Below are positions 1 through 35,577 of a stretch of 35,577 nt of DNA, piece after piece; positions within the stretch are counted from its first letter, which is position 1, and every line of letters starts with the position of its first letter. Origin of the DNA: Lentisphaera araneosa HTCC2155 (GTDB lineage Bacteria; Verrucomicrobiota; Lentisphaeria; Lentisphaerales; Lentisphaeraceae); contig NZ_ABCK01000039.1 in NCBI RefSeq assembly GCF_000170755.1, positions 1-35,577 of the forward strand, read 5' to 3'. A model generated the notes under the pieces. It was given only the letters and a program-made list of their open reading frames with translations, did no database searches and was not told the origin of the DNA. Both the position numbers and the translations under genes were made by a program.

Positions 1-513
1 GAGGCCGGCGAAAAAGTGGCACTTAGAACTTACTTTGAACAAGGTCGCCCCGTAGTCATCAATATGGTGTACTACTCATGTGGCGGTACTTGTAACGCTT
101 TACTCACTGGTTCCTTCATGGTTCTCGACGAACTCGACTGGAAGCCCGGCGAACACTTTGAAATGCTCAACATTTCATTTGAACCAAAAGAAAATCACAT
201 TTTAGCTCAAGCTAAAAGAGCTAACTACCTCAAGCAATACAGCCTTCAAGGTACGGGCATCCACTTCCTCACAACGACTCAAGAAGTTGCTGATGAAATC
301 ACAAAAACTTTAGGCTTCAAATACAAATGGGTTCCCAGTAAAGAAAACCCTGATCAAGGAGATTATTCTCACCCCTCAGTTAGTCACGTGCTAACTGAAG
401 AAGGAAAAATCTCACGCTACTTATACGGAATTTCTTTCCCCGCTCGCGATTACAAATTCGCTATTACGCGAACACTTCTGGGTTTATATATATTTAAACG
501 ACAGATTAAATGA
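1..513 (+). CDS. SCO1/SenC family copper chaperone (5' truncated by window edge)
   Basis: The reading frame is open from base 1, so the true start lies upstream; a GTG at 16 is only an internal valine. SCO proteins are thioredoxin-fold copper carriers that help build the CuA centre of cytochrome c oxidase, normally membrane-anchored and facing the periplasm. The copper-binding CxxxC motif is visible (TGT codons at 79-81 and 91-93, context YYSCGGTC). The downstream stretch with HPSVSHVL, followed by GKISRYLYG, fits the region holding the third (His) ligand. The C-terminus (LLGLYIFKRQIK) ends at a TGA at 511-513. The N-terminal signal/anchor is off the window. No oxidase subunit gene follows; one may lie upstream. 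Confidence 0.88.
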   Translation, partial: EAGEKVALRTYFEQGRPVVINMVYYSCGGTCNALLTGSFMVLDELDWKPGEHFEMLNISFEPKENHILAQAKRANYLKQYSLQGTGIHFLTTTQEVADEITKTLGFKYKWVPSKENPDQGDYSHPSVSHVLTEEGKISRYLYGISFPARDYKFAITRTLLGLYIFKRQIK

Positions 514-585
514 TCTATTCACTCACTTATAAAAGGAGAATTAAAGTTTGTTCTTAACACGCGGAACTAAAATAAATGACATTTC

Positions 586-705
586 CTAATGCCCCGTTTC
601 ACAATTCCGCCAACAGTTTAATTGAGAGTTCAACATGCCGAAGGCATGGGGCAAATTAGGCTGCGGCTTGTAGGTAGGTACAACATCGTCTTGATCAGAG
701 TTCAT
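586..705 (-). CDS. 39-codon ORF of unknown function, possibly part of a repeat
   Basis: A short minus-strand ORF runs from ATG (703-705) to TAG (586-588). It starts MNSDQDDVVPTY and ends NCWRNCETGH. It is polar, with two Cys and one Trp near the C-terminus. No good ribosome binding site precedes it (only a weak GGAT). It contains a small hairpin (atgcc gaa ggcat, around 635-647), and gcccc/ggggc arms around 591-595 and 648-652 could form a longer stem. It lies in gene-poor, repeat-bearing sequence, so it may be a conserved piece of a dispersed repeat rather than a normal gene. I do not recognise a family. Confidence 0.3.
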   Translation of the reverse strand: MNSDQDDVVPTYKPQPNLPHAFGMLNSQLNCWRNCETGH

Positions 706-1023
706 TTTTTAGATCCGTTTAAAATGATACATATTCGTTAAATATATGTAATGCATTAAATTTTTATTAGGTATTCTTTAGAATTCAAAAAATCAGCTGA
801 TCTTAACAGCAGATAGGCATTTTTTACCAAAATTCATCCGAGAGGGCTGATCAGGATTAAAATCCAATGATCGAGCTGAATAGCAGATAGTTAAGATTAA
901 GCGCGGGCGCGCAGCGACTAGCGTTGGGATTCTTAAGGGGTGTTGCCACAAAGGCGGATAAAAACTATTGGCCCGTACGGCAGTACCTTGAGTAGGGTCT
1001 GGGACAAAACCCCAGATATAACG

Positions 1024-1119
1024 TTCAAAATTTAACCTGTCCCCATATCCCCCATATCCCATAACCTGTCCCCATATTGTAGAGTTTTCCCCTTCAAAAT
1101 TTAACCTGTCCCCATATCC
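1024..1119. repeat. 27-bp direct repeats with aacctgtcccc core
   Basis: A 27-bp sequence beginning ttcaaaatttaacctgtccc is perfectly repeated at 1024-1050 and 1093-1119. A third, partial copy (ataacctgtccccatatt) lies at 1061-1078. Near-complementary copies occur at 2131-2162 on the other side of the pseudopilin gene. The arrangement resembles short repeats scattered by Y1/RAYT-type elements, but that link is inference. Confidence 0.75.
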
Positions 1120-1158
1120 TGCATATTCCTGCGAATATAGCTCCAGAGAAAAAATTGC

Positions 1159-2040
1159 TTATCTTGAGGCATCCCAGTAAGTATCTGAGATATCATAATT
1201 TATAAATGGCAATGCACTAGTGCCGTCAGTTTTGATCAAGGTATTTAGAAAGTTGAACTTTTCTACATGGCCATCGGCCATGAGGTAGTTAGATTTTTGC
1301 TTAAGGTGTGGGAGTTTTACATTGATGTATTTATTGTAGTATGCATTGGCATGTCGAGTCGGTTGCCATCCATTTCCTAAAATATTCTCAGTGGATTGAT
1401 TTTCAACTAAAGTTATTGTCCCAGAGGTATTGCCCATGCTACTGAGCTTTCTAGATATTGGTGTGCCACCGTTGGTTTTACCACCAACACCCTTATATTT
1501 AAGATAAATACCTGTTTCACCTAGTCCATCGCCAACCCTCATGTAAGTCATCGAGTAACTGCGAGTAGATGTATTTTTACTTTTACCATAGTATCTGATT
1601 CCAGGATCTGATGCACACGTGTAGGCTTGAGCATAATTATCACCATAAATAGTTTTTGGAAAAGTCGAACCACCTTTTGCTGCTCCTGAAAGTGAGTCTC
1701 TACCATCATAGCCGGCTAGGTGATCATCCCAGGTTACACGCCCTTTGTAACCATGGTTTGAGGTAGGCATGTAAAAATCATTGTCAGCTGTAAACATGAT
1801 AAAAGAGATGCCCAGTTGTTTCATGGTACTCGCGCAGGATACTGATTTTGCCTTTTCTCTTGCATTGCTTAAAACTGGAATTAAGAAAGATGCGAGGATA
1901 CCAATAATAGCTACTACCATTAAAAGCTCGATTAAAGTAAATTGTTTATTGTCAAGCCCTGAGCCCTGAGCCCTGAGCCCTGAGCCCTGAGCCCTGAGCC
2001 CTGAGCCTGAAGGAACGCGGTGTGTTTTGTCTTTTCTCAT
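1159..2040 (-). CDS. Type II secretion-like pseudopilin (prepilin N-terminal methylation domain)
   Basis: A 293-aa pseudopilin-like protein. The mature N-terminus would begin at F34 (FTLIELLMVVAIIGILAS), with conserved Glu at +5 and one hydrophobic helix of about 20 residues. Near the C-terminus an ADGHVEKF motif matches the tail of the large PVC family of secreted pseudopilins. The residue before F34 is Gln rather than the classical Gly. The start at 2040 is supported by AAAGGTGAAATA just upstream of ATG. The leader is unusually long (33 residues), and residues about 12-29 (GSGLRAQ repeats) are encoded by a 7-bp tandem repeat. No in-frame ATG, GTG or TTG lies between that repeat and F34. The exact role (surface fibre or secretion component) is not known. 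Confidence 0.85.
   Translation of the reverse strand: MRKDKTHRVPSGSGLRAQGSGLRAQGSGLDNKQFTLIELLMVVAIIGILASFLIPVLSNAREKAKSVSCASTMKQLGISFIMFTADNDFYMPTSNHGYKGRVTWDDHLAGYDGRDSLSGAAKGGSTFPKTIYGDNYAQAYTCASDPGIRYYGKSKNTSTRSYSMTYMRVGDGLGETGIYLKYKGVGGKTNGGTPISRKLSSMGNTSGTITLVENQSTENILGNGWQPTRHANAYYNKYINVKLPHLKQKSNYLMADGHVEKFNFLNTLIKTDGTSALPFINYDISDTYWDASR
1954..2008. repeat. Heptanucleotide tandem repeat (gagccct)n in pseudopilin leader
   Basis: Six perfect gagccct units at 1961-2002 are flanked by an imperfect unit on each side (aagccct at 1954-1960, gagcct at 2003-2008). It lies inside the pseudopilin coding sequence, between the start codon and the prepilin cleavage site. Because 7 is not a multiple of 3, gain or loss of a unit shifts the reading frame. 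Confidence 0.95.
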
Positions 2041-2130
2041 TATTTCACCTTTGTTTTAAAATTATAATATGTGTCATTAAAGTTAAACAGGGTAAAAAAT
2101 GGAACATATCTAAGAAAAGGAAAAAAAGTT

Positions 2131-2162
2131 AAATATTGGGGACAGGAAATATTGGGTACAGG
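2131..2162. repeat. 16-bp tandem duplication containing ggggacagg
   Basis: aaatattggggacagg at 2131-2146 is followed directly by aaatattgggtacagg at 2147-2162, with one mismatch. It is close to the reverse complement of the cctgtccccatat repeats at 1024-1119, so the pseudopilin gene sits between inverted copies of a related motif. Confidence 0.75.
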
Positions 2163-2181
2163 ACACTTTTTTAATAACTAA

Positions 2182-2358
2182 AAGGCGGAAAGGGCAGGCC
2201 TTAGAAAAAGGCTGATCGTAAAAGGCGGAAAGGGAAGGCGGAAAGGGAAGGCGGAAAGGGAAGGCGGAAAGGAAGGCGGAAAGGGAAGGCGGAAAGGAAG
2301 GCGGAAAGGAAGGCGGGAAGGCGGAAAGGGCAGGCCTTAGAAAAAGGCTGATCGTAAA
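2182..2358. repeat. 41-bp direct repeats flanking a purine-rich minisatellite
   Basis: Two perfect 41-bp copies (2182-2222 and 2318-2358; each begins aaggcggaaagggcaggcct) enclose about seven 12/13-bp units of aaggcggaaagg(g), plus a short unit aaggcggg at 2310-2317. One strand is almost entirely purine with a single C per unit. The opposite strand is free of stops in more than one frame and encodes Pro/Phe/Ser-rich nonsense, so ORFs there are not taken as genes. Confidence 0.93.
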
Positions 2359-2382
2359 GAGTCTCAAATCGAGGCTCTTTTT
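2356..2382. terminator. Hairpin with T-run, possible terminator
   Basis: aaagagtctc (2356-2365) pairs with gaggctcttt (2371-2380) over a 5-nt loop, with one G-T wobble, followed by further T's on the plus strand. It sits at the edge of the 41-bp repeat. Which transcript it would end is unclear; it could bound the transposase unit on the minus strand. Confidence 0.45.
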
Positions 2383-2420
2383 CTGTATTTAAGGGGTCAA
2401 AATGGGTGTAAAAACTCAAC

Positions 2421-2528
2421 TTTTTCTTTTAGCCGATTAAAAGCCCAGAGATCGAAGCAGAAACTTAGCCGAGATCGTATAAAGGCAGCTAAAAGAAAAA
2501 CGACTCAATCAAGATGATTGTGAGGTCG
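2421..2528. repeat. Inverted repeats downstream of the Y1 transposase
   Basis: tttttcttttagc at 2421-2433 is exactly complementary to gctaaaagaaaaa at 2488-2500 (13-bp arms, 54-bp spacer). Directly after it, 2501-2528 forms an imperfect hairpin (cgactcaatc / gattgtgaggtcg). Such structured DNA beside a Y1 transposase could be the transposable end or a small structured RNA. Neither is proven. Confidence 0.5.
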
Positions 2529-2584
2529 TCCTGATTAAATCGAATATTTTTGGTTAATAACTGCGGATTTTCATCCATCCAGTC

Positions 2585-2600
2585 CGCGGGGGCTCCCCGC
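2585..2600. repeat. GC-rich palindrome abutting transposase stop codon
   Basis: gcgggg-gct-ccccgc forms a 6-bp GC stem immediately beyond the stop codon of the Y1 transposase. REP-associated transposases act on short palindromes of this kind, so this is a candidate REP-like site. A terminator role is less likely, as no T-run follows on the minus strand. Confidence 0.4.
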
Positions 2601-3554
2601 TCAGCCTGATCGTCGCCTTGGCTTGAGGGAATAAATATCATTCCATTCATCCTCAGTGTAAGGCTCATGAATTCTTTTCCATTTCATCTTGCCTGAGAAC
2701 TTAGCCAGTTTCTCTCGAACGAAAGCCTCAGAGCCAATGACTAGGCATTTGGTGAAGAATCGACACTTGTGAATAAAGAGATCATCCCAGGCTAATTTCT
2801 CAGATAAATTGACTTCTCGGAAGAACTCCGCCAAGGTTTGCGAATCAGCATTCTTATACCGACGCAAGCCGAGCATATAAGCTCTAAAAACCTCCCTAAA
2901 ATGCTTTCTCTTACTTTTTTCGTCCTCCGTCTCAATGTTACGACAAAAGAGATCAAAGAAGTCATTATCACAGTCTCCAACACTTCCACCAGCGAGGCGA
3001 TCAGCATATCCACAGAAAAAGAAATCTTTTGGGTCAGTAACAATTCCAGCTCTAACTGGATTCAATGAGATGTACGCCATGACTCGAAGCAGAGAATCTG
3101 ACTGAGCTGAAACCTCAATCATTTCCGAATCAAATCTCTGACCAAAGAGACGACCCCAAGACTGATGTTCTCGATTGAACCACTGAACAAATCTCTGCTC
3201 AAAGTTTCCAATAATAAACGAGATGTCATGAATTTGTTCTCTGAAATCATCCTTCTGCTCTGAGTTAATAAAATTGATTTCTTCGTTCTTCCTATAAAGC
3301 CGATAACGACTCAATAATTCCAAATCATCCATCTCAGAAGTTGGTGGGACTTTAATCAATAAATGAAAATGATTATCCATAAAAACATAATCAATCACCT
3401 GATAACTGAGCTTTGCCGAACCAGCAAATAACAGTTCCTTGAACTTATATTTCTCGACATCTTTGAATAACATGCGACCACCAGCAATACGATTAGTCAC
3501 AAGATAATAAACTGCCTGATCCGAACAACTTTCCTTTACACGATTATGAGCCAT
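2601..3554 (-). CDS. Y1 (IS200-like, REP-associated/RAYT-type) transposase
   Basis: A 317-aa Y1_Tnp family protein. The HUH motif is in DNHFHLLIKVP (His62 and His64), and the likely catalytic tyrosine is Tyr161 in MAYISLNPVRAG, the classic order for single-strand DNA transposases that cut with one tyrosine. The C-terminal 130 residues, with HFREVFRAYMLG and a Lys/Arg-rich end, are typical of the longer stand-alone RAYT branch rather than the ~140-aa IS200 TnpA. AAAGGAGAAAGTT precedes the ATG. No TnpB partner is present. The gene looks intact, with structured repeats on its 3' side (2182-2600), which may be its substrates (inference). A domesticated, non-mobile role is possible. Confidence 0.88.
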   Translation of the reverse strand: MAHNRVKESCSDQAVYYLVTNRIAGGRMLFKDVEKYKFKELLFAGSAKLSYQVIDYVFMDNHFHLLIKVPPTSEMDDLELLSRYRLYRKNEEINFINSEQKDDFREQIHDISFIIGNFEQRFVQWFNREHQSWGRLFGQRFDSEMIEVSAQSDSLLRVMAYISLNPVRAGIVTDPKDFFFCGYADRLAGGSVGDCDNDFFDLFCRNIETEDEKSKRKHFREVFRAYMLGLRRYKNADSQTLAEFFREVNLSEKLAWDDLFIHKCRFFTKCLVIGSEAFVREKLAKFSGKMKWKRIHEPYTEDEWNDIYSLKPRRRSG

Positions 3555-3756
3555 AACTTTCTCCTTTCCAAAGTACAGAGAATATAAAACACCTCATCAC
3601 CAAAAGCAAAAATTGATACCAATGCTCTGTTACCTACTGATGTTTGAATAAGCTTAAGGCTTAAAAAAAACATATCCCTCGGGTTTCTGCACCCTGTAAA
3701 ACTCTATCACCTTCGAGGAGCATTTGACAGGATGTGCTATGCTCTCCCATAGATGT

Positions 3757-3793
3757 AAAAAATGGCAGTGCTTGTGAGCACTGTCATTTTTTT
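3757..3793. terminator. Bidirectional intrinsic terminator after ppc
   Basis: aaaaaatggcagtgct and agcactgtcattttttt form a long stem with a TGTG loop. T-runs are present on both strands. It lies about 20 bp beyond the ppc stop, so it would end ppc on the minus strand and could insulate it from the transposase island. Confidence 0.85.
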
Positions 3794-3812
3794 GAATCTG
3801 ATCAGCTAGGGA

Positions 3813-6461
3813 TTAACCCGTATTTTTCATAGCGGCTGCGATACCCGCAATGGTCGCCATGACTGCGTCTTCCAAGACGGGGTCGCCATCTTGGTTCTCT
3901 TTGTAGAGACGACGCATACACTCACCTTGAAGGTAGTTGAGGGTGTCGGCATAGGGGTTACGTACTTTAATTGATGCACGTAGTGCGACACGCTCTTCTT
4001 GAGTACTGAGACCCGCGACGACTTTCTGAGAAGTTTCTAAAGTCTGCTTCAATTTCGTTCTAAGCTCAAGGCCGAGCTCTTTGACGTCGTCATCTGCAAG
4101 AATTTCATCGTAATATTTAGCGACGCGGTGATCTGTCTTCACCATAACCATGTCAATCATATCCATGAGGAAGTAGAAGAAGGGCCAATCTTGAATCATT
4201 TCTTGAAGCTGATCGTGCTTACCATCTTCGAGAGCCACTTTGAGGGCTTCACCCACACCGAGCCAAGAAGGAAGCATTAAGCGAATCTGTGTCCATGCAA
4301 AAATCCAAGGGATTGCACGGAGTGATTCAATGCCACCACTCTTTTTACGTTTGGCAGGACGGCTACCAATATGAAGGCGACCGAGTTCTTGCTCAGGAGT
4401 TACCTGACGGAAGTATTTTACAAAATTTTCGCGCCCGCGAACGATATCGCGATACGCGTCACAAGAAATCACTGACATCTTGTCCATGAGTTCGCGCCAC
4501 TCAGGTTTAGGCACTGGGGGCTTGGCAAGTGTGGCTTGAAGTACCGCCGTCACGTAGAGAAGAAGGTTATGACAAGCCACATCAATTGTTGAGTATTTAG
4601 CCTGAAGAACTTCGCCCTGCTCTGTCACACGCATGCGACCATCAACTGTTCCAGGAGGCTGCGACATGAGTGCATGCTCAACTGGACCGCCACCGCGACC
4701 CACTGAACCACCACGACCGTGGAAAAGTGTTAATTTGATACCGTGTTTTTCACTAACCTGGTGCAAAGCTTCTTGAGCCGTATACTGCGCCCAACTTGCG
4801 GCGAGTTTACCCGCATCTTTACCAGAATCTGAATACCCGATCATTACTTCTTGTTCGCCGTGACTGGCTCCTTTATACCAATCAATACCAAAGAGCGTAT
4901 CCATGATCTCACCAGAATTCTCGAGGTCTTCAAGAGTTTCGAACAAAGGGGCGACGCGCAAAGGTTTTTTAACGCCACACTCTTTCTGAAGCAGGTGCAC
5001 AGCTAAGACATCGGAAGCGGCTCTCGACATAGAAATGACATAAGCACCTAAAGCTTCTTCTGGCTGTTTGGCAATTGTTTTCACTGTATCAACAACTTCT
5101 TGGCAGTCGGCATCAAACTGAATATCTCTAGGTAAAAGTGGACGTTTGCTCTTTAACTCGCGAACGAGGAATTCTTGCTTCTTCGCTTCATCCCACTCAT
5201 CGTAACTACCGAGTTCGAGGTGTTCCGTAATCGCGTTAATCACGTCGCTGTGACGAGTTGATTCTTGACGTACATCAAGTTTTAAAATATTGAGTCCAAA
5301 GCAACTTGCGCGACGAATGATTTTTAAAACACTCGCATCGGCCAGGTCTTTACCACTGCATTCAACGAGTGAACGGTGACAGATGTGAAGCGCGTCGAGG
5401 AACTCGTTGATATCTTCCATCAATGGCAACTGAGGCTCGTAAGATTTGCCTTCGAGCTGAGCTTGAGTCCATTTTTTAGTTTCGAGGAAACGTGCTCGGA
5501 AAGGTCTAAGGAAAACACGGTAAGGCTCGTGAACGTCACCGACGATGGCACGAAGCTCAGCACTACAATCAGTCTCTGAGATTCTTTGAATCGCTTTATT
5601 AACTTCTTTGTGATAGAGATCAGATGCGGTCCAGCGATTACGCAGGCAGACTTGCTCGGTTGTTTCGTGTGTTACATTCGGGTTACCATCGCGGTCTCCA
5701 CCCATCCATGAAGCAAATTTAATTGGAGCTGCCCAAGTCGGGAGTTTTTCACCCGTAAAGCTCTCGACAATTGCATCGAGCTCAAGCATAAAGCGTGGTA
5801 CTGCGTCCCACACCGTGTCTTCAATGATAGCGAGACCCCACTTGGCTTCTTCAAAAGGAGTCGGTCTGACACGGCGAATTTCATCTGATTCCCAAAGAGA
5901 AGTAATAAGAACCGCAATCCTGTTAATATTATCTTTTTGCTCAGAAGGCGTCATGCGGTAATTTTCTTTCTGATCGAGAAGAGTATTGATTTGCGCGTGC
6001 TTATGCAACCACGTTCTACGCTTCACTTCTGTTGGGTGAGCCGTCATCACCAACTCAATATTCATCCCTGCAATTGTATTGATAATTTCTTCTTTACTTC
6101 TGCCGTTAGCTAGAAGCTCTGGAATAATCTGCGTGAGTTTCGTTAAGTGTTTTGTGAGGGCGCCTTCTTCAAAGTCCTTCATATCACTCATGAAGTGGTG
6201 CGCTTCTGCGAGGTTAGCAAGGTTTAAGAACTGACCAAAAGCACGTACTAAGTTTTTAAGTTCTTCATTAGAAAGTCCGCGAATAAGATCTTTAAGTTCT
6301 TTATCTGCAGCTTCATCGTCGTTTTTGCGAGCACGCTTTGAGAGTAAACGAATGTTTTCAAGTTTGTCAAAAAATTCCTGACCTACCTGAGTTTTGATCG
6401 TATCTCCGAGAAGAGCGCCCAGCATTTTAATATCTTGTTTGAGAGGTGATTTTTGTTTCAC
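3813..6461 (-). CDS. ppc: Phosphoenolpyruvate carboxylase
   Basis: Converts PEP and bicarbonate to oxaloacetate and phosphate, refilling the TCA cycle in the cytoplasm. At 882 aa it matches the usual bacterial length. Visible signatures are the catalytic-histidine block VMTAHPTEVKRRT (His142), GGDRDGNPNVT, the glycine loop FHGRGGSVGRGGGP followed by EQGEVLQAKY, and the C-terminal NTG that closes on the active site. The start is GTG at 6461, preceded by AGGAGACTTGTT; the first ATG lies later. It appears monocistronic, with a strong terminator at 3757-3793 and the BI-1 gene's own terminator upstream at 6624-6649. Confidence 0.98.
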   Translation of the reverse strand: MKQKSPLKQDIKMLGALLGDTIKTQVGQEFFDKLENIRLLSKRARKNDDEAADKELKDLIRGLSNEELKNLVRAFGQFLNLANLAEAHHFMSDMKDFEEGALTKHLTKLTQIIPELLANGRSKEEIINTIAGMNIELVMTAHPTEVKRRTWLHKHAQINTLLDQKENYRMTPSEQKDNINRIAVLITSLWESDEIRRVRPTPFEEAKWGLAIIEDTVWDAVPRFMLELDAIVESFTGEKLPTWAAPIKFASWMGGDRDGNPNVTHETTEQVCLRNRWTASDLYHKEVNKAIQRISETDCSAELRAIVGDVHEPYRVFLRPFRARFLETKKWTQAQLEGKSYEPQLPLMEDINEFLDALHICHRSLVECSGKDLADASVLKIIRRASCFGLNILKLDVRQESTRHSDVINAITEHLELGSYDEWDEAKKQEFLVRELKSKRPLLPRDIQFDADCQEVVDTVKTIAKQPEEALGAYVISMSRAASDVLAVHLLQKECGVKKPLRVAPLFETLEDLENSGEIMDTLFGIDWYKGASHGEQEVMIGYSDSGKDAGKLAASWAQYTAQEALHQVSEKHGIKLTLFHGRGGSVGRGGGPVEHALMSQPPGTVDGRMRVTEQGEVLQAKYSTIDVACHNLLLYVTAVLQATLAKPPVPKPEWRELMDKMSVISCDAYRDIVRGRENFVKYFRQVTPEQELGRLHIGSRPAKRKKSGGIESLRAIPWIFAWTQIRLMLPSWLGVGEALKVALEDGKHDQLQEMIQDWPFFYFLMDMIDMVMVKTDHRVAKYYDEILADDDVKELGLELRTKLKQTLETSQKVVAGLSTQEERVALRASIKVRNPYADTLNYLQGECMRRLYKENQDGDPVLEDAVMATIAGIAAAMKNTG

Positions 6462-6623
6462 AACAAGTCTCCTGGGTTTTATTTTTATAATTGCTCGTTA
6501 TATAAGACCGATTATGCCTGCTTTCCAGATAGAATACATTTTTGTGACTTGCTTTTATGACTTATTTTTATAGAAGTGTAAAAACACACGATCTTTCACG
6601 TCGTAAATACTCGGCATTTCCAT

Positions 6624-6649
6624 AAAAAAGGACGTGCAAAAGCACGTCC
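6624..6649 (-). terminator. Intrinsic terminator of the aroD/BI-1 transcript
   Basis: ggacgtgc-aaaa-gcacgtcc is a perfect 8-bp stem with a 4-nt loop. On the minus strand it is followed by a run of T's (the A-run at 6624-6629). It lies just past the BI-1 stop codon at 6678 and before ppc. Confidence 0.88.
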
Positions 6650-6677
6650 CCATAAAGCGTCTAAGCTTAAAAGCTAA

Positions 6678-7376
6678 TTAATCATCACCACTTAAACTGA
6701 TGACAATTTGTAAGATATACCAGAACATTGTCGCGAGTGAAGCGAAGAGTTCGAGAGAAGCACCGACATAATCATCTTCATTATACTCGTGAATGATATT
6801 AGAAGTACTATACAAAATACCCGCGCCAGAAAGGCCCACCATCGCGACTGAAAACCAAAGACCTAGATTAAAGCCCATCAAACTACCTGCAAAAATTGTG
6901 ATTACCGCAAGTCCCATTCCCCACATGAGAAAGCCACGTAGAAAAGAAAAGTTTTTGCGCGTAACAAAAGCAATCCCCGTCAATGCAATGAAACCTGAAA
7001 GCGTTATCATAGCGGCTTTAAACACCAAACCACCATCAGGCACAACTTGCAGTGCATACATCATCAGTGGTAAGAAGAGGCAAGCATAAGCACCTGTATA
7101 CAAAAATAGGCCTGCGTACTGAACGGGTTTACTCGCCGCTCTCGCCATAGATGTAGCAATCCATGAAACGACCATAAATCCTCCTAGAACCCATAACCAT
7201 CCTGCCTGTAAAGCTCGAATCGCAATTTCACGAGCTTGCGGGCTGTCTAAGAGAAATGATTCAATCGCCATAAAGGCCATAACGGCACCAAATAGATTGA
7301 TGTAGGTTTTTGTGATGAAACGCGCTCGGGCGTTTTCATCCATCAAGGATTGCTGTGTTGCTATATTTGATCTCAT
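6678..7376 (-). CDS. Bax inhibitor-1/YccA family membrane protein
   Basis: A 232-aa integral membrane protein with about seven hydrophobic segments and a charged tail. The N-terminal RARFITKTYINLFGAVMAF, the EYNEDDYVGASLELFASLATMFWYILQ segment near the end, and the final DD are typical of the BI-1 (TMBIM) family, whose bacterial members (YccA, YbhL, BsYetJ) are Ca2+-leak or protease-modulating proteins. The exact role here is unknown. Start is ATG with TTGGAGAAAAT upstream. It follows aroD by 27 bp on the same strand, so they may be co-transcribed; a terminator follows at 6624-6649. Confidence 0.9.
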   Translation of the reverse strand: MRSNIATQQSLMDENARARFITKTYINLFGAVMAFMAIESFLLDSPQAREIAIRALQAGWLWVLGGFMVVSWIATSMARAASKPVQYAGLFLYTGAYACLFLPLMMYALQVVPDGGLVFKAAMITLSGFIALTGIAFVTRKNFSFLRGFLMWGMGLAVITIFAGSLMGFNLGLWFSVAMVGLSGAGILYSTSNIIHEYNEDDYVGASLELFASLATMFWYILQIVISLSGDD

Positions 7377-7403
7377 ATTTTCTCCAAAATGTATCGAGTT
7401 AAA

Positions 7404-8066
7404 TTATTTAAGTTTTTGTGCTAGGGCACGACATGACGGTTGCCCTGGTGCTGCGGGTTTATCTAAAAAACCATAGGTAAATTTTGAGCCTAATTTCGGC
7501 AAAGTAAATCGTGTCTCTAGCCCCTCTGGCCCCATGCCCATAAGCGCTAAGCTCGAGTTCGGGTGAGAAGTGAGGACATTTTCTAAAGTCGCACGGTCAG
7601 CTTCTTCATTGCAAAAAACGGCGAGCTTCACGATATCCACGCCCCAGTCCTCACCTTGCTTAATTAACTGAGCCATTTCGCTTTCACTTGGACATTGATC
7701 ATAATTATGAAAAGAAGAGATAATGGTCATATTTTCGGGAAAGTCACTACGCTTTTGATAGGCAAATAAGTCACTTTTGAGTTCAATATCTGCGTAGGTC
7801 GCAATGTCAAAAAACTCTTTAAAAAACTCAAAGCGATGGGCGTCGTCAATTTGCCAAGTCCCACCTTCTTTATTTGTGCGAATCGTAATGAGAATCGGAC
7901 GATGCTGACTCAGCTCTCGGGCTAAAGATTTCGCTTCATTCAAATCCATGTATTCATCAAAACGCAATTCAACTACGTCACAACCTTCTAATTTCGAGGG
8001 GTGTTCAGATAGATCACGTAGAGTGTCGAGAGATGAAATTGTGCCGACAATAAAAAATGAGTTCAT
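7404..8066 (-). CDS. aroD: 3-dehydroquinate dehydratase, type I
   Basis: Third step of the shikimate pathway: dehydration of 3-dehydroquinate to 3-dehydroshikimate through a Schiff base. The 220-aa length suits the stand-alone type I (TIM-barrel) enzyme. Key residues are E34 (VELRFDE), R63 (TIRT), catalytic His120 (SSFHNY), Schiff-base Lys147 (VDIVKLAVF), Arg186 (ETRFTLPKLGS) and the closing APGQP. AGGACTCAAAT lies before the ATG. The start codon and Shine-Dalgarno lie within a 10-bp inverted repeat (8065-8097), which may affect translation. It is upstream of the BI-1 gene and 79 bp downstream of the pseudokinase gene. Confidence 0.96.
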   Translation of the reverse strand: MNSFFIVGTISSLDTLRDLSEHPSKLEGCDVVELRFDEYMDLNEAKSLARELSQHRPILITIRTNKEGGTWQIDDAHRFEFFKEFFDIATYADIELKSDLFAYQKRSDFPENMTIISSFHNYDQCPSESEMAQLIKQGEDWGVDIVKLAVFCNEEADRATLENVLTSHPNSSLALMGMGPEGLETRFTLPKLGSKFTYGFLDKPAAPGQPSCRALAQKLK

Positions 8067-8097
8067 ATTTGAGTCCTAATTAAATTCACTCAAATAT
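8065..8097 (-). promoter_or_regulatory. 10-bp inverted repeat over the aroD start
   Basis: atatttgagt (8065-8074) and actcaaatat (8088-8097) are perfectly complementary with a 13-nt spacer. In the aroD mRNA the stem would include part of the AGGACT Shine-Dalgarno and the AU of the start codon, so it may reduce initiation. Alternatively, at the DNA level, it is a repressor-type operator. Confidence 0.5.
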
Positions 8098-8145
8098 AGG
8101 CAAGTCAAGACGGGCGTCAACTCTAGCCACACGGAATTATACATT

Positions 8146-11100
8146 TCAGCGTAAATCTAAATCTTCGTTCATTCTTACGCCTATAGATTTTTTGTCACTA
8201 CCTTTTAAATAACCTGCACTTAATTCTAACAAAGTGAAATCGCCTTTGCTAGCTTTTTTAAACTTTGGCTTCGCTAAAATACATTTATAAAAGTTACCGA
8301 CTTTACCATCTGCTTCTTCTAAAGAATAAGTGGCGCCTTTGTGGCCTGCTGAAATAGAACCTGGTGCATACAATAGGCAATTCTTATAATCACCTTTTTT
8401 ACTTTCTCTGTTAAACTGAATGAGTGCGTCCGAAGAATATATGATACAATTTTCAAACTCATAATCTGCATTACCGTTAATCACATATCGCAAGTCATAT
8501 ACAGGTTTCTTTAAAATTGAATTTTTAACATAAATATTTTTATTTTTCGCTCCACTAATACCCGAAAGTATAGAGTTGAAAATATTGATATTGTCACCCT
8601 CTTTTCTAGAAATTAATGGCCCTTTTATCATACAGTTAGTTATATTTACATCACTACCTTTATCATAAATGAGTACCCGACCAATTAAGATTATATTTTT
8701 AATTTGTACATTAGAAGATGCCACAATTAAATTTCCTTTAATAGTAACATTTTTTGTTCCAATAAGATTGACTTTTCTTCCTTCAATTTTTAAATCGCCT
8801 ACATAATCTCCAGGTAAAACCCTAACCGTATTATATTTTTCTGAAAGTTGCTTATTAAAATATAAATTACTGTGTGAATTATTTATGAATACCCCTTCAG
8901 ACACACCCGTTTCAGTCAATTCATTAAACTGATTTAACAAGCTTACGTAATAATCATTACCGCCTTTGAAATCTACTCTCTTAGAATACAATTTAAACAA
9001 TTGTCTCAACTGATGTGAAAAAGCAATTAAGTCATCACTGACTAAACTCTTAGTTTCTTTGCTTAAATAAGGGTAATCATACATTTCAAAAAGTCTTTCC
9101 ATCTCCTCATTAGCCAAATTAACCAAGCGATCCTTTAACTCCAAGCTAAGGATGTCACCATAACTTTTCCTGTAACTTTCTAAAGACTTATCGGCAGAGA
9201 TTAAATCGTCTCTATACACATAAAAAATTGTAGTTAGAAATGCTTTAGTTGATTCATCGTCACCATAAGCAATCCACTTTTGCAATTCTTCTCCTTTCAA
9301 TTCTTCTATACTGTAGGTCTTCTTAATAACACCCTTGGAGTGATTTAAGTTCACCTCAACGGTTAAATTATCTAAATCGCAAGAAATTATGCTTGCGTTA
9401 AAATCGCTTCCATTAAAATTAACTGAGATTTGAACATTATCTTGAGTTGCCAAAGTAGTTATAATTTCTGTATTTATTGTCTCTATACTTGATTTTTCAA
9501 CGAGTTTTGAAAAACTGAGCAAATCTACTGAGTCATGTAAGGGTAATAATTCTTTCATGCCTGCACTAGCTAATTTATGTTCCTTTGCAAAGAGGTTTTC
9601 TACTATCACATTCAGTTTTTCTCGTAAATCAACTTCAATTAAACTTTTCGCAAGATCTTGTTTATGCTTATCTATTAGCTCTTTTTGTTTGATTTTATTT
9701 TTTAATTCGATAAGCAACTCTTCTCTAATTTTCAAAGTTTCTTGAGCAAATGGCCCTTCATAATTAGTATAAATTTCTAAAGCTTCATTGTATTCCCTGT
9801 TAAAAACAGCTGTACCTACTTCTGATTTTAAATTAATAATGATTCTTCTTTGCTCAGCTAACTTCGCCTTGTTTATTTCCTTAGCTATCTTTTTTAATTC
9901 TACCTTCTGCTTTTGATTTGCTTGGCCTAAATCTTGAAGCAATTGTTTATCGAGCTTAACAAAATCAGGCTCAGCTTTTCTAATTTCAATTAGATAGAAT
10001 TTTTTGTTTAATGTAAACTCAGGCTGTTTTTTTGACGAATTAATTATTTCATCTAATTCTTCATTTTGATTCTCCTCAATGACTAGTTTTTTTTCATTTT
10101 CAACAATCAATGGCGCCACCTGTTTTTCTTCAGGCATATTAGTAAAAACCAAGTATGTTAAACTAATTGCTAAAACTATAAACATCCCTATAAAAAGCGG
10201 CTCCCTAGATTTTTCACTTGCTTGGTTTTGTACTCTGCCATTTACACGCTCAATTTTGGTAGGTGAAACATGAGCTTTAATTCGTCTGCGTTTAACACGC
10301 TTTTTGTCATTAAGCTTTTCACTCAAATCGATGGGAATATCTAAAGCAGTTTGAGTCGCCATTCTTCGACGAACGGTATTAGCACTCATAGGTGCATTAA
10401 GATTTTTAGATTTAAAATCACCTAAGGGATTGAGTAGATTAATAACTTTTTTATTATATAAGTCTTTCTTATATAAATCGGTTTTTTCACCTTCCATTTG
10501 ATTAAGGTTTTGATGATTTTTCGCAGAAAAATAAATCTCTAATTGCTGCCTAAATTCTTTAAAACTTTGCGGTCTATTTTCTGGATCATTTTCGGTGATA
10601 GACTTAAATATTTTAAGGAAACCTTGATCAAGCTCAGTTTCGACTGATTGGGGAAACACAAGATTGTTGTAGTCGACACCTTCACCATCTGAAGATACAC
10701 ATGGCGTTGTTCCAACAATCATATAATACAGAATCATACCTAATGAGTATATATCACTAGCTTGAGTTGGATAATCTTTACCTCTAGCTAATTCAGGGCT
10801 CAAGTAATAAACATCAAAAAAATGAACTTCTGATTTTGCAAAAGATTTTTCACTCATCAGCTGTGGTGCGACACCAAAGCCTTGATAGCGTACTTTCCCT
10901 TTGCTTGAAATAAAAATATTATTTGGATTTAAATTAAAATGACCGTTTGAAATATTTTTGACACCTTCCTCCAAAGATTTTACCAACTCATAAATAAGAT
11001 CCAATGCCTGATCAGAAGCCCAGATATACCCATAATCTACAAGTTGCTCGATACTTTCAAGTTTTCTAAACGGCATAACTTGGTACAAATATTTATCCGA

Positions 11101-11457
11101 TAAGCCTGTGTCAATAATCAACATGTGATTTTCACCTGCCATGAAAGACACTGCGCCAACTAATTCAATAAACTCTTTGGGATTACTAATCAGATTTGTT
11201 AAGGTCTTGTCATAAATTCTAAGTAACTTCAAATCATCATTATTTAAATCTTTACAGATATAAGTAGAACTATAGCCATCATCATTTGTTTTGTAAAGAG
11301 TTTGATATTTCCCCGCAATACGGACGCCTTCTTCCATACGGCCTTCGCGAAGTTCGATATCTGCTCCACATTTGACGCATTTAAAACGATCAACGTGAAT
11401 CGTACCCTCAAGGTCCATCACGTGTTCACAGCTATTACATGTAAGTTTGAATTTCAT
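8146..11457 (-). CDS. Zinc-ribbon / pseudokinase / TM / beta-helix protein
   Basis: 1103 aa from the ATG at 11457; a TTG four codons upstream (11469) is an alternative. Parts in order: a CxxC...CxxC zinc ribbon (Cys7, 10, 27, 30); a Ser/Thr kinase-like fold at about 45-310 with SPE (220-222), DIYSLG (Asp235) and ENRP (Arg295); a basic linker; a transmembrane helix at about 421-439; a Lys/Glu-rich, likely coiled-coil region at about 440-600; a middle domain; and at about 878-1103 a right-handed beta-helix-like region of repeated N-x-x-I-x-N-C/S turns. Catalysis looks lost: the VAIK lysine position reads Arg (KLLRIY), HRD reads H173-F-N175, DFG reads GFG (193-195), and the glycine loop is absent. 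Topology implies a cytoplasmic kinase-like head and an exported beta-helix. Function unknown; a signalling scaffold is a guess. Confidence 0.85.
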   Translation of the reverse strand: MKFKLTCNSCEHVMDLEGTIHVDRFKCVKCGADIELREGRMEEGVRIAGKYQTLYKTNDDGYSSTYICKDLNNDDLKLLRIYDKTLTNLISNPKEFIELVGAVSFMAGENHMLIIDTGLSDKYLYQVMPFRKLESIEQLVDYGYIWASDQALDLIYELVKSLEEGVKNISNGHFNLNPNNIFISSKGKVRYQGFGVAPQLMSEKSFAKSEVHFFDVYYLSPELARGKDYPTQASDIYSLGMILYYMIVGTTPCVSSDGEGVDYNNLVFPQSVETELDQGFLKIFKSITENDPENRPQSFKEFRQQLEIYFSAKNHQNLNQMEGEKTDLYKKDLYNKKVINLLNPLGDFKSKNLNAPMSANTVRRRMATQTALDIPIDLSEKLNDKKRVKRRRIKAHVSPTKIERVNGRVQNQASEKSREPLFIGMFIVLAISLTYLVFTNMPEEKQVAPLIVENEKKLVIEENQNEELDEIINSSKKQPEFTLNKKFYLIEIRKAEPDFVKLDKQLLQDLGQANQKQKVELKKIAKEINKAKLAEQRRIIINLKSEVGTAVFNREYNEALEIYTNYEGPFAQETLKIREELLIELKNKIKQKELIDKHKQDLAKSLIEVDLREKLNVIVENLFAKEHKLASAGMKELLPLHDSVDLLSFSKLVEKSSIETINTEIITTLATQDNVQISVNFNGSDFNASIISCDLDNLTVEVNLNHSKGVIKKTYSIEELKGEELQKWIAYGDDESTKAFLTTIFYVYRDDLISADKSLESYRKSYGDILSLELKDRLVNLANEEMERLFEMYDYPYLSKETKSLVSDDLIAFSHQLRQLFKLYSKRVDFKGGNDYYVSLLNQFNELTETGVSEGVFINNSHSNLYFNKQLSEKYNTVRVLPGDYVGDLKIEGRKVNLIGTKNVTIKGNLIVASSNVQIKNIILIGRVLIYDKGSDVNITNCMIKGPLISRKEGDNINIFNSILSGISGAKNKNIYVKNSILKKPVYDLRYVINGNADYEFENCIIYSSDALIQFNRESKKGDYKNCLLYAPGSISAGHKGATYSLEEADGKVGNFYKCILAKPKFKKASKGDFTLLELSAGYLKGSDKKSIGVRMNEDLDLR

Positions 11458-11588
11458 ATTACGGCTCAATTATTTATGTATCTTATATTATAAAACAAGT
11501 TGTATTAAAACTTGCGTCATAAAAATTATTAATTTTGTGTTAATACTCTATTTGCTTGTCAACCCCCAATTAACTGTGGTCTAAGAAG

Positions 11589-12455
11589 TTAATTATTTAA
11601 TTTCGACAAGTTTTCTGATAAAGATCTTAGTTGAATAGCCTTACTAATAGCTACAGAGTTATCAAAACTCACATCAGCGGGTCGTTCAGCAGCCATTTTT
11701 ACATCTTTTTGAAGACAGGGTTTAATAAAATATTTGGGAAGAGAAAAAGCTTCAGCAATCAGTAAACCCATTTCATAGCGACTTTCACGTAATGGGCCAC
11801 CCAAATGAACGAGACCTAATTCTAAAGAACTCACCTTCATTAAAGCTTTCGAAGCACAATTAACGTGTGCTGCTGAGCGGTACTCATCAGTAAACAAGCC
11901 GACCTGCTCCCGATTCTTCAGTTTTTCTTTGATCCCATAAACCATCGATCTCTTGTTATCTGCCGTGCTGTACATCAAGGGCATACGGCAAATACTCGCA
12001 GAATCGTTCCCTTTCATAACTTCCTCGGCCATCAATTTATGCTCAGCATAACGACTCAAAGGGTTCACTTCATCCTCTTCGGAATAATTGCCTTTCCTAC
12101 CATCAAAAACGAGATCTGTTGAAGTGAAGAGTAATTTAATACCACGCTCGGCGCAAAGTTCCGAGAGTAATCGACTCGCCAAAAAATTAATTTCTTCTGA
12201 TAACTTGGCTTCACGGTCACAAGTATTGGGATCGCTTAAAGCTGCTAAATGAAAAACTTTGCTAGGTCTCACTCTATCTAATACAGATTTCACTTCACTG
12301 AGTTTGCGAAGATCGCAACGCCCCGTTTTGTGGCTCGAACTTGTTGCTGAAGAATTAAAATACGTTCCATAAACCTCATAATCTTCACTTAAAACATTCG
12401 CTAATTCCGTCCCTAAAAAGCCGTGAATCCCAGTAATTAATACTTTTTCTTTCAT
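11589..12455 (-). CDS. RmlD-like NAD(P)-dependent sugar nucleotide reductase
   Basis: A 288-aa extended short-chain dehydrogenase. The Rossmann glycine motif GIHGFLG is at 9-15, the STD of the RmlD active site at 112-114 (STDLVFDGRKGNYSE), and the catalytic YxxxK at Tyr136/Lys140 (RYAEHK). This matches the dTDP-4-dehydrorhamnose reductase / RmlD substrate-binding family, which reduces the 4-keto sugar nucleotide in dTDP-rhamnose synthesis. No rmlA, B or C gene is nearby, so the substrate is unproven; it could be another deoxysugar reductase. It is divergent from the SIMPL gene (12581). Confidence 0.85.
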   Translation of the reverse strand: MKEKVLITGIHGFLGTELANVLSEDYEVYGTYFNSSATSSSHKTGRCDLRKLSEVKSVLDRVRPSKVFHLAALSDPNTCDREAKLSEEINFLASRLLSELCAERGIKLLFTSTDLVFDGRKGNYSEEDEVNPLSRYAEHKLMAEEVMKGNDSASICRMPLMYSTADNKRSMVYGIKEKLKNREQVGLFTDEYRSAAHVNCASKALMKVSSLELGLVHLGGPLRESRYEMGLLIAEAFSLPKYFIKPCLQKDVKMAAERPADVSFDNSVAISKAIQLRSLSENLSKLNN

Positions 12456-12580
12456 CTACTTACATAACCTTAATCATTTTCTAGAAAAATAAGATGAAAT
12501 AGCCACAAAACACTTCAAATAAATTCACTTTCTCTAAGTAAAGTCTTAATTTCTCTCAAACTAAACGGAGATCTCCACCC

Positions 12581-13348
12581 ATGAAACAATTTCTATCCCT
12601 TTTATTTATCACTTTCTTCACAACATATGCCACTGATATGCCATCCGAACCCTTTATCGTTAGCACTGGTAATGCCGAAATCAATATTAAGCCTGATCTC
12701 GCAAATATCAGTTTTAGACTACAGATCACAGAAGAGGAGTCTGAAGAAGCTATGGAAAAGTTTGGCCTACGCTCAGAGGATATAAAAATCTTTCTTACTA
12801 AATATCAAATACCTGGCCAAGACATCACGGCCTCAGAACTCAACAAAGAAGCGATTCGCAACTACAATAAAAGTAAACTTTCGAGCTCTTCAGCTCACCA
12901 AATTGCTGCTTACCGCTTCTCACGCAGCTATACCGTAACACTTAAGAAACTTGAAATCTATCCTGAATTTATGAGTGATTTGCTCAAGCTCAATAATGTT
13001 TATAGCAGTCGCAGTACTTTCAATAGTTCGAAACGCGAAGAGCTAGAAAAACAACTCATGAAAGATGCCATGAGTTCAGCTCGTAATAAAGCTCGAACCA
13101 TGGCGGAAATTGCTGGCGCTAGCATTAAAGGTGTCTATGCTATTTCAGACACAGGACTTAATGATCTAGGTGCTCGCTTTATCTTATCACAATACCCTCA
13201 TCCTATGCATGAGGATTTTTCTTTTAATGATAAAGCTGGTTTTGCTAGAGCTAGCAGCGCATCTGCGCGCTTGAAGAATTCGATTGAGATCCCCAAAACT
13301 CTCAAAATCACGGCTAAGATCAACGCCATATTTTCTCTGCTGAATTGA
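12581..13348 (+). CDS. SIMPL (DUF541) domain secreted protein
   Basis: 255 aa with an N-terminal signal peptide (MKQFLSLLFITFFTTYA), so likely periplasmic or outer-surface. The body has the SIMPL/DUF541 pattern: VSTGNAEINIKPDLANISFRL at the start, alternating strands, and ARNKARTMAEIAGASIKGVYAISD in the second half. Family members (for example YggE) form rings and have been linked to oxidative stress, but biochemistry is poorly known. CGGAG lies 12 bp before the ATG, inside a GGAGATCTCC palindrome. A 110-bp gap separates it from the PLD-like gene. Confidence 0.85.
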   Translation: MKQFLSLLFITFFTTYATDMPSEPFIVSTGNAEINIKPDLANISFRLQITEEESEEAMEKFGLRSEDIKIFLTKYQIPGQDITASELNKEAIRNYNKSKLSSSSAHQIAAYRFSRSYTVTLKKLEIYPEFMSDLLKLNNVYSSRSTFNSSKREELEKQLMKDAMSSARNKARTMAEIAGASIKGVYAISDTGLNDLGARFILSQYPHPMHEDFSFNDKAGFARASSASARLKNSIEIPKTLKITAKINAIFSLLN

Positions 13349-13458
13349 ATTTATTTTTAATAAAATTTAGCCATGTCCTTATAGTTTTCTTGATTTCCTT
13401 ATTTTTTTGTCTTACGCTAATAATTCATACAAAGAATTAAGTACTCTAGGAGGAGTTA

Positions 13459-13914
13459 ATGGCCCAATTTTTAAATCATGATGATTTATCATTTCACTTT
13501 CACCGTTTGATGACTCAAGCACAAAAAAAATTAATCCTCGTCACCCCCGTTCTTAAGTTCAATAAGAAATTCAAACAGCTCTTGGAAATAAAAAATAATT
13601 CTGCTGCTAAAATCAAGGTCATATATGGCATCAGCCGTTTGAGTAATGATGAAATGAAATTCTTAAAGAATCTAGAATTTGTTCACAATAGTGTCTGTAA
13701 TGACTTACATGCCAGTATCTTCCTGAATGAACATAAATGTATAATTGGTGGCTTAAACCTTCATGAATTTTATACTCCTGAGAAAGGGGCACTCGGCGTA
13801 CTACTAAATGCAAAGCAAGATGCTGACGCTTACCAAAACGCCTATCAACACGCCTTAGAATTAACAAAAATAAGCAGCACTGTAACTATTGCCTTTGCTC
13901 GTACCTTTTCATAA
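13459..13914 (+). CDS. Small PLD-like (degenerate HKD) protein
   Basis: A 151-aa soluble protein resembling half of a phospholipase D-like domain: an N-terminal KKLILVTPVLKFNKKF strand/helix, then KIKVIYG, then LHASIFLNEHKCIIGGLNL. The active HKD pattern HxKxxxxD is changed to His84, Ser86, Glu91, and the usual GS after it reads GG, so phosphodiesterase activity is doubtful. AGGAGGAGTTA precedes the ATG, an almost perfect Shine-Dalgarno. It ends just before a bidirectional terminator. The role is unknown; nucleic-acid or lipid binding is possible. Confidence 0.65.
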   Translation: MAQFLNHDDLSFHFHRLMTQAQKKLILVTPVLKFNKKFKQLLEIKNNSAAKIKVIYGISRLSNDEMKFLKNLEFVHNSVCNDLHASIFLNEHKCIIGGLNLHEFYTPEKGALGVLLNAKQDADAYQNAYQHALELTKISSTVTIAFARTFS

Positions 13915-13930
13915 ATTAAACTCTAAAACT

Positions 13931-13964
13931 AAAAAGCCCCGCAAGTTAACTTGCGGGGCTTTTT
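13931..13964. terminator. Perfect-palindrome bidirectional terminator
   Basis: aaaaagccccgcaagtt and its exact complement form a 17-bp-arm palindrome with A/T runs on both ends. It lies between two convergent genes (PLD-like + and sulfite reductase -) and can end transcription from both sides. Confidence 0.95.
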
Positions 13965-13983
13965 ATTGATCTTTTAAAAAGGA

Positions 13984-16359
13984 CTACTTATTATTTTCGC
14001 CATTTTTTAAGACAATCAATGAATAGTTTTGATTATCGTTGATCGGGTCGAGTTCAACAACCGTGTGACCATCTTTCTTAAGTGAGCTTGGCACTTGACG
14101 GAAAGAATCACCTGTATCAATAATCATCGCAAGTTCTTTACCATCTTCAAGACCATTGAGAACTAATTTAGCCTTCACATAGTTCATTGGACATTCAATA
14201 CCACGAAGGTCTAAGAAAGGACGTCCCTCTTTAACTTCTTCAGTATTGAGGAAAGGTTCGCAAGCTGCTTTATCTTTATTGTAGGCGGCGAGGAAGTCAT
14301 TTACGAATAGCTCAGCTGCTTGAAGGAATTCTGCGGCATAAGCAAAAGTAACTTCTGCAGGTGCATCTTCTCTCAAGATTGCTTTCGGATCAGGAGTCAC
14401 AGTGTTTGTAGTGAAGAACTCAACATACTTGTCGAAAGCTTCTTTATAATCAGCGACTTTCTCACCAGCTTGCATAAGCGCTGCATCAAAAGCGTGACGC
14501 ATAGCTTCTTGCGAGTTGAAGATAACGTCTGCGAAGAATTCTTGATCGAAAACTTTACGCGCCATTGTGATGTAGTTGTGAGCGTCATCAAGTGATTCGC
14601 CTACGAGGTTAAGAACACCACCAGCACATTCACCGGCACCAACTGCTGGAGAGTACTCGTCGCCTTCCGCTTGGTGATAGTCAGCGTAAACATCTGGGTT
14701 TTCATCATAGGCGTCAACTGCATCAAAAGGCTTAATAACTGGCTTGAGTTCTTTCACATCAACTTGTACCAACCAATCTTCGAGACTTAAGTCAGAGTTC
14801 TGTGCTTTGTAGTGATCGATAACGGCACGTACAGCTTCTGGAGCTTTCTTAGCCGCAACTCGGCCTACGCGACGAGCCATCTCGCGACGACCAAATCCAA
14901 CACCGCCACCAATTTGCATCATGGCACATGGTACAGCTTTATCGCCGAGAACACGACTTGAACCATTGAAACCAATGGACGCTACTGAGTGACGACCACA
15001 ACCATTGTGGCAACCAGAAATATTGATACGAACTTTGTCACCCACTTCAGCGATATCAGCTTCGTCTTTAAAAGACTCGTTAAGTGCTTCAGCTAAACCT
15101 TTCGAAGAAGTTACCGAAAGGTTACAAGTTGAGCGACCTGGGCAAGCTACCACGTTAGTAATGTGGTGGAATTGAGAGTTTGCGTAACCCGCAGCTTTCA
15201 ATTCAGCATAAATGCCTGCAACATTTTCAAGTTTCACATCTGTAAGAACGATATTTTGACTCGGTAATGTACGGATTTCGCCAGAACCAAATTTGTCCGC
15301 AATATCAGAAAGTGTACGAGCTTGCTCAGAAGTAAAGTCACCAAGATCAACTCTCACTTGAATAGTATAGAGGTCTTCAACATTCTGTGGGCGAACGCAG
15401 TTCTTAACCCATTCAGCATCATCAACGAGTGAGCCAACTTTGCTTACGTCAGCAGAGTCTTGTGGTAATTCGAGCTCGCCTTCTTCGAAAGAAAGGACAA
15501 GTGACTGACCATACTCAGATTCTTTAATACGGTTAAACTCAGCTTTATAGGCTTCGATGAATTTCTCGAGGCCCCATGTGTGCTTAATGAATTTCATACG
15601 AGCTTTATTGCGGTTTTCGCGATTGCCGTGCTCGTTAAAAATACGCATGAAAGCCGTCGCACAGATAAGTGCGTCTTCTACTGGGAGATCTTCATCAACT
15701 AAATCAGCACCGATTGGACGACCACCAAGGCCACCACCAGCGTAGACATTAAATTTGTAAGAACCATCTTCAATTTTTGAAGCAATAAAACCAACATCAT
15801 GCATGAATGAGTGGCCATTGTCTTCCGCTTCGTTACCGGAAAAAGTCATTTTAAACTTACGTGGGAAGTTCTGTGCATAAGGGTTACGGAGTGAGTGCTC
15901 AACGACGCGCTTAGCTACTGGAACAACATCGAAAAGCTGACCTGCACCAGTAGAGGCAAATGGATCAGCAGTGACGTTACGGATTGTGTTACCACAACCT
16001 TCACGAGAAGTAAGACCGACTTCAGTCAAATCTTTGACAAACTCAGGTGTATTAGCGAATGGTACATAGTGCATCTGAATTGCAGAACGAGTTGTTATAT
16101 GTAAAACAGAATTAGAGTGCTTTTCAGCCATACTCGCCAATTGACGAACTTGCTTAGAGTTGGTGATCCCGTAAGGAACCTTAACTCGAATCATTTGTAC
16201 TTCTGGTTGGCGTTGACCATAAATACCCTGCCATAAGCGACGCTTTTGCCAAGCATCCATGCTCATGTCGCCTTTTTCGTAGTTCTCTTTTTTTCCTTTG
16301 AACTCTACGAGTTCTTCTTGTACTTCGTCAGAAAGTTCAAATTCTAGTACTCTAGACAT
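13984..16359 (-). CDS. Nitrite/sulfite reductase hemoprotein fused to a TusA domain
   Basis: 791 aa. Residues about 45-530 form a siroheme/4Fe-4S nitrite-sulfite reductase: two ferredoxin-like half domains (IRVKVPYG near 57, and IQVRVDLG), the siroheme region TSREGCGNTIRNV (118-129), and the cluster ligands Cys406, Cys412 (ACPGRSTC) and Cys450, Cys454 (CHNGC). The six-electron reduction of sulfite to sulfide (or nitrite to ammonia) is the family reaction. About 545-690 is a helical region of unknown role; some related proteins carry a HEPN-like label. Residues about 710-791 are a TusA/SirA-like domain with the conserved Cys723 (ECPMNYVK), a persulfide carrier in other systems. AAGGATAAACAT lies before the ATG. 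Assimilation of sulfite with direct persulfide handover is plausible but inferred. Confidence 0.93.
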   Translation of the reverse strand: MSRVLEFELSDEVQEELVEFKGKKENYEKGDMSMDAWQKRRLWQGIYGQRQPEVQMIRVKVPYGITNSKQVRQLASMAEKHSNSVLHITTRSAIQMHYVPFANTPEFVKDLTEVGLTSREGCGNTIRNVTADPFASTGAGQLFDVVPVAKRVVEHSLRNPYAQNFPRKFKMTFSGNEAEDNGHSFMHDVGFIASKIEDGSYKFNVYAGGGLGGRPIGADLVDEDLPVEDALICATAFMRIFNEHGNRENRNKARMKFIKHTWGLEKFIEAYKAEFNRIKESEYGQSLVLSFEEGELELPQDSADVSKVGSLVDDAEWVKNCVRPQNVEDLYTIQVRVDLGDFTSEQARTLSDIADKFGSGEIRTLPSQNIVLTDVKLENVAGIYAELKAAGYANSQFHHITNVVACPGRSTCNLSVTSSKGLAEALNESFKDEADIAEVGDKVRINISGCHNGCGRHSVASIGFNGSSRVLGDKAVPCAMMQIGGGVGFGRREMARRVGRVAAKKAPEAVRAVIDHYKAQNSDLSLEDWLVQVDVKELKPVIKPFDAVDAYDENPDVYADYHQAEGDEYSPAVGAGECAGGVLNLVGESLDDAHNYITMARKVFDQEFFADVIFNSQEAMRHAFDAALMQAGEKVADYKEAFDKYVEFFTTNTVTPDPKAILREDAPAEVTFAYAAEFLQAAELFVNDFLAAYNKDKAACEPFLNTEEVKEGRPFLDLRGIECPMNYVKAKLVLNGLEDGKELAMIIDTGDSFRQVPSSLKKDGHTVVELDPINDNQNYSLIVLKNGENNK

Positions 16360-16367
16360 ATGTTTAT

Positions 16368-16397
16368 CCTTGCTTATTTCTCTTTAAATTCGCAAGG
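16368..16397 (-). promoter_or_regulatory. Inverted repeat in the reductase leader
   Basis: ccttgc (16368-16373) and gcaagg (16392-16397) are 6-bp complementary arms with 18 nt between. In the mRNA the 3' arm contains the AAGGA Shine-Dalgarno of the reductase, so a stem here could occlude it. The arms are short; treat as a candidate only. Confidence 0.3.
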
Positions 16398-16541
16398 AAA
16401 ATAAGGCAGCTTCACAATAAATACATACCAACTTTACACTTTTTGTAGAATTTAAGTCAACTTTAAGCGTATTTGAGTTCAAGGCGGGAAATGGATTTAG
16501 AAAATATTGGTAAATTCAGGATCTCTCAATCTTCATAAAGT

Positions 16542-17129
16542 CTATGGAATAAGGTCTTTTATGACTTCAAATACTTTTTTTCCGCCCTGATAAACTTTTT
16601 TGAACGTCCCTGGCGCTTCATGTGAAAACTTTGACTTGTCTTCATAGTCAGTATTGAGCATACGCGAGTCGATATGAAGTTCCTGCAAATAAACATCAAC
16701 CCCCTTGTGATAATAAAAGTAGGAATGTCCTGGGGCATACACCCCCACAACCCCCACTGGCAAGCCCAGTTTCCCTGCCTTTTGACTTAAGGTATAACAC
16801 TGTTTAAGAACAGAGTCATTATATCCATCTTCTGCGACTCGTATTTTATATTTTATATCAGGGAAAATTATTCTCTCGCTTAAATCTCCACTCATCGGTT
16901 CATCTGCGAGACATAGTACAAAAATGCCTGCTTCATCGTATTGAGAGAACTCGGAGCCGATTAAATAACCACTGAATTTAACGAGTTTATTTGTGTATTT
17001 TTCTGGTTTATCAACTAAGTCTTTAATCTCAACTTGAATGGCCTCAGCATCAATTCGTTCAATCGTCTCTGAACTGGAACAGCTCATTAGAAACAGAACA
17101 AAAATAAATGTCAATAAATATTTCATCAT
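16542..17129 (-). CDS. Lipoprotein with OB-like domain, unknown function
   Basis: 195 aa from the ATG at 17129, chosen because GGAAGGAG sits seven bases before it and it overlaps the upstream stop as ATGA; a longer reading to 17150 is less likely. Signal peptide with lipobox LMSC gives a mature N-terminal Cys17. The body begins with VEIKDLVDKPEKYTNKLVKFSGYLIG, a pattern of OB-fold-like lipoproteins, and shares this opening style with the upstream gene (ENPDVYLNQTLSLKGML). Likely membrane-anchored in the periplasm. No enzymatic motif seen. Confidence 0.75.
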   Translation of the reverse strand: MMKYLLTFIFVLFLMSCSSSETIERIDAEAIQVEIKDLVDKPEKYTNKLVKFSGYLIGSEFSQYDEAGIFVLCLADEPMSGDLSERIIFPDIKYKIRVAEDGYNDSVLKQCYTLSQKAGKLGLPVGVVGVYAPGHSYFYYHKGVDVYLQELHIDSRMLNTDYEDKSKFSHEAPGTFKKVYQGGKKVFEVIKDLIP

Positions 17130-18382
17130 TCTTTCACTCCTTCCATCCATTCATAGAGGTCAGAAGCTTTGATTTCTGATGAACTTTTATCATCAAAAGG
17201 AAACAACATCCCAAACCCATCAACTTCAAATGAGTTAAGTTTTAGCCAAAGTACACCCACTTGTTCCCTTAAATTACTTTTAAGTAATGTTCCAGTAATC
17301 GTCACTGGGATATTACCTGGAACCTGTTGCAATTTCTTGCTACAACGCTCAAGGTGACTGCGATTATAGCCTAAGTAAGCACACTGCAAGGCTGGCCCAA
17401 CTTTCAAAGCGTAGTTCACTGCCGTCTTATCAAGTTCAACCGCAAGTTCTTTAAAGCCGAGATGAAGTGTTTTATTCCCCTGTCCTACCAAAGTTAAGGC
17501 CTCAGCCAGAGCTAAGCTCATATCCGCTTGAGTCGTTTTTCCTTCTTGACGTCGATACCACGCATGAGCTCGAATCATACTTGCTTGAGTTAGAATCGCA
17601 TAAGATTTCTTAAGACTTAAGCGATTTTCATAGTCAAAGGAGTGCAAGCCCTTGGTTAAAAGAATTTGCGAAGTCTGCAATTGCTTAGACAGGCGCAATA
17701 AAATCCTTCCGCCACTCAATAAAGCTTCTTCAAACTCCTCACATTTTTTTTGTACTTTTTCATCTTTCAAATCTTCTTCATTCCCTTTTTTTGCTGCAGC
17801 TTCCAATGCGAAAAAGGCATCACCAAGTTGTTCAAAAGCCTTGGCAATCTGATCGACACCTGAAGATAAGGAATCTTTACCCAAGCCACTCAATACGTAA
17901 CCCATGGCTTTAATCTCTTGGGAAGCCGCCTTAAAATCATGCGCCATATTCACCATTTTTTTACTTGCTTCCGGACGAATATAGAGATCCACGTCTTTGT
18001 GACTGGTAAAACCCTTGTCAGCCTCCTGAAGACGAGTGATAAAAGTATACTTTTCTGCATCATAACGAATTTGCGCCCATTCATCAATGCGCTCTTCGGG
18101 TATAAATTTAAAACTCACTAAATGAGAATGCTTCCCAAGTTTTTTAAACTCAACAGCGTCGAGCATTCCCTTTAAAGACAATGTCTGATTGAGGTAAACA
18201 TCGGGATTTTCTAAGACACTTCCCAAAACAGATTTTTCCGCTTTTTCAGCCAATTCTGCTTTTTCTTCTATCTTTACATCGTCAGCTTTTTCAATCTCCT
18301 CCAATTCACTTGGCTCATTATTTGAGGCGCAAGAAAACAAGATTAAACTAAGTAAAATATAGTTAATGATGCGAAATATCAT
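17126..18382 (-). CDS. Lipoprotein of unknown function, coupled to the next gene
   Basis: 418 aa from the ATG at 18382, which has GGAG six bases upstream; a TTG at 18394 is a poorer start. Signal peptide with lipobox LFSC (Cys18), followed by a Glu/Lys-rich linker, then a short OB-like segment (SVLENPDVYLNQTLSLKGML), a long helical middle (about 140-300), and a second OB-like stretch near the end (VPGNIPVTITGTLLKSNL). Its stop TGA overlaps the start of the following lipoprotein by four bases (ATGA), indicating translational coupling and probably a shared process at the envelope. Family not recognised. Confidence 0.75.
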   Translation of the reverse strand: MIFRIINYILLSLILFSCASNNEPSELEEIEKADDVKIEEKAELAEKAEKSVLGSVLENPDVYLNQTLSLKGMLDAVEFKKLGKHSHLVSFKFIPEERIDEWAQIRYDAEKYTFITRLQEADKGFTSHKDVDLYIRPEASKKMVNMAHDFKAASQEIKAMGYVLSGLGKDSLSSGVDQIAKAFEQLGDAFFALEAAAKKGNEEDLKDEKVQKKCEEFEEALLSGGRILLRLSKQLQTSQILLTKGLHSFDYENRLSLKKSYAILTQASMIRAHAWYRRQEGKTTQADMSLALAEALTLVGQGNKTLHLGFKELAVELDKTAVNYALKVGPALQCAYLGYNRSHLERCSKKLQQVPGNIPVTITGTLLKSNLREQVGVLWLKLNSFEVDGFGMLFPFDDKSSSEIKASDLYEWMEGVKE

Positions 18383-18556
18383 TGTAGTCTCCAAAAAAGT
18401 ATATAAGTGAATATAAGTTATGCGCTTCTGTTTATCTACTTTTTCATCCTTAATGACTAAATTTCGTTATTTTATGGTTAAGCTCATAATTTTGTTTACT
18501 CAAAAACAAATCTAAGAGTAGTTTAAGCAATAATTAAAATTAAAAACACTTATTTT

Positions 18557-21500
18557 ATGCTAAAAAAAATTTCTCCTTATCTAGGGCAAACAAAAAAAAC
18601 TCGCCGTATTAGAATCACCCTGATTTCTTGTGTATTTTTCTATTTTATATTTCTTGGGCTTATTGCGCCCGTCATCGTTCGAAGCCAAGCCACCAAGCAG
18701 ATTTCTGAACTCATTCAACGACCAGTTCAGATTGAAAAAATCTCCATCAACCCATTCTGCAATAGCATAAGTATTAAAAAATTTGCTATACTTGAAACAG
18801 ATAATAACGAGTTTTTAAGCTGGGAAGAATTTTACATAAACTTCGAATTGAGCTCAATTTTTACTTTCTCTTGGAACTTTAACGAGATCGCCCTAAAAAA
18901 GCCACAGGTAAAAGTTTCTCGACTTACAGCTCAGCTCTTTAACTTCAGCGACATTATCGAAACTCTCAATCAACTACCAAAACAAGAAGTTGATGAACCC
19001 ACACCAATCCCACCGATTTTTATTAAATCATTTACGGTTACAGATGGGCAAGTACTTATTAAAGACCTCTCTCGAGGCAAAGAAAAGTCACTTGAAGTAC
19101 CTTCCATTGATTTGAGCATCAGTAATTTCCATACCAAAATTAACAAAGATAAAAATAACCACTACGACTTTCGAATACTTACCGAACATAATGCAGGTCT
19201 ACATTGGCAAGGCCAAGTTAATATCTCACCTCTAAGCTCAAAGGGGACACTAAAAATTAATGGTGCGAAGATTAAAAACATTTACGATGCCTTTGCGGAC
19301 GAATTGCCCTTCACCATTGTATCGGGAGATATTGGGCTTGAACTGAACTACACAACATCTTTTGACAAGAAATTATCATTCCAGGTCAGTGATGGACAAT
19401 TCACACTCGATCAATTTAATGTGGAGTACAAAGATAAGTCTCCCCTAATTCAGTTGAATGCATTGAAGATATCAGATGTATCTTATGATCTGAATTCTCA
19501 AAACCTAATTGTCCCTTTAATTGAATTCACTGATACAAACGCTTACTCAACTTTACTCGAAACGGGTCTCCCAAAATCTCTTCGTTTAACCGAATTAGAT
19601 GCCTTTACACAAGCTTTGATAGGTGAACAAAAAGCTCCTCAAACAAACGCTTCTTCTCCATCAAATCAAAAAAATGGAATCAGCTTAGCAAAATCACCTA
19701 TAAATTTTGTGATCAAAGAAGTACGAGGCGAGAAACTCAACGCCTACTTTACCGATGAAAGTACCCAAGAGAAACCTCACGCAAAAATTGAAGATATTGA
19801 ATTCTCTTTAAAAAACTTACATAGTGAGCATGCGGAAAAATTCTCCATGGCGAGTCAATTCACCATTAATGACACCGCTAAATTTGAGCTCAATTCACAA
19901 GGTGCTCTATTTCCCATCCAAAGTACAGGCGATATTAAGCTCAATAATTTCCAGCTGGCTTTTTCTAACCCCTACCTCACTCGCTTCCAGCTACCCATAA
20001 CTGTTGACCAAGGTTCCTTACTCCAAAACCTTGACTATGAAATCGCATTAAACGATGAATTTCAACTAATCAAAGGGAAGATTAAAACTGAAATCGAACT
20101 CATCGATTTTTCTGTAAAAGATGACCTCACAGATAAACTTCTTTTAAGTGATACTAAAATACTCCAAGCATATGAAGCTGTAGATCCTAACTCACGCATC
20201 CACGTTTTAGGAAGTCTCGACATCATGACGAGAGAAGCCGCAGCAGAGTTCCACATTCGTTCTATTAACCTTGCTAATGCAGCCGAGCATGTTGCCAATG
20301 AACTCCCATTCAAAGTTATCGCAGGTGAATTAGAATTCATGAGTCGTGCACAAGCTCAACTTGGAGATGATTTTCAAATCACCTCGAGTGATGGTGCCAT
20401 GAATTTGAGTTCATTGCTCATTCAAGAAAGAAATGGCAAGGAACTCATTCGCCTCGATCAATTTTCAATCGATGGAATCAGCGCTGATTTAAAAGAACAG
20501 CAAGTTTCACTAGGCAAAATTGACCTCAAAGGCTTCCAAGCCAACGCCCATCTAAACCCCAAGAAAGAGTTAAATTTCATTAAGGCTACTGACTTTAGTC
20601 AATTAATAAAAAGCCTCAAGAAATATCAAGTGAAACCCGATTCAAGTACTGTACCTACACAAGAGCCACAAACAAAGGTCAAGGACAACCCCAAACCATG
20701 GCAAGTTAATGTAAACGAAATTGATTTATCCAAGATCAACCTCACTTTTTTGGATGAATCCATTAACCAAGCTGCTACACAGAGAGTCGATAATATTCAC
20801 GTAAAAGTAAAGGATTTAAGCAACAAAAAAGGTCACATTTTCACGAGTTCAATTGAAGCACTCATCAACCAAGATGCTAAAGTCTCGATCAAGTCAGAAG
20901 CAGGCCTCAATCCACTAACTCTAGACTCTCACCTTATTCTTGAGCCACTCTCGCTGAAAAACTTACAAAATTATTTGGCCGAATTCCTCAATGTGAAATT
21001 GCAAGAATGTAAGATTTCTACTAACACCAAGATCTCTTATATTGACGAAAAAGCTAAGCTATCTGGAGACTTTACCAGTACCGGTTTTCAATTAAATGAT
21101 TTAACAGACGAGAAGCTTTTATCCTATGAAACCTTTAAAATTAGTGGTTTTGACATCGACCCACTCATGCTCACAGTTAAAGTAGAAGAGATTCAAGTCA
21201 ATGAACCAAAAATGTTCCTTGAACTCGACCCAAACATGAAACTTAATTTGGCTAGTATTCTAAAAGAAAATTCTCCTACGGAAACTCCCAAAGACCAAGT
21301 TGAAGTCAATGATAAGCCTGCAACTAAGCTCACACCTCACATCGAAATAAAAAAATTCACCCTAAACAATGCCCACGGTAAATTTAATGACTTAAGCATT
21401 AGTCCTAACTTCTCAATGTCTCTAGATAAATTTTCTGGGTCAATCAATAACATCTCTAACAACGCTCAGCAGCAATCAGACTGGTTCTTTCAGGGCTTTG

Positions 21501-22693
21501 TTGACAACTATGCCCCTCTCAAAATGAAAGGACAAAGCCGTTTTCTTGCAAAGCCATTCGCCTTAGACCTTAATATGACCCTCGACAATCTCGGTTTAAC
21601 TGGATTCAGCCCCTATACGGGCACCTTCATTGGTTATAAACTCCAAGAAGGTCAACTCTCCTTAGACCTAGATTATAGCCTTGTAAACAATGAACTCGAT
21701 GGCAAAAACAAAGTTCTCATGTCTCGCTTTGATTTGGGTAAATCCGTGGATAGTGAACAAGCGGTTAACCTACCTATAAAATTAGCCGTCGCCCTCATCC
21801 GCGACCACAAGAAAAATATCGACCTCGACCTTAATATTCACGGCGACATAAACGACCCAAGTTTTAGTGTTCTCAATTTATTGTGGAAAGTTTTTTCAAA
21901 CATCATTGTCAAGGCCGCTACATCTCCATTCAGCCTACTTGCGAACCTCGCAAATAGTGGCGAAGAAGACCTTAATCTAATTGAATTTGAAGCTGGAAAA
22001 GTAAGTCTTACTGAAACTGAACAAGCAAAATTACGTACCCTTAGTAGTGCTTTAGAAAAACGTCCAACTTTGGGACTAAATATTACGGGCTATCATGAAT
22101 ACGTCAGTGATACAGAGCAACTCAAACATGCTCAACTTGAGAAAAGAATTGAGAAAAAAATAGCCGTATTAAGGAGCGACAAACCCAACTTAGAAAATGC
22201 AAACGCCCTTGCACTCGCCCAAATATATGAAGACGAGAGTGGGGAAAGTATGAATGCATTACTAGCCTCGCAAGAACAAGTTGATAACACTAGTAAAAGC
22301 CAAGTACTCACCACCCCTCAAAATGAAAAAAACATTCGCTCAAGTCGAATCAGAGTTGGTGGAAGCAAATTCCGTAACCGCCGTAAAACGACTAAAGCCA
22401 AAACAACAAAACCAGAGCTAGTCAGCAATAAGCAAGCTGAATCAGCCGAGGATGAGGCTCAAGCTCAGGAAAAAGCTCCTCAAGTGAATATTGAAGAACT
22501 GGCTCGCACTTTCTTACTTGAACGTATTGAGATATCAAAAGACGAGCTTGATCAACTCGCCTTAAATCGAGCACAAGTTGTGAAACAATTTTTAATTGAC
22601 GAACTTAAAGTACCCGCCTCGCGAGTTTTTCTTTTAGCCCCAAAAGAAGAGTTAAATCAGAAGACAGTTGAACTCAACATTGAGGCTCTCTAA
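18557..22693 (+). CDS. DUF748 / AsmA-like giant inner-membrane anchored protein
   Basis: 1378 aa with one N-terminal transmembrane helix (about 19-41) and a long periplasmic beta-rich part. The opening (APVIVRSQATKQISELIQRPVQIEKISINPF), repeated blocks of IDLSKINLTFLDES type, and the ending LPIKLAVALIRDHKKNIDLDLNIHGDINDPSF define DUF748, a branch of the AsmA-like superfamily whose members bridge the two membranes and are linked to phospholipid transport (established for AsmA/TamB/YhdP, inferred here). The last 100 residues hold an OmpA-like LALNRAQVVKQFLI segment after a Lys-rich, Ala/Glu-rich linker. It is divergent from the lipoprotein pair. No strong Shine-Dalgarno precedes the ATG. Confidence 0.9.
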   Translation: MLKKISPYLGQTKKTRRIRITLISCVFFYFIFLGLIAPVIVRSQATKQISELIQRPVQIEKISINPFCNSISIKKFAILETDNNEFLSWEEFYINFELSSIFTFSWNFNEIALKKPQVKVSRLTAQLFNFSDIIETLNQLPKQEVDEPTPIPPIFIKSFTVTDGQVLIKDLSRGKEKSLEVPSIDLSISNFHTKINKDKNNHYDFRILTEHNAGLHWQGQVNISPLSSKGTLKINGAKIKNIYDAFADELPFTIVSGDIGLELNYTTSFDKKLSFQVSDGQFTLDQFNVEYKDKSPLIQLNALKISDVSYDLNSQNLIVPLIEFTDTNAYSTLLETGLPKSLRLTELDAFTQALIGEQKAPQTNASSPSNQKNGISLAKSPINFVIKEVRGEKLNAYFTDESTQEKPHAKIEDIEFSLKNLHSEHAEKFSMASQFTINDTAKFELNSQGALFPIQSTGDIKLNNFQLAFSNPYLTRFQLPITVDQGSLLQNLDYEIALNDEFQLIKGKIKTEIELIDFSVKDDLTDKLLLSDTKILQAYEAVDPNSRIHVLGSLDIMTREAAAEFHIRSINLANAAEHVANELPFKVIAGELEFMSRAQAQLGDDFQITSSDGAMNLSSLLIQERNGKELIRLDQFSIDGISADLKEQQVSLGKIDLKGFQANAHLNPKKELNFIKATDFSQLIKSLKKYQVKPDSSTVPTQEPQTKVKDNPKPWQVNVNEIDLSKINLTFLDESINQAATQRVDNIHVKVKDLSNKKGHIFTSSIEALINQDAKVSIKSEAGLNPLTLDSHLILEPLSLKNLQNYLAEFLNVKLQECKISTNTKISYIDEKAKLSGDFTSTGFQLNDLTDEKLLSYETFKISGFDIDPLMLTVKVEEIQVNEPKMFLELDPNMKLNLASILKENSPTETPKDQVEVNDKPATKLTPHIEIKKFTLNNAHGKFNDLSISPNFSMSLDKFSGSINNISNNAQQQSDWFFQGFVDNYAPLKMKGQSRFLAKPFALDLNMTLDNLGLTGFSPYTGTFIGYKLQEGQLSLDLDYSLVNNELDGKNKVLMSRFDLGKSVDSEQAVNLPIKLAVALIRDHKKNIDLDLNIHGDINDPSFSVLNLLWKVFSNIIVKAATSPFSLLANLANSGEEDLNLIEFEAGKVSLTETEQAKLRTLSSALEKRPTLGLNITGYHEYVSDTEQLKHAQLEKRIEKKIAVLRSDKPNLENANALALAQIYEDESGESMNALLASQEQVDNTSKSQVLTTPQNEKNIRSSRIRVGGSKFRNRRKTTKAKTTKPELVSNKQAESAEDEAQAQEKAPQVNIEELARTFLLERIEISKDELDQLALNRAQVVKQFLIDELKVPASRVFLLAPKEELNQKTVELNIEAL

Positions 22694-22719
22694 AATTCTA
22701 TTAGAAAATCCTCAGAATT

Positions 22720-22908
22720 TCATGGCAACTCAGGTCCCACCACTAAATGCTCGGGATTGTCATCGATAATCTCATATTTTTTATGGCATTGATGACAAGT
22801 AAAGAATTTCTTATTGACACTTTCTTCCGTTTCCACTTGGCGAACGTGTTTGCAACTCTGTGGTTTTTCTACTAAACATGTTGGGCAGTTTAACATAAAC
22901 ATTGACAT
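22720..22908 (-). CDS. Small zinc-ribbon-like protein
   Basis: 62 aa with two CxxC knuckles (CPTC at 8-11 and CHQC at 38-41) plus Cys19, so a Zn-ribbon is likely. AAAGGAGAAATGCT before the ATG at 22908 is a strong ribosome binding site. It is convergent with the DUF748 gene; a weak AT-rich hairpin (aaattct/agaattt, 22693-22720) lies between. No specific function can be assigned. Confidence 0.65.
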   Translation of the reverse strand: MSMFMLNCPTCLVEKPQSCKHVRQVETEESVNKKFFTCHQCHKKYEIIDDNPEHLVVGPELP

Positions 22909-23101
22909 AGCATTTCTCCTTTGACGTTAATTCGTGTACAAATATACAAAAACACTTCAATTAAAAGAACGGAAACTTATTCTCCACATTTTGGTACTTA
23001 GACACAAAGAAAACTAGCAAACAATGCATATAAAATCTCATCAACAGGCTTTGTGAGAGTTTATAGCTGCATGTACAATTAAAGAAAAGGGAATCAAAAC
23101 T

Positions 23102-23707
23102 ATGAAAGTCCTCACAATTTTAATACTAAGCTTACTTAGTTCATGCACTTTCCACACAGACAATGGGCTTGACCTTTTAGGCGAATCTAAAAACTGGAAA
23201 ACATCTAATTATGGAAGTGGTGGTGAGTTCAAGCTCGCAAGTAAGCTTGCTACACTCGAAATGGGCGACCCCATATGCGGTATGACTTGGGCGGGCCAAG
23301 AACTTCCTAAAAATAATTACCAAATCGAACTGGAAGCCAAACGTACACAAGGTAACGACTTCTTTGTCGGACTAACTTTCCCCATTAAAGAGCAATTCTG
23401 TAGCCTCATCATTTCAGGCTGGGGTGGCACCGTCACTGGCCTGTCTTCTATCGATGGCGTGGACGCCTCTGAAAATGAGACGAGTTGTGATATAGAAATC
23501 AACAATCATCAATGGTACAAAATCAAACTCGTCGTCAGCAACAAAGCTATTACTGTGGATGTGGATGGCAAGCAAATTATTTACTACCCCACTCAAAACC
23601 GAACTTTCTCAATCCGTCCAGAAGTTGAACCAAGCAAGCCACTCGGACTCGCCACTTTTTACACCGCAGCTCAATACCGGAATTTCTATCTCAAAAAGCT
23701 CGACTAA
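23102..23707 (+). CDS. Lipoprotein with DUF1080-like beta-sandwich
   Basis: 201 aa with a lipoprotein signal (ILSLLSSC, Cys15). The body is beta-rich: LDLLGESKNWKTSNYGSGGEFKLASKLATLEMG, NNYQIELEAKR, WYKIKLVVSNKAITVDVDGKQIIYY and LATFYTAAQYRNFYLKKL. This pattern is typical of the concanavalin-like 3-keto-disaccharide hydrolase/DUF1080 group common in PVC bacteria, although the family assignment is by pattern only. Its stop overlaps the convergent Ppx/GppA stop by four bases. GAAAAGGGAATC precedes the ATG. Confidence 0.65.
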   Translation: MKVLTILILSLLSSCTFHTDNGLDLLGESKNWKTSNYGSGGEFKLASKLATLEMGDPICGMTWAGQELPKNNYQIELEAKRTQGNDFFVGLTFPIKEQFCSLIISGWGGTVTGLSSIDGVDASENETSCDIEINNHQWYKIKLVVSNKAITVDVDGKQIIYYPTQNRTFSIRPEVEPSKPLGLATFYTAAQYRNFYLKKLD

Positions 23708-24591
23708 GATTTCTCTAAATGATGACGAAACAGTTTCCTTGCCACACCTTCTGCTAAACCAACTTTTGGAACAATAATTTCATCCACCCCTGCTTGGCGC
23801 ATGGCCTCTAAGTAGATGTTGGATGCGGGGATAATGACGTCTGCACGGTCTGTCTTCAACTTCTCTTCTTCGACTAATTCTTTATAAGTAAACTGCTTCA
23901 AATACTCGACTTTCTCCTCGAAATCTTTCAAGGATAAAACCTTATTATTGCGAACCCCACAAAGCCTGTGCATTTTATTAATGTTTCCGCCGGTTCCAAT
24001 CGCACGGCTTGGCTGATATTTTTTCGCGTACTTCTTTATCCATTGCTGAAACTTGGTCCACTCATCTTGATCAACAGAATTTTGACAACGTACAGAGCCT
24101 AGACGAAACGATTTTGCCTCACAGCGCTCACCGTGGTTAAGAAAAGTGATTTCTGTACTTCCTCCACCCACATCAATCGTCATATAAGAACCAGTTGTAT
24201 CTACTTGCTCGCAGAGAAAAATACTCTCAAAAATCATCTCGGCTTCCTCATCCCCCGAAATCAATTCAATCTCAACTTCCACCTGAGACTTAACCAATTC
24301 AATAAGCGCACCCCCATTATCTGCTTCACGCATTGCGGAGGTCGCAACTAAGCGATAGTCAGTCACTTCATGAATCATACATAAATGTTTGAAGGCATGG
24401 GACATGCTCAAGACATTACTCACTTTTGCTAAAGAAATTTTGCCATCTTTAAATACGTCTTCACCTAAACGAATCGGGAGCCGTAAATAAGAGAGTTTTT
24501 TCATCAAAATCTCGTCACCATGAATCTGATCAATACCATAAAAAGTACTGCGAATCGCATTGGACCCAATATCGACTACCGCTACTTTCAT
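23704..24591 (-). CDS. Ppx/GppA phosphatase family protein
   Basis: 295 aa of the ASKHA-fold exopolyphosphatase/pppGpp phosphatase family. Motifs: VAVVDIGSNAIRST (phosphate 1), ATSAMREADN, ISGDEEAEMIF, TIDVGGGSTEIT (phosphate 2) and GTGGNINKM. It is the short one-domain-pair form, without the HD-like extension of E. coli Ppx. The ATG at 24591 is chosen because it overlaps the previous stop (TAATG) with GAGGAAG upstream; a start at 24630 would lie inside the upstream gene. Coupled to the DUF3228-like gene. Substrate (polyP or pppGpp) cannot be told apart. Confidence 0.9.
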   Translation of the reverse strand: MKVAVVDIGSNAIRSTFYGIDQIHGDEILMKKLSYLRLPIRLGEDVFKDGKISLAKVSNVLSMSHAFKHLCMIHEVTDYRLVATSAMREADNGGALIELVKSQVEVEIELISGDEEAEMIFESIFLCEQVDTTGSYMTIDVGGGSTEITFLNHGERCEAKSFRLGSVRCQNSVDQDEWTKFQQWIKKYAKKYQPSRAIGTGGNINKMHRLCGVRNNKVLSLKDFEEKVEYLKQFTYKELVEEEKLKTDRADVIIPASNIYLEAMRQAGVDEIIVPKVGLAEGVARKLFRHHLEKS

Positions 24592-25178
24592 TAAACTTCC
24601 TCGCGGCGAATCATGATATATTTTGACCAAAAATCTACGCTTTCTTGATAAGCTTTACGATCAATCGCAACACCCGAGCCTCCCTCTTCAACGCCTAAAG
24701 CATTTCGCATTGAAGTAATTGGTCTCATAGGTTCTACTTCTTTTGTCGCTGCACCATTAATCGAAACAATTGCCCAATCCGCATTAACTTTATCACCCTC
24801 TTTTTCCATCTGCTCACGTGAATAAAGGATGAGATGCACCCATTCCGCACGACTTGGGTTGATACCGCTTACCCAATCAACCAAAACGGCTAACTCATTT
24901 TCATTTCTCGCTTCATAAGCACAGTGCAGTTCCGCACCAAGTTTTTTAGCTTCCTCACGTTCAATTGTTAGACTTTCCAAGTCCGGAAAAATGTACCCCT
25001 CTGATTCAGAGTGATTTTTTAAAACTGCAATACAACAAAAGTCAGCATAGCCTGGAATAACTTCATAAGGAACTTTAGCTAAGTCAATCATCTTATTAAC
25101 CATGGCTTCATTTACTCGAGTTCCATAAAAATCTTTCTTGTATTGCCTTTCAGCAAACTCACACATCTCAATATTCAT
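24591..25178 (-). CDS. DUF3228-like protein
   Basis: 195 aa, soluble, no signal. The second half contains LHLILYSREQ-like WVHLILYSREQMEKEG, ADWAIVSIN, EPMRPITSMRNALGVEEGGSG and DRKAYQESVDFWSKY, which match my recollection of DUF3228, a family of unknown function. It ends in a TAATG overlap with the Ppx/GppA gene, so the two are translationally coupled. Divergent from the EF-hand-like membrane protein at 25263. Start at 25178 with AAAGGTCAAAGCA upstream; an internal Met5 is possible. Confidence 0.75.
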   Translation of the reverse strand: MNIEMCEFAERQYKKDFYGTRVNEAMVNKMIDLAKVPYEVIPGYADFCCIAVLKNHSESEGYIFPDLESLTIEREEAKKLGAELHCAYEARNENELAVLVDWVSGINPSRAEWVHLILYSREQMEKEGDKVNADWAIVSINGAATKEVEPMRPITSMRNALGVEEGGSGVAIDRKAYQESVDFWSKYIMIRREEV

Positions 25179-25262
25179 TGCTTTGACCTTTTTTATTCGC
25201 TTTTATCAGTTTATATTGTGTCTTGTTTTTCACACTACTTACTTAGGGAGTTTTTTCACATC

Positions 25263-27278
25263 ATGGACAAAGCTAAACTTAAAAATTTCGGTGGAAGTCG
25301 ACAGTTTGTTATTGAATGTGCTGAAGACATTGCCTTGCTTCCTGAACTTCATGAAGCGTTCTGGATGTGCACCAGCGCACCATGCCAACATCTCAACTTT
25401 CCCGAAAGTATCAAAACTCTTCTCGACCGCAATAAATCCGGACGTATTTTTTCTGAAGACATCATTCACTTCTCAAAACATATCTTAGCTCATTACGATT
25501 CATTAGAAGCCTTTGACGAAAAAAGTGATCAGCTCAACTTTTCCCACCTGAAAACCGATAAGCAAGAGCTCGTTGATTGTGCAGAAGAAGTATGCAAAAA
25601 CCTTAATCTAACTGATCCCAAGTTAATTAAGCTAAATGATTTAGAAAACGACAAGCTACTTCTTTCTCGTGGCACTCGCAATGGCGATGGCGTCATCCCC
25701 GCAGAGGACCTTGAGGACAAAGAACTTCGATCAACTGCTGAGCTTATCGTCAAAACTTGCGAGAACTCGCAAGACGTCTCAGGAAGAGATGGCTTTGGTC
25801 AGGCAGCTTTGGATTCCTTCCACAAACAAGTCGTCGATTACCTCAATTGGATTGATGAAGGCGAAAAACATGAGCTCAGCTTCAAGGATCACATCGATGA
25901 GATCTGGGAGCTTTACACAAAACTACACGATCATATCGATCACTTTTTCCAAGCTAGAAAAGCACTCGAATATTGCGAATCCATGGACAAAGGACTCTCA
26001 ACCTCAGACATTAAAAGCGAATGCTTTGAGAATAGCTTAAAAGTAGATGATGAACTCGCGATACTGCCCTTGAGTCCGATTAAAAAATTTAATTCACTTA
26101 GACCCGGCAATCCCCTAAACCCACTTCATCAAAAAACATTTCAAAAATTCTTTAAGGAATACCTCAATAAAATTCTCGGACGACAAGTCATTGAGCTCAA
26201 TGAAAAAATTTGGGAAGAAACTAAAAGTGCATTAGATAGCTATTCAAAATGGATGGGTAAGCGCCCTCAAGGTGAAGTCAGCCACTTAGATGAGCAAACT
26301 TTGAGGGATTATCTCGATAAAGAGCATTACGAAACACTGGGTCAGATCATTCACGAAGACCTAATCTTAGGCGAAAAACTTAGACTTCGAAACCAACTTA
26401 AAGACCTCATCATCCTACAGCAATATTTCGTAGATTTCTGCAATAATTTCGTCAATTATAAATATTTTTACATCCCGAAAAAACGCGCAGCCTTTGAAGC
26501 TGGAACACTTATTCTTGATGGTCGTGTCTTTGACCTCTCGATTCCAGTTTCCAATGTTAATGAACATAGCAAAGTCGCCAAAAGTTCGGGAATGTTTTGC
26601 ATCTACCTTAAAATAAACAAAAAGAATGATAACGAACCTCAGTACATTTGTGCACCTGTTTGCGCTCTCCGCAACAAAGTAAATACTGTTGGCAAACGCG
26701 GTATTTTAATCACCCTCAATGGCGATCATCGCGATGCTCAAATTGTTAAAATTATCGACACCCCTGTAAGCCTTGTTGATTCCATGGTCAACCCCTTCAG
26801 GAAGATCTCAAACTTAATTGTAAGTTCAATCGAAAAAATCAGCTCAAGCTCTGAAAAAAACCTAGAAAAACAGGTTAATTCAAGCACGTCAAACATTCAA
26901 AAAGAGCTCAATGCGCCTGCTGCGAAGAACACTAGCAACGCAAGCTCTTCACGAGATCTCATTTTTACTTTTGCCGCACTAGGATCATCTTTCACTTACA
27001 TCATTGCCAAACTTTCGTCTTTTAATGTATCAGATGTTTTCAATGGAGTCTTTAATGCCTTGCTCATCATACTCATCCCCACATTTATCATCAGCTTGGT
27101 AAAGTTAAGCAAGCGCAACTTGAGTAGCATCATCGAAGCTTCAGGTTTCGCTCTTAACCATCCTTTACGTTTGACTAAGGAACTTTCAAAAGCTTTTGCT
27201 TATCGCAGAGAAATCAATCAAGACTTATTTGATCAAGATAAAGTCCAAATTATAGAACACCTCAACCGTAAACTTTAG
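25263..27278 (+). CDS. Large membrane protein with EF-hand-like loops, unknown function
   Basis: 671 aa from the ATG at 25263 (CTTAGGGAG upstream); a longer reading from 25143 would run into the divergent gene and is rejected. Two EF-hand-like calcium loops: residues 55-66 DRNKSGRIFSED, and 138-149 TRNGDGVIPAED (position 1 is Thr, so degenerate); a third weak one is near 171 (DVSGRDGFG). The middle is helical, with several His/Asp-rich pairs (DHIDEIWELYTKLHDHIDHFF). The C-terminal part has two hydrophobic segments (LIFTFAALGSSFTYIIAKL and VFNALLIILIPTFIISLVKL) followed by a soluble tail. Calcium binding is inferred from the loops. The family is not recognised. Confidence 0.8.
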   Translation: MDKAKLKNFGGSRQFVIECAEDIALLPELHEAFWMCTSAPCQHLNFPESIKTLLDRNKSGRIFSEDIIHFSKHILAHYDSLEAFDEKSDQLNFSHLKTDKQELVDCAEEVCKNLNLTDPKLIKLNDLENDKLLLSRGTRNGDGVIPAEDLEDKELRSTAELIVKTCENSQDVSGRDGFGQAALDSFHKQVVDYLNWIDEGEKHELSFKDHIDEIWELYTKLHDHIDHFFQARKALEYCESMDKGLSTSDIKSECFENSLKVDDELAILPLSPIKKFNSLRPGNPLNPLHQKTFQKFFKEYLNKILGRQVIELNEKIWEETKSALDSYSKWMGKRPQGEVSHLDEQTLRDYLDKEHYETLGQIIHEDLILGEKLRLRNQLKDLIILQQYFVDFCNNFVNYKYFYIPKKRAAFEAGTLILDGRVFDLSIPVSNVNEHSKVAKSSGMFCIYLKINKKNDNEPQYICAPVCALRNKVNTVGKRGILITLNGDHRDAQIVKIIDTPVSLVDSMVNPFRKISNLIVSSIEKISSSSEKNLEKQVNSSTSNIQKELNAPAAKNTSNASSSRDLIFTFAALGSSFTYIIAKLSSFNVSDVFNGVFNALLIILIPTFIISLVKLSKRNLSSIIEASGFALNHPLRLTKELSKAFAYRREINQDLFDQDKVQIIEHLNRKL

Positions 27279-27326
27279 ATTAAAAAACTATTGCCAAAAT
27301 ATTTTTTCTTCATATCTAAAGAAAGA

Positions 27327-27342
27327 AGTGAAAGATTTCACT
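27327..27342. promoter_or_regulatory. Perfect palindrome upstream of sulfatase
   Basis: agtgaaa-ga-tttcact is a perfect 7-bp-arm palindrome 50 bp before the sulfatase ATG. It could be an operator for a regulator of the sulfatase or a small hairpin in its leader. Confidence 0.45.
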
Positions 27343-27392
27343 CTGAGCTGTGAACATATTTATAGACATAATAAAAAACTTAAGGACCGCCC

Positions 27393-28841
27393 ATGAGATT
27401 CATTATCCCTCTTCTTCTTTTTGCTCTGAATCTTTCTGCTGCAGATAAACCCAATATTATTTATATCCTTGCCGATGACCTCGGCTATGGAGACCTAGGC
27501 TGTTATGGCCAAAAAGTTATTCAAACTCCCCATTTAGACAAAATGGCAGCGAACGGAATGAAATTCACGCAACATTACTCAGGCAGTACTGTTTGTGGCC
27601 CTTCACGTAGCTGTTTACTGGAGGGTAAACACTCAGGTAACACTTACGTTCGTGGAAATGGTATGCTCCAAATGCGCCAAGATCCCCACGATTTGATTTT
27701 TCCAAAAGCTCTTCAAAAGGCAGGTTATCACACAGCCATGATCGGCAAATCGGGCATGGGTTGTAATACCGACGATGCGGCTCTCCCCTACCAAAAAGGC
27801 TTTGATTATTTTTTCGGATTCACTTCACACACACAAGCCCACTGGTTTTTCCCCACCCACCTATGGAAAAATGATGGTAAAGTCACCAAGGTTGAATACC
27901 CGAACAATACACTTCACGAAGGCGACAACTACAGCTCTGAAGTGGTCATGAATGAAGCCCTCGATTACGTTGAGAGACAGAAAGATGGTCCTTTTTTCCT
28001 TCACCTCGCCTTTCAAATCCCCCATGCGAGTTTACGTGCCAAAGAAGAATGGAAAGCCAAATATCGTCCAATCCTAAAAGAAAAGCTTTTACCGAAAAAG
28101 GACAAGCACCCCCACTACTCTTACGAGCGCGAACCTAAGACAACTTTTGCAGCGATGGTGTCCTACATGGATCACAATGTTGGGCTACTTAATAAAAAAC
28201 TCGAAGACTTAGGTCTTGCTGAAAACACACTCATCATGTTTGCCAGCGATAATGGCGCCATGCAGGAAGGCGGTCACAAACGCGATAGCTTTGACTCCAA
28301 TGGCGTCCTACGTGGTGGCAAACGCGACATGTATGAAGGTGGTGTTCGAACACCTATGATTGCCTATTGGCCAGGGAAAATCAAAGCTGGTCAAACAAGT
28401 GATCACATTTCTGCCTTTTGGGATATTTCACCCACTGTTCGTGAGCTCGCTGGTGCAAAAGTCCAAGAAGATACTGATGGCATTTCATTTGTCCCCACAC
28501 TCTTAGGCAAAGGCTCACAAACTAAACATGACTACCTCTATTGGGAATTTTTTGAACAAGGTGGCAAGCGCGCCATCAGAATGGGTAAATGGAAATTAAT
28601 TTTGTATAAAACCAACACTGACCTCAACCCAAAAATGGAACTCTTTGATTTAGAAGCTGATATTTCTGAGCAAAAAGACCTTTCAAAACAACTGCCCGAA
28701 AAAGTTTCGGCTCTTCTTAAGCTTATGGATAAGGCACACACACCAGCAGAAAATCCTACTTTTAAATTTGCTTCTGAACGTACGCCTGAAGAATTACAAC
28801 GCCTGAAAAAATCCAAAAAGAAAAAGAATAACAAAAAGTAA
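27393..28841 (+). CDS. Secreted sulfatase (formylglycine-dependent, cysteine type)
   Basis: 482 aa with a signal peptide (MRFIIPLLLFALNLSAA), so probably exported. The sulfatase signature VCGPSRSCLLEGKHSG carries Cys68, which a maturase turns into formylglycine, followed by Pro70 and Arg72. Asp28/Asp29 (ILADDLGYGD) and the FASDNGA block are metal-site ligands. LRGGKRDMYEGGVRTP is the conserved lysine region. The family hydrolyses sulfate esters, often on algal or glycosaminoglycan sugars; the exact substrate is not readable. The C-terminus ends in a lysine-rich tail (KKSKKKKNNKK). It lies directly upstream of the LacI-galactose operon, so a galactose-based sulfated glycan is a reasonable guess. 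Confidence 0.95.
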   Translation: MRFIIPLLLFALNLSAADKPNIIYILADDLGYGDLGCYGQKVIQTPHLDKMAANGMKFTQHYSGSTVCGPSRSCLLEGKHSGNTYVRGNGMLQMRQDPHDLIFPKALQKAGYHTAMIGKSGMGCNTDDAALPYQKGFDYFFGFTSHTQAHWFFPTHLWKNDGKVTKVEYPNNTLHEGDNYSSEVVMNEALDYVERQKDGPFFLHLAFQIPHASLRAKEEWKAKYRPILKEKLLPKKDKHPHYSYEREPKTTFAAMVSYMDHNVGLLNKKLEDLGLAENTLIMFASDNGAMQEGGHKRDSFDSNGVLRGGKRDMYEGGVRTPMIAYWPGKIKAGQTSDHISAFWDISPTVRELAGAKVQEDTDGISFVPTLLGKGSQTKHDYLYWEFFEQGGKRAIRMGKWKLILYKTNTDLNPKMELFDLEADISEQKDLSKQLPEKVSALLKLMDKAHTPAENPTFKFASERTPEELQRLKKSKKKKNNKK

Positions 28842-28900
28842 TCCTAGCAGACTTTCTCAATTAAGATTTGGAGTAGAGTAAAAAACTTTGCTTCAAACAC

Positions 28901-28940
28901 TTGACTTACACGAGTAAGGCTACTAATTTACTCCTGTAAA
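28901..28940 (+). promoter_or_regulatory. lacI/galactose operon promoter with two operator palindromes
   Basis: TTGACT (28901-28906), 17 bp, TAATTT (28924-28929) reads as a sigma70-type promoter. Two matching palindromes overlap it: CTTAC-ACGA-GTAAG (28905-28918, central CG as in LacI-family operators) and TTTAC-TCCT-GTAAA (28927-28940). Their centres are 22 bp apart, about two helical turns. A looser third copy (CTTA...TAAG, 28984-28998) lies just before the lacI ATG. Autoregulation by the LacI protein is inferred. Confidence 0.6.
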
Positions 28941-28948
28941 CTTCTCCC

Positions 28949-28973
28949 GCTCCTTTTTTGAGGAGCTTTTTTT
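28949..28973 (+). terminator. Intrinsic terminator between promoter and lacI
   Basis: gctcct-ttttttg-style loop-aggagc followed by seven T's: a 6-bp stem with a 6-nt loop. It could terminate sulfatase transcription. But it also sits downstream of the TTGACT/TAATTT promoter and before lacI, so it may work as an attenuator of the operon. Confidence 0.7.
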
Positions 28974-29000
28974 AAATCGCTTGCTTAACAGGTGTAAGGT

Positions 29001-30020
29001 ATGATTTCAATGCAGGAACTCGCAGAAATCTGTGGTTATTCACGGGTAAGTGTCTCTGCTGCACTCAATGGCAAAGGAGGAATCTCCGAAAATGCCCGAG
29101 AAAAAATCTTACGTATTGCCAAAGAACATAACTATACCCCAAATAAAATGGCCCATGCCTTAAAGGGGCTTCCATCTTATTTGATCGGCATGTTGATTCG
29201 CGACCTCAGCAATCCCTTTTACACACAAATGATAAAAATCATTGATGACCACCTTCACAAAAAAGGCTATAGCCTCATCGTTTTAAATTCAATGGCAGAC
29301 CTCGAGCGCGAGAAAAAAGCTCTACAAACTCTCTATTCCTATAATGTCGATGGTTTATTTATTGCGCCTTTCGCAAAAGATAATGCCGTAGATAATATCA
29401 CCTCCATTGTGGGCAATCACAAAAAACCCGTCATTATGCTCGATAATCTCAGCCGTGATATTGGTTCGATGTCAATTGGTTTTAATAATCGCAGTGGCGC
29501 TTTTGAAGCGACTCAATATTTAATTGATTGTGGACATACCGAAATTTCTTACTTAGCTGGCCCCGAGAGTTCTCTTTCTTACCGAGAGCGTTCCGCCGGT
29601 TTTATGAACTGTATGCAAAAAAATGAGCTCACTATTAACTCAAACAGTATTTTCCCTTGTGGCTCATCAGCTGAAGATGGTTACACCGCCGCTCTTTCTT
29701 TACTCAAAACAAAAAATCGCCCTAGCGCCTTATTTTGTTTTAATGATTATATCGCTGTCGGGGTCTACCGAGCTGCACAAGAACTCAAACTAAACATCCC
29801 TCAAGATCTTTCAATCATCGGTTTTGACAATATCAATCTTACAAAACTTTTATCACCTGCTTTGAGCACTGTAAATATTCACATCGATAACGTGGCACGA
29901 GATGCCGCTAAAAACATGCTCAAATTCCTAAAAGATGAAAACTATTCACCACAAACAAAAAACCACATTTTTGAACCCGAACTCATCAAACGAGATTCGG
30001 TGCGCAATTTAAAGAAATAA
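29001..30020 (+). CDS. LacI-family transcriptional regulator
   Basis: 339 aa. N-terminal helix-turn-helix (MQELAEICGYSRVSVSAALNG), hinge region around residues 48-57, then a periplasmic-binding-protein-like sugar sensor (IGMLIRDLSNPFYTQMI, LIVLNSMADLEREK, FFCFNDYIAVGVYRAAQELKLNIP-type core, SIIGFDNI). AGGTGTAAGG precedes the ATG. The position, 26 bp before the symporter gene and in the same direction, points to regulation of the galactose operon by a sugar or its phosphate. The effector is not known. Confidence 0.93.
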   Translation: MISMQELAEICGYSRVSVSAALNGKGGISENAREKILRIAKEHNYTPNKMAHALKGLPSYLIGMLIRDLSNPFYTQMIKIIDDHLHKKGYSLIVLNSMADLEREKKALQTLYSYNVDGLFIAPFAKDNAVDNITSIVGNHKKPVIMLDNLSRDIGSMSIGFNNRSGAFEATQYLIDCGHTEISYLAGPESSLSYRERSAGFMNCMQKNELTINSNSIFPCGSSAEDGYTAALSLLKTKNRPSALFCFNDYIAVGVYRAAQELKLNIPQDLSIIGFDNINLTKLLSPALSTVNIHIDNVARDAAKNMLKFLKDENYSPQTKNHIFEPELIKRDSVRNLKK

Positions 30021-30046
30021 TTTTACAAACAAGGAGAAATAACAAC

Positions 30047-31789
30047 ATGAATAACACAGTAACAATCATCTCATTTTTGGTCTTTACTGGCCTAGTGGGA
30101 TTAGCGACTTGGCTAATTACCAAGAAAGATGACCACGAAAGTAGCGATGGTTACTTCCTTGGTGGACGTAGTCTCACCTTCCCCCTGATTGCGGGATCCT
30201 TACTCTTAACTAACCTTTCGACAGAACAGCTCGTCGGCCTAAATGGCGCCGCTTTTCAGCATGGCTTCCACGTTATGGTTTGGGAAGTTTTTGCAGTTGT
30301 AGCTCTCGTCCTCATGGCATTATTTTTCCTACCAAAATTTCTCCGCTCAGGTATCGCCACAGTACCTCAATATCTCGGAGTAAGGTTCGATAATCAAACT
30401 CGTACGATAGTCGATATCATCTTCCTTCTTGCCTACGCAGTTATCTTACTCCCTCTTGTTCTCTATTCAGGTGCTAAAGGCCTCTCCAATATGCTTGATG
30501 TACAAGCACTCACAGGTATTAACAGTGAAATGGGTGTGCTCTGGTTTATGGTTGTTCTTATTGGTATCTTGGGCTCTATATACGCTCTTTTTGGTGGGCT
30601 TCGTACTGTTGCCGTTTCCGACACTATTAATGGCGCTGGTCTATTAATCGGCGGTTTTCTTATTGCATATTTTGGCTTAAAAGCCGTTGGTGATGGTAAT
30701 GGTGCTATTGCTGGCTGGAATACTTTAATGGAAACTGAGCCTGCTCGCTTCAACTCAATTGGTGGTAAAAAAGATAACGTCCCGTTTAGTACCATATTTA
30801 CTGGTGTTGTTCTTCTTAATCTATTCTACTGGTGTACTAACCAGCAAATCATCCAACGTACTTTTGGTGCCTCTAGTCTAGCTGAAGGCCAAAAGGGCGT
30901 ACTTCTCACTGGAGGTCTTAAACTTCTAGGACCTATATACCTTGTCATCCCAGGAATGATAGCTTTCCATCTTTATGGTCACCTAGGGATAGGTAATGAC
31001 GATGCCTATGGAACCCTCGTGAAAAATGTTCTACCTGGTCCACTTACAGGTTTTTTTGCCGCTGTAATGGTTGGTGCAATTCTTTCTTCCTTTAACTCTG
31101 CACTCAACTCAACATGTACAATTTTCTCTTTAGGTATATATCCAAAAATCAAAAAAGATGCTACTGAAGATGAAGTAGTAAAATCAGGCAAATTATTTGG
31201 TCTTGTTATTGCGATCTCTTCAATTTTAATTGCTCCAATGCTTGCAGGGCAACAAAGCCTTTTTGATTATCTTCAAGCAATGAATGCCATCTACTTTATT
31301 CCGCTATTTTCTGTAATCCTCGTAGGCATGCTTACTAAACGTGTCCCTGCTATCGCAGCAAAAATTGGTATTGCCTTCGGTTTTATAAGCATTATGACTG
31401 GCTACTTCGTACCACCAGTAAAAGAAGCTTTATCTGGAATTAATAATTTCCATTTTCTCGGCATGGTTTTCGCGAGTATAATTATACTCATGCTCATTAT
31501 TGGGAAAGTGGCGCCTCGTGAAACCGACTTCATTCAAGAAGATGTAAAAGCTGTCGACATGACTGCTTGGAAACATGCTAAACTGACCGGTGGCATCCTT
31601 ATTGTTCTAGTGGGAATAATCTATGCAATATTTGCAGATTTTTCTGCTCTAAGTAAAGACTATAACAACCCTGAAGGTAATGCTAAATACGAACAATACC
31701 AAAAAGCTGCCGAAGAACGTAAAAAGATTGAAAACGCTATACCAGATGCCGATGCTCCAGTAGAAGCACCAGCTCTGGAGCCGCAATAA
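30047..31789 (+). CDS. Sodium/galactose-type solute symporter (SSS family)
   Basis: 580 aa with about 14 transmembrane segments, inner membrane. NLSTEQLVGLNGAAF (56-70) and the GGLRT loop put it in the SSS family, near YidK and Vibrio SGLT. Residues known to contact galactose in vSGLT appear conserved: Gln61 (Q69 there), Glu80 (E88), Asn258, Tyr261 and Trp262 (N260, Y263, W264), Lys292 (K294) and Gln410 (Q428); Ser347/Ser348 fit the Na+ site. Position 83 (S91 in vSGLT) is Ala. The N-terminus is outside-facing in this family. AAGGAGAAATAACAAC precedes the ATG. The C-terminus has a 60-residue acidic/Pro-rich tail. Context (galK, galE, pyrophosphorylase) supports Na+-driven galactose uptake. Confidence 0.93.
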   Translation: MNNTVTIISFLVFTGLVGLATWLITKKDDHESSDGYFLGGRSLTFPLIAGSLLLTNLSTEQLVGLNGAAFQHGFHVMVWEVFAVVALVLMALFFLPKFLRSGIATVPQYLGVRFDNQTRTIVDIIFLLAYAVILLPLVLYSGAKGLSNMLDVQALTGINSEMGVLWFMVVLIGILGSIYALFGGLRTVAVSDTINGAGLLIGGFLIAYFGLKAVGDGNGAIAGWNTLMETEPARFNSIGGKKDNVPFSTIFTGVVLLNLFYWCTNQQIIQRTFGASSLAEGQKGVLLTGGLKLLGPIYLVIPGMIAFHLYGHLGIGNDDAYGTLVKNVLPGPLTGFFAAVMVGAILSSFNSALNSTCTIFSLGIYPKIKKDATEDEVVKSGKLFGLVIAISSILIAPMLAGQQSLFDYLQAMNAIYFIPLFSVILVGMLTKRVPAIAAKIGIAFGFISIMTGYFVPPVKEALSGINNFHFLGMVFASIIILMLIIGKVAPRETDFIQEDVKAVDMTAWKHAKLTGGILIVLVGIIYAIFADFSALSKDYNNPEGNAKYEQYQKAAEERKKIENAIPDADAPVEAPALEPQ

Positions 31790-31850
31790 TTAATTAAATC
31801 CTAAAACAAAGGCAAGCCTCACTTAACATGGGGCTTGTATGAAATAAACT

Positions 31851-33008
31851 ATGAGCCAAAATAACCTTCCACTCTTTTCCGAAACATTCGGATGCTCTCC
31901 AGACCTTCTTGCGCAGGCCCCAGGCCGTCTAGAAGTTCTCGGTAATCATACGGATTATAACGAGGGCTATGTCCTCTCCACTGCTGTAAATTGCACAACT
32001 CAGATTAGCTTTCGCAAGATAGAAGGCGAGACTTGCAAAGTTTCCAGTCCATTCATGAACGATGGTATTCGCGAGTTCAAACTCAGTAAAATTGCAGAAC
32101 CCGCAGAGGGAAAAGATTGGACCAATTATATCCGCGGCACAGTTGTTGCCCTACAAGAACGCGGATATGAAATTGGTGCTTTTGAGGCTCTAGTCACTTC
32201 AAATGTCCCACTTTCTGCTGGCATGAGTAGCTCAGCCTCGCTGGAAATGACTTTAGTAACTGGTCTTGATGAACTTTATTCACTCGGCCTCACAAATAAA
32301 GAAAAAGCTCTTGTGGGTCAGGCATGTGAAAACAATTACATCGGCGCTAATACTGGTCTCATGGATCAACTTACTTCACTTTCTGGTCAAGAAGGTCAAC
32401 TAGTTATTAGTGAATACCGCGATATCACTGTCAATCACACCCCACTCCCAACCGAGTTAGCACTTGTTGTCCTAAATTCACATGTGGCACACGATTTAAG
32501 CCTCGAATATAACGAACGCCGTGAACAGTGCGAAAACGCCGTAGCCACACTCCAAAAATTTAAGCCTGAAATCAAAGCCCTTCGCGATGTCGATCTCGAC
32601 TTTCTCCTTAGTCACAAAAACGATTTAGCTGAAAATGATTTCAAACGTGCTCTCCATGTTGTAGGCGAAAACGCTCGAGTTCATCAAGCCCAAGAGTTTT
32701 TGAAAAATGCTGATTATGCCGCTTTCGGGCAGTTGCTTTTCGAATCTCATCAAAGCTCAATGGATAATTTTGAAAATTCATGTCCTGAACTCGACTCACT
32801 CATCGAAATTGCCAAAGCTTCACCCCTTTGTCTTGGTGCTCGTCTGAGTGGTGGTGGTTTTGGCGGTATCTCCATACATTTAGTGAAAAATAATGATTCT
32901 AAACAATATGCTAAAGAAACTGCACTTGCATACAAAGAAAAATCGGGTAAAGAAATACAAACCATTATCTGTCAAGCCGCACAAGGTGCTCTGACTAAAA
33001 AAATCTAG
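31851..33008 (+). CDS. galK: Galactokinase
   Basis: 385 aa GHMP kinase making galactose 1-phosphate from galactose and ATP. Galactokinase signature PGRLEVLGNHTDYNEGYVL (24-42; the usual GEHTDYN has Asn in place of Glu), the ATP-binding loop LSAGMSSSASLEM (121-133), catalytic Asp172 (LMDQLTSL), and the third motif LSGGGFGG. Gap to the symporter 61 bp, with a small hairpin at 31813-31837; no clear Shine-Dalgarno, so translation may depend on readthrough or coupling. 12 bp separate it from galE. Confidence 0.95.
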   Translation: MSQNNLPLFSETFGCSPDLLAQAPGRLEVLGNHTDYNEGYVLSTAVNCTTQISFRKIEGETCKVSSPFMNDGIREFKLSKIAEPAEGKDWTNYIRGTVVALQERGYEIGAFEALVTSNVPLSAGMSSSASLEMTLVTGLDELYSLGLTNKEKALVGQACENNYIGANTGLMDQLTSLSGQEGQLVISEYRDITVNHTPLPTELALVVLNSHVAHDLSLEYNERREQCENAVATLQKFKPEIKALRDVDLDFLLSHKNDLAENDFKRALHVVGENARVHQAQEFLKNADYAAFGQLLFESHQSSMDNFENSCPELDSLIEIAKASPLCLGARLSGGGFGGISIHLVKNNDSKQYAKETALAYKEKSGKEIQTIICQAAQGALTKKI

Positions 33009-33020
33009 GGGGATTTTCTC

Positions 33021-34037
33021 ATGAAAAAAATACTTGTTACAGGTGGAGCGGGTTACATTGGCTCACACACTTGCCTTGAACTTCTCAACTCTGGTTATGA
33101 AGTTGTCGTTGTCGATGATCTCTCTAACTCAGTCACTGAATCATTAACTCGTGTTGAACAACTAGCTAATGGTAAAAAAATCAAATTCCATAAAGTTGAT
33201 CTACTCGACAAAGAAGCACTCAATGAGGTATTTGTTAAAGAAGGCAATGTTCATGCAGTTATTCATTTTGCCGCAAAAAAAGCCGTTGGTGAATCTGTTG
33301 AGAAACCTCTCTATTACTACTCAAATAACATCACTGGCTCACTCAACCTTTTTGAAGTCATGAAAGCCAACAATGTGGATAAAATCGTTTTCAGTTCATC
33401 TGCTACCGTATACGGCGACCCTGAATCTGTACCGATTAAAGAAGATGCTCATATCGGCGCAACAAATCCATATGGCCACACCAAAGCTATGATGGAGCAA
33501 ATCCTCATGGATACTGGCAAAGCTACTGATTGGGGCGTTGCACTGCTTCGTTACTTTAATCCTGTTGGAGCTCATGAATCAGGCACTATCGGCGAAGACC
33601 CTGAATACCCCAACAATCTCCTCCCTTTTGTCAGTCAGGTTGCCGCTGGCATTCGCGAGCAAGTGACGATTTTTGGCGATGACTACGATACTCCCGACGG
33701 CACAGGTGTGCGCGATTACATCCACGTCGTTGACCTGGCCCAAGCTCACGTAAAATCAATCGAAAAACTCGACACTCAAGACAAAGGCACGCTTATTTAT
33801 AATATTGGTACGGGCCGCGGCTACTCAGTTAAAGAAATGGTCGAAGCCTTCCGCCGCATTTCTGGCCAAGAGATCAAAGCTGTGGTTGGCCCACGTCGCG
33901 AAGGTGATATTGGTGAATGTACTGCTGATGCCACTCTCGCAAACAATGACTTAGCTTGGCACGCTAAATACGACTTGGATGACATGATTGCTTCCGCCTG
34001 GAAATGGCAATCAGAAAATCCAAACGGTTACAAATAA
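33021..34037 (+). CDS. galE: UDP-glucose 4-epimerase
   Basis: 338 aa extended SDR. NAD-binding GGAGYIGSH (8-16), SSATVYG active-site serine region (125-132), YxxxK at Tyr151/Lys155 (NPYGHTK), and GVRDYIHVVDLAQAH. Interconverts UDP-galactose and UDP-glucose in the cytoplasm. AGGGGGATTTTCTC precedes the ATG. Sits between galK and the pyrophosphorylase, with gaps of 12 and 11 bp, so part of the same operon. Confidence 0.97.
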   Translation: MKKILVTGGAGYIGSHTCLELLNSGYEVVVVDDLSNSVTESLTRVEQLANGKKIKFHKVDLLDKEALNEVFVKEGNVHAVIHFAAKKAVGESVEKPLYYYSNNITGSLNLFEVMKANNVDKIVFSSSATVYGDPESVPIKEDAHIGATNPYGHTKAMMEQILMDTGKATDWGVALLRYFNPVGAHESGTIGEDPEYPNNLLPFVSQVAAGIREQVTIFGDDYDTPDGTGVRDYIHVVDLAQAHVKSIEKLDTQDKGTLIYNIGTGRGYSVKEMVEAFRRISGQEIKAVVGPRREGDIGECTADATLANNDLAWHAKYDLDDMIASAWKWQSENPNGYK

Positions 34038-34048
34038 GGGGCTCCATC

Positions 34049-35577
34049 ATGATAGATCAAGCCGAGCTCGCCGGACTCAAAGCCAACTGGGAGCATTTCT
34101 CTAAAACTCAACAAGAACTTTTTTCAGTGCTCATCGAGAACAAACAAACGCACCTCTTTGCAGATTGGGATGCGCCCGGAACTAATGATGATGCAAAAGC
34201 TGACTTTGCCGAGACTCTCGAGAAAACCAACGCCAATTACCCTGGTGGCCTTACTGCGTACATCGCAAACGCTCAAACCTTACTCGCTGAAGCCAAAGAA
34301 GGAAAAAACCCTTTCGAAGGACTCACACCTGAGCAACCGAGTAAAGTCGACCTTTCCAAATTCGGACCGGAATATGATCGCTACGAAGAAATTGGCGTCA
34401 AACAATTCGAGAAAACGGGAATCGTCATGGTTGCTGGTGGACTAGGCGAGCGCCTTGGTTACAACGGCATCAAAATTGATATTGCTGTGGAAACCCTTGA
34501 ATCCACTCCCTACATCTCCCATTACGCTCAATGCATCAAAGCCATGGAAGCACGTATGGAAAGCCCTCGATTAATTCCTTTTATCATTATGGTTTCCCGC
34601 GATACTGGTCCCAAAACTATGGAAACACTTGAGAGTAACAATTACTTTGGTCTGCAAAAAGAACAGGTACATATTCTTCGTCAAGAACTTGTTCCTGCGA
34701 TTGCCGACAACGATGGGTCACTCGCTCTCAAAGAAAAATATCAGCTTATCCTCAAGCCCCACGGCCACGGTGACATTCACATGTTACTCTACACCAGTGG
34801 ACTTGCTAAAAAGCTCCACAAGGAAGGCATCGAGCATTTCCTCTTTATTCAGGATACTAATGGCCAAGTCTTTAACGCAGCTCCTGCCGCACTCGGTGTT
34901 TCTGTAGAAAAAGACTATGATTTCAACTCTATCGCAGTGAATCGTGTCCCAGGCGAAGCCGTTGGTGGCCTCGCAAGACTCGTAGGCAATGGAACTGACC
35001 TCACACTCAATGTTGAGTACAATCAACTCGACCCACTTCTCCGCGCCACTGTCAGCCCAGAGGGAGATGTTCCCAATGAACAAGGTTACTCTATGTTCCC
35101 AGGTAACATCAATGTACTCTGTATTAAGCTGAGTTCTTACGTTCGCATTCTCGAAGATTCTCAGGGAATTATTGCCGAATTCGTCAACCCAAAATACGCT
35201 GATGAAAGCAAGACCACGTTCAAAAAACCCACGCGCCTTGAGACCATGATGCAGGATTTACCCAAGCTCTTCAGCCCCGCTGAAAAAGTCGGTGTCTCAA
35301 TCTTTGCTCGTGAATGGTGCTTCTCGGCAAACAAAAACAATATTGTCGATGCCGCAGCTAAACATGCCGCAGGCAGTCCTCCTGAATCAAGTGCCACCGC
35401 AGAAGATCACTTCTACCTAGTGGGTCGCCAGCGTCTAACTGAAGCCGGTGTTGAAATTGAAGAAGCCGCACAAGAACTCATCCTCGGCGTTCCCTTTACG
35501 CAAGGCCCCAAAGTTATCTTGCGCCCTTCTTTTGCCATGACTCTAGCCGAAGCTAAAGAAAAAATCACTGGCGGTTC
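34049..35577 (+). CDS. UDP-sugar pyrophosphorylase (plant USP type), 3' end off window
   Basis: Open to the window end, about 509 codons visible of an expected ~600. Starts ATG at 34049 with AAGGGG upstream. The nucleotide-binding signature VAGGLGERLGYNGIK (128-142), KPHGHGDIH (236-244), FIQDTNG, NVEYNQLDPLLRA and FPGNINVL closely match plant-type USP, which accepts several sugar-1-phosphates, including Gal-1-P and Glc-1-P, to make UDP-sugar and PPi. In this operon it can replace GalT: UTP + Gal-1-P gives UDP-Gal + PPi. A dedicated UTP-galactose-1-P specificity is inferred, not proven. Confidence 0.95.
   Translation, partial: MIDQAELAGLKANWEHFSKTQQELFSVLIENKQTHLFADWDAPGTNDDAKADFAETLEKTNANYPGGLTAYIANAQTLLAEAKEGKNPFEGLTPEQPSKVDLSKFGPEYDRYEEIGVKQFEKTGIVMVAGGLGERLGYNGIKIDIAVETLESTPYISHYAQCIKAMEARMESPRLIPFIIMVSRDTGPKTMETLESNNYFGLQKEQVHILRQELVPAIADNDGSLALKEKYQLILKPHGHGDIHMLLYTSGLAKKLHKEGIEHFLFIQDTNGQVFNAAPAALGVSVEKDYDFNSIAVNRVPGEAVGGLARLVGNGTDLTLNVEYNQLDPLLRATVSPEGDVPNEQGYSMFPGNINVLCIKLSSYVRILEDSQGIIAEFVNPKYADESKTTFKKPTRLETMMQDLPKLFSPAEKVGVSIFAREWCFSANKNNIVDAAAKHAAGSPPESSATAEDHFYLVGRQRLTEAGVEIEEAAQELILGVPFTQGPKVILRPSFAMTLAEAKEKITGG

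Follow-up and report, generated by a model that had tools for sequence, protein, structure and literature searches.

Pseudokinases are few in bacteria, and the function of most is unexplored; a gene of Lentisphaera araneosa HTCC2155 raises the question of what a protein kinase fold does once catalysis has been lost. The gene lies in the window, by which we mean the whole stretch of 35,577 nucleotides analysed here (positions 1 to 35,577 of contig NZ_ABCK01000039.1), from a host genome of 6.02 Mb. An earlier note, made from the letters of the window, described its product as a pseudokinase with altered catalytic residues, preceded by a zinc ribbon and followed by a transmembrane helix and a likely beta-helix, and took the whole for an inside-out sensor. 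The features on which our reading of the protein depends are collected in Table 1. The reading frame extends upstream to a TTG at 11469 (8146-11469, minus strand; 1107 aa). Because the ATG at 11457 and a TTGAG just upstream of it are conserved in three Lentisphaera species, the ATG appears the likelier start codon, and the gene end at 11457 that had been given earlier is correct.

Table 1. Features of the pseudokinase gene and of its immediate neighbours, in window coordinates
Feature	Position	Strand	Basis and remarks
Whole pseudokinase gene from ATG, 1103 aa	8146..11457	-	ORF scan
Zinc ribbon, CxxC...CxxC (C11, C14, C31, C34)	11368..11439	-	Cys nearly invariant in family alignment
Kinase-fold domain, aa 48-316	10522..11328	-	Pfam Pkinase 1.3e-17; PDB 4eqm 7.6e-15
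Arg84 at VAIK Lys (beta3)	11218..11220	-	Arg in 19/23 relatives with N-lobe
HFN (177-179) at HRD	10933..10941	-	Asp lost in 24/24 family members
QGFG (196-199) at xDFG; GFG = 197-199	10873..10884	-	Asp lost in 12/24
Retained fold motifs SPE (224-226), DIYSLG (239-244)	10738..10800	-	Family alignment
Single transmembrane helix, aa 425-443, N-in	10141..10197	-	Hydropathy and charge (positive-inside)
Periplasmic helical stalk	9460..10140	-	AF2, mostly low pLDDT; common to active kinases L128-L131
Possible small SH3-like beta domain, aa 691-720, low confidence	9310..9399	-	AF2 strands, pLDDT about 40; weak Foldseek matches to NusG/SGF29
Right-handed parallel beta-helix, aa 859-1100	8170..8895	-	AF2, VIA, 21-sequence alignment
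Upstream neighbour, RmlD-like NAD-dependent sugar reductase	11589..12455	-	Pfam 6.4e-43; conserved in genus
Downstream neighbour, type I 3-dehydroquinase (aroD)	7404..8066	-	Pfam 3.7e-38; conserved in genus

The zinc ribbon ahead of the kinase domain is confirmed by its cysteines. The Hanks-type fold of the domain that follows is likewise confirmed by homology: a phmmer search of PDB sequences matched 4eqm and StkP, and the alignment covers the length of solved bacterial kinases. An AF2 model of this part, built from two sequences, reached a pLDDT of 34, so that it is the homology on which the kinase fold rests. Alignment with the solved kinases places the changed residues at the catalytic positions themselves, which bears out the three proposed substitutions (VAIK Lys to Arg, HRD Asp to Asn and DFG Asp to Gly, seen as Arg84, HFN and GFG), and the landmarks of the fold, namely SPE, DIYSLG and the alphaI Arg (the Arg of NRP), are kept as had been stated. 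Two further losses had been missed, those of the Gly-loop, which reads NDDGYS, and of the alphaC Glu, which is replaced by Leu. With its fold assigned by homology and all three catalytic residues changed, the domain is, as far as sequence can define one, a Hanks-type pseudokinase.

This assignment is supported by conservation across a family, not by a single sequence. Syntenic orthologues are present in two other Lentisphaera genomes, one of them L. marina, at 86% and 50% identity; the host genome also encodes, at another locus, a tandem pair of paralogues (B and C); and a profile search with the ectodomain added members from further taxonomic families within the class Lentisphaeria. The search for homologues with the same domain order, which the earlier note had proposed as a check, thus returned three Lentisphaera species, tandem paralogues and several families of the class. 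Exceptions to the full architecture are one kinase domain without a beta-helix (G236k510) and a member whose beta-helix is encoded in a separate adjacent frame (L170).

The family comparison comprises 24 kinase domains, 23 of them with an N-lobe. The HRD Asp is absent from all 24, with Asn in its place in most members, and neither the alphaC Glu nor the first Gly of the Gly-loop occurs in any of the 23 with an N-lobe; the beta3 Lys is missing from 21 of these and replaced by Arg in 19. The DFG Asp is absent from only 12 of the 24, being retained in the C paralogues, and its position varies between D, E, N and G. Residues of the fold are kept throughout: the APE Glu in 23, the Asp of DxYSLG in 24 and the alphaI Arg in 23. 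Since nearly all other kinases examined keep both the HRD Asp and the alphaC Glu, the loss of catalytic residues, judged from these alignments, is well beyond chance. In a tree of 61 rows all 24 domains form one clade at 100/99, a grouping for which long-branch attraction of degenerate kinases is a concern and for which the shared stalk and beta-helix provide independent support. The pattern points to a single old origin of the catalytic loss. Two other degenerate kinases of the host genome, L037:1501-2388 (contig C3; HHH at HRD) and L079 (C5:194913; HQK), fall outside the clade in this tree. In the third Lentisphaera genome a frameshift within the activation segment divides the C paralogue into two frames (L069:11572-12240 and 12237-15107, plus strand), through either sequencing error or loss.

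The transmembrane helix and the beta-helix beyond the kinase domain are supported by hydropathy, AF2, VIA and conservation in the family. Every member has one transmembrane helix, and most show a positive-inside bias that indicates a cytoplasmic N-terminus. Because the bacterium is diderm and the protein single-pass with its N-terminus inside, the beta-helix is placed in the periplasm, and its earlier description as a surface domain is unsupported. Structure prediction, also proposed as a check, served for the beta-helix and not for the kinase part: in an AF2 model from two sequences, pLDDT was 70-84 over most of aa 859-984, and VIA gave Z scores of 14-17 against pectate/alginate lyases and pectin methylesterases, among them 6kfn (Z 17.0, 195 aligned, rmsd 2.8). 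A Pfam scan of the protein did not recognise the beta-helix. The right-handed parallel fold is shared with these enzymes, but no invariant set or cluster of catalytic-type residues was found in an alignment of 21 beta-helix sequences, the near-invariant columns of which are G, N, L and F.

Among the closest counterparts of this architecture are active enzymes. Zinc-ribbon Hanks-type kinases of the phylum (for example L129, L130, L172 and L174) resemble the pseudokinases in the zinc ribbon, the kinase domain, the transmembrane helix and either the shared stalk or a related beta-helix, but differ in having intact catalytic residues. Two of them, L172:1188-3761 (plus strand) and L174:886-4224 (minus strand), have one transmembrane helix and a related C-terminal beta-helix, and fall outside the pseudokinase clade; a strict rule that a beta-helix means a dead kinase was rejected on account of them. 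That intact kinases carry a related beta-helix suggests that it is an input domain of membrane kinases. Given also the stalk on active kinases, the overall layout suggests a membrane receptor kinase in which a single clade gave up catalysis. The choice of an inside-out sensor was arbitrary as to the direction of signalling, and the active L172 and L174 suggest ordinary outside-in input. Another kinase, L129:2038-5643 (plus strand), has two intact tandem kinase domains followed by the same stalk as the pseudokinase family, and L175 and L176, which look secreted and are only about 340-410 aa long, consist mainly of a related beta-helix and have no kinase.

A stalk or ectodomain is known on transmembrane pseudokinases of other bacteria, namely EssB/YukC and MviN (PMC12599244, PMC9600267). 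Thus, of the suggestion that the protein represents no described system, the part that concerns architecture and lineage stands, neither having been found in the literature searched, whereas the general design has precedents; a search for beta-helix kinases and Lentisphaerae pseudokinases yielded nothing on point, with subscription papers thinly covered. EssB/YukC, of the T7SSb of Firmicutes, likewise combines a cytoplasmic kinase fold, in which all catalytic motifs are degraded, with a transmembrane helix, a stalk and an extracytoplasmic part, and it touches all T7SSb components as a non-catalytic scaffold (PMC9600267, PMC12599244), a precedent for the mechanism that we propose for the Lentisphaera protein. 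It is tied to T7SS genes, however, and neither a zinc ribbon nor a beta-helix is reported for it; the Lentisphaera protein has no YukC match in a Pfam scan (E <= 1), and T7SS genes are absent from the neighbours of the window copy. MviN is a MurJ-type polytopic protein. Like the Lentisphaera protein, MviN/ActPs3 of Actinobacteria spans the membrane and has a kinase domain that is fully degraded; it acts by recruiting FhaA (PMC12599244). Unlike MviN, the Lentisphaera protein has one transmembrane helix and no MurJ match in the Pfam scan, and it has neither the activation-loop deletion nor the VALT at beta3 of ActPs3. The membrane-associated DYD pseudokinases of Actinobacteria and Firmicutes share the change of the beta3 Lys to Arg and the missing alphaC Glu, and have been modelled with ATP (PMC12599244). 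The Lentisphaera family, in contrast, belongs to another lineage, has lost the HRD Asp, carries a beta-helix ectodomain and has GFG or DFG, with DYD in none of its 24 kinase domains. The protein thus lacks a defining feature of each of these three groups. A reading of the gene as part of a defence system was dropped, all NCBIfam matches (PASTA kinase, MAD6 and others) being far below cut-off.

On balance, we lean towards a pseudokinase that crosses the inner membrane once and works as a receptor or scaffold. Its cytoplasmic kinase fold would transfer no phosphate, and in the window subgroup, which has lost the Gly-loop, the beta3 Lys, the alphaC Glu and both catalytic Asps, it would probably bind neither ATP nor Mg. 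The inert fold would instead offer a surface for protein docking; the periplasmic beta-helix, to go by its fold, may bind an envelope glycan or protein; the stalk would transmit or anchor; and the likely output would be recruitment of a cytoplasmic partner. Nucleotide binding may persist in part of the family, since the DFG Asp and the HRDxxxxN Asn are both retained in the C paralogues. It is also plausible, and we put this forward more tentatively, that the family constitutes class-wide receptors of Lentisphaeria, derived from active beta-helix kinases, in which the periplasmic beta-helix reads an envelope glycan and the inert kinase fold relays the signal by binding in place of phosphotransfer. 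The family offers at least 24 kinase domains in which catalysis was lost once, an ectodomain of defined fold, active relatives with a related ectodomain for comparison, and paralogues that retain the ATP site to different degrees; it thereby makes the role of a kinase fold after the loss of catalysis testable.

Selection bears on several of the alternatives. A comparison of the window copy with that of L. marina gave pN/pS values of 0.16 for the kinase domain, 0.21 for the beta-helix and 0.35 for the transmembrane helix and stalk; dN/dS of the kinase domain is about 0.055/0.434, or about 0.13. Purifying selection thus acts on the kinase domain, which is among the most constrained parts of the protein. 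A kinase gene in decay, a pseudogene in progress, might be read from the lost residues and from the split C copy; given this dN/dS, frames open across many genomes and the single old origin, that explanation is barely credible. Nor does the constraint sit well with a purely structural envelope anchor, in which the beta-helix holds polysaccharide or cell wall and the cytoplasmic domain merely anchors it. The resemblance of the beta-helix to carbohydrate enzymes would agree with such a role, as would envelope genes near some copies (RmlD within the genus, a DivIC-like gene by B and C, FtsW/RodA and a Mur ligase in distant genomes); a kinase domain no less constrained than the beta-helix would not be expected of an anchor, and the neighbourhoods are inconsistent between genomes, which leaves this reading very improbable.

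The dead domain might instead heterodimerise with an active kinase and tune it as an allosteric activator or decoy, in the manner of eukaryotic pseudokinase partners. The host genome has about 105 kinase-domain matches, in each of the three Lentisphaera species a divergently oriented active zinc-ribbon kinase lies close to paralogues B and C, and MviN forms a back-to-back dimer much like the one seen in canonical bacterial kinases (PMC12599244). Neither the window copy nor most of the distant copies has an active kinase next to it, however, and we consider such pairing rather unlikely. Repurposed catalysis, whether another ATP-dependent activity as in SidJ and SelO or a residual atypical kinase acting through Arg84 and the Asn residues, finds some encouragement in the prevalence of Arg at beta3 and Asn at the HRD position, in the modelled ATP of the DYD pseudokinases and in the DFG Asp retained by half of the family. 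It is nonetheless quite improbable: the window subgroup has lost every one of the catalytic elements listed above, and pocket positions vary, as at DFG, where a shared active site would be expected to hold them constant.

Which partner an inner-membrane receptor or scaffold might recruit was sought among conserved neighbours. Co-occurring genes, a further check proposed earlier, bear out a conserved neighbourhood within the genus and not outside it; because the neighbours differ beyond Lentisphaera, no partner is named. The window copy is surrounded by genes for RmlD, AroD, Bax1-I and PEP carboxylase, and may be co-transcribed with the flanking rmlD and aroD; the sole terminator predicted, in a weak scan, lies past the Bax1-I gene. 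Elsewhere in the window, a 151-aa ORF without a Pfam match (13459-13914, plus strand) adjoins the gene for a SIMPL-domain protein (12581-13348).
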